From Pirellulales bacterium (GTDB lineage Bacteria; Planctomycetota; Planctomycetia; Pirellulales; JALHPA01), in assembly GCA_033762255.1 (NCBI GenBank), contig JANRLT010000020.1:62001-126000 (forward strand): a DNA stretch of 64,000 nucleotides. Reading direction: 5' to 3'. The notes under the pieces were generated by a model. That model saw only the letters and a list, made by a program, of their open reading frames with translations. It was not told where the DNA came from and searched no databases. Every line of letters starts with the position of its first letter. Position 1 is the stretch's first letter. This document shows, piece by piece, positions 1 to 64,000 of the stretch. Position numbers and translations under genes: made by a program.

Positions 1-206
1 GGATACTTCTGCAGCCCTTGTTGAATGGCAAAGCCTATGGCCCGCTGCACCTTGGGGGAAGAATTGTACGGATTTTCGTTGGTGTTAAGCTTGATCCATT
101 TGCCCCCTTGCGGTTGCTCGCCGGGAACATAACCACGCATCAGGGCGATCTGGGGTCGTACCAAAGTCATGGGCAAATTCTGAAAGTTTGTAGGAGGCAA
201 CTCCAT
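1..206 (-). CDS. hisC: Histidinol-phosphate aminotransferase, N-terminal part (cut by window start)
   Basis: The 68 codons read from the ATG at 206 down to the window edge contain the HisC signature '[19 protein letters not shown]' followed by TNENPY, which matches the start of this PLP-dependent enzyme of histidine synthesis (imidazole-acetol phosphate to histidinol phosphate). The frame is open to the edge. The gene lies 107 bp downstream of hisD on the same strand, so a hisD-hisC transcription unit is likely. No convincing Shine-Dalgarno precedes the first ATG; in-frame ATGs at codons 13 and 23 are alternatives. Only the N-terminal arm is visible; the catalytic lysine lies outside the window. 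Confidence 0.85.
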
Positions 207-241
207 TGCCGAAAATAGTTTTTAGCCGCATTCGCAAAATT

Positions 242-265
242 GTAGCCGCATTCGCAAGAATGCGG
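242..265 (+). repeat. GTAG-headed 24-nt palindrome (REP-like)
   Basis: GTAG is followed by arm CCGCATTC, loop GCAA and arm GAATGCGG. A damaged copy lacking the second arm lies just before it (about 222-241). The element sits in the hisD-hisC spacer. Confidence 0.7.
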
Positions 266-293
266 GGGTTATAAGGTTAGCAAGTTATCACCT

Positions 294-317
294 CGGAACT
301 CTGGCGAGTTCCGCTAC
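294..317 (-). repeat. GTAG-headed 24-nt palindrome supplying the hisD stop codon
   Basis: On the minus strand GTAG is followed by arm CGGAACTC, loop GCCA and arm GAGTTCCG. The TAG of the head (316-314) is the stop codon of hisD. The hairpin could also act as a weak terminator or an mRNA 3'-end protector inside the hisD-hisC spacer. Confidence 0.75.
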
Positions 318-1693
318 ATTTCACCCACGCGCACATCCACGCTATACCGGTGCGCGGTTAGCCCCTCTTTATCCGCCAGGGCGCGGATATCGTCCGCCAC
401 GGCCGCCAGCCCTTCGGCGGTGTATTGGATCACGCTTTTAGTTCGTAAAAACTGTAGCGCGGATAACCCGCTGGCCCAGCGGGCGGTGCCGCTGGTGGGG
501 AGCACATGCGACGGCCCCGCGGCATAATCGCCTAAGGCCACCGGCGAATGCGGCCCCACAAAGACCGCTCCGGCATGGGGAATATGCGGCACCAGTTGTT
601 CGGCATGGGCACAGGCAATATGCAAATGCTCGGGGGCGATGTCATTAGCCACGGCGCAGGCTTCCGCCGCGTCCCGCACCAGGATGAGCGCTCCGTAATC
701 CGCCAGCGCTTGCCGAGTCAGTTCTCCGCGCGACAAACGCCTGCACTGCCGATCCAACTCCGCCGTAATGGCATCCAGCAGCGGCGCATGCCACGTTATT
801 AAGATGCTGGCGCCGGGGGAATGTTCGGCCTGAGCCAGCATATCGGCGACGGTCTGGTCAACGGGCGTGGTTTTATCTGCGATGACCACCACTTCGCTAG
901 GCCCCGCGATCGAATCAATATCCACCTCGCCATAGACCCGCCGCTTGGCCAAGGCCACAAACAAGTTTCCCGGACCGACGATTTTATCCACCTTGGTTAA
1001 CTGGCCGCTGCCGTCGGCTGTTCCCGCCAAGCCATACGCCAACGCGGCCACGCCCTGGGCTCCACCTAGGCGGTACACTTCGGTCACGCCCAACTCATGG
1101 CAAGTGGCCAATAGGTCGGTATTGTACGAACCAAAGGGGGTGGGAGGGGCGATCACGGCGATTTCCTCCACGCCCGCGGCCAAGGCGGGCACAACCGTCA
1201 TGAGCACAGTCGAGGGATACGCCGCCGCGCCCCCGGGAACGCATACGCCAACCCGCCGCAAGGGTAAAAAGCAGTGCCGCAGTTCTCCCCCGTGCGGAGC
1301 TGGCACGCGCACATCGCGCGGCAAGAGCGCCGATTGAAATTGCCAAATCCTCTGCCGAATGTTGCGAATTGCGGTCAAAAACGCCGGACTGGCGGCCGCG
1401 TGGGCTTGTTGTAATTCCGCTTCTTTGACGCGCAGGGACTGGGCGGAAAGCTGCGCTTGATCGAGTAGCTGTGAATACCGCAGCGCGGCGGACAACCCCT
1501 GGTCGCGAACATCGTCGCAAATACGGGCGACAACCGCCGCGGGAGAAAGCGCTTCGCCAAAGACAGCGAATGTGCGTTGCCGCCCCGAGTCGCTGACGAC
1601 TTCGCCACGCGGGCTGAGTTTTTCACGGAGCGCGGCAATGAGCGACGCGGCGTCGTCCTGGCGGGTGTCGATGCGGGGAATGGTCAGGGTCAT
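314..1693 (-). CDS. hisD: Histidinol dehydrogenase
   Basis: HisD catalyses the last two steps of histidine synthesis, oxidising L-histidinol to L-histidine with two NAD+. The 459-residue length is normal with a slightly long N-terminus. Recognisable blocks are VGVCVPGGAAAYPSTVLM (about 148-165), GGAQGVAALAYG (210-221), VDKIVGPGNLFVALAKRR (235-252), IAGPSEVVVIAD (262-273), QAEHSPGA with the zinc/catalytic Gln288 and His291, NDIAPEHLHIA, and GDYAAGPSHVLPTSGTA near residue 400 with the second histidine region. The ATG at 1693 gives the full-length enzyme. It is followed by hisC on the same strand. The TAG stop is contributed by a palindromic repeat. Confidence 0.97.
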   Translation of the reverse strand: MTLTIPRIDTRQDDAASLIAALREKLSPRGEVVSDSGRQRTFAVFGEALSPAAVVARICDDVRDQGLSAALRYSQLLDQAQLSAQSLRVKEAELQQAHAAASPAFLTAIRNIRQRIWQFQSALLPRDVRVPAPHGGELRHCFLPLRRVGVCVPGGAAAYPSTVLMTVVPALAAGVEEIAVIAPPTPFGSYNTDLLATCHELGVTEVYRLGGAQGVAALAYGLAGTADGSGQLTKVDKIVGPGNLFVALAKRRVYGEVDIDSIAGPSEVVVIADKTTPVDQTVADMLAQAEHSPGASILITWHAPLLDAITAELDRQCRRLSRGELTRQALADYGALILVRDAAEACAVANDIAPEHLHIACAHAEQLVPHIPHAGAVFVGPHSPVALGDYAAGPSHVLPTSGTARWASGLSALQFLRTKSVIQYTAEGLAAVADDIRALADKEGLTAHRYSVDVRVGEM

Positions 1694-1817
1694 GGCGTGG
1701 ATCGATTGTTTCGAAAATATACAGACATTGTACCGTAATTTCTAAAAAGATAAGGCCGCTTCAGGAAGATTTTATTCTTATGAGTAAGTCCGTAGGACTG
1801 TTAGCTTTATAGTTAAA

Positions 1818-4466
1818 TCACCTCCCCGCCGCTTTTTCTAGTTGTACCACCATTCGCTCGACCCGCTGCGACCATTTTTCGGTCGAAAGCTTCGTGGTCT
1901 GAATACGCGCCGCCCACAGCGGAAAGGCCAACGGTGTCAAACGCGGACAAAACTGAATTACCAGGTTGGCTTGGGTCATTCGCGCAAGCGCGGCCCGCAT
2001 CCGTTCAATTTCCAACTGCTGCAACAGGACCTCGCGCCGCGCTTGTTGCAAGAGCATGTTTTGCGGATCATACTCGCGAAAGACGTCATAAATGAGGCTG
2101 GTGCTGGCCTGCAGTTGCTTGGCGGTTTTGCTGGCGCCGGGATAGCCGGTAACGACCAGTCCCGCCACTCGCGCGATGTCGCGAAACTGCCGCTTGGCCA
2201 GTTCACTGACATTTAAGCAAGCCAGCAGGTCTTCTTCCAACTCCGCCGTGGAGAACAATTTTTGCCACTGCTCCGCCAGGTAGTCCAGCGGAATATTTGA
2301 CAGCAGTTCCACGCCATAATCATTCGGCGTGATGGTGATGGAACAGGGTGTTTCCCGCGAAATGCGGTACGCCACCAGCGAGGCGATCCCCTCGTTCACC
2401 GCCCGCCCCTCGAATGGGTAAAAAAAGAGCTGGTGCCCCTCGCGCACTTTGGCCCGTTCAATGAGTAGCTCACGCGGTCCGGGCAGAATCGACCAGCTAC
2501 GTTGCAGCTCTAAGATGGGCCGCACGCACGCCAGTTCGGGACTGGAAAAATCCCCCGCGCGGGCCAGATCAAATTGCCTGCGCACCGCGCGGGCCATTTG
2601 CGTGGAAAGGGGAAAGCGGCCCCCGTCCCAACGGGGGACCACGCCTTCCTGGCGTTTACTTTTCTTGCAATAAACGGCCATATCCCGCAAGATCACAAAC
2701 TCCAACGGCCGTCCGGCGAACACAAAATGATCGCCGGGTCGCAGCCGCGCGATAAAGCCCTCTTCGATCGTCCCCAGCGTCGCGCCGCTCATCAATTTGA
2801 CCACTAGCGAAGCTTCACTGGAGATAGTGCCAATGGTCATCCGCTGCAACCGCGCAACCTGCGGATTTGCTGCCACGTAGCGGCCGTTGACTTGAACAAG
2901 TTTGGCAAATTGCGGATATGCCTGCAATGATTGTCCGCCGCGCACGGCAAAGTCGAGCGCCCATTGCCATTCCTCGTCGGTGAGTTGCCGGTACGCATAC
3001 GTCGTGCGCACCTCCGCCAGTAGCTCCTCCGGCGCAAAGCCGGTGGAAATGGCAATGGTAATGAGATGCTGCACCAAGACATCCAGTGGACGGTCCAGCG
3101 GTTCTCGCCCCTCGAGATCGCGAATCTCCGCCGACTGCCGCGCGGCGGCGTACTCCACCAATTCAAACGCGTGCGTCGGCACACAAATCACGCGACTGGT
3201 CGCGCCGGGCTGGTGCCCGCTTCTACCGGCGCGCTGCAACAGCCGCGCGATCCCCTTGGGACTTCCTACCTGCAGCACCTGGTCCACCGGAGAAAAATCC
3301 ACCCCCAGGTCCAGGCTGGACGTGCAGACCACGCACTTAAAATCGCCTCCCCGCAGCCGCGCTTCCACATATTCGCGCAATTCGCGGTCGAGCGACCCAT
3401 GATGCAGGGCCATGCTTCCCGCCCAATCGGGCCGGGCATGCAAAATCGCTGAAAACCAAATTTCGCACTGGGAACGAGTATTGGTAAATACCAATGATGA
3501 TCGGGCCTCTTCAATCTGTGCCACCACCCGCGGCAATAGCTTTAGCCCCAGATGCCCCGCCCAAGGAAAACGTTCGATATCCTCTGGCAAGATCGTCTCG
3601 ATCGCTAGCGATTTGTCCGTCTCGCCGGAGATAATCGCCGCGGCCCGCGTCTGAAGTGGGTCCGAGTCGGATGGGACGCCCAACAGCACGTACCGCGCCA
3701 GTTCCAGGTTAGCCAGCGTGGCGGACAGGCCCCAGGTACGCAGGCCGGGCAGCCAGCGGCGCAACCGCGCCAGGCATAGTTCCGTCTGGACGCCGCGTTT
3801 GGTCCCGAGTAGCTCGTGCCATTCGTCCACCACCACCGCGCGTAGTGTTTTAAACAACTGCGGAGCTTCGGGATATGACAACAGCAGGGACAAACTTTCC
3901 GGCGTGGTAACGAGCGCCGACGGCAGCCGCGCGCGTTGTTTTTTACGCATGGTCTGCGTGGTGTCGCCAGTGCGCAGCTCCACCGACCAGGGGAGCTGCC
4001 AGTAGGCGACCGGTTCCTGCAGCGTGCCGACCAGGTCATTGGCCAAGGCCCGCATCGGCGTGATCCAGAGCGCGCGCAGCGGTTCCGTCGTTTCGCGGGA
4101 TTGCTTTTCTTCAGTGGGGCAATCCTGGTCGATGTGCGGTGTTGTCGCCGTATGTTTACTAGTGGAAAACAGCGGCTGATCCGGGATCTCTCCGCCTGTG
4201 ATCCGCGCGGCGGCTTGTTCCTCCTGCAAATACTCCTCGATGATGCCTAACCACGCGGCGTAGGACTTGCCCATTCCGGTGGCGGCATGAATGAGGCCGC
4301 TTTCACCATCTAAAAACGCCTGCCAAGCGGCCAATTGAAAAGCAAACGGCCGCCAACCCCGCGCGGCGAACCACTCCGCCACCAAAAATGGGGTTGGTGG
4401 CCGCGCGGGTGGTTGCCGTTGCGGTGCGGGAGAGCGTTTTGGTTTTGCGGCGGGCTTCACATACAT
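1818..4466 (-). CDS. Lhr-like DEXH helicase, probably the ligase-associated DNA-repair type
   Basis: An 882-residue superfamily 2 helicase. Walker A is AATGMGKS (61-68), the Walker B box is DEWH (214-217), motif III is LSAT and motif VI is QRAGRSGH; a C-terminal Lhr-type extension follows. The arrangement best matches the bacterial 'ligase-associated DNA damage response DEXH box helicase' family, though the usual partners (ligase, exonuclease) are not next to it. An acidic/Thr-rich insertion at about 81-128 separates motif I from motif Ia. I placed the start at the ATG at 4466 (MYVKPAAKPKRS). The frame stays open upstream, but that part reads through a tandem palindrome array and encodes only repeats of GTGTVPATM and related peptides, so it is not protein. 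Likely role: 3'-5' ATP-dependent DNA translocation in repair (inference from family). Confidence 0.88.
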   Translation of the reverse strand: MYVKPAAKPKRSPAPQRQPPARPPTPFLVAEWFAARGWRPFAFQLAAWQAFLDGESGLIHAATGMGKSYAAWLGIIEEYLQEEQAAARITGGEIPDQPLFSTSKHTATTPHIDQDCPTEEKQSRETTEPLRALWITPMRALANDLVGTLQEPVAYWQLPWSVELRTGDTTQTMRKKQRARLPSALVTTPESLSLLLSYPEAPQLFKTLRAVVVDEWHELLGTKRGVQTELCLARLRRWLPGLRTWGLSATLANLELARYVLLGVPSDSDPLQTRAAAIISGETDKSLAIETILPEDIERFPWAGHLGLKLLPRVVAQIEEARSSLVFTNTRSQCEIWFSAILHARPDWAGSMALHHGSLDRELREYVEARLRGGDFKCVVCTSSLDLGVDFSPVDQVLQVGSPKGIARLLQRAGRSGHQPGATSRVICVPTHAFELVEYAAARQSAEIRDLEGREPLDRPLDVLVQHLITIAISTGFAPEELLAEVRTTYAYRQLTDEEWQWALDFAVRGGQSLQAYPQFAKLVQVNGRYVAANPQVARLQRMTIGTISSEASLVVKLMSGATLGTIEEGFIARLRPGDHFVFAGRPLEFVILRDMAVYCKKSKRQEGVVPRWDGGRFPLSTQMARAVRRQFDLARAGDFSSPELACVRPILELQRSWSILPGPRELLIERAKVREGHQLFFYPFEGRAVNEGIASLVAYRISRETPCSITITPNDYGVELLSNIPLDYLAEQWQKLFSTAELEEDLLACLNVSELAKRQFRDIARVAGLVVTGYPGASKTAKQLQASTSLIYDVFREYDPQNMLLQQARREVLLQQLEIERMRAALARMTQANLVIQFCPRLTPLAFPLWAARIQTTKLSTEKWSQRVERMVVQLEKAAGR

Positions 4467-4505
4467 ATTGTATCGAGTTACCCCCCTTAGGCCACTGGGA
4501 ATAAT

Positions 4506-4760
4506 GTAGCAGGCACCGTCCTCGGTGCCGTCCCAGTGCCGTACACATCGTAGCAGGCACCGTCCCGGTGCCGAAACATCGTAGCAGGCACCGTCCCGGT
4601 GCCGAAACATCGTAGCAGGCACCGTCCCGGTGCCGAAACATCGTAGCAGGCACCGTCCCGGTGCCGTACGCATCGTAGCAGGCACCGTCCCGGTGCCGAC
4701 GCATCGTAGCAGGCACCGTCCCGGTGCCGACGCATCGTAGCAGGCATCGTCCCCGGTGCC
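4506..4760 (+). repeat. Tandem array of eight GTAG-headed palindromes
   Basis: Copies start at 4506, 4550, 4581, 4612, 4643, 4675, 4706 and 4737. Each is a 24-nt unit: GTAGCA, arm GGCACCG, loop TCC, arm CGGTGCC, final G. Spacers are mostly 7 nt (AAACATC three times, then ACGCATC), giving a 31-bp period. The first unit has an extra partial arm; the last has two changes. The array begins 40 bp upstream of the helicase start, so it probably lies in the helicase 5' region. The 7-nt spacers rule out CRISPR. Confidence 0.9.
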
Positions 4761-4815
4761 GCACGCTCCGTCCTCTGCGCCTTACCCTTGCCCCCGGTAG
4801 ATGGGTGCCGGGATC

Positions 4816-4835
4816 CGTGGGTAGCACGACCCACG
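4816..4835. repeat. 7-bp inverted repeat between array and secreted-protein gene
   Basis: CGTGGGT, a 6-nt loop and ACCCACG form a perfect hairpin. It is one of several short palindromes in the gene-free stretch 4761-4978, in which I see no coding potential. Confidence 0.5.
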
Positions 4836-4904
4836 CAAGGTAAAGTTAGAAGTAGGAATGCAGAAGGCGAAATAACTGCAATCGAATTCTGCATTCCATA
4901 CTTC

Positions 4905-4988
4905 CCTGGCTCACGCTGCGGGCTGAATTTCTCCTTGCTCACGCTGCGGGCTAAGGATTCCCTTGCTCACGCTGCGGCCTATTCTTCC
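4905..4988. repeat. Three tandem 28-bp units
   Basis: Units at 4905, 4933 and 4961 share the core GCTCACGCTGCGGGCT (last unit GCGGCCT) with diverged 8-nt tails. The third unit overlaps the last codons and stop of the Tyr-rich protein gene, so the repeat has grown up to and into the 3' end of that gene. Confidence 0.75.
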
Positions 4989-5503
4989 GCGGGGGGAGCT
5001 ACCGGAGCACTGGGGGCAGTGGCAGGCGCGGCGGGATTGGCGATCCCTTCGGTTTCTTCCGGCAAATCGTCCGGCGGCAGGTCCAACGGCGTTTTATCTT
5101 CGGACTCGGGGATGGGGGGCGGGGTGGTTGGCTTGGGGAACGCCTTTTCGGGAATATCCTTAAGCGACCCCTGGCGGTCCGCCTCGGCCAACATGCTGTA
5201 CAGCGGCTCTCCTTTGCTTTCCGTTGGGCAACGGCCCCAGTACTTGCGGGTGTACGGATTGTAATAGTAGTAGTACTTTGGCCGTGTCGGATAGTACACC
5301 ACGTAATGGTGCTTGTAGCCGCTGTAGTTCGCGCGGGGCTTGTAATAGTAATGGCGATAGTGATAGTTGGCTTTGGCCGGTTTACGCCAGCCAGAGTAAT
5401 ACTGCCGCGTGGCGTAATATTGCTGGGCGAGGACCGCCCCTCCGCCGCCAACCAACATAACCGCGATTAAAATCGCCCGCTGCCAAAAACGTGGTGTAAA
5501 CAT
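4979..5503 (-). CDS. Secreted Tyr/His-rich protein with acidic Pro-rich tail
   Basis: 174 residues. The N-terminal signal peptide (about 1-26, ending AVLAQ) suggests export. Residues 28-95 are extremely rich in Tyr, Lys, His and Arg (runs such as YYYYYNPYTRKYWGRCP), and residues 120-174 are Pro/Ala/Glu/Asp-rich and probably unstructured. A good AAGGAG lies 7 nt before the ATG at 5503. The function is unknown; similar Tyr-rich secreted proteins with a YW-G-x-CP core occur in planctomycetes (from memory, not searched). The basic aromatic half and acidic half could bind a polyanionic wall component or metal, but that is speculation. Confidence 0.8.
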   Translation of the reverse strand: MFTPRFWQRAILIAVMLVGGGGAVLAQQYYATRQYYSGWRKPAKANYHYRHYYYKPRANYSGYKHHYVVYYPTRPKYYYYYNPYTRKYWGRCPTESKGEPLYSMLAEADRQGSLKDIPEKAFPKPTTPPPIPESEDKTPLDLPPDDLPEETEGIANPAAPATAPSAPVAPPAEE

Positions 5504-5665
5504 CCGCTAACTCCTTATGGATTTGTGCCCCAGGGTAAAGGTCGGGTGAAAAAACTTCCACCAGCTTAAATTTGAACAACCTACCCATGCAAACGAAGTT
5601 GGCGAAAAATCTTCCTCACTTCCCAAAAATATTTTTCGTAATCGGTCAAATCCCGCGGAATTCCC

Positions 5666-6763
5666 CTAAAACAGCCTCATCTGGCCCGATGCGGGCAATG
5701 GGGGCTGGAACAGGCTGGTGTCGTATTCTGGCAGGCCCCCCATTAAGCCGTATTTGCAGCAAAAAACCGCCAGAGTGTTGGCAATTTGCCCCGCGTACTC
5801 CCCCGTGCCGCGCATCCGCTCGCCAAAGTTGGGGCTGGAAAGTTCTCCGCCGCGCGTTTTGCGAATGTACGCCTCCACCCGCTCCCGCAGGTTGGGCCGA
5901 TAGCGCTCGAGCCATTCCATAAAAATATCTTTCACCGCAAAAGGGAGCCGCAGCAGCACATAGCTGGCCGCACGGGCACCCGCCTGGGCAGCCGCCTGTA
6001 AAATCGCGGGGATTTCCACATCGTTAAGCCCCGGAATGATGGGCGCGACCATGACTCGCACCGGTATCCCCGCCGCGGTAAGCTGCCGGATCGCGTCCAG
6101 CCGTTTGGCCGGAGGCGAAGTCCGCGGCTCCAGCACGCGGCAGAGGTCCGCATCCAGTGTCGTGATGCTAATATTTGCCTGATATAACCGATGCGCCGCC
6201 AGCGGAGCCAGCAAATCCAGGTCCCGCGTGATGAGCGCGTTTTTTGTAATGGTGCCAAACGCCTGCCGTGCCTCGGCCAGCACCATTATCATCCCCCGTG
6301 TGATTTGCAGTTCCCGCTCGATCGGCTGATAACAATCTGTCACGCCAGAGATCGCCACGATGTCCCGCCCCGTCCAACGGGCGCGATTAAGCTCCTCCCG
6401 CAGCAGCCGGGGCGCGGCGGTCTTGACCAGGATTTTGGTCTCAAAATCGACTCCCGCGTTCAAGCCCAGGTACTCATGATAGGGACGGGCGTAGCAGTAC
6501 GCGCAGCCATGCTCGCAGCCGCGATAGGGGTTGATGCTGTAGCGAAAAGGGATATCGGGGCTATCATTTTCAACAATGAGCGACTGGGACTGATCCTCAT
6601 AAAAGGCAGTGGTGACTTTTTTTGCGGATTGCAGTTCGGCCAGTTCCTCCGCCGATTCGCCTAGGTGTTCATAGTCGGCATCGCAGCGGACCCGCTCAAA
6701 GCGGTTCTGGGGGGCGACATTGGCACCGCGTCCGATCAATCGTCCGAGGGGGGAATTTGTCAT
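5666..6763 (-). CDS. PA0069-family radical SAM protein
   Basis: 365 residues. The radical-SAM [4Fe-4S] motif is at Cys83, Cys87 and Cys90 (CEHGCAYCYAR) within YSINPYRGCEHGCAYCY, which is diagnostic of the PA0069/Rv2578c group, relatives of spore photoproduct lyase. The typical N-terminal RGAN-x-NRFE segment is present. It should cleave S-adenosylmethionine to a 5'-deoxyadenosyl radical; the substrate of this family is not established. The gene stands alone on the minus strand with its own promoter-like sequence upstream. The N- and C-termini are complete. Confidence 0.9.
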   Translation of the reverse strand: MTNSPLGRLIGRGANVAPQNRFERVRCDADYEHLGESAEELAELQSAKKVTTAFYEDQSQSLIVENDSPDIPFRYSINPYRGCEHGCAYCYARPYHEYLGLNAGVDFETKILVKTAAPRLLREELNRARWTGRDIVAISGVTDCYQPIERELQITRGMIMVLAEARQAFGTITKNALITRDLDLLAPLAAHRLYQANISITTLDADLCRVLEPRTSPPAKRLDAIRQLTAAGIPVRVMVAPIIPGLNDVEIPAILQAAAQAGARAASYVLLRLPFAVKDIFMEWLERYRPNLRERVEAYIRKTRGGELSSPNFGERMRGTGEYAGQIANTLAVFCCKYGLMGGLPEYDTSLFQPPLPASGQMRLF

Positions 6764-6829
6764 GGTATCATCATGCAGCGCGTGGCGGACGCGCTGGCCT
6801 TTTCAGGGCTAATATCCGCACATGCCGTT

Positions 6830-6858
6830 ACTGTACAATATTACACACTATTTGTCAA
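6830..6858 (-). promoter_or_regulatory. Candidate sigma70-type promoter for the radical SAM gene
   Basis: On the minus strand TTGACA (6858-6853) and TACAGT (6835-6830) are separated by 17 nt. The -35 is a perfect match and the -10 matches 4 of 6. It lies about 67 bp upstream of the ATG at 6763. Confidence 0.45.
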
Positions 6859-6863
6859 GCGGG

Positions 6864-7351
6864 GTTATTGTGCCAAGGGGGAAATTTTTTGCACAATAGT
6901 GGGGGCGAGTAGTGGACTGGCGGTGGAGTTCCGCGCGGTGGTATCATGAACGCCGCAGTGTAAGCGTGCCGATCCGCTGGGTGGAATGTGACTAGGTCTG
7001 GAAGAGATGAATCGGATGGTGTGTTTTTCTGGGAAATGTTTCTTGCGGCTGCGCCGCCCAGGAACAAGTTCCTGGGGTACCCGGTTTTTGTCGGGGCTTA
7101 CGCTTTACCGGCCGCCGCCGGAAGCAGTGCGGCGGGTGGTACTGCGGTGGGCGGTGGCACAGTGACTGTGGCCGGCGGGTCCGCGGCTGCTTCGTCCGGG
7201 TCCGCCGCAAGCCAGTATGCGATCGCCGCCGGTCTTGCGGGTGTGAGCGTGACTAACCACTGACCCAAGCTTGCGGTTCGCGGGTAAGACAAGATTGATG
7301 TTTAGACTGGGAGCATTGTTCCTTGACTCTTTGTCATGACGGGTGTCTAAC
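6864..7351. other. Gene-poor spacer
   Basis: About 490 bp without a gene I trust. A plus-strand reading frame at 6988-7263 ends in a Gly/Ala/Ser/Thr-rich stretch and could be a decayed secreted protein, but it lacks a Shine-Dalgarno and any recognisable domain. Nothing else stands out. Confidence 0.4.
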
Positions 7352-8170
7352 ATGCCGACCACACTTTGGCAGTTTTTAGTGGACGCGAACTTGACAGTGC
7401 TATTGGAGCGGGACTTTCGGCAAGTGGCGGGGACTATCGGGCTAGTTGGCCCGCTGTTGCATGTTGAACGCGAAGTGATGTTCCAATGTCATGTTGATCA
7501 ACAGGCCGACCAGCCATATCTCAAACTGTCCGATCACTTTGTCTTTGTCGCTGGAGAGTCGGCCAACCGTTGCGTGACCAAGGTCGGTGGCCCCCCCTAT
7601 CGCGACAAGACGCGTCCTTGGCCGCTGTCACGCGATGACAAACCGCTTGTTTTTGTGGGACAATTCTGCTTTTCGCAGTCTTTGGACATTGTGCCGCGGC
7701 TGCCGGCCGAAGTGCTCTTGGTCTTTGGGACGCCTCTTGATCATTCGGTGCTTGACCTCCAGTTTGAATGGCAGTCGCTGATCTCGGATGACAGGCTAGT
7801 TCCCGAGACGGACATACCGGCGCACGACTTCCCGTTACCGCGCTGCTACGGAGTTCCTTTCCGAACTTATGAGCTTCCGTGGTATGTCATGGCGGATCGT
7901 TCAAGGGACAGTCTGTTTATTGCCAGCCCACTATGCACCAAAATTGGAGGCTATCCTTACGGGTACCAACAAAACGAACGTTATCCCGACTACCTTTGCT
8001 CTCTTGGGCCGATACTGTTTTCCCGCCTGGAGGAATATCCGTGGCTTAATTGCGCGGAACCGTTGGACGAGCGGCCGGAAGTAGAGGGACGGGAATTGAT
8101 GTGGGGCGATTGCTTCGGCGCGCATCTGTCACTTTTGCCAGATGGAAGAGTGACTTGGTTTGACCGGTAA
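7352..8170 (+). CDS. Hypothetical protein, possibly DUF1963 (YwqG)-like
   Basis: 272 residues from the ATG at 7352; an in-frame GTG at 7343 is an alternative, and neither has a strong Shine-Dalgarno. The segment KVGGPPYRDKTRPWPL followed by PLVFVGQFCFSQ, and the later TKIGGYPYGYQ, resemble the repeated 'KIGG-x-P...WP...l-FvaQi' pattern of DUF1963/YwqG proteins, whose role is unknown. The distance between conserved blocks is plausible for that fold. No signal peptide or membrane segment is visible, so it is probably cytoplasmic. It is flanked on both sides by repeat-rich non-coding DNA and has no operon partner. Confidence 0.6.
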   Translation: MPTTLWQFLVDANLTVLLERDFRQVAGTIGLVGPLLHVEREVMFQCHVDQQADQPYLKLSDHFVFVAGESANRCVTKVGGPPYRDKTRPWPLSRDDKPLVFVGQFCFSQSLDIVPRLPAEVLLVFGTPLDHSVLDLQFEWQSLISDDRLVPETDIPAHDFPLPRCYGVPFRTYELPWYVMADRSRDSLFIASPLCTKIGGYPYGYQQNERYPDYLCSLGPILFSRLEEYPWLNCAEPLDERPEVEGRELMWGDCFGAHLSLLPDGRVTWFDR

Positions 8171-8848
8171 CAACGCGGCCATGCCCAACAATTTGCGGGC
8201 GGAATTCGCCTAGAATCCACTTGGCCGCGGTAATCCTGGGAACACGCACAAAAGCTTGACCGGTACGACAGCCTGACGGATAATAAGCAACTAAGGCCCG
8301 CCCTGTGCCAAAATTAGTGCGCACCAAAAATGACGCTATCGAACCTGACGAATCGTAAAACTAACGGGGTGGGAACGCCGTTACTCGCAGCCGACCCATG
8401 AAGAATTCACAAACATTCCACCGCACACGCACACCAAAGCACAGATTTTCCCGTTCGGCGCGTACGGGGTACGCAGTTATTCTTCGCCAAAAAGATCGTC
8501 GCGCCGGTTGCAACCAGCGTCCGTCACGCCGCCCGGCGGCTGTAGCTCTTGAGCAAACCGCCCTGCGGGTACCCCCTATTTAACCCATCATCAAATCGGC
8601 TACCTCGGGAACTTATTCTTGACCGCGTAGCGGCGGGTGGCCCAGGAAATATTTTCCTAGTTCGTGAAATCCGGCGGTGTGGCACCGTTGAAGTTTCCAT
8701 TTACAACCTGTGCTGACCTTGTCTTGCCGGTTCCATTTCCTTGCACCAGACGTGTCAATTATACAAAAACTTTGGGTGGCACTGGCGTCCCGCCAGTGTC
8801 TTTGCTGGATGGCCTGGGACTGGCGGATAAAGCCACGAAATCGTGGAT

Positions 8849-8870
8849 GGCGGAACACGTTCCGCCCTAC
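8849..8870 (-). repeat. GTAG-headed palindrome
   Basis: On the minus strand GTAG is followed by arm GGCGGAA, loop CGTG and arm TTCCGCC. It is part of the 8.2-9.5 kb cluster. Confidence 0.65.
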
Positions 8871-8933
8871 GATCCTTTGCCCTACGATAATTACGCCGCC
8901 CCGTTGGGGCTTTGGTGTTGATGGGAATGCTGT

Positions 8934-8957
8934 CCGTGGACTTGCGTCCACGGCTAC
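8934..8957 (-). repeat. GTAG-headed 24-nt palindrome
   Basis: Minus strand: GTAG, arm CCGTGGAC, loop GCAA, arm GTCCACGG. The layout and loop are the same as in the element at 242-265, but the stem differs. Confidence 0.7.
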
Positions 8958-9096
8958 GATCCCGCACCGCTGCGCGGTGGGGGAATTGAGAATTAAAAAT
9001 AAAAAAATGAAGAATTTAGAATTAGGCGGATTGATCGTGGGCTAGAAAGATGGAGATCCTGGGGAGCTTCGCACGTTAACAAACACCAGATACCCA

Positions 9097-9121
9097 GTCC
9101 CGCTCGGCGAGCGGGACCTAC
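9097..9121 (-). repeat. GTAG-headed palindrome
   Basis: Minus strand: GTAG, arm GTCCCGCT, loop CGCCG, arm AGCGGGAC. Confidence 0.65.
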
Positions 9122-9246
9122 AGTACCGTGGACCGCCGATGCCATCGGCGGCTTTGTGAAGGAGCAATTAACCAAAAACCAAATACCGCGCTCCGCTACG
9201 TGTCGCGGCTAAGCAAAGAGCAATAACTTGCAACCAAAAACTAAAT

Positions 9247-9268
9247 CGGCGACGGAGCCGCCTTCTAC
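9247..9268 (-). repeat. GTAG-headed imperfect palindrome
   Basis: Minus strand: GTAGAA, then GGCGGC, loop TCC, GTCGCC. The stem has a mismatch, so this may be a decayed member. Confidence 0.45.
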
Positions 9269-9368
9269 AGAATGTCTTCTCCGTGCACCTCGGTGTCTCC
9301 TCCGTGATAAATGCATTATTTGGTTGGCACGCGCTCCGCTGCGCGTCGCGGCTAAGCATAAACCATAA

Positions 9369-9391
9369 CGGCGAGTAAAACTCGCCGCTAC
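9369..9391 (-). repeat. GTAG-headed palindrome
   Basis: Minus strand: GTAG, arm CGGCGAG, loop TTTTA, arm CTCGCCG (23 nt). Confidence 0.65.
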
Positions 9392-9444
9392 GGGGAAGAC
9401 GCTCCGTTATCCGTCGCTCTTTACAAAAACTCCACTCCTCTATT

Positions 9445-9513
9445 CCTCCAAACTCCATTGCTCCACTTCTCCAAACTCCATTGCTCCACTTCTCCAAACT
9501 CCATTGCTCCACT
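9445..9513. repeat. Three tandem 23-bp units
   Basis: Units at 9445, 9468 and 9491 read TCTCCAAACTCC then ATTGCTCCACT; the first starts CC instead of TC. The array ends 7 bp before the stop of the VWA gene. A related GAGCAGTGGAGTAATGG segment occurs near 22375, downstream of hisB. Confidence 0.8.
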
Positions 9514-9520
9514 CCTCCAA

Positions 9521-10966
9521 CTACTCAAACGTGTAATTCTTCTTTTCCGCTTGGCTGCGGGCGGCCTTGAGAATTGCTGTGTCCAGGGAGTCGGTTTTCT
9601 TGTCAGCGGAAGCTAGCTTTTGCCGCTCGGCGGTGATAAACGCGTCCCGCTCGGTCGCCAGCTTTTTGATTTCCTCTTGCAGGGCGGCCCGTTCTTTCCC
9701 TTTGTTTTCCACCCAGGCTTTGCGTTCTTCCGGCTTCAGCTTGCGAACTTCCTCGGGCAGTTGCTCGTCCTTTAGCTCTTCCAGCTTCACCGAGCCATCC
9801 TTTAGCCCATCGACCAGATCCCGCTGGGCGTTGGCATAAAAGCGCCCCGCCTTGGACAGTGCCCGGGTCGCCGCCACGCCAGCCCCCGCCTGCGCCGCGT
9901 TGGCATCTTGGGCGACCTGATTTTCTTTAAATTCCTCTTGCTCCTGCGCGCTGCCATAGACCACATACGTGGCGTTCAGACGGGTAGACAGCTCGGCTAG
10001 CTTTTCGTCATGCGGCGTGGGAATGTCGGCCACTTGCTCATCGCTGTTGATGCTCATGTAGTTGCCATCCGCTAGCTTGGCCCCATCCGCCCAACCAGTT
10101 TGCAGACCGGTCTGATAGTCGCCGCAATGAATGGTGCTGACGGTGATCCCCAGCCCAGCGGCGTCCTTACAGGCGGCGGAATAATCGACCGGACCTTGGT
10201 TGAATGGCTCATTTCCCGCGATAAAGATGCAATGGACGTCGGCGTCGGCCTTGCTCCAGGCCAGCGTTTTTACCGCCTGAGAGATCGTCTGCCCGCAAAA
10301 TTCGCTCCCGCCGTTGGTCTGCAGGGCAAAGAGTTCCTTCGATAGCTTGTCCAGGTCCGACGTAAACGGCACCACCAGCCGAATGTACCCCTCGCTGGCG
10401 GGGAGGCCGTCATTGCCGTACTCAAACAGCGCGACTTCCAATTGCGGTAGCTTATCACCGAGCTTGGACTTGGAAAATTCATTCACTACTTTCCACAACT
10501 GCGTGCGGGCCTGATTGATCAGTCCATCCATGCTGTTACTGGTATCCAGCAAGAGCGCGACCTGAATTTTGGGCGTGGCGGCTTTGGCGTCAGTATTCGC
10601 TTTGGCATCGGAATTTTTATTATCAGCGGCGGCGGCGGGCTTCGATTCCGTCGTGGCCGCAGTAGCGGTTTGCTCAGGTGCGGCATTCAAACTGACAAGT
10701 GTCACTTGCCCAACCGTTCCGTTTGGTTGCGCCACAGGTTCTTCCACGCCAATTTCTGAACAAGAAATAGGGATATAATCCGTAGCCGGAGTTAACTCAC
10801 CCGTGGACTGGGTTGTTTGGGGAGGCTGGGTAGCCCCGGCGGGTGTGGAAATCCTTTGCGGCAGTTCGTGATACGGCCCACATGCCTGCAGGGAGGGGAA
10901 AGCGGCCAGACCGCCACCAGCCACCAGTAACAATCCTGTGCACCAGCGTGAAAGGGACTTTCGCAT
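9521..10966 (-). CDS. Exported von Willebrand factor A domain protein
   Basis: 481 residues. An N-terminal signal segment (about 8-28) ends LQAC-GPYHE, which could be a weak lipobox. A low-complexity Ala/Thr/Lys linker covers about 95-132. The VWA domain starts near 134 with the metal-ion site DTSNS at 141-145; its later Thr and Asp ligands are not obvious. Residues 340-475 are helical and charged, probably coiled coil. It should act outside the cytoplasm as a metal-dependent adhesion or scaffold protein; the partner is unknown. AGGAG lies at good distance before the ATG at 10966. It is divergent from the phosphoesterase gene. Confidence 0.85.
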   Translation of the reverse strand: MRKSLSRWCTGLLLVAGGGLAAFPSLQACGPYHELPQRISTPAGATQPPQTTQSTGELTPATDYIPISCSEIGVEEPVAQPNGTVGQVTLVSLNAAPEQTATAATTESKPAAAADNKNSDAKANTDAKAATPKIQVALLLDTSNSMDGLINQARTQLWKVVNEFSKSKLGDKLPQLEVALFEYGNDGLPASEGYIRLVVPFTSDLDKLSKELFALQTNGGSEFCGQTISQAVKTLAWSKADADVHCIFIAGNEPFNQGPVDYSAACKDAAGLGITVSTIHCGDYQTGLQTGWADGAKLADGNYMSINSDEQVADIPTPHDEKLAELSTRLNATYVVYGSAQEQEEFKENQVAQDANAAQAGAGVAATRALSKAGRFYANAQRDLVDGLKDGSVKLEELKDEQLPEEVRKLKPEERKAWVENKGKERAALQEEIKKLATERDAFITAERQKLASADKKTDSLDTAILKAARSQAEKKNYTFE

Positions 10967-11278
10967 GGGAGAACTCCTGATTTTTCATAGGGAACGGGGG
11001 AACGACACTTTAGATCATACGCGTTCGGGGACCGCTTGCGGGTAACACTTTTGTAACCTGTAAACAGTGAGGAAAGATGCTCCTGCGCGGATCAATACGC
11101 CACATTGGACGCTCGGTCCCTGCACCGTGGTTCCCAAAATATGAGATTTTTGTAAGTTCGCCGTGGGTGGATTGCAAACAGGCGTGAAATGTCTATTTTC
11201 AGTTAAATTCGCGATTTGTTAAGTTCGCAACTCGTTGAGTTCGCTCTGGGGGACGGCTTTTTTTATAGGAGTGATCTG
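10967..11278. promoter_or_regulatory. Divergent intergenic region
   Basis: 312 bp between two divergent exported-protein genes, so promoters in both directions are expected. The right half is AT-richer and holds three 'AAGTTCGC'-type repeats (near 11155, 11220 and 11240). I could not fix a -35/-10 pair. Confidence 0.4.
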
Positions 11279-12424
11279 ATGGCACGGCTGAATCGACGGA
11301 AATGGCTAGCAACTACCTCCCACTGGGTGGCGGCTCCGGCGGCTTTTTGGTGGTCGGAAGCGGCCTTTGGCCAGGTACCCGCAGGAATACCCGCCGCCGA
11401 TTCCCCAAAAGCAACCCCTAATCCGCCCAAAGCCCCTAAAAAGCCCGCCGCCGACCCCTATGCCGATGCGAAATTTGTGCCGGGGGAACCGCCGCTGCCG
11501 ACCAAAGGGGCGTTCACGATCGCCGTTCTGCCTGACACCCAGAATTACAGCGAAAAGCACCCCAAAACCTTTCACGCGCAGACGGAATGGATATTGGCAC
11601 AGCGGGAACCGCGCAACATCGCCGCGGTGCTGCACCTGGGGGATATCACCAACCGCAACAGCCGTCCCGAATGGGAAGTCGCCCAAGCGGCCATGAATAA
11701 ACTACGGGGGAACGTGCCCGTGGGCATGGTGCCGGGGAATCACGATTATAGCAAAGGGGGAGGGTGCCAAGACCGCACGACACTGCTTAATGAATATTTC
11801 ATGGTGAAGGAATGGAGCGGGCTGCCGCACTGGGGAGGAACCTATGACCAAGAGTCGGACAAGTGGGAGAATAACTATCAGTTATTTGAGGCGGCGGGGA
11901 GAAAGTTTTTGATCCTGGGCCTGGAGTTTGGCCCGCGGGCCGACGTGGTGCGCTGGGCCAATGAAGTCGCGGCCAAGCACCACGACCGGGAAGTGATTTT
12001 GATCACGCATGCGTACATGTACTTTGACGAGACGCGCTACGACTGGAAAAAATACGCCAAAAAGCAAGCCTGGAATCCGCACGCGTATGGCGTGGCCCAG
12101 GCGACCAACGACGATGTGCGCGACGGAGAGGAACTGTGGAACGATCTGGTGGCCCGGCACAAAAACTTTATCATGACGGTCAATGGCCATGTGCTGGGGG
12201 ACGGCCTGGGCCAGCTGACCAGCCAAACGCCCGGTGGCCGCGATGTGCCGCAGATGCTGGTGAACTTTCAGATGAAACCCAAGGGGGGAGACGGCTGGCT
12301 GCGGCTGATCGAGATGCGCGACGATGGAACGCTGGCCACGTATGATTACTCACCGACGCGGAACGAGTGCAATGCGAGCGGTCAAAACCAGTTTGAGCTG
12401 AAGCTAAGCGCGATTGGAGGGTAA
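11279..12424 (+). CDS. Tat-exported calcineurin-like metallophosphoesterase
   Basis: 381 residues from the ATG at 11279, preceded by AGGAG 7 nt upstream. The leader RLNRRKWLATTSHWVAAPAA is a twin-arginine-type signal (RRKWL). A Pro/Ala/Lys linker spans 38-75. Phosphoesterase motifs follow in order: PDTQNYS (85-91), LGDITNRN (120-127), PGNHDYS (152-158), ITHAY (near 238) and NGHV (near 297). These bind two metals and hydrolyse phosphoesters; the substrate is unknown. A Tat route fits metal loading in the cytoplasm, and tatC lies later in the window. Single gene, divergent from the VWA protein gene. Confidence 0.9.
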   Translation: MARLNRRKWLATTSHWVAAPAAFWWSEAAFGQVPAGIPAADSPKATPNPPKAPKKPAADPYADAKFVPGEPPLPTKGAFTIAVLPDTQNYSEKHPKTFHAQTEWILAQREPRNIAAVLHLGDITNRNSRPEWEVAQAAMNKLRGNVPVGMVPGNHDYSKGGGCQDRTTLLNEYFMVKEWSGLPHWGGTYDQESDKWENNYQLFEAAGRKFLILGLEFGPRADVVRWANEVAAKHHDREVILITHAYMYFDETRYDWKKYAKKQAWNPHAYGVAQATNDDVRDGEELWNDLVARHKNFIMTVNGHVLGDGLGQLTSQTPGGRDVPQMLVNFQMKPKGGDGWLRLIEMRDDGTLATYDYSPTRNECNASGQNQFELKLSAIGG

Positions 12425-12441
12425 AGATAAGGCCTTCCCGC

Positions 12442-13392
12442 CTAATCAATCGCCTTGACGACTTCGCCCCCTTGCGGGGTAAAGTACGACACAAACGTCC
12501 GCAGGTCCAGTTCTTCGCTGACAAAGTGCGTCGAGCAGTCGGCAAAGACCGTCACGACGCCACCGGTGTGAAAGGAAAACACCTCGTCGTAATTGTTATT
12601 ATTAATCGGGGGATCGGCCTTGGAGGTAAAGTAATTGTCCGGGTCGGCCCAACAGGCGACCTTAGTGTTTTTGGGATCGCCGGACTTGGGATTGTTCGTG
12701 TGATACGTAGGCCGGCCCGCGTCTTCAAAGAATAAAAACGTCTTCGACGTGCCATCCGTGATTTTCTTCATGGTCATCGCCTTGGGGAAGACGGGTTCTT
12801 GACGAGTAACGGTTTGTAGCACACCGTTGATACTGCCGTACACACGGCTGATCGGGGGCTTCATCCCCAAGGCGGTAACCTTGGGGACAATATCGCGGTG
12901 CAGGGCCACATTGGGAGCGTAATCGCAGATGCCTTGCACACCGTCGCTTAGCCCAATAAGCGCCGCGGCGTCATCCATCCGCTTGTTAGCATCCTCCGGG
13001 ACCGAGGGGCACAGAAAAACTGGAATTAAGGATGCTCGCGCCTGTTTATTCCTGGCATTGTCCCAATTATCTTTGTAAAAATATTGCTTTGATACGTTTT
13101 GCTCTTCGATGTATTGCAGGATCAGCGTATGAATCGAAACCCGGGGAGGAGGAGGCTTGATATCGTCATGCACGCTGGCCACACCCAGCGGATACTTCTT
13201 GTTGACGTCGTGATAATTTTGAAAAGCCAGTCCCAACTGCCGCATGTTGTTAATGCAGGCATTGCGCAGGGCGGCTTGCCGGGCGGACTGGATCGCGGGA
13301 AGCAAGAGCGCCACCAAAATGCCTATGATCGCGATGACGACCAATAATTCCACTAGGGTAAATCCCCCCTGGCGCGCGTGGATGCTCCGCAT
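12442..13392 (-). CDS. DUF1559 pseudopilin-like protein
   Basis: 316 residues. The N-terminus has a type IV pilin/type II secretion methylation signal, [25 protein letters not shown], broken here only by its prepilin peptidase site after Gly10. This is followed by the DUF1559 pattern [19 protein letters not shown] (about 41-59), and a C-terminal block with [14 protein letters not shown] (near 291). Planctomycetes carry many such paralogues; they are thought to be assembled or displayed like pseudopilins, but the function is not established. AGGATTAGGCT precedes the ATG. It is convergent with the phosphoesterase gene, 17 bp away. Confidence 0.92.
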
Positions 13393-13738
13393 AGCCTAAT
13401 CCTGTTTGTTTCCGGAAATGAAATTTATTGATGAATGACCGCCCCGCGACCAGACTTCATTCTAAGGTTCAATACGTAATTTGACAGCAGTGGGTTGGGA
13501 ATTGCGCATTTTTTCCGGCACATATTCCTAGGCACTGATCCTCGGCGGGGAGGGGGAGCAAGACTGCCATCCAGATATAAATAACAGCTACCCCGACTGG
13601 GCCTGCGCGGATAACTGCCACCAAAAGCCATTGGGCAATTGTTAATATTTCATGAGCAACGTGCAATCCTGACGCGGCGGAACACTAAAGTTGTGCCGGG
13701 ATATGCAATTCTTGATGGAGGGATTGCCCAGACGGGAA
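13393..13738. other. Intergenic stretch upstream of the DUF1559 gene
   Basis: 346 bp. It must hold the promoter of the pseudopilin gene and the 3' end of the TPR gene. One 65-codon minus-strand frame (13666-13469) has a hydrophobic middle but no clear start signal; I do not call it. Confidence 0.35.
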
Positions 13739-15067
13739 TCAATCCCCACGTAGTTTAAGTCCCTTGAGCGTGAGCTTTTCCCGCACTTCGTTCAGGCTGG
13801 TGACGCCAAAGTTTTTGCATTCCAGCAAATCGTCACCGGTCTTGCGCAGTAATTCGCCAATGGTGTTCATTCCCAAGCGAATCATGCACTTGCGGGCCCG
13901 CACCGACAGATTGAGATCAGAAATCGGCCGGTCCAACAGGGCTTGCTCATCCGGGCTAAAGGCTTCTGGCTCAAACACCGGTTCCGGTTCGACTTTTTCG
14001 TTGGCAAACATGCCTAGGGCCAGCCCCTTGGTCGCCATCATTTCGCGAATTTCGACCAAACTGGTTTCGCCAAAGTTCTTGCTGGCCAGCAAATCCGCCT
14101 CGGACGTGCGGGCCAGATCACCCAGCGTGTTGACCCCCATTTTTACCAGGCAATTACGGCTGCGAACGGAGAGTTCAAAATCCGTCACGGGAATATTCAA
14201 CACCTGGCTCAGGCGATCTTTGCGGCGTTGGGCATCCTCGTCAAAGAACATATCCTTAGCGGCGGAAACATCCTTTTGAAACAATCGCGCCCGGGGATGC
14301 ATGGGAAAAATATCCAAGACCCGCTGGTAGCAGTTGTTCGCCTTTTCAAACTGCGAGCGGTCCTCATACAACACGCCCAGGTTTAATAGCGCTCCCACGT
14401 GGGCCGGATAACGGGCGATCGAGCGTTCATAATATTGCTGGGCGGTTTCGTCATTCCCCCGGCGTTCATTTTCCATGGCCAGGCCAAATAGCGCTCCGGC
14501 GTGGCGTCCGTCCACCTCCACGGCACGCTCGTAGAGAGCGATCACCTCGTACGGGTTACCACCGATGGCCGCGACGGTGGCTCCTCGTTGATAGAGATAT
14601 TCAGATGTTTGCTCGACAGCGCCGGAAAGTTTATCCAGCAGGGCCAGGGCTTCTTGAGGTTGGCCGGACAAGCGCAGGCATTCGGCCCGAGCCAGGGTAC
14701 ACATATCCGAATCATAGCCAGCTTTGGCGGCATTTAAAAAGCTGGTGTTGGCCAGTTCAAAGTTTTCCTGCGAGGCATGGCTTTTTCCCATGTAAAAATG
14801 GGCCAAGGCTCCGCCATCCGCCGCCTTAAGCGTGTCGATGGCCATATTGTAACGGCCCAGGATATAAAAGCAGACGCCTAAGCGCACGGCGGCCGCGGGA
14901 GAGCGGTCTTCGCTGGCTTCTAATTCGTTGGTCGCTTCGCGCAACACCCGGTGATTGAGCGGGTCGTCGCTGATCGCATCCACAATTTGCTGGATTTCTT
15001 GTGGTCCAAAGGTGCCATTGGTTAAAACAATTTGTTTGACGTTCGCGGCCGCGGTGGTCACCGACAT
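13739..15067 (-). CDS. TPR protein with two C-terminal RNA polymerase alpha-CTD modules
   Basis: 442 residues from the ATG at 15067, with AGGAG 8 nt upstream; the 18 extra upstream codons lack a ribosome site. Residues 50-290 are TPR repeats (for example LGVCFYILGRYNMAIDTLK, AGALFGLAMENERRGND, VGALLNLGVLYEDRSQFEKA). Residues about 310-375 and 380-442 are two copies of the alpha-CTD fold: ITDFELSVRSRNCLVKMG..SLVEIREMM and ISDLNLSVRARKCMIRLG..SLNEVREKL (first residue of each paraphrased from PVTDF and PISDL). The Arg equivalent to E. coli alpha Arg265 is kept in both. In RNA polymerase this domain binds UP-element minor grooves and activators. A regulatory role combining protein scaffolding and DNA contact is inferred. 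No membrane segment. Confidence 0.9.
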   Translation of the reverse strand: MSVTTAAANVKQIVLTNGTFGPQEIQQIVDAISDDPLNHRVLREATNELEASEDRSPAAAVRLGVCFYILGRYNMAIDTLKAADGGALAHFYMGKSHASQENFELANTSFLNAAKAGYDSDMCTLARAECLRLSGQPQEALALLDKLSGAVEQTSEYLYQRGATVAAIGGNPYEVIALYERAVEVDGRHAGALFGLAMENERRGNDETAQQYYERSIARYPAHVGALLNLGVLYEDRSQFEKANNCYQRVLDIFPMHPRARLFQKDVSAAKDMFFDEDAQRRKDRLSQVLNIPVTDFELSVRSRNCLVKMGVNTLGDLARTSEADLLASKNFGETSLVEIREMMATKGLALGMFANEKVEPEPVFEPEAFSPDEQALLDRPISDLNLSVRARKCMIRLGMNTIGELLRKTGDDLLECKNFGVTSLNEVREKLTLKGLKLRGD

Positions 15068-15274
15068 GCAAAAAGACTCCTCGTACAAAGTAAATTTTGG
15101 TGGATGGCGGGAAAGCACCAAAAATCAGCCCCGCGCCACTGTGGAATGCAAATTAGTTAAAAAAGTTAATTCTTGACTGAAGGACAAACGCTAAAAAGTT
15201 GTGTGGGTAGGACCAGCCGAAAGGACCTGAAAAAATGGTAATTTCTTTGGAAAACTATATCCGACAATACGTTA

Positions 15275-15347
15275 GGCCAACGGCGGGAGTTGAACCCGCA
15301 ACCCCCGCATTACGAATGCGGTGCTCTGCCAATTGAGCTACGTTGGC
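15275..15347 (-). tRNA. tRNA-Thr (anticodon CGT)
   Basis: The cloverleaf is complete. The acceptor arm is GCCAACG/CGTTGGC. The D-arm is GCTC..GAGC. The anticodon stem CCGCA/TGCGG has loop TTCGTAA, giving anticodon CGT (reads ACG). The T-arm is GCGGG..CCCGC with TTCAACT. No CCA is encoded. Confidence 0.95.
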
Positions 15348-15481
15348 AAAGAAACGAGCACAGACAGAATTCTCTAAATTAAATCCTGGCTGACAATTGG
15401 TCAAGAGGGGGTCCAAGCCCCAAAAGTCTTGCTAGATAACGAGTTAGCCAATTCCAGGAGGAATGACGGAGAAAAAGAAAA

Positions 15482-15571
15482 CGGGGTCTCTGACGCGCTA
15501 ACGGCTTCGTTAGCAAGATAGGATAGTCAGGGGCAAGGCAACCATCCTACCAACGTACGTCGGAGACCCCG
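15482..15571. ncRNA. Candidate structured RNA or small palindromic element
   Basis: A 14-bp terminal stem pairs 15482-15495 with 15558-15571 (one G-U). Inside it are a 7-bp hairpin GCTAACG/CGTTAGC with loop GCTT (15497-15514) and a 6-bp stem TAGGAT/ATCCTA (15519-15524 with 15544-15549), giving a three-way-junction shape. The strand is uncertain: read on the minus strand, the terminal stem is followed by GTTTTCTTTTTC, as in an intrinsic terminator. It lies 135 bp upstream of tRNA-Thr in that direction. It has no coding potential. It matches no RNA family I can name; a MITE-like element is the main alternative. Confidence 0.5.
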
Positions 15572-15957
15572 CGGGCCATCGAATAATACCGATACTACTT
15601 AGGTGCAATGCTTATGCCAAATGGCGATAAATACTCTAAAAAAACTTCGCTTTTACTTAAGTGCTTAACTTGCAATGTTTTAAAAATAATTCTCGACTAC
15701 CACGTTTAGTCCTATCATTTAAGTAGAATAGCGCAACAGAGCAGAAAGGAACAAAATCCACTGTTGCAAGATGCACATTCTCAGTTTGAGAACTTGCGAT
15801 AAGCCGCAAAACTCTCGGTTTTGTCTCAATTTAAGACCTGCCGCTGTGGTATGAGCTTTGGTCGCCGTGAACGAGATCATGTTGATTCTGGCAAATGTTA
15901 CAATCCCAGGCTATCGCACTTGCTGGGGCAAAACTTACCACATTGGGGCGGTTCCAC
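15572..15957. other. AT-rich non-coding stretch with two hairpins
   Basis: About 390 bp, richer in A/T than its surroundings. It holds GCAACAG/CTGTTGC arms (15733-15739 with 15761-15767) and TTCTCA-GTT-TGAGAA (15778-15792). It is probably the leader and promoter region of the downstream kinase-like gene. I found no gene. Confidence 0.35.
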
Positions 15958-16917
15958 ATGTTACAGCGCATCACACGCCTATCAGATAAGACCCACGTGT
16001 TGATTGCGTGCAACCCCAAGTCCGGTCAAGGCCCCAATCTCGCCCTGATTCAAAAGCTGCAATCCCTACTGATTGACGTTGGCTACACCGTCTTAGTTAC
16101 AACCGACCTGGAAGTGTTGCTGCGGCAAGCCGCCGACTGGCAAGCCCAGGATTTATTACGCGCGGTCATTGCCGCCGGAGGGGATGGAACGCTAAATCTG
16201 CTGGTTAATCGCCTTACCGAGGGGGTGCCGTTGTTGGTTTTGCCCCTGGGGACCGAAAACCTACTGGCCAAGTATTTGGGGATCACCGTGGATCCCGCGA
16301 CCATCGTGCGTATCCTAAGGCAGGGCTGGACATACGCCTTTGACGCTGGCAGGGCAGGCGACCGGCTGTTCTTGCTGATGTTTAGTTGTGGGCTGGATGC
16401 CGATGTCGTCCATCGACTGCATGCGGTTCGCAAGGGTCCGATTTCGCACTTGAGCTATATTCCTCCCCTGTGGGAGGCCCTGCAAAAGTACAATTACCCC
16501 GAATTTGGGATTCGCTGGGATTTTTCTGGCTCCAGGGAGGCGGAAAAATCTCAAACCACCAGCGCCCTGCAGGCCCGCTGGGCGTTTATTAGCAACTTGC
16601 CGTGCTATGCGGGACAGTTAAGGGTGGCCCCGCTGGCAGTGGGGGATGACGGCTTATTGGATCTGTGCGCGTTTCAGGGAGGGACATTTTTGCATAGTTT
16701 AAAATACCTGTCGGGCGTGTTTTTTGGTTTGCATCATCGAATGCCGGATTGCCGTGTGGCGCAATTTAGACGGGTTCTGCTGGAGTCTGACATACCGGTG
16801 CCGTTTCAGGTGGATGGCGATCCGGGGGGAACGCTGCCGGTGCGGATCGAGGTGGTCCCGGGAAGATTTTTAGCGCTGGTCCCCGGGGAGTGGCTGGAGA
16901 AAGAGCGCAAGTGGTAG
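15958..16917 (+). CDS. YegS/diacylglycerol-kinase-like lipid kinase
   Basis: 319 residues from the ATG at 15958; an in-frame ATG at 15895 would add 21 residues, and neither has a strong Shine-Dalgarno. DAGK catalytic-domain motifs are present: CNPKSGQG near residue 18 (nucleotide loop), AAGGDGTLNLLVNRL near 71 (the GGDGT core), and LPLGTENLLAKYLG near 97. The C-terminal half has a phosphofructokinase-like DAGK accessory fold ending in PFQVDGDPGGTLPVRIEVVP. The family transfers phosphate from ATP to diacylglycerol, sphingoid bases or related lipids at the inner membrane face; the exact substrate is unknown. Transcribed alone and closed by a strong terminator. Confidence 0.85.
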   Translation: MLQRITRLSDKTHVLIACNPKSGQGPNLALIQKLQSLLIDVGYTVLVTTDLEVLLRQAADWQAQDLLRAVIAAGGDGTLNLLVNRLTEGVPLLVLPLGTENLLAKYLGITVDPATIVRILRQGWTYAFDAGRAGDRLFLLMFSCGLDADVVHRLHAVRKGPISHLSYIPPLWEALQKYNYPEFGIRWDFSGSREAEKSQTTSALQARWAFISNLPCYAGQLRVAPLAVGDDGLLDLCAFQGGTFLHSLKYLSGVFFGLHHRMPDCRVAQFRRVLLESDIPVPFQVDGDPGGTLPVRIEVVPGRFLALVPGEWLEKERKW

Positions 16918-16943
16918 CGGAGAGTTACGGAATATTCACCCAC

Positions 16944-16974
16944 AATTCTTCACGGAACGTGAAGAATTTTTTTT
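16944..16974 (+). terminator. Intrinsic terminator
   Basis: Arms AATTCTTCAC and GTGAAGAATT around loop GGAAC are followed by a run of T. It lies 27 bp after the stop of the lipid-kinase-like gene. Confidence 0.9.
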
Positions 16975-17586
16975 GCCTCATTCATATATGGGCCAAAGGC
17001 ATTTGATTCTATATGGGCCAAAGGCCCAACCTATCCATGCCTAAGGCAAGTGCGGTGTCGCCCTAGGTCAATGTGAAGAAATTAATGGCAGGGCCAACGG
17101 CCAGATTCATCCACCTCGATAATCGACGTGTGTTATACGCTTTCCAATTAAACGTAGCGCGGCTGGCAATTTGTGAAGGCACCCCACCTTCATGGGTTAT
17201 ATCCGGCTGACGCAACCGCGTTGCGGTAGAATTTTTTGGCTTGCGGTATTCCCTGGATAGCCGCTGCGCGGCAATCCAGGGCTGAGTTTCTTAACCGCTT
17301 CGCGGTACCCATTTACCGCAACGCGCCCTATTGAATGGTAATACTGGGGAACAAAGCCCACGGGTTGGTGCGCAGCGAACAACCCTGGGAAAAAGGACAA
17401 AACCAATGAACTCCTACTCCAACGGAGTTGGGGAACCCTTTGGTAAACTGGTGAAAACCGCGCTAGGATTACTTGGGATTTGTGTTAACAGTAGTTTGGA
17501 TTTTGGGTTAAACCCCGAACTACCTCAATCATAGACCGGGACAGGGTGTATTAAGCAACCTCTGGCCAGCATGTGACCGGTTGTAC
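16975..17586. repeat. Repeat-rich gene-free region
   Basis: Two direct copies of TATATGGGCCAAAGGC start at 16985 and 17010, and GGGCCAAAGGCCC forms its own hairpin. A nested hairpin occupies 17253-17279 (CTGGAT, A, GCCGC, TGC, GCGGC, A, ATCCAG). CGCAAC-CGC-GTTGCG (near 17212) and ACCGC-TTC-GCGGT (near 17295) add more. A minus-strand frame across 17406-17197 encodes a peptide made from this repeat and is not called. The region resembles a degraded multi-hairpin element. Confidence 0.6.
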
Positions 17587-18798
17587 TTATGGCTGCGAAG
17601 CTTTTCGCTCACGTTCTTGTGCGGCTTTGCGAATCTTTTGGTTGGCCTGTTGCAGGCGATCGGGCCATGCAAACGTGGGGGCTTGCGCGGGATCATAGCC
17701 CTGCAGGTGCCCCGTGAGCCGCGTTGCTGGCTTGGCGTAGCGCAATTCTGTATCGCCAAAGACCTCGCGGCATAACTCCGCCAGGCGGGGATCATATGCC
17801 TGCAATTCTTCCCGCGTGTTCACGTGATTATGGTCATGATCATTCTCGCGGTTATTATCAAACCAGGACTGCACCCCCTCCGCGAAATACTCGTGATAAT
17901 TCACACTGGCGTACTTACCCTTCCACAAGCCCTGGCCCATCGCGGCATCATAGGCCGCTTGCAGCCGCGTATCAAATGTCGCGTCCACATTGACCATTCC
18001 CCGTAAATGAATGTTATGGGCCAGTTCGTGGATTAAAATACACTCCGCGGCATAGGGATCGCCGGCGTAACCCAACAGGTTTTCCTCGCCACAGGAACAA
18101 AACGGATCGCGATCGCTCCCCCCGAGGCCCCGCGCCCGGGAATCCCAATAATCCCGGGCGGAAATATCCTTAAACTCTGGCTGGGGCTCCTCCCGCAACC
18201 GGGTAAATTCTGGTTGATCGGTCGTATACTCGTCAAAAGCCAGGATGCACATCCGCGCGCCGCTGTTGGTCATCGCTCGCAGGACATCCGGTCGTTTGGC
18301 CAGCATCAAATTGACCAGATAGGCGGCCTCTTTGAGGGCATATGGATTGACACGGGGCGAGGCGACAATGGGAAACCCGTTTGCCGATGTGCGTTGGGTA
18401 TAAAACGCGGGAATGCCATCGGGATCAGCCGGATCAAACCGATACGCCTGGACCGGAACCAGACTGGTGACCACCCGCTTTGATTGGGAGTCCCCGGCGT
18501 CAATTTCAAACCGATGGCCCAGCGTCGTGGTGATGATGGTCTCTTTTCCCGGTTCGACATTCCCCTGCAGAATACTTTCGCTGTCGGTTTTTAACCAGTG
18601 GACGCGAATAGCCTTGTCGCCGCCGTTGATAATTTGCAGAATGGCCGCACGGGATTTTTCAGGCTGTGGGGGCGAATTCGTGGAATTTTCCCGCGCGGGG
18701 GATGAGGCGGGTTCTTCGGCCAGCGTGGTCGCAAGAGAAGTGACCACCAGTAGCCATACCAATGGTTTAAAAAATCGCATAAAAGCTCGCCTGTTCAT
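17587..18798 (-). CDS. Exported zinc metalloprotease with VHL-beta-like N-terminal domain
   Basis: 403 residues; the ATG at codon 7 is an alternative start. The signal peptide covers about 1-27 (WLLVVTSLATTLAEE). Residues 52-100 (ILQIINGGDKAIRVHWLK ... VEPGKETIIT ... GHRFEID) resemble the von Hippel-Lindau beta domain ('N-s-x-V-x-WL...L-pG...T-y-GH-w'). The zinc site is HELAHNIH (His257, Glu258, His261), and YHEYFAEG (302-308) probably supplies the downstream glutamate ligand, as in gluzincins of the lethal-factor/ATLF type. Two cysteines, CSCGEE, lie at 234-239. The substrate is unknown. The C-terminus is basic and helical. Single gene, on the minus strand. Confidence 0.8.
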   Translation of the reverse strand: MNRRAFMRFFKPLVWLLVVTSLATTLAEEPASSPARENSTNSPPQPEKSRAAILQIINGGDKAIRVHWLKTDSESILQGNVEPGKETIITTTLGHRFEIDAGDSQSKRVVTSLVPVQAYRFDPADPDGIPAFYTQRTSANGFPIVASPRVNPYALKEAAYLVNLMLAKRPDVLRAMTNSGARMCILAFDEYTTDQPEFTRLREEPQPEFKDISARDYWDSRARGLGGSDRDPFCSCGEENLLGYAGDPYAAECILIHELAHNIHLRGMVNVDATFDTRLQAAYDAAMGQGLWKGKYASVNYHEYFAEGVQSWFDNNRENDHDHNHVNTREELQAYDPRLAELCREVFGDTELRYAKPATRLTGHLQGYDPAQAPTFAWPDRLQQANQKIRKAAQERERKASQP

Positions 18799-18835
18799 GG
18801 TTAAGGTTGACCGTCTAGCATGAATTGTCGTTTAA

Positions 18836-19762
18836 TCACCCCTTCCGCGCTACCACCACCCGGGCCAACTGTGCCAGGTCCTTGACCGTGGGCTGCGTTT
18901 CCAGGCTCGGCTCTTGACGCAGCAGTTCCAGCACAGCCTCTTCGATCATGGGGCTAATCTCGCACAAAAACCACCCCCCCGGCTTAAGTTGCGCCGCGGC
19001 TTGCGGGATAAGCCGGGAGATGATTTCCGTCCCGGTCGGCCCACCCACCAGTGCCCCGCGCGGTTCGTAGTCACGCACGGTTTTATCCAGCGCGGCGTAT
19101 TCCGGCTCGCTAATGTAGGGGGGATTGCTGAGCACCAGATCCCACCGGGGCCGGTCGTCAAAACCCGCCAGCAAATCCCCCTCGACAAAGGTGACTCGTT
19201 CCGCCACGCCCAGACTGGCGGCGTTTTGCCGGGCGATCTCGAGCGCGGCGGGGCTATTATCGATCGCGGTCACGTCAGCGCCTGGCGCGCGTATTCCATT
19301 TAACATCAGTGGCGGGGCGTGCTTGGCGATGGTGATCGCGATGATCCCGCTACCGGTCCCCACATCGGCCACGGCCGCTGGTTCACCGGGTTGGCCGCTC
19401 TCGGCCAGTGCCGCGGAGCGTTCCTTAAGAATGTCGAGCGCCTTCACGACTAGAAATTCGGTCTCGGGGCGGGGAATGAGCACATCCGGCGTCACAAGAA
19501 AGGGAAGCGAATAGAATTCCCGTTTTCCCACCAAATACGCCACGGGCCGGCCCGCCGCCCGCTGCTTGACTAGTTCTCGATACTGGTTGCGCAGTTCATC
19601 GCTGGCCACTTCGTCAAAGGCCGTATACAGCATGATCCGCTGGCAATTGCGGCAGTGCGCCAAGAGCACTTCGGCATCCAACCGGGGCGTGTCCGAACCC
19701 TGCTTTTTCAAAAAGTCCGCCGTCCATTGCAGCAATCGGCCGATGGTCCAGGTTTCTGACAT
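18836..19762 (-). CDS. prmC: Peptide chain release factor N5-glutamine methyltransferase
   Basis: 308 residues. PrmC methylates the Gln of the GGQ motif in release factors using S-adenosylmethionine. The N-terminal helical domain (about 1-85) precedes the SAM site DVGTGSGIIAITIAKH and the catalytic NPPYI box. GGGAGG lies before the ATG at 19762. It follows prfA by 76 bp on the same strand, the classical prfA-prmC order, so enzyme and substrate are co-transcribed. Confidence 0.96.
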   Translation of the reverse strand: MSETWTIGRLLQWTADFLKKQGSDTPRLDAEVLLAHCRNCQRIMLYTAFDEVASDELRNQYRELVKQRAAGRPVAYLVGKREFYSLPFLVTPDVLIPRPETEFLVVKALDILKERSAALAESGQPGEPAAVADVGTGSGIIAITIAKHAPPLMLNGIRAPGADVTAIDNSPAALEIARQNAASLGVAERVTFVEGDLLAGFDDRPRWDLVLSNPPYISEPEYAALDKTVRDYEPRGALVGGPTGTEIISRLIPQAAAQLKPGGWFLCEISPMIEEAVLELLRQEPSLETQPTVKDLAQLARVVVARKG

Positions 19763-19838
19763 GCCGCCTCCCTGATAATCGCCAGAATATTATGGCTAAA
19801 GCATCCCCTGTCGGCCATTACTCACTACCTACCACTGT

Positions 19839-20912
19839 CTACTCCGCCACGCCCATGTTCGCGCGTTGTTCGTTGCGGGCATAGTCCAGCAGGGCGTCGG
19901 TGACGGGCTGCAAATTTCCGGCGATGATGGAATCAAGTTTATAAAGTGAAAGGTTGATGCGGTGGTCGGTGACGCGGTTGTCGGGAAAGTTGTACGTGCG
20001 GATCCGTTCGCTGCGATCACCGCTGCCGATCAGTGTTTTGCGTTCGGCGGCCCGCTTGTCCATTTCGGCTTGTTGCTTATGTTCGTACAGTTTAGTCTTT
20101 AATACGCGGAGGGCCTTGGCCAGATTTTTGTGCTGGCTTTTTTCATCCTGGCATTGGACCACGATATTTGTTTCATAATGGGTCAGCCGCACCGCCGATT
20201 CGGTCTTATTGACATGCTGCCCGCCGGGACCGCTGGCGCAAAATTTGTCCAATCGATAATCACTGGGCTTGAGGTCGATTTCCACGTCTTCCGGCTCGGG
20301 TAGCACGGCGACCGTGGCAGCGGAGGTATGGATCCGCCCCTTGGCCTCTGTCTCGGGAACGCGCTGCACGCGATGTCCCCCCGATTCGTATTGCAATTCG
20401 CGAAACACCCCTTCTCCCTCGATTCCCAGGGTGATTTCCTTAAAACCCCCCAGGTCGCTGGCGCTCAGGTCCATAACTTCGACCTTCCAGCCGCGCCCCT
20501 CGCAATAATACTTGTACATATCGTACAGGTCCCGGGCAAACAGGGCGGCCTCGTCGCCGCCGGTCCCCGCGCGAATTTCCATGATCACCCGCGCCCGGTT
20601 GGCGTCCTCCCCTCCAATGGTCAGGTCTAGCAGCTCATTCCACACCGCCTCTCGATCCGCGCGCAGGGTGGAAATTTCGGACTCAGCTAGTTCCCGCAGG
20701 TCGGCGTCCGCCGTGGCAATCATTTCATTGGTTTCTACAATTTGCTGATTCAGTTCCTTAAAGCGGCGATACTTAAGCGCTAATTTTGCCAAGGAGCCAT
20801 GCTCGCGCGAATAAGCCGCCATCCTGGAACCATCCGCCTGGACAGCGGGGTCCACGAGCGCCTGTTCCAATTCGGTAAACCGGGCCAATTTTTTTTCTAA
20901 TTCGTCGCGCAT
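19839..20912 (-). CDS. prfA: Peptide chain release factor 1
   Basis: 357 residues, normal for RF1, which terminates translation at UAA and UAG. The GGQ peptidyl-hydrolysis motif is in [20 protein letters not shown]. The codon-recognition tripeptide is PET in [14 protein letters not shown], a variant of the P-x-T pattern that distinguishes RF1 from RF2 (SPF). The N-terminal helical domain and C-terminal [15 protein letters not shown] block are complete. It sits between rpmE and prmC. Confidence 0.97.
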
Positions 20913-21224
20913 AGCGCACCAGCAAACACGCCAATAATAAGGAAATGTTGGGGGTTAAGCGGGTATCTTTGCCAAGATACACCGTTTATGAAAATTTAGC
21001 ACCGGCAAGTCCGGGCTAGCTGCGGGAAACCACGAATCACCCCTTTATATAAAGGGGCCCGTTAAATTAAAGAGACTGCCGGTCCGCACAGGGTGAGCCG
21101 AATCTCTTTATGTCGTTTCCAAGCCGCACGGGATGGCGATGCAATAGAAGACACGCTGGGGGGCGTGAGAGACCGTTCAACGCCGACACGCCCCGCGCGG
21201 ATCATCGCCATAGAGCGTCCCGGG
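20913..21224. other. rpmE-prfA spacer with perfect 18-bp palindrome
   Basis: 312 bp. The palindrome CCCCTTTAT/ATAAAGGGG lies at 21040-21057. It is not followed by a T run on either strand, so it looks more like an operator or protein-binding site than a terminator. No gene is visible; the promoter of prfA-prmC may lie here. Confidence 0.5.
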
Positions 21225-21485
21225 CTAAGATTCCGCCGCGGCGGGAGCTTCGCTGGCTTTCTTGCCCCGCTTGAGGCTGGCCAGTCCCGTGCTAGAAAAC
21301 TTATTCTTGAACTTTTCGATGCGGCCCGCGGTGTCGACAAATTTCAGCTTGCCGGTAAAAAACGGGTGGCAAGAGTTGCAAATATCAACCTTCAACTCGG
21401 GCACCGTGCTGCGCGTTTGAAACGTGTTGCCACAACCACAGCTTACCGTGGTCAGGACATAACGGGGATGAATATCTTTTTTCAT
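21225..21485 (-). CDS. rpmE: 50S ribosomal protein L31
   Basis: 86 residues. [20 protein letters not shown] and the later [12 protein letters not shown] identify zinc-binding (C+) L31; the cysteines at 16, 18, 37 and 40 form the metal site. The C-terminal tail after RIEKFKNKF is extended by about 18 Lys/Ala-rich residues. rpmE heads the common rpmE-prfA-prmC arrangement. Confidence 0.96.
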
Positions 21486-21767
21486 GGTCTCATTCCACGG
21501 TTAAAGCTGTTACGTTCCACAGGGAAAGCCGAACCCGCAAATATCTAGTTCTTTTCGTAACTTGCGGGAGCAACTCTGTTGTTGAAATGGGAATTTAGCA
21601 TTATATTCGGCCAAAAATCCGGGGACAAGGGGGCCAAATCGGCATTTACCCGTTTCCACTTCGCCACTCATTTTTTGTCCTTATAATAATGTATACTTAA
21701 ATGTCAAAATTCATCGAATTTCCCACTTTCCCCCCGTTCTCCTATTTTGCCGCCCCCCCTCCGCCTC

Positions 21768-22355
21768 ATGTCCCGCACCGCCACGATCGCGCGCAAAACA
21801 GCCGAAACCGACATCCAACTCACCCTCAATCTGAATGGGGGCGGAAATAGCCAAATCCAGACCGGTATCGGCTTTTTTGACCACATGCTGACCCTCTTTG
21901 CCAAGCATGGGGCCTTTGACCTGGAAATCCTCGCGACCGGGGACCTGCATGTCGATCAGCACCACACCGTCGAGGATACCGGCATCGCCCTGGGCCAGGC
22001 CCTCAAACAAGCCCTGGGGGACAAGGCCGGCATCCAGCGGTATGGCCACTTTACCCTGCCGATGGAAGAAACCCTGGTCACCACCGCCATCGACCTGAGT
22101 GGCCGATACGCCCTGGTCCTGCTGGCTCCCTTCACCACGGCCAAGATTGGCGACTTTGACAGCGAACTGGTCGAGGACTTTTGGCAGGCCTTTGCCGCCA
22201 ATGGACTGCTGAACCTGCACATCCTGCTGCATCATGGGCGTAACAACCACCACATTGCCGAGGCCATCTTTAAGGCCACTGCCCGCGCCCTGCGCATGGC
22301 GGTCTCCGCCGATCCCCGGATGCCGGGCATCCCTAGTACCAAGGGAAGTTTGTAA
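21768..22355 (+). CDS. hisB: Imidazoleglycerol-phosphate dehydratase
   Basis: 195 residues from the ATG at 21768 ([16 protein letters not shown]); the seven upstream codons are not conserved in the family. HisB removes water from imidazole glycerol phosphate. The metal-binding repeats are FFDHML (His39), DQHHTVED (63-70) and [12 protein letters not shown] (near 155-170). This is the monofunctional dehydratase, without the phosphatase domain of enterobacteria. It is about 20 kb from hisD-hisC, so histidine genes are dispersed in this genome. Confidence 0.96.
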
Positions 22356-22559
22356 GAGGAGCGTTAGAGTCATTGAGCAGTGGAGTAATGGAAGAGGTGA
22401 TAGAATTTGTACAAATTCAGGGATCGAGGAAGTAGATCTGAAATCTGAAATTTCAAATCTAAGATCATTGATTTGCCTTTACCCTCCTTCTCCCCTTTTC
22501 CACCTTCCACCCTTTCCGCATTCTTAATTCGGCATTCTTCATTCTTCATTGCACCCCCC

Positions 22560-22880
22560 ATGCCTGATTTTGTCACTGTCGCCCAGGTTGGTTCGATTCC
22601 CGAGCACCAGGGAATCACGGTTACCGTGGGGGAGCGTCTCATCGCGATTTTTTATGAAAATGGCCAATATTTGGCGATTGACGACTTGTGCCCGCATATG
22701 GGGGCCTCTTTGGGGGCGGGGGAGTGTCACGGCGGCGTGGTCGCCTGTCCCTGGCATGCGTGGCGGTTCCGCGTGAGCGATGGTTGCTGGCTGGACAATC
22801 CGCGGATTAAAATTGATAGCTTTCCGGTGCGCATCCAGGGGTCGGATATCCAAGTTGCCCTGCCTGATCCTGCAACATCC
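22560..22880 (+). CDS. Rieske [2Fe-2S] protein, NirD/biphenyl-dioxygenase-ferredoxin type
   Basis: 107 residues. The cluster ligands are Cys44, His46, Cys63 and His66 (CPHMG ... CPWHAW). The small size and lack of a leader point to a soluble ferredoxin-like or NirD-like electron carrier. The partner oxidoreductase is not in the window. The upstream 200 bp is pyrimidine-rich and contains repeat debris, so regulation is unclear. The TfoX-domain gene follows 38 bp later on the same strand and may be co-transcribed. Confidence 0.88.
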
Positions 22881-22920
22881 TAATGATTTAACGTTTTTCT
22901 TTTTACATTGGTCCGCCGCT

Positions 22921-23427
22921 ATGCCCCCGTTGGATGACCGCATTGCCGAGGTACTGGCCCGCTTGCGCCTCTTACCACGGGTCACGGTTCGCAAAATGTT
23001 TGGCGGGGCGGGATTGTACTGCCAAGGGGTGATCTTTGGCTTGATCGCGGATGGGCGGTTGTATTTTCGCGTGGATGAGGAGTCGCGCGGCCCCTACGAG
23101 GCGGCGGGGATGAGTTTTTTTGTGCCTTGGCCCGAAAAAGTCATCAACGATAAGCCGCAACATGCCATGCGTAGCTACTACGAAGTCCCGCCCCGCATTG
23201 AACGCAGCCCGGAGGAACTATGCCAATGGGCCAGTACGGCCCTGGCAATTGCCCAAAAAAACAGCAAGGTAAGGAAAAAATCCACCCCAAAGCGCAAAAA
23301 CGCAAACAATTCCAGCCGCACCACAAAGCGCAAAAGTTCAACCAAACAAAAAAGCCTCTCCAAGCGAAAAAGTCAGCTCCCAATGCAAATAAAATCCCAA
23401 CCACGAAAAAGGCCCGGATTGGAATAA
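22921..23427 (+). CDS. TfoX N-terminal domain protein with basic tail
   Basis: 168 residues from the ATG at 22921. Residues 8-105 match the TfoX N-terminal domain (VRKMFGGAGLYCQGVIFGLI, GRLYFRVDE, MRSYYEVPP). Residues 113-168 form an unusual tail: 21 of 56 are Lys or Arg, mixed with Ser/Thr/Asn/Gln, resembling a histone-H1-like or linker-type nucleic-acid-binding tail. The TfoX C-terminal domain is absent. The function is unknown; competence regulation cannot be assumed. Confidence 0.82.
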   Translation: MPPLDDRIAEVLARLRLLPRVTVRKMFGGAGLYCQGVIFGLIADGRLYFRVDEESRGPYEAAGMSFFVPWPEKVINDKPQHAMRSYYEVPPRIERSPEELCQWASTALAIAQKNSKVRKKSTPKRKNANNSSRTTKRKSSTKQKSLSKRKSQLPMQIKSQPRKRPGLE

Positions 23428-23576
23428 AATTGTTCCGGCCAAGCTGAAAAAAGAGGCATTTTAGCTCTTGCCGCCAGCGCTAGCTGATTCAAGGTCAGCG
23501 AAATTTGCCGCTGAATTGCGCCAGGATTGCGCAGGAATGTGTCATGAGAAGCAATTTCCATCCCACATACGAAAAA

Positions 23577-23637
23577 AACCACCTTGCCGCATCCCTTTCT
23601 GCCCCGAAACAAAAGGGATTAGGCTGGCAAGGTGGTT
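23577..23637 (-). terminator. Nested hairpin with T tract on minus strand
   Basis: The outer 12-bp arms AACCACCTTGCC (23577-23588) and GGCAAGGTGGTT (23626-23637) enclose inner 8-bp arms ATCCCTTT and AAAGGGAT. Read leftward, the outer arm is continued by T residues (nine in total), as in an intrinsic terminator. No minus-strand gene ends here, so either it serves an unseen small RNA, acts bidirectionally for the TfoX gene, or is a mobile palindrome. Confidence 0.6.
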
Positions 23638-23844
23638 CATAAATGTGGGCTTCACACCCAATTCAAAAATATAACTAAGCATAACTCAACTAATCGTTTT
23701 GCAAATTTAACACATTTTGTAGGTCCAAACCGGCAAAAAACCGGCAAGTTGCGATTTTTGCGCATCCGGTTTAGGATATTTACACGACTGAATGCTTCGT
23801 TTGTGTCGATCTCCTGCGGCCCTGGTGAGAATTAAGAGGCAACC
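23638..23844. other. AT-rich spacer upstream of XRE regulator
   Basis: Contains direct repeats CCGGCAAAAAACCGGCAA (near 23730). It is probably promoter DNA for the regulator; a minus-strand small RNA ending in the nested hairpin cannot be excluded. Confidence 0.35.
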
Positions 23845-24480
23845 ATGCCGACAGTAACGCCCCTGGGAGACAAACTCCGCCACCTGCGTGTCGCCCACGG
23901 CCTAAAGCAATTGGAGTTGGCCTTGCGCGCGGGAGTTTCCGAGCGAACGGTGCGTTCCGCGGAAAAAGGTGTGCCAATACGCTACGACCTGCTGGAGTTT
24001 CTGGCGATCGCCCTGGGGGTGCCGCTGCACGAAGTTTCGGTCCCCTCTAGCGAATTAAATGAGCTGCTGCGGTGGCGAAAGAATTGTCAAATTCTTATGG
24101 ATTCCGCGAAAGAAGCATTGCTCGAACGCAAGCCTACCATCCTTTTGGATGTCGCCCATCCCAACTTGGCGATTTATTATTTTGGAGCGTTGCGGCGGGT
24201 AGAATCCATCAACGAAATGTTGGGGGAGTATCATGGGCGGGACGGCATCCACCAATTCATAGAAAACGCCGACCGTTTTTGGGAAAAATCCCAGACGGGT
24301 TTGATCACGATGGAGTCACCCGCCGGGTCGGGGGATACGGTGCAACTGGGGGGATATCACGAGTTTTTACAAGACGATGGCCAGAGCATTTGGGGACGAT
24401 ACTCGCTGATCGCAGATTTTGACGGAGGGGCGCTACGCTCGCTGCAAGGAATTATGGTGCCAGGCACCCCGCAACAATAA
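23845..24480 (+). CDS. XRE-type regulator fused to a SnoaL/NTF2-like domain
   Basis: 211 residues. A helix-turn-helix of the XRE/Cro type occupies about 7-61 (LGDKLRHLRVAHGLKQLELALR ... SERTVRSAEKGVP; the first stretch is residues 7-28). Residues 75-205 (ILMDSAKEALLERKPTILLD ... YHGRDGIHQFIENADRFW) have the pattern of a SnoaL/NTF2-like cone-shaped domain that could bind a small ligand. AAGAGG stands 7 nt before the ATG. The domain pair suggests a ligand-responsive DNA-binding protein; target genes are unknown, possibly the neighbours or itself. A GTAG-headed palindrome lies 13 bp after the stop. Confidence 0.8.
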   Translation: MPTVTPLGDKLRHLRVAHGLKQLELALRAGVSERTVRSAEKGVPIRYDLLEFLAIALGVPLHEVSVPSSELNELLRWRKNCQILMDSAKEALLERKPTILLDVAHPNLAIYYFGALRRVESINEMLGEYHGRDGIHQFIENADRFWEKSQTGLITMESPAGSGDTVQLGGYHEFLQDDGQSIWGRYSLIADFDGGALRSLQGIMVPGTPQQ

Positions 24481-24493
24481 GAGTTGTAACTAT

Positions 24494-24517
24494 GTAGCGG
24501 CATTCGCCAGAATGCCG
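24494..24517 (+). repeat. GTAG-headed 24-nt palindrome
   Basis: GTAG, arm CGGCATTC, loop GCCA, arm GAATGCCG, placed 13 bp downstream of the XRE gene. Confidence 0.7.
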
Positions 24518-24644
24518 AAAAACCCTCGTATTGCAAACATTTACACGCCACCCCGCCGCATGCGCAGAAATGATTACCATTTTGTAATTTCAATATTTTG
24601 CTTGAATAGCGCTTTGCCACCATTATACTACTGATGCGTATGTT

Positions 24645-24684
24645 TACTGATCAGTTTACGCCCACGCACCGGTTTTTGTATAAT
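24645..24684 (+). promoter_or_regulatory. Candidate promoter and operator of PEP-CTERM gene
   Basis: TATAAT (24679-24684) lies 18 nt after TTTACG (24655-24660). A perfect ACTGATCAGT palindrome (24646-24655) abuts the -35 and could bind a regulator. The coding start is 28 bp downstream. Confidence 0.5.
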
Positions 24685-24712
24685 TCCGCAGTTTTCAACA
24701 GGGAATCCGCTC

Positions 24713-25546
24713 ATGAATCGCAGCTTTGCAATTGTACTTTGGTGCTGGACGACTTTCATGGTGGCGCCGCTCTGGCTAGCTAGCTCTCGTCCCGCGAACG
24801 CCAGCCTGGTTTATTCAAACGACTTTGAAAGCAATACGACGGGCTTTACGAACGCGGGCGTGCTGCCGGCACTGACACGGACGAACCTTCCCACTGATGG
24901 AGGCGGATTAGCCTCGCCGAATCAATCGCAGTGGCTGGGCCGCCTGGGTCATAATATTGCCAAGAGCACCGCGAATAAAGAAATTGTGAACCTGTCTGTT
25001 GCGGGACTGACACCGGGGCAGTCGTATATCGTCGCCTTTGATTTGCTCATCGGCGCGTCCTGGGACGGGGCGGCTAACGGTTACGGCACCGATGCCTGGT
25101 ACTTTTCTGTTAATGGCACGCGGCTGGTGGACACCATGTTCTCTAACGGAGACCAAGGCCGGGACTACGGCGCGTATTCTCCCCAGCGTTACAGCGATAC
25201 GCATTTTGCCGACCCCAACTTGCCGGATGTTGCCGCTTTTACGGGGGCGGAGTTTTCCCGGCGAGAAGGCCCCGGCTACAGCGGTTATTATGGCATTTAC
25301 TATTTCAGCCGCGGCGCAAACAACCCGACTTTAACTTTTACGGCAACCGCCTCGACCGCCACGCTCGAGTGGGCTCGATTTAGCGGAGGTGTGAATTTTG
25401 GCGATAGCGGCGACGAGTACTGGGCACTGGATAACGTGGCCGTAACCCTCGTGCCAGAACCGTCCAGCGTTGCGCTGCTCGCCTCGACCTTGGTGGTATT
25501 CGGCGGAATATGCCTGCGTCGACGGCGACGCGTGGTGGTATCGTAG
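24713..25546 (+). CDS. PEP-CTERM sorting-domain protein
   Basis: 277 residues. The signal peptide covers 1-31 (ending PANASL). The body is a beta-rich extracellular domain (DFES-x-T-GF, LTPGQSYIVAFDL, WALDNVAVTLV) like choice-of-anchor or lectin-like folds. The C-terminal PEP-CTERM signal VPEPSSVALLASTLVVFGG is followed by the RRRRR stop, recognised by an exosortase that cleaves and relocates the protein. The role of the body is unknown. A second PEP-CTERM protein lies at 46.6 kb. Confidence 0.9.
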   Translation: MNRSFAIVLWCWTTFMVAPLWLASSRPANASLVYSNDFESNTTGFTNAGVLPALTRTNLPTDGGGLASPNQSQWLGRLGHNIAKSTANKEIVNLSVAGLTPGQSYIVAFDLLIGASWDGAANGYGTDAWYFSVNGTRLVDTMFSNGDQGRDYGAYSPQRYSDTHFADPNLPDVAAFTGAEFSRREGPGYSGYYGIYYFSRGANNPTLTFTATASTATLEWARFSGGVNFGDSGDEYWALDNVAVTLVPEPSSVALLASTLVVFGGICLRRRRRVVVS

Positions 25547-25639
25547 GGCGAAACTGGTTCGGCCAATAATAGGCTAAATATACGGCCAACGGTGCCAATA
25601 CGAACGCGGCGGATCACGATCCGGCCCACAAGGCTTTCA

Positions 25640-25663
25640 CGGCACCGGGACGGTGCCTGCTAC
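25640..25663 (-). repeat. GTAG-headed palindrome, identical to the 4.5-kb array unit
   Basis: The minus strand is identical to the 24-nt unit of the 4506-4760 array. It is followed by TGAAAGCC, shared with the copy at 25808. Confidence 0.85.
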
Positions 25664-25807
25664 AATTGCAGCGCGTCGCTGCAAAACTGTTTGGCGATAG
25701 AGTCGCCGCTTACAGATTGGCTCCTCCGTGAACCTCGGTCTTTCCTCCGTGACTCCGTGTTAGATGTATTTTCTAGTCTGGCTGGACAGCGCTGGTTCTG
25801 GCTTTCA

Positions 25808-25831
25808 CGGCACCGGGACGGTGCCTGCTAC
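25808..25831 (-). repeat. GTAG-headed palindrome supplying a stop codon
   Basis: The same 24-nt unit as at 25640 and in the array. Its TAG (25830-25828) is the stop codon of the unknown protein gene 25828-26547. Confidence 0.88.
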
Positions 25832-26547
25832 ACAAACCGGTGATTCTCATCATCCCGACCGTAGCCCGGTTCGATGCCCAGCCGCATTTTTAGCTCCTCG
25901 AACGCGCTGGCAAATGTATCGCTCGACGAATGGACGTGTTCCGCCTCGGTGATGAATTTCATCTGGTCGTCGCAGGGGAGACAGCGGTCCCGCAAAACCC
26001 CCTCAAACTCGCGCAACTCATGCCCATAGGCGATGATCAGCTTGTGCTCGTCGAATTGCACTTCCAGGGGGATTTGCGGATTGAGCACCGCGATCCCCGT
26101 GCAACCGTCATGCGTCAGCAATTCCTCATAATCGTACAGAATGCTTTTTAGCACCGGCAGGTCGATGTGCTCGCGATAGAGGTCGACATGTCCCCGCTGG
26201 TCGCGATTGTGGCTGGTCTCCAGGACCACATCGACCACATTTCCCAACGGATCAAGCATATCTAGAAATGTGTCAAACAGCTCGGGCAAAGTGACCGCCG
26301 CCATGAGGACCGGCACTTTGCTTTTTGACTGGTCGTCCTGGTAGCAATCATGCCGAAAACCCGCGCGCGGCACCACTTCCAGGCTATACGCCGGGCGGAT
26401 CGCCTCGCTCAAAATGAATTCGCCATATTTGGCGACGTTCAAATGCGTTTCCAGCTCGGCTTCGCTCAACTGCTCAAAGCTGCTGGGCGGACGATTTCCA
26501 GTACCGTCCCGAAAGACGTTGCGGAAGAACTTCTTCAAAAACCCCAT
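25828..26547 (-). CDS. Conserved-looking hypothetical protein
   Basis: 239 residues, soluble, with no signal peptide. Codon use and the GAGG site before the ATG at 26547 support a real gene. The segment DPLGNVVDVVLETSHNRDQRGHVDLYREHIDLPVLKS (about 98-134, quoted in parts: DPLGNVVDVVLETSHN and HVDLYREHIDLPVLKS), and an acidic C-terminus rich in Glu, Asp and His, are the main features. I recognise no domain. The stop codon is contributed by a palindromic repeat, so the last residues may have been changed by its insertion. No operon partners. Confidence 0.75.
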   Translation of the reverse strand: MGFLKKFFRNVFRDGTGNRPPSSFEQLSEAELETHLNVAKYGEFILSEAIRPAYSLEVVPRAGFRHDCYQDDQSKSKVPVLMAAVTLPELFDTFLDMLDPLGNVVDVVLETSHNRDQRGHVDLYREHIDLPVLKSILYDYEELLTHDGCTGIAVLNPQIPLEVQFDEHKLIIAYGHELREFEGVLRDRCLPCDDQMKFITEAEHVHSSSDTFASAFEELKMRLGIEPGYGRDDENHRFV

Positions 26548-27105
26548 CGGCGACCTCGGCTCGCTGTCATCACATGGTGCGGATACAACCGCGGCCCTGG
26601 GTAGAGGCGCGATTGAATCGTAAAATCACGTTCTTGGCGTTTGCCGCCGCCGGTACTTCAGGGGGACCCGGCTGTTGCAAGTCACAATATTTCCTGGCAA
26701 GGCAATATTGATAGCCATCGTGTCCGCTTCGTGCGGGAACACGATGAACCTACGCTCCACTGCTACGAATCCGGCTACTCAGCCGTTCGTCATTGAAGTT
26801 TAGCACTTGGTTCGCGGACTGCCGGACCCTTTCTGGACTTTTTAACAGACTTCCACGACCGATTGCGCCACGCGTAACAATCAGGAGCACTCTGCCACAG
26901 CGGATACGCGGGGAACTTTACCCGCAAGATTGGACTGGCACGTTTTTACCCCCCAAAGGTAACGTATAACCGGCCTAGCTTGACTTCCGGCCCGTTCCCG
27001 GTTGAGTTTTCAGAAAAATTTTTCCGACGTACAGTTGGTTAATATTCCCGACCGGTCCTGTTTGCATTTTTTTGGGCCAATTTATAGCCTATAGCCTTAT
27101 TTCCC
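26548..27105. other. Intergenic region with imperfect hairpin
   Basis: 558 bp between divergent genes. Around 26719-26754 an imperfect inverted repeat (CGTGTCCGC .. GCGGGAACACG) is followed on the minus-strand side by GTAGG, like an enlarged member of the GTAG family. The remainder is unremarkable and must hold the two divergent promoters. Confidence 0.45.
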
Positions 27106-28797
27106 ATGGCTGCTTCGCCCACCACTGCTACGTTCCAGCGCCGCCATGGCCGGTTATTACGGCTATGTCAATTATGCTTGGGCGTGGTCTGGCTGGCGGG
27201 TTGTGGTCCCGGCGACACCGGGTCCAGCGCCCTGCATGACACCGAGCAAGAAACTTTGCCCCCCCGGCAAACTCAACCGCTGGCCCCGGGGCAGGCGAAT
27301 CAACCACCCCGGGGGACGCCGGATGGGGCGGATATTCCAGTAGAGTTGACCGTTCCGGCAAACTCCCGGGCATCCTGGGCACAAGTCTATTTAGCGGGTC
27401 AACCGGTAGGCTACCAACAAACGGTGTGGACGGGCGGGGCATCACTGTCTGATCCTCCGCGCGAGCTACAAGAACTGCTAGTATTGGATCAACCCTTGGC
27501 CACGCGGGAATGGACCCGCGAAGTTCAAAACGAGGACGGGAAAGTAGTATCCCTGGAACTGTGGCGGCAAACACCCACCGAAAGAACCAGCATCCTCGCC
27601 AACATTCAGGCCGACCAGTGTGTCTTGCGCCATGTGATCAATGGGCAGACAGAGAACGCTACTTTTGCCTGGACCAACCTGCGTGCCGGAATCTTTGCCC
27701 TCGAACAAGAGTTAAAGCGTCAACCCCTGAAACCCGCGACAGAGCGCGTGATCCACGTCTGTGTCTTGGACAATCGGCGGCAAGTCCCGCTGGTGCTCTC
27801 GGCCCGGCCTAACTGGCATAAAGATCAAACTCAATTCCCGGGCAAACAGCTCTTGCCGGTCAATTTTTGCTGGCAGTTTGACCACCACACGGAACTTTCG
27901 GGCACGCTTTGGCAGGACGAGACCGGCGAAATTTGGCTGACTGAGTATCCGGCGGCGCAGCTTTGTTATGTCCGGGCTGATCGCCAGGCGGCGCTAGCGC
28001 CCCGCTCCCCCCTGAATTCACGGCAACTTTTACCGGAAAAGATAGTCCTGGGTAACTCTGCCGACCAGGGGCTTGATCTCGGCGACTTGCATTCCGCGAA
28101 ACGGATCACGTTTTTGCTGCAACACCCCCGTCAAAATCCCGCCGACTGGGTGGCGTCCCGCCCCTGGCAAACGGTTGTTCCCGTGGACGCGCAGTCATGC
28201 CGCGTGACCGTCACTCGCTCGCGGTTGACAGATGCCGCCCCGATATCGTCCGCTTATACCGCAAGCCAGGATTCAGCCCCATACTTGGCGGCCAATCGCT
28301 GGCTAGAACTGGACGATCCGGCAATTCGCCAGCTTGCCGCTGAAATTCGTGATTCCGCCGACCAATCACCAAATATGGCACAGCGCATTGCTGCCACAGC
28401 GCAACAGCGCATCCAGCCGCTAGGAACCAATCACAACTTTTTATCCGCCGCCCAGGCCCTGCGGCAGGGGAGGGGGGACTGCTCTGAATATTCCACATTA
28501 TTTGTGGCTCTGGCCCGCGCATCCGGCCTTCCCGCACGGGGATGCGTGGGCCTGGTTTGGATGCCCGGGGAACGAGCTTTTAGCTATCACATGTGGAGTG
28601 AATGTTACCAGCAAGGGGTCTGGCAGCCGCTGGATGCCTCTTTCAACCGTTCAGAACTGACGCCCGGCTATCTGCAGTTCGACCTGGATCCGCTGGCTGA
28701 TAGCACCACGGAACTAACATTCTTAAAACTATTTTCTATGAAGGGACTGAAAATCACTGTGGAAAACCTGGAAAAAGTCGTGTCAAAAGACAAATAA
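27106..28797 (+). CDS. Lipoprotein with transglutaminase-like cysteine protease fold
   Basis: 563 residues. The leader ends in lipobox LAGC with Cys33, so it is probably membrane-anchored outside the cytoplasm. A large N-terminal beta-rich domain (about 60-370) precedes the transglutaminase core with Cys459 (RGDCSEYSTLFVALARASG), His495 (YHMWSE) and Asp510 (LDASFN), the catalytic triad of the family. The family includes proteases, amidases and peptidoglycan-linked enzymes; the substrate here is unknown. Transcribed alone. The TRKEL-type C-terminus ends shortly after the core. Confidence 0.88.
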   Translation: MAASPTTATFQRRHGRLLRLCQLCLGVVWLAGCGPGDTGSSALHDTEQETLPPRQTQPLAPGQANQPPRGTPDGADIPVELTVPANSRASWAQVYLAGQPVGYQQTVWTGGASLSDPPRELQELLVLDQPLATREWTREVQNEDGKVVSLELWRQTPTERTSILANIQADQCVLRHVINGQTENATFAWTNLRAGIFALEQELKRQPLKPATERVIHVCVLDNRRQVPLVLSARPNWHKDQTQFPGKQLLPVNFCWQFDHHTELSGTLWQDETGEIWLTEYPAAQLCYVRADRQAALAPRSPLNSRQLLPEKIVLGNSADQGLDLGDLHSAKRITFLLQHPRQNPADWVASRPWQTVVPVDAQSCRVTVTRSRLTDAAPISSAYTASQDSAPYLAANRWLELDDPAIRQLAAEIRDSADQSPNMAQRIAATAQQRIQPLGTNHNFLSAAQALRQGRGDCSEYSTLFVALARASGLPARGCVGLVWMPGERAFSYHMWSECYQQGVWQPLDASFNRSELTPGYLQFDLDPLADSTTELTFLKLFSMKGLKITVENLEKVVSKDK

Positions 28798-29010
28798 ATC
28801 TGACGTAAACTATTACGCAAAAAAGACTTGCGATTAACGCGCTATTTTTGACAAAGGAATGACAATTCCGCGACTAACATCTGACAATCAAAACTCGTCC
28901 CCTCGCTAGAATTTCGACGAGTTAACTGTTGTGCGTCCACATAAGGCGATATTTAGGCCTTTCCCCGGGCGCAACCCGACCTTTCCAGTTTGAGCTTGCA
29001 AAGGATTACC

Positions 29011-30222
29011 ATGGCAACTAATGCCAAATTGACCCTGGCCGACGGATTGCTTGCCGCCAGTTCCGCACCCACCCAGCGTATTCCGCTGAAAAAACATAAA
29101 ACTAAGCAACCAGTCACTTCCAAGACACCCCAGGCCCCGCAGGGCAAAAACCGGGGGAATCCGCAGAAACCTGGAAAACAGCAACCGAGCGAGAAATCCC
29201 CCCGGGATAAAAGTTCCCGTGACAAAGATTCCGCCCAACAAAAGCTGGATTTAATACGTCGTGCCGCCTTGGAAAAAGCGGCCCCCCTACCAAACGGCGA
29301 GCAGGTTGGCCAAACCGCCGTTGTCAAAGAGAAAAAGCCGATCCCCCCCCAGCCCACGGGTATTTATGACCCGCAAAATCCCTGGAAAAGTGGGGTGGAT
29401 TGGTTCATTGTGGGCTGGATCGCGCTGGCGCATGTGGGGGCATTGGCGGCTCCATTTGTGTTTACCTGGCATGCCTTGATTTATACCGCGATCACCATTT
29501 GGTTTACCGCGTCCATTGGTATTTGCCTGGGATATCACCGGCTGCTGACGCACAACAGTTTTAAGACCTATCGGCCCATTCGTTGGTTTCTGGCGCTCTT
29601 AGGCAGTTTGACGGGTGAAGGCTCCGCCATGAATTGGGTGGCGAATCACCGGATGCACCACCAACATAGTGACAAGGATGGCGACCCGCATTCGCCGCGG
29701 CATGGGGGATTGTGGTCGCACATGCTGTGGTTTATGCCGCATCAGGGGGCCGTCTGGCAAAAGGCGATGTACGAGCACTACATCCCGGATATGTACCGCG
29801 ATCCGGTCATGCGTTTTTTAGACAAGACATTTTTGTTGTGGCACTTTGTCGTGGGCTTTGGAACGCTGTTCGGCGCGTACGCCATTTATCAAGATTGGTA
29901 CACGGCGTGGTCCTTTGTGGTGTGGGGCGTGTTTGTGCGGATGGTGTATACCATGCACATCACCTGGTTTGTCAACTCTGCCACGCACACCTGGGGATAC
30001 CGCAACTACGAAACCACCGACGACAGCACCAATCTGTGGTGGGTGGGATTGGCCGCCTTTGGCGAGGGGTGGCATAACAACCACCATGCCTACCAAACGA
30101 TGGCCAAACATGGCCACAAATGGTGGGAAGTCGACGTGACGTACTGGGCGATTTTGGCCATGGAAAAGTGTGGTCTGGCCTGGAACGTGGTAAAGGATAG
30201 GCCGAATCACAAGCCGGCGTAG
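29011..30222 (+). CDS. Acyl-CoA / fatty acid desaturase with long basic N-terminal tail
   Basis: 403 residues from the ATG at 29011, with AAAGGA upstream. The three histidine boxes of membrane diiron desaturases are HRLLTH (176-181), HRMHH (213-217) and HNNHH (near 353). Four hydrophobic segments (about 130-150, 157-175, and two between 270 and 320) fit the family. It inserts a double bond, most likely at delta-9, into acyl chains at the membrane. The first 115 residues are Lys/Pro/Gln/Ser-rich without hydrophobic segments (KKHKTKQPVTSKTP, RDKSSRDKDS), which is not usual for the family. Confidence 0.92.
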   Translation: MATNAKLTLADGLLAASSAPTQRIPLKKHKTKQPVTSKTPQAPQGKNRGNPQKPGKQQPSEKSPRDKSSRDKDSAQQKLDLIRRAALEKAAPLPNGEQVGQTAVVKEKKPIPPQPTGIYDPQNPWKSGVDWFIVGWIALAHVGALAAPFVFTWHALIYTAITIWFTASIGICLGYHRLLTHNSFKTYRPIRWFLALLGSLTGEGSAMNWVANHRMHHQHSDKDGDPHSPRHGGLWSHMLWFMPHQGAVWQKAMYEHYIPDMYRDPVMRFLDKTFLLWHFVVGFGTLFGAYAIYQDWYTAWSFVVWGVFVRMVYTMHITWFVNSATHTWGYRNYETTDDSTNLWWVGLAAFGEGWHNNHHAYQTMAKHGHKWWEVDVTYWAILAMEKCGLAWNVVKDRPNHKPA

Positions 30223-30635
30223 AGGGGGTGGGTAGTTCGGCTGTTCGATTGCGGGCCAAGGGCGTTTGCTCCTTGCGAACCTATGTCCCGACCTATCTCA
30301 GCCGTGCTTTTTTTGAATTGGGGCAAAAGCAGGGTCGGCCGTAATAGGACGCTGATAAACGCGGATGAAGACGGATTTACACGAATGAAGATTTGGGGAT
30401 GCGATTGAATTTATTTGAACACACATAATACCGATTGAGCTAATTTTCACAGATCGGATTTAAAGTTAAACGTAAAATTTTTTGGTAGTGTGTGAAGTGT
30501 AATCGTCGTGACTTTGTATCCTACAAACATCGTTATTCTAATTTAAAAACGGCACGCGTACTATTACAAGGTTGATTCATAAAAAAATCAATCTTTGGTC
30601 GCTGATGTCTTAGTACCACTGTTTATTCCTTTTCC
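30223..30635. other. Intergenic region with repeat remnant
   Basis: 413 bp, AT-rich in its right half. CGCTGATAAACGCGGATGAA (near 30350) looks like a fragment of a dispersed repeat seen in related bacteria (from memory). A TTGATT/AATCAA hairpin (near 30574-30594) is the only other structure seen. Confidence 0.4.
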
Positions 30636-30941
30636 ATGCCTCTCTTGCATTGGCTAGCCTGGAGCGGATACGTGGTATTGTTTGCCTGTATGGCGGGCGG
30701 ATTAACTCTCGCATCGTTTTATTTGCGTCCCGCGAACCACCGCGCGCTGTTGACCGCCTGGGTGAGCCTCTTGACGGGGGCGGTCTTTTTGGCCCTGCGA
30801 ATCAGCCAGTGGCTCGTAGCGGAATTATTGCCCACGATGATTGCCCTGGGAATCGTGGCGCTAGTATTGTTGAGCGCTGGTGTGAATGCCGCGTATGAGC
30901 AGGGGCGCCGGTCGGCTAGTGACGACGCGCCAAAGGTATAA
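30636..30941 (+). CDS. Small three-helix membrane protein
   Basis: 101 residues. Hydrophobic segments at about 8-28, 38-58 and 62-84 predict three membrane helices, followed by a polar tail (YEQGRRSASDDAPKV). No Shine-Dalgarno is clear. No family recognised. It is convergent with the flavoprotein gene. Confidence 0.6.
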   Translation: MPLLHWLAWSGYVVLFACMAGGLTLASFYLRPANHRALLTAWVSLLTGAVFLALRISQWLVAELLPTMIALGIVALVLLSAGVNAAYEQGRRSASDDAPKV

Positions 30942-31017
30942 CCATACTGGTTTTTCGAGGAGCGCTCCCAGGCGAATCTGCTAATCGGGATTGTGCATCG
31001 CCGCATGAATTTGTGGA

Positions 31018-31959
31018 TTATGGCTCTAGCACGCCATAGTCCTCGTCCTGCAATTCTCGATTAATCGCAGCCGCGGCTGTCGCCCCCTCGGCAGCGGCCA
31101 CGATGGCGAATTGCACGTCCCCATCAGCGTCGCCCGCGATGTAAAGTCCTGGAATGTTGGTGGTTTGCTTTTTATGAGAGCGTATTAGTCCATCCGGATC
31201 GCAATCACACCCTAGCAATTCGGGAAGTCGCGACCGTTGACGCTGCTCACTGGCAAAGAATAAGGCATCACAGGCAAGCGACGGCCCATTTTCAAAGACG
31301 ACCAGGTTCAGAAAGCCATTTGGTCCGGACTGTACTTGGGCCACTTTATCTGGCCGATAGCCTAGTTTACGTTCTTGTAAAAAAGCTTGCTGCGCGGGGG
31401 AAAGCTCTTGCCCCTGTGTGCAGACGGTGATCAGCTCGGACCAATTTCGCAATGCCAGAGCTAATCCCACAGGGGCGGGTCCATCCCCAAGTGCCACTAA
31501 GTGTCCATGACGGTGTTCCCAACCGTCGCAATAAGGACAGTGATAAACCCCTTTGCCGTAAAGATCACGAAGATTCTCTATTTCAGGCAACACATCCAAA
31601 GTGCCGGTGGCTAACAATAATTTTCGCGCGTGTCGCGGAGGACCATCAGCGGTTATGATGGTAAAACGCCCATGATCCGTAGGATTAGTGTGGGCGGATA
31701 GTACTTCGGCGGAAACAATTTCCGCACCGTAGCTCAGGGCTTGCTGTCTCCCTCGAGCGCGTAATTCCCGTGGAGAACAGTTTTCCAACCCTAGATATCC
31801 ATTCAATTGGCGGGCGGCGTAATTGCGCGGCTTATCATGGTCAAACAGAATAACTTGGCGGCAACACCTGCCAAGAATTAAAGCGGCGCTCAAGCCGGCG
31901 GGTCCGCCCCCAATAATTGCGACATCAGTTATTTTCACTATTTTCATCAAGCTGACCAT
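31018..31959 (-). CDS. Thioredoxin-reductase-like FAD/NAD(P)H oxidoreductase
   Basis: 313 residues from the ATG at 31959 (the ATG at 31947 is also possible). The FAD site is IIGGGPAGLSAALILG (15-30). The redox pair is Cys141/Cys144 in CPYCDGWEHR. The C-terminal FAD motif is GLYIAGDADGDVQFAIVAAAEG. Overall it resembles low-molecular-weight thioredoxin reductases, although the CPYC context differs from the usual CATC. The first codons overlap the last 35 bp of the manganese catalase gene, so translation is probably coupled, suggesting a joint oxidative-stress role (inference). Confidence 0.9.
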   Translation of the reverse strand: MVSLMKIVKITDVAIIGGGPAGLSAALILGRCCRQVILFDHDKPRNYAARQLNGYLGLENCSPRELRARGRQQALSYGAEIVSAEVLSAHTNPTDHGRFTIITADGPPRHARKLLLATGTLDVLPEIENLRDLYGKGVYHCPYCDGWEHRHGHLVALGDGPAPVGLALALRNWSELITVCTQGQELSPAQQAFLQERKLGYRPDKVAQVQSGPNGFLNLVVFENGPSLACDALFFASEQRQRSRLPELLGCDCDPDGLIRSHKKQTTNIPGLYIAGDADGDVQFAIVAAAEGATAAAAINRELQDEDYGVLEP

Positions 31960-32884
31960 AATTAGACCAGCATTGCTCCTTAGGTGCTATCTCAACTTCT
32001 ATGCCGCGCTCTTTGGCCAAAGCGCGTTCTAATTGGTTCAACTCTTTGGGATCCCGTTGATGGCCGGTAATCTCTTTTTGCGCTTGGCCCATGGTTTCCA
32101 TCACTTGCATAACCGGATCCTCGACATATTCCCACTCTTCGCCGGCGGGCCAAGGACCTTGACCTTCGTTCCAGGGTCCGCGAGTATCCTCGACACCGTT
32201 GGACATATTAAATGCCGTATGGGTAAAGCGGGCATCGCCTTGAAATATTCCCGGGGGAAAATTAGGCATAATAGTCGCAAGCGCGGCGTTGAATTGCTGA
32301 AAGTGGGCAATTTCCCGCGTCATTAAAAATCGCAACGTATCTTGGACATACGGATCATCGGTGAATTGCAACAGGCGTTCATATAAAATTTTAGCGCGGG
32401 TTTCCGCTCCTATATTCGAACGCAAGTCCACGCTAAGATCCCCATTGGCGTTCACAAACGAACCCGTCCAGGGAACTCCCACGCTATCCGTGACCACGGG
32501 ACCACCCGCCGATTCCAGTAAAAACTTGGGGTTATCCATCGCCATTTGAATGATGTTGCTTTTTTTAGCCGAACCATTTCCCATTTGAGTAACCAGATTC
32601 CCCTCGGCTGCGTCTTTCAACGCGCCGTTGACCCCTGTTAGTAGCATGGTTATGGTCGCACCCACAATTTCCAAATGGCTAAATTCCTCGGTCGCGATAT
32701 CCATCAGCAAATCATATTTATCCGGATATTCCCGGCGACAGCCAAAAGCTTGCACAAAGTACTGCATGGCCGCCTTTAATTCGCCATTTCCTCCCCCAAA
32801 CTGTTCCAATAGCAGTTTGGCAAAACGGGGATCCGGTTGTGATACACGGGCATCAAACTGTAAATCTTTAATGTGCTGAAACAT
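31925..32884 (-). CDS. Manganese (non-haem) catalase
   Basis: 319 residues from the ATG at 32884, with AAGGGA upstream. The ferritin-like four-helix core carries the di-manganese ligands: Glu35, Glu67 and His70 (IATEEFSHLE), and later GAETRA..LYERL and MTREIAHFQQF with the second Glu/His pair. It dismutates hydrogen peroxide to water and oxygen in the cytoplasm. It overlaps the downstream flavoprotein gene and, at its start, a small upstream frame. The C-terminal tail (about 225-319) is typical of the longer clade. Confidence 0.93.
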   Translation of the reverse strand: MFQHIKDLQFDARVSQPDPRFAKLLLEQFGGGNGELKAAMQYFVQAFGCRREYPDKYDLLMDIATEEFSHLEIVGATITMLLTGVNGALKDAAEGNLVTQMGNGSAKKSNIIQMAMDNPKFLLESAGGPVVTDSVGVPWTGSFVNANGDLSVDLRSNIGAETRAKILYERLLQFTDDPYVQDTLRFLMTREIAHFQQFNAALATIMPNFPPGIFQGDARFTHTAFNMSNGVEDTRGPWNEGQGPWPAGEEWEYVEDPVMQVMETMGQAQKEITGHQRDPKELNQLERALAKERGIEVEIAPKEQCWSNYGQLDENSENN

Positions 32885-33050
32885 CTTCTTTCCCTTCCAA
32901 TAGATAAATAGGCCGCAATATGGCATCTTTTGAGCAAATTAAATACCAATTTGGCAATCCCTCCCCACTTACTTCTAAATAGCACTGGCATGGTTCCCAT
33001 TCTTGCAACATGAAAGTGCCGCGATCAGTTCGCAATGTTTTTTGGGCCAC
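32868..33050 (-). CDS. Possible small protein upstream of Mn-catalase
   Basis: 60 residues from a GTG at 33050 (AGG 7 nt upstream); the ATG at codon 14 is an alternative. Composition is balanced (WEPCQCYLEVSGEGLPNWYL ... LRPIYLLEGKEDVSAH, interrupted), unlike random frames. The stop overlaps the catalase start by 17 bp, so it would be the first gene of an overlapping three-gene operon. Two Cys spaced by one residue (CQC) could be redox or metal ligands. No family recognised. It may also be a leader frame or chance. Confidence 0.42.
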   Translation of the reverse strand: MAQKTLRTDRGTFMLQEWEPCQCYLEVSGEGLPNWYLICSKDAILRPIYLLEGKEDVSAH

Positions 33051-33336
33051 TACATTGCCTGTAAGAGCAGTCGGTAAATAAATCTAGTGGAGCAAGCAAA
33101 GAAAATATTCAAATAATTATTGTCAACATGCTTGATTAAGGTATAAAAATCGCGAGTTTTTCAAGGAAGATCGTAATTCCCCCGAGGGCTTTGCCGTTTA
33201 AACGACCATTGCAAAATAATCTCAATTTGCTAAATTCTATTGGATTAACAGAGTTGCAAAACTTCATTTCTGGACCATGGACTGGGCGGTTGGCGCGTGG
33301 CCGCCGGCTCGGCCATTGGCAAAAGGTAAAAAAACC
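33051..33336. other. Divergent region between catalase operon and rpsO
   Basis: 286 bp. The left 120 bp is A/T-rich and is the likely promoter zone for both directions. No clear -10/-35 pair was chosen. Confidence 0.35.
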
Positions 33337-33606
33337 ATGGCAGTAACCAAGGAAACCCGGCAAAAACTGATAGCGGATTTTAAGCGGGGAGAGACGGATT
33401 CGGGATCACCGGAAGTGCAAATTGCTTTATTGACGGCCCGGATTAATGATCTGACGGACCATTTTCGCACCCATGACAAGGACTATGCCAGCCGCCGCGG
33501 CTTGATGAAGATGGTCAGCAACCGCCGCCGTCTGTTGGATTACCTCAAAAGCATAGATCCCCAGCGTTATCTGGATGTGATCAAGCGCCTTGACATCCGT
33601 AAGTAA
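33337..33606 (+). CDS. rpsO: 30S ribosomal protein S15
   Basis: 89 residues from the ATG at 33337, with AAAAGG upstream. [15 protein letters not shown]-type sequence (here [19 protein letters not shown]) and [19 protein letters not shown] are S15 signatures; it binds 16S rRNA helices 20-22 early in 30S assembly. It precedes pnp as in many bacteria, but a strong terminator separates them. Confidence 0.97.
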
Positions 33607-33612
33607 CCGCTC

Positions 33613-33648
33613 TCCCCATTCCTTCTCGAATGGGGATTTTTGTTTTTT
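33613..33648 (+). terminator. Intrinsic terminator after rpsO
   Basis: Nine-bp stem TCCCCATTC/GAATGGGGA with loop CTTCTC, then TTTTTGTTTTTT. Confidence 0.92.
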
Positions 33649-33848
33649 GTCGGTCCGCTACCCAGGGAAGCTTTTTTTGGGGAGCAACCGCCTGGGCGTC
33701 AAAGGGGAGAAATTTCTGCCGCGATTCGTGGGTGATCGCTCCCAACAGCATCACCCCCTATCCGCTGCCGCATTTTTATAGCGGCATTTCGGCACGCCCC
33801 CGTTTTTTTATCTAACATTGGCTTCGTACACAAAGATAGGAATTACCC

Positions 33849-35978
33849 TTGAAAGTTCGCGTTGAAAAACAGATTGGCTCACAAATCTTGGCATTGGAAA
33901 CCGGTTTTTACGCCAAGCAAGCGGCCGGGAGCATTTGGCTAAGGTATGGCGAAAATGTGGTCCTGGTCGCGGCAACGACCGGCGCGCCCCGCGCGGGAAC
34001 GGACTTTTTTCCCTTGACCTGCGATTACCGCGAGCGGACCGCCGCCGCGGGTAAATTTCCCGGCGGGTTTATCAAGCGCGAGGGACGCCCCAGTACCAAG
34101 GAAACTCTTACCTCGCGCCTGATGGATCGGCCCATTCGGCCCCTCTTTCCCGCGGGGTTTTATGACGAGGTTCAGATCCAGGCAATGGTCCTGGCCACGG
34201 ATAAATGCCACGACCCCGATGTCCTGGCGATGATTGGCGCGTCGGCGGCGTTGACAGTCTCTTCCCTGCCGTTTGAGGGGCCGATTGGTTCAGTGCGTCT
34301 GGGCCTGGTGGAAGGCCAATTTGTGGTCTTTCCTAGTTATGAACAATTGGAATCCAGCGATCTGGATTTGATTGTTTCGGGCAGTAAGGACGCGGTGCTG
34401 ATGATCGAGGGATTTGCCCGTGAATTGCCGGAGGACCGCATGGCCGAGGCGATCATGGAGGCCCACCGCGTCATTCGCGAAATTTGCGACATGCAGATCG
34501 AGTTGCAAGCCAAGGTGGGCGTGCAAAAGACGGTGTTCACCTCTCCGCCGGATGATGGCTTGTATGACCGGCTGCGCAGCAGCTATGCCGATCAGTATAA
34601 AACCGCCAAAACCACCGAAGGCAAACAAAATCGCGCCGCGGCGGTAAAAGCGCTAAAGGAGCAAGTAAAAGCCGCCTGCATTCCCGATGCCGCCGCAGCG
34701 GGGGCTTATACGGACGCGGCCTTTAGCAATGCCTGGAGTCGCTTTGAAGAGCGCATGGTCCGCGATCTGATCCTGGCCGGGCGTCGTGCCGATGGCCGCG
34801 CCAACCAGGCCCTGCGCGACATCTATTGCGAGGTCGACGTCCTACCCCGCGTGCATGGCTCCGCCGTCTTTCAACGCGGCGAAACCCAGGCACTTATCAC
34901 CGTTGTGCTGGGGACGGCCCGGGACGAACAAAAGGTCGAGGGCCTGGTGGATGAATACTCTAAAAAATTCATGCTGGAGTATAACTTCCCGCCGTTTTCC
35001 GTGGGCGAGACCAAACCCATCCGCGGTCCCGGCCGCCGCGAAATTGGCCACGGCATGCTGGCCGAACGTAGCGTCAAGCCCGTTCTGCCCGATCCCGAGC
35101 AATTTCCCTACACCATCAAGGTGATCTCCGACATTTTGGAATCCAACGGCTCTAGCAGCATGGCCAGCACCTGCGGCGCGGTCCTGGGCCTGATGTCGGC
35201 GGGTGTTCCCATCAGCAATCCTGTCGCCGGTATTTCCATAGGCCTGGTCAAAGAGACCGACGATCAATGGGTCCTGTTAACCGACATCATTGGCGACGAG
35301 GACCATTATGGCGACATGGACTTTAAGATCGCCGGTACACAACGGGGAATCACCGGCATTCAACTCGACCTAAAGATCGCCGGCATCAACGAAGCGATCA
35401 TTCGCGGCACGCTGGCCCAGGCGCGAGAAGCCCGAATCGAGATTTTGCGCAAAATGCTCAGCGCGATCAACCGTCCCCGGGCGGAGATTTCGCCATTTGC
35501 CCCGCGGTTGCTGCGGACCAAGATCGACCCGGAAAAGATCGGCCTGCTGATCGGCCCTGGCGGCAAAATGATTCGCAGCATTCAGGATACGACCGGCGCG
35601 GTGATCGAGGTGGACGACGACGGAACGGTGGTCGTGGCCAGCGACAATATGCAATCCGCCCAGGCCGCCATGGCCAAGGTGGAGGCCCTGACCGCCAGCG
35701 TGCAGATTGGCCGCATCTACGAGGGACGCGTCACCAGTGTCAAGGACTTTGGCGCGTTTATCGAGATTCTGCCCGGCCGCGACGGCCTGTGCCACATCAG
35801 CGAGCTTTCCGACGATTACGTCAAAAGCGTCCACGACGTTTGCAAGGTGGGAGACTACCTGCATGTCAAGGTCATCGCCATTGACGAGCAAGACCGCATT
35901 AAACTGAGCCGCAAAGTCGCCATGCGGGAAATGAACGGAAATGGCGGCACCGCTAACGGCGATGGGGGGGATCAGTAA
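33849..35978 (+). CDS. pnp: Polyribonucleotide nucleotidyltransferase (PNPase)
   Basis: 709 residues. It degrades RNA 3' to 5' by phosphorolysis as a trimer. Domains in order: RNase PH-1 (about 10-140), linker helical domain (240-320), RNase PH-2 (325-460), KH (553-612; LLIGPGGKMIRSIQ) and S1 (620-690; GRIYEGRVTSVKDFGAFIEI, interrupted at FVEI position). The first codon appears to be TTG at 33849, with GGA about 9 nt upstream: the conserved start (M)KVRVEKQIG leaves no ATG nearby. Such a weak start may limit expression, and PNPase is autoregulated in other bacteria. Confidence 0.95.
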   Translation: MKVRVEKQIGSQILALETGFYAKQAAGSIWLRYGENVVLVAATTGAPRAGTDFFPLTCDYRERTAAAGKFPGGFIKREGRPSTKETLTSRLMDRPIRPLFPAGFYDEVQIQAMVLATDKCHDPDVLAMIGASAALTVSSLPFEGPIGSVRLGLVEGQFVVFPSYEQLESSDLDLIVSGSKDAVLMIEGFARELPEDRMAEAIMEAHRVIREICDMQIELQAKVGVQKTVFTSPPDDGLYDRLRSSYADQYKTAKTTEGKQNRAAAVKALKEQVKAACIPDAAAAGAYTDAAFSNAWSRFEERMVRDLILAGRRADGRANQALRDIYCEVDVLPRVHGSAVFQRGETQALITVVLGTARDEQKVEGLVDEYSKKFMLEYNFPPFSVGETKPIRGPGRREIGHGMLAERSVKPVLPDPEQFPYTIKVISDILESNGSSSMASTCGAVLGLMSAGVPISNPVAGISIGLVKETDDQWVLLTDIIGDEDHYGDMDFKIAGTQRGITGIQLDLKIAGINEAIIRGTLAQAREARIEILRKMLSAINRPRAEISPFAPRLLRTKIDPEKIGLLIGPGGKMIRSIQDTTGAVIEVDDDGTVVVASDNMQSAQAAMAKVEALTASVQIGRIYEGRVTSVKDFGAFIEILPGRDGLCHISELSDDYVKSVHDVCKVGDYLHVKVIAIDEQDRIKLSRKVAMREMNGNGGTANGDGGDQ

Positions 35979-36007
35979 TCAATCAACTGGAAAATTGCTG
36001 GGGATTT

Positions 36008-36036
36008 AGCCGCCGGGGTCACTCGGCGGCTTTTTT
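36008..36036 (+). terminator. Intrinsic terminator after pnp
   Basis: Eight-bp GC-rich stem AGCCGCCG/CGGCGGCT with 8-nt loop, followed by TTTTT. Confidence 0.92.
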
Positions 36037-36094
36037 ATTGCATAGAATACAGACGGACCCCATTACTTCAAAACTTAAAACCAGACTCCCCGCC

Positions 36095-36979
36095 ATGCCC
36101 CAACTTGCCGCTTTTCCCAAAGCCTGGATGGACCCGCTCTGCGTGACCGGTACGATGACCCTACGGGAATGGATCGATCTGGCCCGACAATTGCCGATCC
36201 AGGGATTGGAATTTTATAGCGGCTTTTTAGAGCTGCAACAGCCGGGGATGATCGCCGCCGCGCGGCGCATGGCGGAAGATGCCGGACTGACGATTCCCAT
36301 GTATTGTTGCTCGCCCGATTTTACGCATCCGGACGCCGCCTATCGCCAGCAACAAATTGACAGTCAACGCCGCTGGATTGACGAGTGTGCCGAGCTGGGG
36401 GGCACATTTTGCCGCGTCTTATCCGGGCAGCGGCGGCCCGAACTATCGCGGGAGGAGGGACTTACCCTGGCGGCCCAGTCCATTCAGGCCTGTTTACCAC
36501 ACGCCCACGCCCGGGGCGTGACGCTGATTCTGGAAAACCACTACAAGGACAATTACTGGCAATTTCCCGAATTTGCCCAGGCGATGGATTTATTTTGCGA
36601 TTTGGTAGCCCGGATAGAGGATCCCCGTTTTGGCGTGAATTATGATCCCAGCAACACCATCCTGGCCGGGGAGGACCCATTGGAGTTGCTGCGCCGGGTG
36701 CGGCACCGCGTGGTGAGCATGCATGCCAGCGATCGGTATCTGGCGGAGGGGACGATTGACGATCTGCGTCGGGAGGAAGGCTCTGTCGGTTACGCCCGGC
36801 GGCTGCGGCATGGTGAAATTGGCAAGGGGCTAAACGACTATGACGAAATTTTTCGGCTATTGCGGGAGGCCGGGTTTGACGGCTGGATCAGCATCGAGGA
36901 TGGGGTGGATGGCTTTGAGCAACTGCTGCGCAGCGCGCAGTTTTTGCAGCGTAAAATCCAACAATATTGGCCCGGTTAA
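36095..36979 (+). CDS. Sugar phosphate isomerase/epimerase (xylose-isomerase-like TIM barrel)
   Basis: 294 residues from the ATG at 36095. The AP-endonuclease-2/xylose isomerase fold is suggested by GLEFYSGFLE, TLILENHYKDNYWQ (metal-binding Glu), FGVNYDPSNTILAGEDP (Asp), VVSMHASDRYL (His) and GWISIEDGVDG (Glu). These positions carry the divalent metal of the family. The substrate cannot be told from sequence; planctomycetes hold many paralogues in sugar and inositol metabolism. The start is 59 bp after the pnp terminator, so it probably has its own promoter. Confidence 0.85.
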   Translation: MPQLAAFPKAWMDPLCVTGTMTLREWIDLARQLPIQGLEFYSGFLELQQPGMIAAARRMAEDAGLTIPMYCCSPDFTHPDAAYRQQQIDSQRRWIDECAELGGTFCRVLSGQRRPELSREEGLTLAAQSIQACLPHAHARGVTLILENHYKDNYWQFPEFAQAMDLFCDLVARIEDPRFGVNYDPSNTILAGEDPLELLRRVRHRVVSMHASDRYLAEGTIDDLRREEGSVGYARRLRHGEIGKGLNDYDEIFRLLREAGFDGWISIEDGVDGFEQLLRSAQFLQRKIQQYWPG

Positions 36980-37216
36980 TGGGATAATTTTTGCAATAGA
37001 CGCTTGAGTGAGTCAGGACGCGGGGACACTATCGTCGCAAACGTGTCCGTTCCGTCCCCCAGGAGAACGGTCCAATCATCCATACCCCGTTGTCTCTCCC
37101 GACTATAATTCATAATGTTGGCATACTCCCCTTTGCTGGAGTGTGTCTTTGACGTTTCTGGTTGATGCCGTTCATCAATGTAAAATACGCCTGCAAACAG
37201 CCAAATCGTGCCGCAT

Positions 37217-37747
37217 ATGCCAGTCCCCGCGACCAGCCTCGATGCCGTGTTGAGTCAATTTCCCAGCCAATTGGGACACACATTGGCGGAGCTTTCCGCC
37301 GCGCGGGACGTGCTTGTGGTGTTTTTGCGACATTCCGGGTGCACGTTTTGCCGCGAGGCCCTGGCTGATTTGCACGCCCAACGCGAGCGCATCGAGGCCG
37401 CGGGAATTCGCCTGGCCCTGGTGCATATGGGCCGGGAAGATCAACATACCGCGCGGTTTTTTGCCGCTTATCAATTAGATGACGTGGATCGCTACAGCGA
37501 CCCCGAGCGTCAGTTGTACCGCGCGTTTGAGCTTTCGCGGGGGAATTTTTGGCAACTTCTAGGTCCGGCGGTCTGGTGGCGCGGGGCGCAGGCTTTTTTT
37601 CGGGGGCATGGCATCGGTTGGCTGAATGGCGATGGCATGCAACTGCCCGGCGTTTTCTTGCTCCGCGCTGGCCGGGTAATTCGGGAATTTCGTCACCGCA
37701 CCGCCGCCGACCGTCCGGAATATGCCACCCTGGCTTGTCCGCGTTAG
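37217..37747 (+). CDS. Thioredoxin-fold redox protein (AhpC/TSA_2, SelL-related)
   Basis: 176 residues from the ATG at 37217; a GTG three codons earlier is possible. The motif FLRHSGCTFCREALADL places a CxxC pair at the N-terminus of helix 1 of a thioredoxin fold, as in the SelL/PRXL2 group, where some members have selenocysteine; here both are ordinary Cys codons. RYSDPERQLYRAFELSRG and PGVFLLRAGRVIREFRHRTAADRP match the rest of the family. Probably a cytoplasmic thiol oxidoreductase or peroxiredoxin-like protein; partner unknown. Confidence 0.82.
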   Translation: MPVPATSLDAVLSQFPSQLGHTLAELSAARDVLVVFLRHSGCTFCREALADLHAQRERIEAAGIRLALVHMGREDQHTARFFAAYQLDDVDRYSDPERQLYRAFELSRGNFWQLLGPAVWWRGAQAFFRGHGIGWLNGDGMQLPGVFLLRAGRVIREFRHRTAADRPEYATLACPR

Positions 37748-37885
37748 CGGCTAGGGGAGTTTATCGCCGCACTGCCTGGGATCCTTTCGAGGCTGCCTGG
37801 TACCCCCCGCGCACTTCTTTTTAGTGCATGACTAACGTAAACTATTGCCTCGGGCGCAGGCAATTTCCGTTATTTTCTGTTCACC

Positions 37886-38653
37886 ATGATACCCGCCGGT
37901 ATTCCCAGCGAAGCCGAACAACAATCCCGCGTCGACCAGGCGGTCGAAATGGCGGCGCTGGCGGGCGGACTAGCCCACGAAATCAAAAATCCGCTTTCCA
38001 CCATTCGCATGAACATGGAGTTGTTGGCCGAGGATTTTGCCGACGCCGTCTCTCCCCGCGATCGCCGGGCCCTCAATAAAATCCGTCTGGTCGAACGCGA
38101 AGCCCTGCGCCTGCAAAATATTCTGGATGATTTTCTGAATTTTACCAAAGCGCGGCGGATGGATCTGCTGCCCGCCGACCTTAACGCCGAAATCGAGCAA
38201 CTGCTAGAGGTCTACGCGCCGCAGGCCGCCGAAGCAAAGGTCGATCTGTTGACTTATTTAGACCCCGAGCTTCCCGGCGTTCGGCTGGACACCCAGGCTT
38301 TTCAGGCCGTGCTGTGGAACCTGATCCTCAACGCCCAGCAAGCCATGCCCGACGGCGGGCAATTGGTGGTGCGCACCAGTTCCGTGGGACCAGCGGTCCT
38401 TTTGGAATTTATCGACACCGGTTGCGGCATGGAGGAAGCCACCATTACCAAAATTTTTGAACCATTCTATAGCACCAAGCCCGGAGGATCGGGCCTGGGC
38501 CTTCCCATGACTAAAAAAATCGTGGAAGCGCATGGCGGCGCAATTGATATTCAAAGCGAGCCGGGCCGGGGATCAAAATTTACCATCATCTTACCCGTCT
38601 TGCCCCGTTTGGGAGGAGACGAACCCGCCGCGCAGGCTCCGGCCGCTGCATAA
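37886..38653 (+). CDS. Soluble sensor histidine kinase (NtrB/NtrY-like core)
   Basis: 255 residues. H-box GGLAHEIKNPLSTIR with phospho-acceptor His31; N-box NLILNAQQAM; G1 DTGCGM; F-box FEPFYSTK; G2 GSGLGLPMTKKIVEAHGG. There is no membrane segment and only 20 residues before the kinase core, so there is no visible sensor domain; signals may come from a partner protein. No response regulator gene is adjacent, which makes it an orphan kinase. Confidence 0.92.
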   Translation: MIPAGIPSEAEQQSRVDQAVEMAALAGGLAHEIKNPLSTIRMNMELLAEDFADAVSPRDRRALNKIRLVEREALRLQNILDDFLNFTKARRMDLLPADLNAEIEQLLEVYAPQAAEAKVDLLTYLDPELPGVRLDTQAFQAVLWNLILNAQQAMPDGGQLVVRTSSVGPAVLLEFIDTGCGMEEATITKIFEPFYSTKPGGSGLGLPMTKKIVEAHGGAIDIQSEPGRGSKFTIILPVLPRLGGDEPAAQAPAAA

Positions 38654-38872
38654 TGTGTTCTGGCGATTCTGGAATAGCTAGCACCAGGGTGCGCCCGCAT
38701 AAAATTACGGTTTTTGTCAGTAAATCGGTCTTGTGGCAAAAACTCTGGTGGCGGTACGCTTGTCCGGCCCAATTGGGTTAATCAAAGACGGCGTGATCCG
38801 CCGCTGACAATTCGGCGGAACAATCCGTGGGATTTGAGTATGCCTTGCCATAACGTGGGACGTTGCCAAATC

Positions 38873-39556
38873 ATGCGTGTCTGGCTGCCAATTTTTTGCG
38901 GGTTGGGCTGTCTGCTGGCGACCGGATGCCAAAGCGTAAATCCGTTTTATACAAAGCCATCGGCCACCGCGGAGGATTTGGCCAAATACGGCCCCACGTC
39001 CGCCCAACGCATCAAAACCTTGCAAGAGGAATATGCCAAGGGGCCCGGGACCGACGCCGCCGAACAAGCGGCCAAAGCGAATGAACTTGCGCGGCAAATT
39101 CAAAATGAGCGCGATCCGCTGGTCCGTTCGCAAATCCTGCGTAACATCGCCTTGTATCCCACGCGTGTGTCGGCCGCCGTGCTGCATGCCGCCACCAACG
39201 ATCCCGACCAAAACGTCCGCGAAGTCTGCTGCGAACTATGGAGCCAGCGCGGCGATGAGGAAGCGGTGCAAAATTTGCGCGATCGGGCCGTCAACGACGA
39301 AAGCATTGATGTCCGGCTGGCCGCTGTTAAGGGATTGGGAGCCACCAAGCAGTCAACCGCCATCGAGGCCCTGGCGCCCATCCTGGAAGAACCCGACCCC
39401 GCGCTACAATATCGGGCGGTGCAATCGCTCAAACAACTCAGCGGCCTGGGCTACGGCGACGATGTCAACAAATGGCGCGAATACGTGCAAACTCCCGCCC
39501 CCCAACGTCCCCAACCCACGTTGGCGGATAGCCTGGGCCTGCGCGGCTGGTACTAG
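38873..39556 (+). CDS. HEAT-repeat lipoprotein
   Basis: 227 residues from the ATG at 38873, which gives a compact lipoprotein leader ending LLATGC; the ATG at 38840 would add 11 residues and has a better-spaced GGGA. Residues 65-200 hold HEAT-like helical pairs (LVRSQILRNIALYPT, NVREVCCELWSQRGD, DVRLAAVKGLGATKQ, ALQYRAVQSLKQLSG). The C-terminus is Pro-rich (APQRPQPTLADSLG). It is likely anchored to a membrane as a protein-interaction scaffold; partners unknown. Confidence 0.82.
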   Translation: MRVWLPIFCGLGCLLATGCQSVNPFYTKPSATAEDLAKYGPTSAQRIKTLQEEYAKGPGTDAAEQAAKANELARQIQNERDPLVRSQILRNIALYPTRVSAAVLHAATNDPDQNVREVCCELWSQRGDEEAVQNLRDRAVNDESIDVRLAAVKGLGATKQSTAIEALAPILEEPDPALQYRAVQSLKQLSGLGYGDDVNKWREYVQTPAPQRPQPTLADSLGLRGWY

Positions 39557-39828
39557 AAATAGCGGGAAACCCCGGCTTGCTGGAATATCCGGCTAAAAAA
39601 CAGCAAAATCCAGCTCCGCCCATACCGCCATTTCCCTTGCCGCCAAAATGATAATTCTGTAAACTCCGCGCCCTTCAGAATAAGTGTCTAGGCGGACACG
39701 GCGATTAGAGCTGCCACCAATCCGGATTGGGAGTATTTGTTGGGCAACATTTGCTTCCGGCGCACGATGTTAGACGCGTCATTCCGGCCCGTTATGTCCC
39801 CCATTTTACAATCGAATTGTGAAATTCC

Positions 39829-41826
39829 ATGCGTTTGAATCGACAGCCCACGAATAAAAGTAAGGCCGCAACCCCGCATCGACCCGCGGTGGGTAAGACC
39901 TGTTTTGCCTTGGCAGTGTGTAACGTATTGGCACTGAGTCTGATTTGCCAGGCCGAGCCTGCCTTTCCCCCCGGCGGAGTGGCTCCCTCCGCTCCCCCTC
40001 CGGTTCCTTTGGTTGCCGGCGCAATGGCTTCGGGCACGCTCAGCGCTCCGCCACAGTCCGCAACCGCGACAACTTCCACTCCTCCTAGCCGCCCCTTACC
40101 CCCGATCCAACCGGGCGTATCTCGTCCGGGACGTTTGCGCCCTGGTACGCCAACGACTATAGCCGAACAGCGCGCCATTGAACAGCGCGCAGCTGAACAG
40201 CGGCTGTTTCAAGCTCCAAATTTGCAACCGCCCATATTGGCCACGCGTCCGGCGACCCCGAAGTTGTCCGCCGCAACCCCGGCGGTGGCAGCCCCTGGCA
40301 AGTCCGCGTTGACAACCCCCGACACACCGGGTGATACGGCGCAAAAACAGCCACCATCCACCGACAGCAATGATAAGCCGGCTTCTGCCGCGCCCGAGGT
40401 ACTCTCACCAGGCCCCGCGAGCACGACAGAGCTTTCGCCGGAATTGCTGCGGCTGCGCGAGAAAATCCATCGCGTGCTTAGCATTTATGAACATCGCCAG
40501 CAAAATACCCGCGATAACAATTGCTGGGAGGTCATGCACGCCTTTGTGGCGTTTAATTCGCGAACGCAAATTCGCCGGAACCATCCCCAGGGTGAACCGG
40601 TCAACGCCATCGGTTGGCTGCTGTGGGGGCAACGTTGCCAAGGGCAGCCGATTTTGACGCTGCAAAACGGCCAACCCCATGCCGAGATTGGCGTCGGAGT
40701 GCAGGGGCACCCGGGGCAGCTTTTGGCCATCTTGGCCCAATCGCGCGTCAGCCTCGAGACCCCGCTCAAGATTCAGGGGCGCGATTTTACGCTGCGCGAT
40801 CTGTTGGAGGCGGAAAAGCGGGACTGCCGTCCAAATACGGAATTAACCTTTCGATTGATTGCATTTAGCCATTACCTGGATTTGAACGAAACCTGGCGCA
40901 GTAGCGATGGGCAAGAATGGTCCATCCCGCGCCTGATCCAGGAAGAGCTAAAAGCGCCGATCCGCGGCGCGGCCTGCGGGGGCTGCCACCGGCTTTTTGG
41001 CCTGACGTATGCCTATCAACAGCGCATCAAACGTGGCGAACCGCTGGATGGCGAATACGCCAAGGCTAAAAAATATATCGAGGAATACCAGCGTTACGCC
41101 TGGTCGATCATGAACCCCGACGGCAGCTTTAGCACGAATTGGTTTTGGCGGGGAGAAAATCGCCCTGATGTCGACCGCAAAATTCAAACCACCGGCCACG
41201 TGTACGAATGGCTGATCATCGCCCAATCGCCGGACGAACTCCAATCCGAGCGCATGCAGCGCGGGATTGATTTTTTGGCCGAGAAATTATTGGCCGATCC
41301 CCGCCACAATTGGAAACTTGGCCCGCTGGGGCATGCCTTGCACGCGCTCATCATGTATGACGAACGGGTCTTTGGCCAAACCCGCTGGCAGCAGGAACGC
41401 CTGGCCATGCGCCCCGCGCCTGCCGTGGCAGGCGTACTAGAAAGGACAAAATCAGCTCCTGGATCCGCTATTTTGTCCCCACCTACGCCGCGGGCAAATG
41501 CGGGAGAGCCTATTCCGCAAGAGGTCAATGTTCCCCAACCGGGCGTGCCATCGCTCCAACCGGCAATCAAAAAACCAAGCCTTGCCACAGGGGATCCTCC
41601 TATGGCAAACTCCTCACCGGAGCAACAAATACCCAAAACATCGCCAGAAGTTGCCGACCCTGCAACCACCACCAAGAATCAGGATGTTCCCCAACCGATG
41701 CCCCCCCGGACCGACACCCCGCCAACCCTAGCTCCACCAGAAAACTTGATTCCCCGCGAGGAGGAGTCCGGGCCGGAACTTTCCCCGCGGGATGAAGGCC
41801 AAGCCGATGAACAACCGGCCAAGTAA
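39829..41826 (+). CDS. Large exported protein with low-complexity flanks
   Basis: 665 residues. A signal peptide (about 24-42, ALAVCNVLALSLICQAE) is preceded by a basic N-region. Residues 45-205 are Pro/Ala/Thr-rich linker. Residues 205-540 form a folded domain with conserved-looking blocks DNNCWEVMHAFVAFN, NAIGWLLWGQRC, ACGGCHRLFGLTYAYQQR, NPDGSFSTNWFW and TTGHVYEWLIIAQS; the pattern of helices with a GS-x-ST-x-W motif recalls alpha/alpha-toroid (terpene-cyclase-like) folds, but this is tentative. Residues 550-665 are again Pro-rich and acidic. The function is unknown. Confidence 0.8.
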   Translation: MRLNRQPTNKSKAATPHRPAVGKTCFALAVCNVLALSLICQAEPAFPPGGVAPSAPPPVPLVAGAMASGTLSAPPQSATATTSTPPSRPLPPIQPGVSRPGRLRPGTPTTIAEQRAIEQRAAEQRLFQAPNLQPPILATRPATPKLSAATPAVAAPGKSALTTPDTPGDTAQKQPPSTDSNDKPASAAPEVLSPGPASTTELSPELLRLREKIHRVLSIYEHRQQNTRDNNCWEVMHAFVAFNSRTQIRRNHPQGEPVNAIGWLLWGQRCQGQPILTLQNGQPHAEIGVGVQGHPGQLLAILAQSRVSLETPLKIQGRDFTLRDLLEAEKRDCRPNTELTFRLIAFSHYLDLNETWRSSDGQEWSIPRLIQEELKAPIRGAACGGCHRLFGLTYAYQQRIKRGEPLDGEYAKAKKYIEEYQRYAWSIMNPDGSFSTNWFWRGENRPDVDRKIQTTGHVYEWLIIAQSPDELQSERMQRGIDFLAEKLLADPRHNWKLGPLGHALHALIMYDERVFGQTRWQQERLAMRPAPAVAGVLERTKSAPGSAILSPPTPRANAGEPIPQEVNVPQPGVPSLQPAIKKPSLATGDPPMANSSPEQQIPKTSPEVADPATTTKNQDVPQPMPPRTDTPPTLAPPENLIPREEESGPELSPRDEGQADEQPAK

Positions 41827-42086
41827 CCGCGATAACCGCCACCGGGCCGCTAAGACGGTTATTTCGTTGGCAAAAACGGGGGTGTCTCTCTGGCTCGGCG
41901 TCCCCCGCGTCCGGCGATGCCAATAAATGCGGTGGGACCGCGCGATTCCGCCGATTCTGGGGATTTTTCCGGCTTTTGCTCCTTGCGGAGTGGGTGATTG
42001 CGACGTAACATTCTGCGGAACTCTCTTCTTTCCGCGTAAATTGTGGCGGTTTTTGCATGATTTGACGGATTCCTTGAAACAACTTA

Positions 42087-43025
42087 TTGGCCGTGGTCAA
42101 AGCCCAACGCATCACTGATCAATTTCGCGATATTGTCCAATTGGCGGCCAAATTAGCCCCCGAGGTGGACGCCGATGCGCTGATGGTGCTGGTGGATGGC
42201 CCGACCGACTGGGCTCAACTGAAACAACTGGCCGGGGACGCCCCCTTATTTGTCGCGGCCGATGACAAAACAGCCCTCGAAGGGAGCGAGGAAAGTGGCC
42301 TGCGGGGCGTCGTGCTGAACCTTCCGGACGCTCCCGTATATGAAAAGCTGACCCAAGCCCTGGTGGAAAGCGTGGCCGAGGAGATTTTGGCCCCGGGCTC
42401 GCGGGTCGTGGCTATCTACAGCGGGTTTGACGTGGGGACCATCGATAGCATGTCAGTCATTAACCTGAGCGAACACCTGGAGCGGCTGACTTCCCGCGAT
42501 TTACGGCAAATCGAGACCAATGTCCCCCTGGAAACACTGAAATCGGTGGTGGACTTGGCGTTGGATATCGGCCGCGAGGGGCGCGAAGGCAAACCTGTTG
42601 GCACGCTCTTTGTCGTAGGGGATACCCGCCGTGTGCTGTCCAGCAGCCACCCCACGGGCTTTGACCCGGTCAAGGGTTACCAACGCAAGGAACGCCTGCT
42701 GTCCGACGCGCGGGTGCGCGAAGGGATCAAGGAGATCGCTCAGATGGATGGGGCTTTTATCATTTCCCCGGACGGAGTGGTGGAGGCCGCGGCGCGCTAT
42801 ATTGACGCGCCCGCCACGGGCTTATCGCTAAGCAAGGGGCTAGGCTCACGGCACTGGGCGGCCGCCGCCATTACCAAGGCGACCAAGGCTGTCGCCGTGG
42901 TCGTCAGCGAATCCAGCGGCACGGTGCGGATCTTTCAAGGAGGAGAACAAATCCTGCGGATCGAACCGTTCCGCCGCCCGATGAAATGGAAAGATTTTGA
43001 ATATGAACCGCCGGGGGCAGAGTAA
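42087..43025 (+). CDS. Diadenylate-cyclase-like (DisA_N/DacZ-type) protein
   Basis: About 312 residues; the start is uncertain (TTG 42087 or GTG 42093, neither with a good Shine-Dalgarno). The C-terminal 110 residues match the DAC domain: MDGAFIISPDGVVEAAARYIDAP carries the DGA motif (first part near 220-230), followed by LSKGLGSRHWAAAAITKATKA and VSESSGTVRIFQGG (the first abbreviated). The canonical RHR motif reads RHW. The N-terminal domain (LMVLVDGPTDW, GSRVVAIYSGFD) resembles the pyruvate-kinase-like domain of archaeal-type DacZ. It probably synthesises cyclic di-AMP from ATP, if the altered motif permits. Convergent with a CorA-like gene. Confidence 0.75.
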   Translation: MAVVKAQRITDQFRDIVQLAAKLAPEVDADALMVLVDGPTDWAQLKQLAGDAPLFVAADDKTALEGSEESGLRGVVLNLPDAPVYEKLTQALVESVAEEILAPGSRVVAIYSGFDVGTIDSMSVINLSEHLERLTSRDLRQIETNVPLETLKSVVDLALDIGREGREGKPVGTLFVVGDTRRVLSSSHPTGFDPVKGYQRKERLLSDARVREGIKEIAQMDGAFIISPDGVVEAAARYIDAPATGLSLSKGLGSRHWAAAAITKATKAVAVVVSESSGTVRIFQGGEQILRIEPFRRPMKWKDFEYEPPGAE

Positions 43026-43057
43026 GGCATAGCATAATTTATCTTGCATGCCGCAAA

Positions 43058-43945
43058 TTACCGCTCACTCACGCTGTTTTTTGGCTTAGGACGGTAAGAC
43101 CTGTCCGAAAACTCTTCCCCCGTGCCGCGGGATGGGGAAAGGCGCGGGGCGGACAGCGGCCGCATCGCAACCAAAGCCGTTAAGAACATCCCTAATAAGA
43201 GTGCAACTCCTAGCACCAGCCAAAAAAGTTCGCCGTTCCCCTGTTGTTCCAGTCCATGCCGTAAATTCATCCCAAAAACCGTCGCCACGGTCATCAAGGG
43301 AAAAAAGAGCGCCGCCAGCAGATTCAGCCGATGCGCCGCCACCGACATCTCGTACCCGCGCAGGGCCAGTTGCTCACCCTGGGCAGCCACTAAAAAATCA
43401 AGTCCGTTTTTGGCGTCGTGATAAAGCAATTCCGCCTGCCGCTCGATTTCACCCGCCCGATCACGCACGGTAATCAGATCCCGCTGATCGGGCAACAGTT
43501 CCCGCGCGCTTTGCAAGGTGGCGTGCAGATTGCGTGAGGTGCGCTGCAACGGGACAATCGCCTGCAAGATTTCAAAATATTCACCGGCGACGGCGGCCTG
43601 CTGCAACTGCGTTTCCAGGCTATCCAGCTTATCGCCAAACTGCGTTACATGGTTCCGCAGCGCCCCTTGTCCCCCGCCTAGCGTGCTATGCCACTGACCC
43701 GCGGCATCCAGCCAAAAAAACCGCGCCTCGCGGGTTTTTTCATCTGGTCCTGGCGGGGCGTGCAGAATCAATAATAACTGCCCCTCCTCGGCCATCGCCC
43801 GCTGGCGACCGGCGCTCTCCCCCACGCGGGCTTGAATTTTCGCCGGTAACGCCCAGTGCGGCGGCAGGGCGGATTTACCCGGGGCACCGGTTTTGCCCAG
43901 TTGATTGGGAATTCCCGGTTGACTGGAATTTACTGTCTGCGCCAT
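43058..43945 (-). CDS. CorA-like Mg2+/divalent cation transporter family protein
   Basis: 295 residues. The C-terminus has the CorA signature GMN (225-227, in VFGMNLRHG) at the end of the first membrane helix (about 207-224), followed by a periplasmic loop and a second helix (241-261). The long N-terminal region is acidic/helical, shorter than in standard CorA, and the tail after helix 2 is about 34 residues, Ser/Arg/Lys-rich and cytoplasmic. It should form a pentameric cation channel; ion specificity is unknown. It is convergent with the DAC-domain gene. Confidence 0.82.
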   Translation of the reverse strand: MAQTVNSSQPGIPNQLGKTGAPGKSALPPHWALPAKIQARVGESAGRQRAMAEEGQLLLILHAPPGPDEKTREARFFWLDAAGQWHSTLGGGQGALRNHVTQFGDKLDSLETQLQQAAVAGEYFEILQAIVPLQRTSRNLHATLQSARELLPDQRDLITVRDRAGEIERQAELLYHDAKNGLDFLVAAQGEQLALRGYEMSVAAHRLNLLAALFFPLMTVATVFGMNLRHGLEQQGNGELFWLVLGVALLLGMFLTALVAMRPLSAPRLSPSRGTGEEFSDRSYRPKPKNSVSER

Positions 43946-44053
43946 GATTCACCCCACAAGACAAGGTTTATCGGGCATGCTATGCGTATTCCGCCGTGGT
44001 GGGGCAATTCTTGGCAAAAATTGGCCGTCGTTTCCCGCGATTTGTATAAAAAA

Positions 44054-44998
44054 TCAGGTAAAGAGCATGCTGACGCTCTCGTTGCGATGAATCCGCTTAA
44101 TCGCCTGGCCTAGCAAAACCGAGACGGATAGAACTTTGATCTTGGGAATGGATTTGGCGGGATCCAGGGGAATGGTGTCGGTAATGACGACCGAGGCGAT
44201 CGGCGATTCGGCAATTCGGCTGATCGCTGGACCGCACAGGACGCCATGCGTGGCGGCGACGTGGATTTCCCGCGCGCCGTGCTGATGGATGACCCGGGCG
44301 GCGCCGCAAATGCTGGAACCCGTGCTGATCATGTCGTCAAACATGAGCGCGATCTTGCCATCGACCGAAGCGCCGATGATATTTTCTTGTTTGGTGACGT
44401 CCGCGCTTAAGCGGCGTTTATCCACAATCGCCAAGGCCGCCCCCAACCGCGTGGCATGCCCCAGCGCCCGTTTGATGCTCCCCTCGTCGGCGCTCACCAC
44501 CACCACTTCCTTCATGTCCAGCGCCAGTGTCTTAAAGTGGTCATTCAAGACCGGGGACCCGTACAGGTGGTCCACCGGCACGTCAAAAAACCCTTGAATC
44601 TGGGCGGCGTGCAGGTCCATCGCCAACACCCGGTCCGCCCCCGCCCGGGTGATGATATTTGCCACCAGCTTGGCCGTGATGGGGACGCGACCGGCGTCCT
44701 TGCGGTCCTGCCGGGCATAGCCAAAATATGGCAACACGGTCGTCACGCGATAAGCGCTCGCCCGTTTAAAGCTGTCGATCATGATCAACAACTCCAGCAG
44801 GTTTTCGTTGACCGGCGGGCAAGTTGGTTGAATCAGATAAATATCCCGTCCGCGCACGTCCTCGTCAATTTTGCAAGAGATTTCGCCGTCGGGAAAATTT
44901 CCCAGCGTGATTTTTCCCAGGGGCAAGCCCAAATAGGCGCAGATCCGCTTGGCCAAGTCGGGATTGGCCCGGCCGCTAAAAATTTTCAAATCACTCAT
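44054..44998 (-). CDS. prs: Ribose-phosphate pyrophosphokinase
   Basis: 314 residues from the ATG at 44998. It makes PRPP from ribose 5-phosphate and ATP for nucleotide, histidine and tryptophan synthesis. Signatures are FGYARQDRKDAGRVPITAK, DLHAAQIQGFF (ATP/Mg site), VSADEGSIKRA and the PRPP loop FDDMISTGSSI. The start codon overlaps the stop of the glmU-like gene by 8 bp, indicating translational coupling. Confidence 0.97.
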   Translation of the reverse strand: MSDLKIFSGRANPDLAKRICAYLGLPLGKITLGNFPDGEISCKIDEDVRGRDIYLIQPTCPPVNENLLELLIMIDSFKRASAYRVTTVLPYFGYARQDRKDAGRVPITAKLVANIITRAGADRVLAMDLHAAQIQGFFDVPVDHLYGSPVLNDHFKTLALDMKEVVVVSADEGSIKRALGHATRLGAALAIVDKRRLSADVTKQENIIGASVDGKIALMFDDMISTGSSICGAARVIHQHGAREIHVAATHGVLCGPAISRIAESPIASVVITDTIPLDPAKSIPKIKVLSVSVLLGQAIKRIHRNESVSMLFT

Positions 44999-45740
44999 GT
45001 TCACGCAGCGCGGCTTCAACCGCCAGCAGTTCCTCGGGAGTGTTAATGCTCAGGGCTTCGCTGGGCTTGAGCACCGCCAGGGCTTGCACGGATTTTCCCT
45101 GGCCTAGTAGGATGCCCGGCACATCGGTCAAATAATATTCCCGCTGGGCGTTGTTGTTGCCCAGTAGGTCCAATGCCCCCAGCAGATCCGCGCAGTGAAA
45201 CAAGTAGCAGCTCATGTTCACTTCGGTGATTTGCCGCTGTTCGGGGGTGGCGTCTTTTTCCTCGACAATGCCGGTAAAATTTCCCGCCTGGTCCCGCACG
45301 ATGCGCCCCAAGCCGTGCGGGTTTTCCCGCCGCGCCGTTCCCAACAGGCATGCCGGACGCAGACGCAGATACTCGGCAAAAAGTTCCTGGATCGAATCCG
45401 CCCGCGCCATAGGGGAATCCCCCGCCACCACCAACACCGCCGCGTCGGGATGAGAGGCCAGGGCCTGGCGGGCCATCATAACCGCATGTCCGGTCCCCAG
45501 TTGCTCTGTTTGTTCGACAAATGTCAGTTTCGGCTGGTTCCCCAGGGTCTGCCGGACATCCGCGGCCCGGTAGCCGATCACCGCAATCGTCTGGGCCACC
45601 CCCGCCCGCCGCAGTGTGTCCAGCACGTATTCGATCATGGGCCGGCCCAGCACGGGAACCAGCACCTTTGGCAGGTCGGATTTCATGCGCGTCCCCTTTC
45701 CCGCGGCCAGGACAACGGCAATCAAATTGGGTGCAGGCAT
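44991..45740 (-). CDS. GlmU-type nucleotidyltransferase lacking the acetyltransferase domain
   Basis: 249 residues. The nucleotide-binding start LAAGKGTRMKSDLPKVL, VEQTEQLGTGHAV, VVAGDSPM, LGRIVRD and VNMSCYLF are GlmU N-domain (UDP-GlcNAc pyrophosphorylase) signatures. The left-handed beta-helix acetyltransferase half is absent, so only uridylyl transfer is expected and the acetylation step must be supplied elsewhere. It overlaps prs, as in the gcaD(glmU)-prs order of Firmicutes. ATG at 45740. Confidence 0.88.
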   Translation of the reverse strand: MPAPNLIAVVLAAGKGTRMKSDLPKVLVPVLGRPMIEYVLDTLRRAGVAQTIAVIGYRAADVRQTLGNQPKLTFVEQTEQLGTGHAVMMARQALASHPDAAVLVVAGDSPMARADSIQELFAEYLRLRPACLLGTARRENPHGLGRIVRDQAGNFTGIVEEKDATPEQRQITEVNMSCYLFHCADLLGALDLLGNNNAQREYYLTDVPGILLGQGKSVQALAVLKPSEALSINTPEELLAVEAALREHE

Positions 45741-46291
45741 GTATTTTATATTGGCGATTCGCCTATTATTGCCAAGAAAGGTTCCATTCGCATGACCATC
45801 GGACGTAAATTGCTCAGCGGCCCCAATTTAACAAAAATAAAGCATGTGGAACAGCGGGGAAGTGCCAGACGAGAGTTACCCTCCTAGCATACAGCAAAAA
45901 ATACGCTTAAGTGAAATTCCAGGCATTTTCAGATGTCAAAGAAATTGCGGTTGTAAGTGGGGGCACCGCGCCAATTTTTTTCCGATAGAGTCTTTAATGG
46001 TTCACGGTATTTTGACAATGTGGGTTTCAGCAGTTTCATCATTTTTGTATATCCCAGAATTAATCATTATTCCCGCAGGTGCGGGTTAAAGGCCAAAATG
46101 CGGAATTTTGGTATCCACTGGAAAATTCATAAGAACACTAGGGTTATGCGGGATTAGACTGAGCCAGGGATCGTAAAAAACGGATTCATATAATGTGCTG
46201 ACCACGGCTGGCGCAATTTCCGCTCTGAGACGGATGAATCGCGCGCGGTTGACTTTGTTTTATGAAAGAGTAAGCTAAAGTTTCAGATTTT
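45741..46291. other. Intergenic region between glmU-like gene and tRNA-Gly
   Basis: 551 bp. It holds the leftward promoter of glmU-like/prs and the tRNA promoter. Short plus-strand frames lack ribosome sites. I see no conserved structure beyond a short CCCGCAGGTGCGGG hairpin (near 46073). Confidence 0.4.
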
Positions 46292-46364
46292 GCGGGCGTA
46301 GCTCAGTTGGTAGAGCACTAGCTTCCCAAGCTGGACGTCGCGAGTTCGAGTCTCGTCGCCCGCT
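46292..46364 (+). tRNA. tRNA-Gly (anticodon CCC)
   Basis: The cloverleaf is complete. The acceptor arm is GCGGGCG/CGCCCGC and the D-arm GCTC..GAGC. The anticodon stem CTAGC/GCTGG has loop TTCCCAA (anticodon CCC). The T-arm is GCGAG/CTCGT with TTCGAGT. No CCA is encoded. Confidence 0.95.
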
Positions 46365-46495
46365 GTTTGATTGTTCTGCTAAGTTTCCCTCCCGTGCGGC
46401 CGTTTTGGCGTAGTTAAGATTTGCCGCCATTAAAACAGCATCTCGCCATTCTGCTGGCTGAATCAAGAATTGTTATTAAAACAAACAAGCCCAGG

Positions 46496-46528
46496 CTGCA
46501 TGTGGCAACCTGGGCTTGATGTATTTTT
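46496..46528 (-). terminator. Intrinsic terminator of PEP-CTERM gene
   Basis: Ten-bp stem CAAGCCCAGG/CCTGGGCTTG; on the minus strand it is followed by TTTGTTTTAAT. It lies 40 bp after the stop of the PEP-CTERM gene. Confidence 0.85.
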
Positions 46529-46568
46529 CCAGACTAAAAGTTAGGTGTGGTAAAATCCTGTCGCCAAA

Positions 46569-47291
46569 CTAGACAGCCTGTTGCTTGCGGCGCAGGCCGT
46601 ATCCAGCAAGGCCGACCACGCCCAGGCCCAACAATGCCCAGGTGCCCGGTTCTGGCACAGGAGTGGGGTACTGGCGAATGGTAAAGTTGCTAAAGTTGGG
46701 GAACGTAGGGATGTTCGGCACGTCAATCCGAACGACATAGCTTTGGGCACCCAGGCCATGGATGCCACCGGTAAAGACCAAGGTGTCCTCGTCGGGCGCG
46801 AGAATCGTCGTCAAACCGCCATTGGTCGAAGGAGGAGTATCATAGGTAGGATTGTCAAAGTCCAACCCGTCGCCCGGGACAGACTGGACAAACCCGGCGC
46901 CGGTGCCGTAGCCCAAGACCATGGTGTAAGTGTTCCAGGGTACGAACGTGTTGTTATCGACGGATTCAAACAACGTGTATTCGGTTACGCCATTAGTCGG
47001 CGCGACTCTAAATTCAATGTCGATATAATCATTAAAATCGAAACGCTTGAGCGGGACGGCAATGTTGTTGTCCCCCACGCCGGGAGCGGGGACATTGTCA
47101 TTGTCGATGTTGATGGTATTGATGGCGGGAATGGCCACAACACCTAAACCGGGTCCGGTGGCTGGCTGGGGACCAAAAATGGTTACCCCGCTAATGACAC
47201 CAGCGGATGCGGTCGAAGCGCACCAAGAGAGTGCGGCGACCAGAAAGCCCCAACTGCCCGCGCGCCGCAGCGCGTCATAAGAAACGTTCAT
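46569..47291 (-). CDS. PEP-CTERM sorting-domain protein
   Basis: 240 residues. The signal peptide is at 1-30 (FLVAALSWCASTASAG). The middle is beta-rich and acidic, without recognised domain. The C-terminal anchor is VPEPGTWALLGLGVVGLAG then YGLRRKQQ, an exosortase substrate signal. Closed by an intrinsic terminator. The function is unknown. Confidence 0.9.
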   Translation of the reverse strand: MNVSYDALRRAGSWGFLVAALSWCASTASAGVISGVTIFGPQPATGPGLGVVAIPAINTINIDNDNVPAPGVGDNNIAVPLKRFDFNDYIDIEFRVAPTNGVTEYTLFESVDNNTFVPWNTYTMVLGYGTGAGFVQSVPGDGLDFDNPTYDTPPSTNGGLTTILAPDEDTLVFTGGIHGLGAQSYVVRIDVPNIPTFPNFSNFTIRQYPTPVPEPGTWALLGLGVVGLAGYGLRRKQQAV

Positions 47292-47523
47292 GAGCGGTGT
47301 CCTTCAAAAGTAAAAAAACAGTACAGTAGCGTTATCCTAAGATGAAATCCTGTGTAAACCGGATATATTCCGCAAATCCTCCCCCATGAGAATCTTCCCT
47401 ATAGTAACAAGACACCCCCCCAGGATGTCCAGTGTTTGGTCAAAAAATAATAAAAAAACCTCCAAATACCCAAGCAATTTTATGGACAATCAGGTCCTTT
47501 TTGAGCAATTGGCTTTAACTCAT

Positions 47524-47742
47524 CTAAATTTTAATCATAAACAGGTCTCTCATAGCCGTTATTGTTAATATAAAAATCCCAAAAATTGCTAGCGGTACGA
47601 TAATAAACACTCCGGTCGCAATTACCACGTTAAAAAAACCGTACCAAATGATCTCCCTCCACGTTAGGTCGTCAGACGCCTTATTTTTCGCCTGTTTTCC
47701 AATGTGTTCGTCTACGATACGCGGGGATTCATACGGATTCAT
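47524..47742 (-). CDS. Small membrane protein starting MNPYESP
   Basis: 72 residues. The N-terminal MNPYESPRI motif is common in planctomycete small membrane proteins. A single long hydrophobic stretch (about 35-63, FFNVVIATGVFIIVPLAIFG and onward) predicts one helix or a helical hairpin. The ATG lies at 47742. Function unknown. Confidence 0.7.
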   Translation of the reverse strand: MNPYESPRIVDEHIGKQAKNKASDDLTWREIIWYGFFNVVIATGVFIIVPLAIFGIFILTITAMRDLFMIKI

Positions 47743-47782
47743 GGTCGGCTGGGCGGAGCTAAAGGCAGGAAACTAACACCAA

Positions 47783-49285
47783 CTATGCCAATATTCCCTT
47801 GACAACTTCGCCATGCACATCCGTTAAACGAAAATCCCGTCCCTGGGAGCGATATGTTAATTTGGTGTGGTCCATCCCCAGCAAATGCAACAAAGTTGCG
47901 TTTAAGTCGTGGACATGCACGCCGTCACGGGCGACATTAAACCCAAATTCGTCCGTTTCTCCCCAAGTGATCCCCGGTTTAATCCCGCCCCCCGCCAGCC
48001 AAATGGAGTAAGAGCGATTGTGGTGGTCGCGGCCGTCATTCCCCCCCTGGACCATGGGCGTGCGGCCAAATTCGCCTCCCCACACAACCAGGGTGTCCTC
48101 TAGGAGTCCCCGTTGTTTCAGATCTCGGACCAGGGCGGCGCTGGCTTTATCGGTAGCTTCGCAGTTCCGTTTGACGCCGTTCTTTAGGTCACCATGCTGG
48201 TCCCAAGCTTCGTGTAGCAATTGCACAAACCGGACACCACGTTCGATCAGCCTCCGGGCCAAAAGGCAATTCCGCGCATACGATGGCTGTTTGGGGTCAG
48301 CGCCATACATGTCCAAGGTGTCTTTAGTCTCTTGCCGCAGGTCCATTAGTTCAGGCGCGCTGGTCTGCATGCGATACGCCATTTCATACGCTTCGATCCG
48401 GGCAGCAATTTCCGGGTCTCCCGTTACCGCCGACTGCATTTCATTTAACTTGCGCAGCGAATCCAGCGATTCCCGCTGTAGCGTACTGTCAAAGCCCCGT
48501 GGGCTGGAAAGATACAACACCGGGTCCCCCGTCCCGCGAAAAGGCACACCCGTGTAGACCGTCGGCAAGAATCCGCAGCCCCAATTTCCCGCCCCGCCGC
48601 TGGTCCCATTTGCCGAACTAAGCACCACATAGCCGGGAAGTTCGGTCGCTTCGCTCCCCAGGCCATAGATGGTCCAGGCTCCAAAGCTGGGACGCCCAAA
48701 TTGCTGCGAACCGGTGTTCATCAGAATTTGAGCCGGAGCGTGGTTGACGGCGTCGGTATGCAGCGAACGGATAATGCAAATGTCATCGGCAATAGCCGCC
48801 GTATGGGGCAAAATCTCGCTCAGCCAATTCCCCGACTGGCCATGTTGGGCAAATTTGTACCGGGGTCCGAGTAATGCCGAATTGGGGTGGATAAAGGCCG
48901 CGCGGTATCCTTTGAGCAGTTCTGGCGGGGGCAATTTGCCGTCCCATTCGGCTAATTTTGGCTTGTAATCAAACAGTTCGAGATGACTAGGCCCGCCCGC
49001 CTGAAACATATAAATCACGCGCTTGGCACGGGGAGCAAAATGCGGCGCGCGGGGGGCCAGGGGAGACGCCTTGCCCGAGGCTGATGTCTGGGGATTGGCC
49101 TCGGCTGCTTCCACGGTATAACCTGATTGGGCCAAGAGCGAACCCAGGGCCATTGATCCCAGACCGACGCCGCATTCCCGCAGAAACCACCGCCGGGCAA
49201 GTTGCGCGGCCGCGCTTGTGCCCGTGGTGGGGGAGGGGAGCGGGAAGGGGGAATTAGGTAAATTGTGATCTGGCTTTGCTGGCAT
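47783..49285 (-). CDS. DUF1501 sulfatase-fold protein with Tat leader
   Basis: 500 residues. A Tat signal, [20 protein letters not shown], starts near residue 30. DUF1501 blocks present: [82 protein letters not shown] and [15 protein letters not shown] (each within 20 residues). The fold is alkaline-phosphatase/sulfatase-like; catalytic activity is not established. It lies 6 bp downstream of the PSCyt1 protein gene, a pair found many times in planctomycete genomes. Confidence 0.93.
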
Positions 49286-49291
49286 GATGCG

Positions 49292-52200
49292 TCAATTTTT
49301 GGAAAGAGTCTCGTCAAGGTTTAACACAATGCGGGCCGCGACCGTCCAGGCCGCGACATCGGCGGGGGTCACATTTTCCGGTAGCGGCGGAATATCACCA
49401 TTTGCCCCAAAGGCAATTTCACGGGGGATCACCCAACCGTCAGCGATGCGCGCGCGGGCCTGGGCCATTAAGCGGGCGATTTCGGCAATTTCTGGTTCTT
49501 GGGGCGTCCGGGCGGTACAGAGGCGAAACAGATGCACCGTGCGGGCGGCGTCATCCGCCGGAGCCTCGCGCAGCACCCGCAACGCCAGTGCCTGGGCCGC
49601 CTCGACAAAGACTGTTTCGTTAAGACTGGTCAAGGCCGCCAGGGGCGTATTTGACCGGGGCCGCCGCACACAGGCGGTCTCGCCCGTGGGAGCGTCAAAG
49701 CTAGCCATGACCGGATCGGGCATGGAACGACGACGAAACATATACAAGCTGCGACGGTAACGCTCGGGAGCCGTGGCGGTCTTCCAAAAGTCGATCGCCA
49801 GATAACTTTGGGAAAATAAACTGTCTGGGACCGGTGGAAAAAAGCTTGGTCCGCCGATTTGGTCATGCCGCAAACCAGCCGCGGAAATCGCTACATCGCG
49901 AATCACCTCGGACTCTAGCCGAAATCGCGGCCCCCGCGCCAAAAGTCGGTTGGTCGGATCACGGTCGAGCAATTCCCTACTTGCAGCGGAAGATTGGCGG
50001 TAAGTTCGGGAAAGTACAATGAGTCGTAACAGGCGTTTGAGCGACCAAGCTCCCTCACGCCGGCCCTCTGTCGGAAGGAGAGGGAGAGCTGAGGAACCCT
50101 CACCCCGGCCCTCTCCCAGGGGGAGAGGGAGTGCTAAGGAAGGTTCCATGAACTCCACGGCTAGCCAGTCCAGTAGTTCCGGCTGATGGGGGAGGCTAGC
50201 CCGCACGCCAAAATCCTCCGGCGTGTCAACCAAACCCTGGCCAAAAAGCGTCTGCCAGACACGATTTACCGCCACCCGCGCAGTCGTGGGAGAGCGCCGA
50301 TCCACGAGCCATGTTGCCAGTTCCAATCGGTCCGCCGGGGTTGTTGACGCTAGCGGATGCAAAAATGCGGGCGTTCCCGCCGCGACTGTTCGACCGGGTT
50401 TTTGCCAGTCGCCACGTTGATAGACGGGAGTTTGACGTTGCCAGACCCCCTCGCGAACAGCCAAATTTAAAACCGATGTTCCCTCGGGATAATCCCGCCA
50501 GAACGCGGCGATTTTGTCGGTGGTTCCGAGAACAGCCTGCGCAAAAGGGGATTGATCCTCACTGGCCAGGGAATCACGGGCGCTAGCCAACCAAGCCGCA
50601 AAAATCGTCGCCTGTTCCGCCGGTGCGCGCTCGCTGGGATTTTTTGACAGCATCGCCGCGAATGACTGACTTAGCGTGTCATTAGCCGCAGCGGGTTGAT
50701 CCGTCACGCTCAGCCGAAATCGCCCCAAAAATTGATTATGCCGACCATGGGCGTCGTTGCCGCCGTGTCGATATTTTAAGGTGACCCGCAGTTCGACCGG
50801 TTTGTCAAAGGTCACGCCGTTTCCCTCGCCCAGTGTCAAGACCGCGGTGGACTCGGTATGCCGCCGTCCCGGTCCCCGATCGCACCCCCAGGCGGTATCT
50901 TCCTTGCCATCGGCTAAAAAGCTAGCTGGTCCGACCACGCGTTTGTCATCGTTTCCTTTGCGAAAGAATTCTTCCAAGGGACGTTCCGCCTCGGCAAAAT
51001 CCGCCGTCACGGATTTGATCGGTATCCGCGTCCAAGCATCTTGCGTCCCCGCGGGACGCTGTTCGATCTCTAGTTCACTAATGGCAAACGTCCCTTTGAT
51101 GCTGCGACCCGGACCGTTAAAAGGCAAATCTCCCTGCAATAGCGCCTCCAGGCGCAGCGCGGTCACTTTGCCCGCCGGGTGGGGCGCTGTCACCCGTAAT
51201 TCCCCCGTCGTCGGGCGAAAGCCCAACGTCAAAATCGAGGCATCGGTCAAGATCTCGGGATGGGCCAGGCCCCCTTCCCAGATGGCGTCCGTCCCCTTCA
51301 GCGGTTGCCATGCGACGCGCTGGTCGCGCTGGGTTTGCTCCCAATTGGCCAATCTTTCCGCCCAATCCGCAACCGCCGCGCGAAAGGAATCCGCCGTAGC
51401 GGCGATATCACGCTGCAACTCAGCGATTTTGGCTTGTTCATCCGCTGAATAAACGTGGTTGAAGGCCTCGTAATCGTTATTGAGATACGCCAGTAGTTTG
51501 TAATATTCTTCGTGGCGGATCGGGTCAAATTTGTGCGTATGGCATTGAGCGCATTGGAGCGTCACGCCCAGCACCGCTTTGCCCAAGCAATCCATCCGGT
51601 CAAACAGACCCTCGAGGCGGTATTGCTCATAGATGATCGCCCCTTCTTCGCTGACCATGCTGTTTCGCAAAAAACCGGTCGCCACGCGCAAGTCCTGAAT
51701 CTCCGCCGGGGTCAGTTTTTCCGCTTGGCGCCGGGCGATAATGTCTCCCGCCAGTTGCTGAATAATAAATTGATCGTAGGGCAAATCCCGGTTGAGCGCG
51801 CGGATCACCCAATCCCGCCAGGGCCACTGAATACGGGGCAAGTCTTTTTCGTAACCGTCGGTGTCGGAATAGCGGGCGGCGTCCAACCACCAACGGGCCC
51901 AACGCTCGCCAAAATGGGGCGAGGCCAATAGCCGCTCGACCTGCTTTTCGTACGCTTCCGGAGCGCTATCCGCTAAAAAGGCGTCTAACTCGGCAATCGT
52001 CGGCGGCAAACCCGTCAAATCCAATGACAATCGCCGGAGCAACGTCGCCCGATCCGCCTGGGGAGCGGGCTGCAAACCGTTTTGCCGCAAGCGGATCGCC
52101 ACCAGGGCATCGATAGGATTCTCTAGGCTGCCAAACGCGGTTTTTTCGGCGGCGGTGAAAGCGTTGACGTCCGGTAAAGCCGGTCTAACGGGAGCTTGGA

Positions 52201-52705
52201 ACGCCCAATGGTCGACTTTGGTTGATTTGCTAAGTTCGTCCGGCCAGTTGGCCCCTTGCTCGATCCAATCGCGGATAAGCGAGATTTGCTCGGCGGACAG
52301 GGGATCTCCCTCTCCGTCGGGTGGCATGGCGGAGTCTTTATCGGTCCGCATGATCCTGGCCAACAGGGGGCTGGCGGCGCTTTTGCCGGGAACAATCGCC
52401 GGTTCGCCCGATTCCCCTCCGGCGAACGTGTTGGATTTGACATCGAGCCTGAGGCCCCCTTGTTTTTGACGGTCGTCGTGGCACTTCATACAGCGATCTT
52501 GCAGGATCGGCAGAATTTGCGTGGCAAAGTCGATGGGTTTTAAGGGGGTAGAACTTGGCTGGGGAGTTTCACCCAGACAAGTTGTTCCCGCGCATAGCAA
52601 CACAATAACCGCCATCCCGGCGAATAGTTTGTCACGAAAAAATCGTACTACCCCGGAACTAGCCAACTCGGCAGTATTCATCAATAAAAGACTACTCATT
52701 TGCAT
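49292..52705 (-). CDS. PSCyt1/DUF1549/DUF1553 cytochrome-type protein with repeat-derived insert
   Basis: 1137 residues. Signal segment about 22-45. A haem-c-type motif CMKCH (72-76) starts the PSCyt1 domain; DUF1549 follows (GERWARWWLDAARYSDTDG, WPWRDWVIRALNRDLPYDQF); a second CAQCH lies near 383-388. DUF1553 fills the C-terminal third. Residues about 855-886 (LALPLPLGEGRGEG .. LPLLPTEGRREG) come from two palindromic DNA repeats in frame, inserted between EFMEP and WSLKRLLRLIV. The start is uncertain (ATGs at 52705, 52699 and 52681, no ribosome site). It is thought to act outside the cytoplasm with DUF1501 partners, perhaps in carbohydrate or redox chemistry. Confidence 0.93.
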   Translation of the reverse strand: MQMSSLLLMNTAELASSGVVRFFRDKLFAGMAVIVLLCAGTTCLGETPQPSSTPLKPIDFATQILPILQDRCMKCHDDRQKQGGLRLDVKSNTFAGGESGEPAIVPGKSAASPLLARIMRTDKDSAMPPDGEGDPLSAEQISLIRDWIEQGANWPDELSKSTKVDHWAFQAPVRPALPDVNAFTAAEKTAFGSLENPIDALVAIRLRQNGLQPAPQADRATLLRRLSLDLTGLPPTIAELDAFLADSAPEAYEKQVERLLASPHFGERWARWWLDAARYSDTDGYEKDLPRIQWPWRDWVIRALNRDLPYDQFIIQQLAGDIIARRQAEKLTPAEIQDLRVATGFLRNSMVSEEGAIIYEQYRLEGLFDRMDCLGKAVLGVTLQCAQCHTHKFDPIRHEEYYKLLAYLNNDYEAFNHVYSADEQAKIAELQRDIAATADSFRAAVADWAERLANWEQTQRDQRVAWQPLKGTDAIWEGGLAHPEILTDASILTLGFRPTTGELRVTAPHPAGKVTALRLEALLQGDLPFNGPGRSIKGTFAISELEIEQRPAGTQDAWTRIPIKSVTADFAEAERPLEEFFRKGNDDKRVVGPASFLADGKEDTAWGCDRGPGRRHTESTAVLTLGEGNGVTFDKPVELRVTLKYRHGGNDAHGRHNQFLGRFRLSVTDQPAAANDTLSQSFAAMLSKNPSERAPAEQATIFAAWLASARDSLASEDQSPFAQAVLGTTDKIAAFWRDYPEGTSVLNLAVREGVWQRQTPVYQRGDWQKPGRTVAAGTPAFLHPLASTTPADRLELATWLVDRRSPTTARVAVNRVWQTLFGQGLVDTPEDFGVRASLPHQPELLDWLAVEFMEPSLALPLPLGEGRGEGSSALPLLPTEGRREGAWSLKRLLRLIVLSRTYRQSSAASRELLDRDPTNRLLARGPRFRLESEVIRDVAISAAGLRHDQIGGPSFFPPVPDSLFSQSYLAIDFWKTATAPERYRRSLYMFRRRSMPDPVMASFDAPTGETACVRRPRSNTPLAALTSLNETVFVEAAQALALRVLREAPADDAARTVHLFRLCTARTPQEPEIAEIARLMAQARARIADGWVIPREIAFGANGDIPPLPENVTPADVAAWTVAARIVLNLDETLSKN
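50052..50143. repeat. Two in-frame palindromic repeat units inside the PSCyt1 gene
   Basis: The units CCCTCACGCCGGCCCTCTG .. GGAGAGGGAGAG and CCCTCACCCCGGCCCTCTCC .. GGGAGAGGGAG stand in tandem (about 46 bp each). Both contain CCCTCTCC-type arms facing GGAGAGGG. Total length is a multiple that keeps the frame open. This CCCTCTCCC/GGGAGAGGG element resembles a repeat known in many bacterial genomes (from memory). Confidence 0.85.
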
Positions 52706-52885
52706 GGGCGGGTCGCGGATCGGGAAAACGGGTTATGAACCAAGCCGTAACAAAAGCGCGGGGTCTATGGCAGGCAGGGCATTTTACCACAGTAAGAGTC
52801 CCCATATTATAACAGCAAGTGCGCATAACACCTAAATAATATCCGCACAGTACGGCAAACCTCACGACCCGCTGGGGGGAAGATC

Positions 52886-53947
52886 CTAGGGTCCAGGCAG
52901 TGATTTTGATTGCAGTTTTTCGATCGCCCAGGCGGAGACCGCGCGGACGAGTTCATCCGGGTCGGCGGTACCCTGTGTTAGCGCGGGGATGGCCCGTGTT
53001 TCCCCCTGATTGGCCAGGACGATGGCCGCGTTGCGCAGCAGTCCCCGGCGTTTGGCCCGCCAAAGGGGGGTATGGCGAAAGCGTGTGGCAAATTGCTCGT
53101 CCGTCCAATAAAACAGCTCCCCTAGTTCCACGGCTGGTCCGCCAGCCGGTGGTTGCCAGGCGGGGTCGGTGGTGGAAGGGACTTTGTTATTCCAGGGGCA
53201 GACCATTTGGCAAATATCGCAGCCCCAAAGCCAGTCGCCAATGCGCTGGCGGTCGGTTTCGGACAGCGCGGTGCGGGTTTCGATAGTCAGGTAACTGATA
53301 CAGCGGGTGGCGTCCAGCACATACGGTTGGACAAAGGCATTGGTGGGGCAGGCGGTCAGGCACGCGGTGCAGGTCCCGCAGTGATCCGCGGCAAACGGCT
53401 GATCCGCGGGAAGCGGCACATCGCTGACGAGCGCCGCCAGAAAAAACCAACTGCCGTAATCGCGGTTGAGTAACAGCGTGTTTTTGCCTATCCAGCCCAA
53501 TCCGGCCAGTTGGGCAAACTCTCGTTCAAGCAGCGGGGCGGAGTCGGTCACACCGCGGCAGCGGCAGCCTGGGACAAGGGTGCGCAATAACTCGCATAGC
53601 GTATCCAGCCGCCGCCATAACTCTTGGTGATAATCGACGCCCCAGGCATAGCTGGCGACGCGTCCCGCTCCTTCCGGCGGAGGTGTGTCCGATGCCGGCA
53701 GATAGGGCATAGCCAACAGCAGCAAGCTACTCGCGCCGGGCAGAACCAGATTAAGATCCCGATAGGCCGGCAGACGCTCGGCAAAGTAGTGCATCTCGCC
53801 AGCATAACCCGCCGCCAGCCAGGCTTGCAGCGCGTCATACCCCGGGGGAGTCGCTGCGGGGGTGATGCCCGATAAGACAAAGCCCAGCTCGCCCGCAGCG
53901 GACTTTAGCTGTTTGGCGACATCGGCAAGGTCGAGGGTCAGAGCCAC
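52886..53947 (-). CDS. queG: Epoxyqueuosine reductase
   Basis: 353 residues from the GTG at 53947, with GAGGGG 8 nt upstream. QueG reduces epoxyqueuosine to queuosine in tRNA using cobalamin and two [4Fe-4S] clusters. Cluster motifs are CGTCTACLTACPTNA (near 191) and CDICQMVCPWNN (near 238). The N-terminal block GYAGEMHYFAERLPAYRDL and LERE-x-A-x-LAGLGWIGKNTLLL are typical. It is shorter than QueG forms that carry a C-terminal HEAT extension, though the last 50 residues suggest one HEAT-like helix pair. Confidence 0.94.
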   Translation of the reverse strand: MALTLDLADVAKQLKSAAGELGFVLSGITPAATPPGYDALQAWLAAGYAGEMHYFAERLPAYRDLNLVLPGASSLLLLAMPYLPASDTPPPEGAGRVASYAWGVDYHQELWRRLDTLCELLRTLVPGCRCRGVTDSAPLLEREFAQLAGLGWIGKNTLLLNRDYGSWFFLAALVSDVPLPADQPFAADHCGTCTACLTACPTNAFVQPYVLDATRCISYLTIETRTALSETDRQRIGDWLWGCDICQMVCPWNNKVPSTTDPAWQPPAGGPAVELGELFYWTDEQFATRFRHTPLWRAKRRGLLRNAAIVLANQGETRAIPALTQGTADPDELVRAVSAWAIEKLQSKSLPGP

Positions 53948-54060
53948 GAGAATTCCCCTCGAAAAGCAACAGGCAATTAATCCTAACAGGCTGGGGGGAA
54001 AAATCTCAAATCCAAAATCTCAAATTTAAATTGTAAAAAACAAAACCCAAATACCAAAAA

Positions 54061-55404
54061 CTAAAAACCGGCCCCATCTCGCCGCGTCTTGGGCCACAGC
54101 ATACACAGGCCTATCCCGCCAAAATAGAGCAGAATGAGCGGTATCATCAATAAAAAGATGGAGTAGGGGTCCGCGGGGGTCAGCACCGCCGATAATACTG
54201 TAATGACTAAAATCGCAATCCGCCATTTTTCCAGATACATCTCGACTGTGACGATGCCGATCCGCTGCAAGAACAGCATCACTAGCGGCAGTTGAAAGCT
54301 GATCCCAAAACCCAACGGCAGCAACAACGCAAAACCCAGCCATTCGTTAATGCGCGGGTCGGGATCGATCCCCAACGATCGATTAAAGTCGAGCAAAAAC
54401 TCCAGCACCGGATCAAAGACAAAGAAAAACGCGGTGGAGGCCCCTAGTAAAAACAGCCCCAGGCTGAACGGCAGAAAAATATAAACGTAACTGCGTTCGT
54501 GGGGGTACAAACCGGCCGCCACGAATGTCCAAAGCTGATAAAACACCCAGGGGCTGGAAATCACAACAGCCAATAATAAAGAGGCTTGAAACCAGATCAT
54601 AAAGCCTTCTTGGACGTTCAGGCTTTTGGGCTTTAGCCGGTTGTCATTTTTTACCGACCGCCAGATAAGCATCGGCGAGAGTTGCGGTCGATAATGGGCC
54701 GCCAGCCGGGGGTACGCGGCGACCAAGATTCGGCGGTTAAACTGCTCGACCTCGTAGGGTGTCAGCGTGGAGAGCTTTTGGCCTTGGGACCGCATTTCCT
54801 CGCTCAAGCCGGGAAACGCCGCTGGCGTGTACAGATCGGGCTGGCGCAGCAATTTGTGAATCCCCAGGATTAATTCCCCAAAGCGGTCCAGCGAAGCCGC
54901 CGGTTGATCGACCCGCCACTGAAATTCCCCGCGTAAATGCGCGGGCAACCGCGACTGGACGCGTTGCAGGGCGGCTATGGTCTGGGCAAAAGCGGTCAAC
55001 TCCGCCGACTGGTTCGCCGCCGGATCGGCGGGCTGAAAAATCGGCAACGCGCTAATATCCGTGGCTGTCTCGTCCAGGATCAACCGACGCAGCGCGTCCT
55101 TTTCCACATAAACCAGTTCAAAGACCATGTCCCAGTCGATCAACGCTGCGGCTTGCTCCGGCGTGACCGTGCCGTTGATCTGGCGAATATCGATCAGCGA
55201 CTGCTCTTGGTAATAGGTCTCGAGCGCGCGGATCAGTGGCGTTTGAATAAACGCCACCACATTGTTCCCAAAGTAGCAGCCGATCAACAGTCCCACGACC
55301 AAGCCTAGCCCCGCGCGCACCAAGGCCCCGCGCAGTTCCTCCAGGTGTTCCCCAAAGGTCATCGTGCTATCTTGGAATAAATCGTCGTGCTGCGGACGCA
55401 TCAT
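54061..55404 (-). CDS. tatC: Twin-arginine translocase subunit TatC with long periplasmic insert
   Basis: 447 residues from the ATG at 55404 (TTG 55437 would add 11). TatC binds RR-signal peptides. The conserved HLEELR start (20-25), YPHERS (300-305), and EKWR region are present, and six hydrophobic segments can be placed. Standard TatC has about 250 residues; here the first periplasmic loop (about 52-268) is enlarged by roughly 190 residues (WDMVFELVYVEKDALRRLI .. HLRGEFQWRVDQPA) with no helix-like hydrophobic segment. No tatA/tatB neighbours. It may serve the Tat substrates in this window. Confidence 0.92.
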   Translation of the reverse strand: MMRPQHDDLFQDSTMTFGEHLEELRGALVRAGLGLVVGLLIGCYFGNNVVAFIQTPLIRALETYYQEQSLIDIRQINGTVTPEQAAALIDWDMVFELVYVEKDALRRLILDETATDISALPIFQPADPAANQSAELTAFAQTIAALQRVQSRLPAHLRGEFQWRVDQPAASLDRFGELILGIHKLLRQPDLYTPAAFPGLSEEMRSQGQKLSTLTPYEVEQFNRRILVAAYPRLAAHYRPQLSPMLIWRSVKNDNRLKPKSLNVQEGFMIWFQASLLLAVVISSPWVFYQLWTFVAAGLYPHERSYVYIFLPFSLGLFLLGASTAFFFVFDPVLEFLLDFNRSLGIDPDPRINEWLGFALLLPLGFGISFQLPLVMLFLQRIGIVTVEMYLEKWRIAILVITVLSAVLTPADPYSIFLLMIPLILLYFGGIGLCMLWPKTRRDGAGF

Positions 55405-55708
55405 TACCGCCAAAAAGGTTTGCCCCCGCCGCGTCAATCGTGCGCTGGACTGGGGGACACACGTCCCGGGGACCTACGCGTTTGCCTGGCATGGACGGGA
55501 TTTGTGCAAAAGCCGCACACTCTCTCCGGGAATCCCCGTGGTGCGGCGCACCAAGGTACGATCCCCCCCGCAGGAGCCAAAATTCCAGCATATCATGCGG
55601 CCAAATCCTCGGCAACGCGGGGGATTTGCTTTTCGCCCGCTCCCGCATGGGTTATAGTAATAAGCGGCGCGGAGAACTTACCAAATCGGGCAATTTCTTG
55701 TGAACTGT
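55405..55708. other. Divergent spacer between tatC and beta-propeller gene
   Basis: About 304 bp between the two divergent starts. It must hold both promoters; none is clear. No coding signal seen. Confidence 0.35.
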
Positions 55709-58081
55709 ATGCCGCATGATATTGGGCGCTTGACCAACTGGCAAAACTTTGCATTGCGGCTCTGCGGCGTGGCGTGCGGCTGGATGTTAGTAGGCTGGCC
55801 AGGGACGTTTTTTGACACAGCCATCGCCCAAGAACTGACCAGCGAACTGCGAGTGGACGAGATCACCCAGGCGGTAAGGGCCAAGCTGGACCGGGCCGCG
55901 GCCGCCACGCGCGAGGAACTGTGGGAGGATGCGCTCGATCTGTATACAGAACTGCAATCCACCGCCGGAGAGCAACTATTACGGGAAGGGCCTTCGCGCT
56001 GGATCACCTTGCGACACTACTGCCAGCGACAACTGGCCGCACTCCCCCCCGCGGGACTAATAGCCTATCGCGAACGCGTCGACCCCCAAGCCCGCCAATG
56101 GTACCAGGCTGCCGCCGCCAACCGTGATCGCGCCGGACTGGCGAGGCTCACCCGCAATTATCTGGCCAGCAGTTGGGGGGGACCCGCGTTCTGGCTCTTG
56201 GGGGAGTTACACCTGGAAAAAGGCTCGCCCCAACGGGCGCGCGAGGCTTGGGGACAATTGCTAGCGCCGGAAAAATCTCCGGAGGAATTCAACGAGTATT
56301 TGAAGTCGCTTTTTCCCGCGACAGAAGTCCCCTTGCAACCCACGGCGGCGGATATCTCCGCGCGGTTGATTCTCTGCACTCTGGCCCAAGGTGATTTTCC
56401 CCTGGCCCGGCAAGAGCTTGACAACTTTGCCAAAGCTTATCCCGCCGCACCCGGAAAATTAGGTGGCAAAAGCGCGCCGTGGAGCGAATTGCTGGGGGGG
56501 GAGTTAGCCCGCCGCCAGGAGGCAGTAGCAGCCGAGTGGGAACAAACCCCCAACAACCTGGCTGGCCAGGCGCGGCCCCCCTGGTCGGTCCAGACATTTG
56601 CCGGCAATCCCGCGCGCAACTTTATAGGCCCCCAAACGCCTTGGTTGCGCTCCATGGCGTTTCCCTCCCCTATCTCCCTGGGCGAGCCGCGGCGGGCGGC
56701 TCCCGATTGGATTCGCCTGCTCCATTGGCCTAACCACCCCCCCACCGAAGATTACCAGGGCTTATTGGCGACAGTGCCGGTCTTGGCGGAGCCGTATTTG
56801 GTGTGGTGCGACGAATATCGCGTGTTTGCCTGGGACCTGCGCACCGGCAAACCAGCCTGGCCCAGCCCTCGACGTCAACCCGGAGAGATTTTTGTCTCTC
56901 CGCTGCTGGAGCAACACGAATTGATGGCGGATCGGCTAGGAAATTTGGCATTAGCGGCACGGGGAATTAGTACCTGGGGGATCCCGCGGTTTACGGTGAC
57001 AGTGCGGGGAAACCTGGTCCTCGCGCGGTTGGGCTGGCCCGTAACCAATTCTTCCATCGAGGTCGATCAAATCGCCGCCAGCCAGATCGTCTGCTTGGAT
57101 TTGGATCGCCAGGGGTATGAACTTTGGTCGATATCTCCTCCGGGCGAGCGCTGGTCATTTGCGGGAACGCCCGTTTGCGACCGCGACACGGCGTATGTGG
57201 CCCTGCGCTACCGCGATGCCCGTCCCCAGTGGCATGTGGCGGCGTATGATTTGGCCACGGGACGACCCCGGTGGCGACGGTTTGTTTGCGCCGGAGAGCG
57301 GCTGGTTCCCGGCAATCTTGATGAAGTTCTTTTACCCCTGTTGACCCTGGGCGATGGCAGGGTGTTTCTGGCCACCCAGTTGGGGGCTGTCGCCGCATTA
57401 TCCACAGAAACGGGTGAGCTTGACTGGATCAGCCAATACGATCGTTTGGCCACTCTACGGAATAGCCCGACGCTGTTTCGCGATTTGGCTCCTCCCGTTT
57501 CAGAACCGGGGCGTGTTTATGTGGCCCCGCTGGATTCCGCGGCGGTTTGCGCCTTTGAGGCCGCCACCGGCAAGTTATTATGGAATAATCCGCAGCTACG
57601 CGACGTGGTTTATTTACTCGGCACGTCGCCCCAGCAGCTTATCGGCACGGGACGCAAAGTCTGGTGGATCGATAAACTGACCGGCCGGATCATGGCGGAA
57701 TTTCCCGACACTACCCCCGCCGATACCGCCGCGGGCAAAAGTGTGGGGCGGGGTTTTTTGGCCGGAGGGTCGATTTACTGGCCACGGCGGGACGGGCTGT
57801 ACATCTTGAATGCCACGGCGGACATCACCGCCGGGGCTTTGGAAGGGAACACGGCGGCTCAATCTGATTCAGCGGCGATCACAACTCCCCACTCCTCATC
57901 ATTGATCGCTCGTCCGCCGCATCCCTGGAGCGCCATACATGGAGAACTGCATGGGGGGCATTTAGTTTACGGAACGCGCCACACCCTGGTGGCGGATGCG
58001 ACCCGCATCTGGTGCCTGGGCGAACCCTTAGCACCAGGGGAAAAGCCTTTGCCGCCACCCCAGCCCCGCCAGTCACAATAA
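55709..58081 (+). CDS. Exported PQQ-type beta-propeller repeat protein
   Basis: About 790 residues; ATG 55709 is taken as start (GTG 55700 is possible). The N-terminal signal segment ends IAQELTS near residue 43. Residues 50-270 are helical and TPR-like (WEDALDLYTELQS, WLLGELHLEKGSPQRAREAW, LAQGDFPLARQELDNFAKAY). Residues 300-770 hold repeated WD/PQQ-like blades (VFAWDLRTGKPAWP, VAAYDLATGRPRWRR, VAALSTETGELDWIS, VCAFEAATGKLLWNN, VWWIDKLTGRIMAE), i.e. a beta propeller. No catalytic residues for a dehydrogenase are obvious; a scaffold or binding role is likely. 136 bp upstream of the MoxR operon. Confidence 0.85.
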   Translation: MPHDIGRLTNWQNFALRLCGVACGWMLVGWPGTFFDTAIAQELTSELRVDEITQAVRAKLDRAAAATREELWEDALDLYTELQSTAGEQLLREGPSRWITLRHYCQRQLAALPPAGLIAYRERVDPQARQWYQAAAANRDRAGLARLTRNYLASSWGGPAFWLLGELHLEKGSPQRAREAWGQLLAPEKSPEEFNEYLKSLFPATEVPLQPTAADISARLILCTLAQGDFPLARQELDNFAKAYPAAPGKLGGKSAPWSELLGGELARRQEAVAAEWEQTPNNLAGQARPPWSVQTFAGNPARNFIGPQTPWLRSMAFPSPISLGEPRRAAPDWIRLLHWPNHPPTEDYQGLLATVPVLAEPYLVWCDEYRVFAWDLRTGKPAWPSPRRQPGEIFVSPLLEQHELMADRLGNLALAARGISTWGIPRFTVTVRGNLVLARLGWPVTNSSIEVDQIAASQIVCLDLDRQGYELWSISPPGERWSFAGTPVCDRDTAYVALRYRDARPQWHVAAYDLATGRPRWRRFVCAGERLVPGNLDEVLLPLLTLGDGRVFLATQLGAVAALSTETGELDWISQYDRLATLRNSPTLFRDLAPPVSEPGRVYVAPLDSAAVCAFEAATGKLLWNNPQLRDVVYLLGTSPQQLIGTGRKVWWIDKLTGRIMAEFPDTTPADTAAGKSVGRGFLAGGSIYWPRRDGLYILNATADITAGALEGNTAAQSDSAAITTPHSSSLIARPPHPWSAIHGELHGGHLVYGTRHTLVADATRIWCLGEPLAPGEKPLPPPQPRQSQ

Positions 58082-58216
58082 AAAATTGCTTCGGCTCGGC
58101 CACTAATTTCGCTGGGAATCCCGCCGGGACTAATGTTACAATACGGTTTTGTGCGACTTTGGCAGCCGCCTGACACACGCCCCATCTTATTTATCCCCTG
58201 GCCTCGCGTGGCAACT

Positions 58217-59257
58217 ATGTCCGAAAACGAAGATTTAGCCGCGCTCCACCGCCTGCGCGAAGGATGGGAGCGGCTGCGCCAGGAACTTTCTAAAACAATC
58301 GTCGGCCAGCAAAGCGTCATCGAACAACTGCTGATCGCCCTGGTGGCCCAGGGGCATTGCCTATTGGTGGGGGTGCCGGGATTGGCCAAGACCCTGCTGA
58401 TCCGCAGTCTGGCCGAGGCTTTAACCCTGGAATTTCGCCGGATCCAATTTACCCCGGACCTTATGCCCACGGACATCACCGGGACCGAGGTAATCCAAGA
58501 AGACAAAGCGACGGGGGAGCGACATTTTCGATTTTTGCCGGGGCCGATCTTTGGCAATGTGTTATTGGCGGACGAGATCAACCGCACGCCTCCCAAGACC
58601 CAGGCGGCGCTGCTTGAGGCGATGCAAGAACGCCAAGTGACGGTGGGGGGGACGCGGCATTTGTTACCGAGTCCGTTTTTTGTGTTGGCGACGCAAAATC
58701 CAATCGAACAAGAAGGAACGTATCCCCTGCCAGAGGCGCAGCTAGACCGCTTTATGTTTATGGTAAAGGTGGATTACCCGGCCGAGGAAGAGGAACTGGA
58801 AATAGTTAAACGGACCACCAGCGACGCTCAGCCCAAAATCGTCCCCACCTGGGGAAGCGAACAAATCCGCGAATTTACCACGATCGTGCGGCGGATACCC
58901 ATTGCCGACCATTTAACGCGTTTTGCATTGCAACTGACGCGGCTGAGCCGGCCGGGATCACCAACCGCCCCGGATCTGGTCCGGCAATACGTGACATGGG
59001 GGGCGGGACCGCGGGCGAGTCAATTTTTGGTCTTGGCCGCCAAAGCCCGCGCCGCGCTGCAGGGGAGGGCGCATGTCATGACCGAGGACATTCAGGCGGC
59101 CGCGCTTCCCGTATTAAGGCACCGGATCGTGACAAATTTCCACGCGGAGGCGGAAGGGATCGACGCCGACACGGTGATCGAACGTTTGTGGCAATATGTG
59201 GCCGAACGGGACCAAGAGGGATTACGTGAACCCATCGCGCGCGTTTTGCGATCCTGA
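58217..59257 (+). CDS. MoxR-family AAA+ ATPase
   Basis: 346 residues from the ATG at 58217. Walker A GVPGLAKT, Walker B LLADEINRTPPKTQAALLEA, sensor 1 ATQNPIEQEGTYPLPEAQLDRF, and the AAA lid domain are complete (each quoted within 20 residues except for the sensor block, which begins at ATQNP). MoxR ATPases act as chaperones that assist metal insertion or assembly of VWA-protein complexes. It begins a run of four overlapping or closely spaced genes: MoxR, DUF58, BatA and VWA. Confidence 0.95.
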   Translation: MSENEDLAALHRLREGWERLRQELSKTIVGQQSVIEQLLIALVAQGHCLLVGVPGLAKTLLIRSLAEALTLEFRRIQFTPDLMPTDITGTEVIQEDKATGERHFRFLPGPIFGNVLLADEINRTPPKTQAALLEAMQERQVTVGGTRHLLPSPFFVLATQNPIEQEGTYPLPEAQLDRFMFMVKVDYPAEEEELEIVKRTTSDAQPKIVPTWGSEQIREFTTIVRRIPIADHLTRFALQLTRLSRPGSPTAPDLVRQYVTWGAGPRASQFLVLAAKARAALQGRAHVMTEDIQAAALPVLRHRIVTNFHAEAEGIDADTVIERLWQYVAERDQEGLREPIARVLRS

Positions 59258-60131
59258 ATTGCTGGCCGGCATATCCAGCCTGGAATTACGGGCCCGCCGC
59301 ATTGTCGAGGGCTACGTCAGCGGCCTGCAGCGCAGCCCCTGGCAGGGCTTTTCGGTCGAATTCGCCGAACACCGCGAGTATGTCCCCGGCGACGACCTGC
59401 GCCATGTCGACTGGAAAGCCTACGGCAAAACCGACAAAATTTATATCAAGCGCTACGAGCAAGACACCAACCTGATTTGCTATCTGGCTCTGGACGCCAG
59501 CGAAAGCCTGCTCTATCAAAGCCCGCAGGCCCCCTGGACCAAATGGGACTGCGCCCGGACCATCGCCGCGGCGCTTTCCCATTTAATTATGCGCCAGCAG
59601 GACAGCCTGGGCTGGGCGATTATCGCCGACGAACTCCGCCAAGTCGTCAGACCCTCGGGCTCCCCGGCACAGGGACGGCAATTCATCGACGAGCTGGGAC
59701 GCCTTTCCGCGGCTGGTCCGACATCGCTGGGTAAGCTGCTCGCGCAATTAGCTGAACGCTGGAACCGCCGGGGCGTCGTGGTGGTCATCAGCGATTTGTT
59801 TTGTGATTTAAGCGAATTGCTGACGGGACTGCGGCGCTTGCACTATCGCCAGCATGATGTGATTGTGTTGCAGGTTCTGGATCCGGCGGAATTGGATTTT
59901 CCCTTTGCGGAGGACTGTGTCTTTTTGGATATGGAGGGTGCCGATCGCCTGGCGGTGGACCCCCAATTACTGCGTACGGGCTATCTGCGGGAACTTGAAC
60001 TGCACAATCGCAGCGTCCGCGCCAGTTGCCGGGAATGGGGGTGCGACTTTTTGCAAATCCGCACCACCGATCCGCTCGACCTGGCCTTGGCCGCCTTGCT
60101 AAATCGCCGCGTCCGTCAGACTAAGATTTAA
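59226..60131 (+). CDS. DUF58 protein with degenerate VWA fold
   Basis: 302 residues from the GTG at 59226, with AGAGGG 6 nt upstream; this overlaps moxR by 32 bp. EYVPGDDLRHVDWKAYGKTD is the DUF58 signature (about 56-75). A VWA-like segment follows (LALDASESLLYQS with DASES as metal site). DUF58 proteins work with MoxR; membrane anchoring is absent here. Next gene starts 30 bp on. Confidence 0.93.
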   Translation: MNPSRAFCDPELLAGISSLELRARRIVEGYVSGLQRSPWQGFSVEFAEHREYVPGDDLRHVDWKAYGKTDKIYIKRYEQDTNLICYLALDASESLLYQSPQAPWTKWDCARTIAAALSHLIMRQQDSLGWAIIADELRQVVRPSGSPAQGRQFIDELGRLSAAGPTSLGKLLAQLAERWNRRGVVVVISDLFCDLSELLTGLRRLHYRQHDVIVLQVLDPAELDFPFAEDCVFLDMEGADRLAVDPQLLRTGYLRELELHNRSVRASCREWGCDFLQIRTTDPLDLALAALLNRRVRQTKI

Positions 60132-60161
60132 TTACCGGAACGCGGCATCGCCGCGCGGGCC

Positions 60162-62411
60162 ATGTTATTTGCCTGGGGATTTACCGACGCGGCGCTCTTG
60201 GGTTGGCTGGCCGCCGCCCTTGCGCCGTTGATATTGCACCTCTGGCGGCGGCGGCAACGTCGGGAAATCCCCTGGGCCGCCATGCGGTTTTTGACCGCGG
60301 CCTATAATAAACAAGCGCGGCACTTACGCGTGCGGCAATGGCTGCTCATGGCCCTGCGGATGTTGATTCTGGCCTGTATCGCGCTGGCAGCCGCCCGCCC
60401 TTTTTGGAACTCCACCCAACTGACCCCGGTGGAGAACCAACCGACGCTATCACTGTTGGTGGTGGATGTTTCCTACTCGTTGGGAGCCGTGGAAACCGCG
60501 GAACAGCGCCTGCGTCTGGCTAAAAACCAGCTTGTCAAATTAGTCGAGGGTTCCCGCGCGGGAGACGGTTTTTGTCTCATTCAGATGGGGTCGGCGCCGC
60601 GCGTGGTTATTTCCCAACCGACTCCCGCGCGGGCCAGCGTGCTTCGCGAAATCGAAGCCGTGCAGCTCAGCCAAAGCCCCGCCGATGTCCCCGCCACGCT
60701 TACCGCGCTCTCCCGACTGTTGCAATCTCCCGCCGTGCGCGGCAGTGCGTATCCCCGCCAGAGGATTGAAATTGTCACCGACCTGGGCCGCAATAGCTGG
60801 CAATCCCTGCAAACACCACCAGGAAGCGCGGCGCTCGAACAACTATCGCTGGCCGGGGGGGACGACGCCCTGATTCGCGTGTGGGATGTCGGTACAACCA
60901 CGCCCAACAACGTGGCTGTGGAAAGCCTGACACCCGGCGCATCCTTGCCGTTTGTCCGCCAAGCCATCCCGCTGTCGGCCACGCTGAGAAATTATGGCAA
61001 CCGCCCGCAAACGGTGCGGGTCGAGTTTTTGGTTGCTGGCGTCTTACACCAGGAATGGACGCTTACGTTAGCCCCCCGCGCCGCGCAATCGCTGGCGTGG
61101 GAGCATCGCTTTGGCCAGGGGGGCTGGCACGGCTTGACGTTGCGCTGTCAGGGAGATGATTTATCGACGGATAATCAACGTTTTGCCGTGTGCCACGTGC
61201 GCGAACAAGCGCGGGTGCTGATCGTTAATGGTCCCGCGGCTCCCCCTTCCGCGAATTATTTGCGCTATGCCCTGGAGGCGATCTCGGTGGGGGACGGTCC
61301 CGGCGCCTCTCCGCGAGTCACCGCGCAGGTCGCCACCGAGGCCGCCTGGGGGACGCTGGATCTCACTAAATTTGACGCGATTTGGTTGGCCGATGTGGCC
61401 CGCCTTTCCCCTTCCGAACACCGTCTGTTGCGCGAATATCTGGCCCGTGGGGGAAAGGTGGCTTGGTGGCTGGGGCCGCGTGCCCGTCCGGATGCTTTGT
61501 TCCCGACGGCAACCCCGGATCAAGCTTCCCTGTGGCCTGCGGAAATAGGGGAACAACAAGCCGCGGGGGAGACCGCCTGGCGAATCGATCCCCGTGAATA
61601 CAAACATCCCATCGCCAAAATTTTTGCCGGTCAAGAACGCGCGGGACTGCGACAAACACCACTCTATGCTTATTGGCGGTTAAGCCCCCGGCAATCCGCC
61701 AACGTTGAAATACCGCTAGCGGTGCAGGGGACCGGCGATCCGCTGGTCGTGATTGGACGTGGGGCCTGGCGGGGAACGGCCATGGTCGCTATTCCCCCCC
61801 ATCTCGAGGTTGCCGCCAGCGGTAATGAACAACCCGCGCGCCCCTGGTCGTTGATGCCCGCCTTGCAAAGTTTTCAACCGATTGTGCAGTCACTCTTGGA
61901 GTACCAATTAGCCCAGGACAATCTTACACGGCAAATTATCGTTAATGAAACCCTGGCGGGTCCCTGGTTCCCCGGCGATCCCCTGCCGGCAACCTTGCAA
62001 CCCGTCGACAAACCCACGGAGGTTCCCCCATCCGGCGATTTACCTTCCACTTCCGCAGCTGCCGGCACTCGTGTTCCGCTCCAAACCCAAGTCGATCCGC
62101 GCGACCCCGCGTGGCAACGCTGGCAGTCCGATCCCCTACCAGCCAGCGGCATCTACCAGGCGCTCTCACCCGAGCATCCGCCGGAACTATTTGCCGTCAA
62201 TGTCGATACGCGGGAAAGCGACCTCACCCCCTATGAACCGGCGGGATGGCCCACGGGATGGCAGGTTAACGCCAGCGAGACCGATCCCCTGGCCAGCGGC
62301 GGGTTGTTTTACCAGCGCGGCGGCTTGCACGAATATTTGCTCTGGCTGGCCTTGGCCCTGGCGGTGGGGGAAAGTTGGCTTGCCTGGAGTCTGGGAAGGA
62401 ATGCGTCATGA
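60162..62411 (+). CDS. BatA-type membrane protein with VWA domain
   Basis: 749 residues. The N-terminal BatA domain (about 1-85) has two hydrophobic segments flanking LHLWRRRQRREIPWAAMRFL. A VWA-like domain begins LSLLVVDVSYSLG with DVSYS as metal site. Large periplasmic beta domains and a glutamine-amidotransferase-like segment (RVLIVNGPAAPP, FDAIWLADVARLSPSE, REYLARGGKVAWWLGP) fill 260-600. A last membrane helix (about 722-742) closes it. The C-terminal ATGA overlaps the next gene. Confidence 0.88.
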   Translation: MLFAWGFTDAALLGWLAAALAPLILHLWRRRQRREIPWAAMRFLTAAYNKQARHLRVRQWLLMALRMLILACIALAAARPFWNSTQLTPVENQPTLSLLVVDVSYSLGAVETAEQRLRLAKNQLVKLVEGSRAGDGFCLIQMGSAPRVVISQPTPARASVLREIEAVQLSQSPADVPATLTALSRLLQSPAVRGSAYPRQRIEIVTDLGRNSWQSLQTPPGSAALEQLSLAGGDDALIRVWDVGTTTPNNVAVESLTPGASLPFVRQAIPLSATLRNYGNRPQTVRVEFLVAGVLHQEWTLTLAPRAAQSLAWEHRFGQGGWHGLTLRCQGDDLSTDNQRFAVCHVREQARVLIVNGPAAPPSANYLRYALEAISVGDGPGASPRVTAQVATEAAWGTLDLTKFDAIWLADVARLSPSEHRLLREYLARGGKVAWWLGPRARPDALFPTATPDQASLWPAEIGEQQAAGETAWRIDPREYKHPIAKIFAGQERAGLRQTPLYAYWRLSPRQSANVEIPLAVQGTGDPLVVIGRGAWRGTAMVAIPPHLEVAASGNEQPARPWSLMPALQSFQPIVQSLLEYQLAQDNLTRQIIVNETLAGPWFPGDPLPATLQPVDKPTEVPPSGDLPSTSAAAGTRVPLQTQVDPRDPAWQRWQSDPLPASGIYQALSPEHPPELFAVNVDTRESDLTPYEPAGWPTGWQVNASETDPLASGGLFYQRGGLHEYLLWLALALAVGESWLAWSLGRNAS

Positions 62412-64000
62412 ATGATCAACAAGCCGCCTGGTGGTGGAAGTGGCTCTTACCCGCCTCCGAACAAGCGGGGGATTGGGTTTGGTCGTGGGAACGAACGGCA
62501 TCTTGGTTGCCAAGTTTGCTTTTGCTGGTGTTGTTATTCGCGGGGGGATTTGCCGCCTGGCTTTATTCCACCGAAAAATCCGCCCCCCAACTTCGCCGGG
62601 GATTTTTGTGGGGCCTGCGGATGCTGGCCTATGCCTGCTTGATTCTCATGCTGGCGCAGTGGACCGTGTTGCGGCAACGGACCGGCCTCCCCACGCTGGT
62701 AATTGTATTTGATGATTCCGCCAGCATGGCGTTGGTGGAACCCCAAACCACCCCCGCCGAGCAATCCGCCTGGAAGCAGCGCATTGCCAGTGCGGGGCTG
62801 GACCAGCCCACGCGTCTGGCGTTAGCGCAGACACTGCTTTTGGAACATCAGGGGCGCCGCTGGCGGGACCTGCAGGCGCATTATCGACCCGAGATTTACC
62901 TCTTGAGCGAAGTCATGCGGCCGGTCGCCGGGGATGAATTTGGCAAGTTAGCGAATTCCCCTGTCAATCAGTCCCCCGTCCCTCCGGAAAAACAGCCTCC
63001 CCCGCCGGATCAGTTGCCTAGTGGCGCTGACGCGAATAAAACCTCCGACCCCCTGGCATTGCTAAAGGCCGTCCAACCAGTGGGAAAGACCTCCCGGTTG
63101 GGGGCTGGCGTTCTGCAACTGCTAGAGGAACGCCGGGGCAATCCCCCCAGCGCCATTGTGATTTTTACCGACGGCGTCACCACCAGCGGGCCGGAAATCT
63201 CGGCCGCCGCCACCACCGCCCGTCGCCAGGGGGTGCCGTTGGTTACCGTGGGCGTCGGAGGCGCGACCGAGATGCAAGACCTGGCCCTAGGGGAGATCAC
63301 CGCCGAGGAATACGCCTTTGTGCGGGACGCCATCACGCTGGAGACGACGGTGGCCAATAGCGGGTTTGCCCCGCAAACCGTCGAGTTGATTCTTTCCGCG
63401 ACCAATTCCCCGGAACCTTTGGTCCAACAATCCGTCCCCCTTCCCGCCAACGGCCAACGCGCGCGGGTGCGCCTGACCTGGCGTCCTCCGGCGGTGGGGG
63501 ATTATGAGTTAACGCTGGCTTTGCCGGTATTGCCCGGTGAACAGCGGAGCGATAATAATCGCCGCGCGCACGTCCTGCATGTCCGTGACCAACGGTTGCG
63601 GGTGCTCTTGGTCGCGGGCCAGCCCAGCTATGATTATCGTTATCTCAAGGAACTTTGGCTGCGGGAAAACTCGATCGAGCTGCGCAGTCATTTGCAATCG
63701 GCCGATCCCGATTTTTTAGAGACCAATAAAGCGGGCGAATTGATCACCCAGGCCCGCCTGCCGGAAACCGCCGCCGAGTTTGCCAAATTTGACTGCGTGG
63801 CGCTGGTCGATGTGGAACTCGAACTGTTTGCCCGGGGAACAAAAAACGCGCTGGCCGAATACGTGGCCCAACGCGGGGGAAACGTGATTTTTTTGGCTGG
63901 CCAAAACCATTGGCCCAGCGATTGGGGAAATGAACCCTTGGCGGACTTGCTGCCCATCGATCCGACGGCGGCGGCGTGGTCAGCCAGCGGCCTCGTTCGT
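62408..64000 (+). CDS. Large VWA-domain membrane protein (3' end outside window)
   Basis: 531 codons are open to the window end. The start ATG overlaps the previous stop (ATGA). Hydrophobic helices lie near 35-51 and 67-85. The VWA domain starts VIVFDDSASMALVE (near 98-111) with metal site DDSAS. Low-complexity Pro/Lys linker near 185-215 precedes AIVIFTDGVTTSG, TVGVGGATEMQDLALGEITA and Ig-like segments. It is the fourth gene of the MoxR operon; together the products are expected to form a membrane VWA complex driven by MoxR. The C-terminus cannot be judged. Confidence 0.88.
   Translation, partial: MNDQQAAWWWKWLLPASEQAGDWVWSWERTASWLPSLLLLVLLFAGGFAAWLYSTEKSAPQLRRGFLWGLRMLAYACLILMLAQWTVLRQRTGLPTLVIVFDDSASMALVEPQTTPAEQSAWKQRIASAGLDQPTRLALAQTLLLEHQGRRWRDLQAHYRPEIYLLSEVMRPVAGDEFGKLANSPVNQSPVPPEKQPPPPDQLPSGADANKTSDPLALLKAVQPVGKTSRLGAGVLQLLEERRGNPPSAIVIFTDGVTTSGPEISAAATTARRQGVPLVTVGVGGATEMQDLALGEITAEEYAFVRDAITLETTVANSGFAPQTVELILSATNSPEPLVQQSVPLPANGQRARVRLTWRPPAVGDYELTLALPVLPGEQRSDNNRRAHVLHVRDQRLRVLLVAGQPSYDYRYLKELWLRENSIELRSHLQSADPDFLETNKAGELITQARLPETAAEFAKFDCVALVDVELELFARGTKNALAEYVAQRGGNVIFLAGQNHWPSDWGNEPLADLLPIDPTAAAWSASGLVR

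Follow-up and report, generated by a model that had tools for sequence, protein, structure and literature searches.

GTAG-tagged REP palindromes supply in-frame stop codons to genes of a Pirellulales genome

The window, a 64-kb stretch of DNA from a Pirellulales MAG, carries on its minus strand a gene at positions 25828–26547 whose 3′ end reads ...CAC CGG TTT GTG TAG. According to the sequence and its list of open reading frames (ORFs), the TAG stop of this gene (25828–25830) lies inside a GTAG tetramer (25828–25831, minus strand) that belongs to a GTAG-tagged REP. Two nucleotides (CA) separate the tetramer from a hairpin at 25809–25825 (minus strand) with a perfect 7-bp stem and a 3-nt loop, GGCACCG-TCC-CGGTGCC, the full element being GTAG-CA-GGCACCG-TCC-CGGTGCC. 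The hairpin is part of a 33-bp unit, TGTAG...GTGAAAGCC (25800–25832, minus strand), which is repeated exactly and in the same orientation at 25632–25664 (minus strand), 168 bp off and away from any stop. Across the whole genome this REP has 29 near-exact copies, and its 19-nt core, CAGGCACCGTCCCGGTGCC, is common to 28 members of the REP library built from a 2.7 Mb sample of the assembly. As in other members of the GTAG REP super-family, an unpaired GTAG stands 0–2 nt before a short palindrome, and the element conforms to the published rule of a GTAG 0–2 nt from a 7–20 nt stem with a loop of 2–5 (PMC6006769). It does not qualify as an intrinsic terminator, the stem being followed on the gene strand by GTGAAAGCC, in which a T-run is absent.

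The gene encodes a conserved Pirellulales protein of 239 aa and unknown function, for which a Pfam search gave no match. It shows a strong coding signal under a hexamer model and has orthologs in 57 of the 58 genomes searched (its own included), found throughout the Pirellulales with identities of up to 70%. Given the coding signal and the orthologs, the stop belongs to a real gene.

A preliminary description of this DNA reported that the TAG of a GTAG hairpin serves as the stop of this gene, on which sequence, ORF and stem agree, and that hisD ends in the same way on a stem of another family. The hisD gene (314–1693, minus strand, PF00815) does take its stop from the TAG of a REP, CGGAACTC-GCCA-GAGTTCCG (294–317, minus strand, GTAG at 317), and its stem, CGGAACTC/GAGTTCCG, differs from the GGCACCG/CGGTGCC of the focal gene. 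Both of the two cases counted in 64 kb are therefore real, but a third was overlooked. On the plus strand, gene 24758–25546 has as its stop the TAG at 25544–25546 of a degenerate REP, GTAGGGCGAAACTGGTTCGGCC (25543–25564, plus strand, GTAG at 25543), which a family-based scan assigned to the GGCGGAAC stem family as a degenerate member with 16 of 18 letters matching. This gene and the focal gene are convergent and both stop on REPs, hence REP TAGs bound the intergenic region on both sides.

Elsewhere in the window, an array of eight GTAGCAGGCACC REPs with a spacing of mostly 31 bp occupies positions 4506–4760 (plus strand), where a local flank, CGAAACAT or CGACGCAT, has been amplified with each REP unit. 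The array overlaps the start side of a long ORF at 1818–4685 (minus strand), the true start of which is probably near 4385.

The wider REP population was surveyed in 2,705,738 bases (49%) of the 5.47 Mb, 72-contig assembly, a non-random draw consisting of long contigs and contig starts, in which 1,945 genes were called for this analysis with the hexamer model. The best protein relatives of the genome are Pirellulales MAGs, the nearest being only ~70% identical in protein. Of all tetramers at the feet of hairpins, GTAG was the most enriched, by 27.6-fold where the gap was 0 and by 18.8-fold where it was 2, and 237 GTAG hairpins were found in the sample compared with 18–77 for eight control tetramers. 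As a strict hairpin filter overlooked degenerate REPs, including the copy at 25543, we adopted a family-based scan in which at least 14 of 18 letters match a REP family. This detected ~295 REP-like elements, including degenerate ones, in several stem families. Only 7 of the 295 are intragenic, and 51 lie no further than 20 nt from a sense stop; the elements are dispersed, multicopy and mainly intergenic at the 3′ side of genes, as in the GTAG REP super-family. REP pairs were frequently tandem (n = 111), with 35 outward pairs (GTAGs outside) versus 14 inward. The 87 loci of relatives (472 kb) were REP-poor: their 16 GTAG hairpins did not exceed the counts for control tetramers, and one of them lay at a stop.

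Ten Y1_Tnp matches were detected in the genome, at least five of which have GTAG hairpins nearby. At one of these loci (L054), a REP, GTAGTAGGCACGG, lies ~260 nt upstream of an ORF with intact HVH and YMHQNPV motifs; its stem is a sister of the focal family and matches the focal stem inexactly. This arrangement of GTAG hairpins and Y1_Tnp matches resembles that of GTAG REPs accompanied by their RAYT transposases, and we infer that RAYTs moved the REP copies of this genome. At a further Y1_Tnp match (L059, C65:129918–130130), direct GTAGTGGCGACTTTTAGTCGCC-type hairpins flank both sides and inverted GTAGCGGCGAGG copies are also present, forming a REPtron-like composite.

The placement of REPs was expressed as d, which measures how far the TAG of a GTAG REP lies from a predicted stop on the same strand. 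For 17 REP-like copies in the 2.7 Mb sample, the TAG is itself the stop of a predicted gene (d = 0). The 34–35 REPs at d = 1–19 amount to ~1.84 per nt, which is the local-density expectation for d = 0, giving a ~9-fold excess over the neighbouring density (17 versus 1.84, Poisson P ~2e-11). Perfect and near-perfect hairpins alone gave 13 copies at d = 0 against 1.5 expected from local density. The suspicion voiced in the preliminary description, that stop placement is non-random and not merely as frequent as proximity to gene ends would predict, is thus borne out by the genome-sample count. A small cluster of six REPs was also observed at d = 5 (C5:4760, C7:235086, C14:36887, C14:74980, C14:132097 and C20:126953), all of them reading TAA-A/T-GTAG across different stem families, which perhaps hints at a junction preference.

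The d = 0 class pools all insertions upstream of a native stop that bring their TAG in frame. When random insertion was simulated, 32% of stop-disrupting events ended on the REP's TAG and the others ran through the hairpin, an expectation of two out-of-frame copies for each in-frame copy. The sample contained no run-through REP in the last 30 nt of a gene (d = −30 to −1) and only two further inside (d = −90 to −31), versus 17 at d = 0, and in-frame copies therefore make up 17 of 19 (about 17:2) compared with the simulated 32% (P ~3e-7). This frame bias requires either insertion that is mechanistically in frame or the loss of out-of-frame copies. We infer that it stems from selection rather than insertion geometry, selection on frame being the simplest cause of the d = 0 excess.

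The explanation we favour, as probable though well short of certain, is that REPs of the RAYT type insert at the 3′ ends of genes, where selection purges those copies which destroy a stop without replacing it. GTAG-tagged REPs would be palindromes that are not autonomous but belong to the kind that RAYT (Y1 tyrosine) transposases mobilise, and new copies would pile up just beyond gene 3′ ends with the GTAG end towards the gene. A REP landing in or beside the last codons would replace the native stop; it would be kept if its own TAG were in frame and ended the protein cleanly, and lost if the frame were left running through the hairpin. The coincidence with stops would then be the product of 3′-end insertion and purifying selection on frame, not of a stop-recognising transposase.

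Conserved-domain loss was not detected in any of the REP-stopped genes with a family model. HisD matches 393 of 393 positions of TIGR00069 with the match ending at residue 455 of 459, CorA 320 of 320 positions of TIGR00383 (residue 399 of 405) and RpiB 138 of 138 positions of PF02502 (residue 140 of 142). Similarly, the PF06439 protein covers 187 of 187 model positions (residue 232 of 235), the PF03372 protein 225 of 225 (residue 330 of 341) and TGT 355 of 357 positions of PF01702 (residue 378 of 384). The match ends of concatenated C-terminus searches, conducted on protein only, suggest that the homology of relatives breaks off no more than a few residues before the REP stop.

The preliminary description had proposed two causes, insertion that favours stop codons or GTAG-like sites and selection that keeps stop-giving copies, and it is the second that fits the counts better. 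A transposase that inserts the hairpin at stops or at existing GTAGs, so that native GTAG stops become REP stops, appears unlikely to us, even though it would account for the exact peak at d = 0, the d = 5 cluster (six of six TAA-N-GTAG) and the 51:1 orientation bias beside stops considered below. At stops the ratio of REP to non-REP GTAGs is 17:202, compared with 34:83 at d = 1–19, that is, REPs per available non-REP GTAG are ~5-fold lower at stops (P ~7e-7). This lower REP share at stops than downstream disfavours GTAG targeting, and GTAG stops as the insertion target were rejected on these counts. Furthermore, RAYT studies place cleavage at CT or CA dinucleotides, with GTAG guiding the choice of site (PMC8266576).

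Alternatively, a REP could first have come to lie a few codons downstream, with the native stop later lost and translation continuing to the REP's in-frame TAG. REP density does peak 1–60 nt after stops, and an in-frame REP TAG is often the next one encountered. The length of the focal protein also points this way, its tail extending 15 residues past a conserved RLG while 93 orthologs have a mode of 6 (range 2–20). The focal protein is thus ~9 residues longer than the ortholog mode and therefore does not look truncated by the insert. However, 12 of the 93 orthologs have tails of at least 13 residues and lack the focal REP. Such a route would moreover require that up to 17 genes each lost their native stop by a mutation of their own, and it predicts approximately twice as many out-of-frame extensions through REPs, of which almost none are present. 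We consider it improbable for these reasons, although for the focal copy itself it is equally likely that a downstream TAG was captured once the native stop had been lost and that the REP was inserted at that stop.

Insertion at gene 3′ ends followed by selection on frame, the reading we prefer, leaves the orientation of the copies to be accounted for. Of the 52 REPs that follow a stop by no more than 20 nt in the 2.7 Mb sample, 51 are GTAG-first and only one is hairpin-first. The RNA hairpin is not the reason for this 51:1 bias, since a palindrome gives the same RNA hairpin either way. Copies located after an intact stop share the bias and are beyond the reach of selection on stops, hence some insertion bias must exist too. 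Possible sources are a strand-specific mode of insertion into single strands that are exposed, or dimers of REPs whose GTAGs face outward, and orientation is the least explained part of the REP picture. A speculative and rather doubtful suggestion is that REP insertion in this lineage is coupled to gene expression, with the RAYT using the non-template strand where it is exposed at the 3′ ends of genes. If true, this would explain the predominance of GTAG-first copies even where the native stop is intact, and also the frequent origin of REP stops.

The same orientation counts bear on a functional explanation, in which stop and hairpin together form a useful 3′-UTR module, for mRNA end protection or ribosome-linked control, and are retained by selection. 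REPs are indeed found directly after stops, and for E. coli REPs no more than 15 nt from a stop a reduction of translation has been reported (cited in PMC12306157). Yet an RNA hairpin is blind to orientation and hairpin-first copies are nearly missing near stops. Stem families also vary freely across the stop-coincident genes, and a REP stop recurs in only one other of the 93 focal-gene orthologs. We therefore regard this explanation as very unlikely. In a different genome (G033, locus L182), the focal gene's ortholog independently ends on GTAG-ATGCGGCA-TCT-TGCCGCAT, a different stem, and this recurrence speaks for the explanation we favour. That GTAG stops and hairpins, both being common, merely coincide by chance is so improbable that it can be dismissed: although 219 of 1915 genes have GTAG as their stop context, REP-family sequence is present on 17 of the 219 GTAG stops compared with 4 of 4089 GTAGs inside genes (P ~3e-19), counts which refute it, and each of the 11 remaining stop contexts has 0–1 case of a stop with a hairpin behind it.

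Taken together, the numbers show that a mobile-type repeat can routinely provide the genes of its host with a working stop while doing them little apparent harm. The biases in frame and orientation provide a direct handle on how REPs choose their sites and which insertions survive.

Our analysis is in agreement with earlier work on GTAG REPs. Di Nocera, De Gregorio and Rocco (2013) state that GTAG REPs "often provide" the TAG stops of flanking ORFs, place REPs close to gene 3′ ends and report for R. baltica (Pirellulales) both several families of GTAG REPs and numerous genes for tyrosine transposases (PMC3733652). REP-supplied stops were therefore already published in 2013, and the gain of the present analysis is quantitative. 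The frame and orientation biases appear unquantified so far, a literature search of sources other than subscription journals having found no frame or orientation statistics for GTAG REP stops.

As described in the available text of PMC3733652, the GTAG REP super-family resembles the elements studied here in its terminal GTAG, its short palindrome, the presence of several stem families per genome, its location 3′ of genes and its tandem and inverted dimers, a likeness of general features and not a stem-by-stem match to the family figure of that paper. Relative to that text, a genome count against a null model and tests of frame bias and orientation are found only in the present analysis. REPtrons (TnpA-REP, groups 2 and 3; PMC8266576, PMC2817692) likewise carry Y1 HUH ORFs beside GTAG palindromes, and group 3 REPs are short perfect palindromes as seen here. 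Our results differ, however, in that the activity of the transposases and their pairing with REP families are only putative and no RAYT adjoins the focal copy. Finally, the E. coli REP/BIME palindromes also lie within 15 nt of stops (available text of PMC12306157 and its reference 17), but according to that text they follow the stop, whereas the REPs of this Pirellulales genome contain the stop codon itself.
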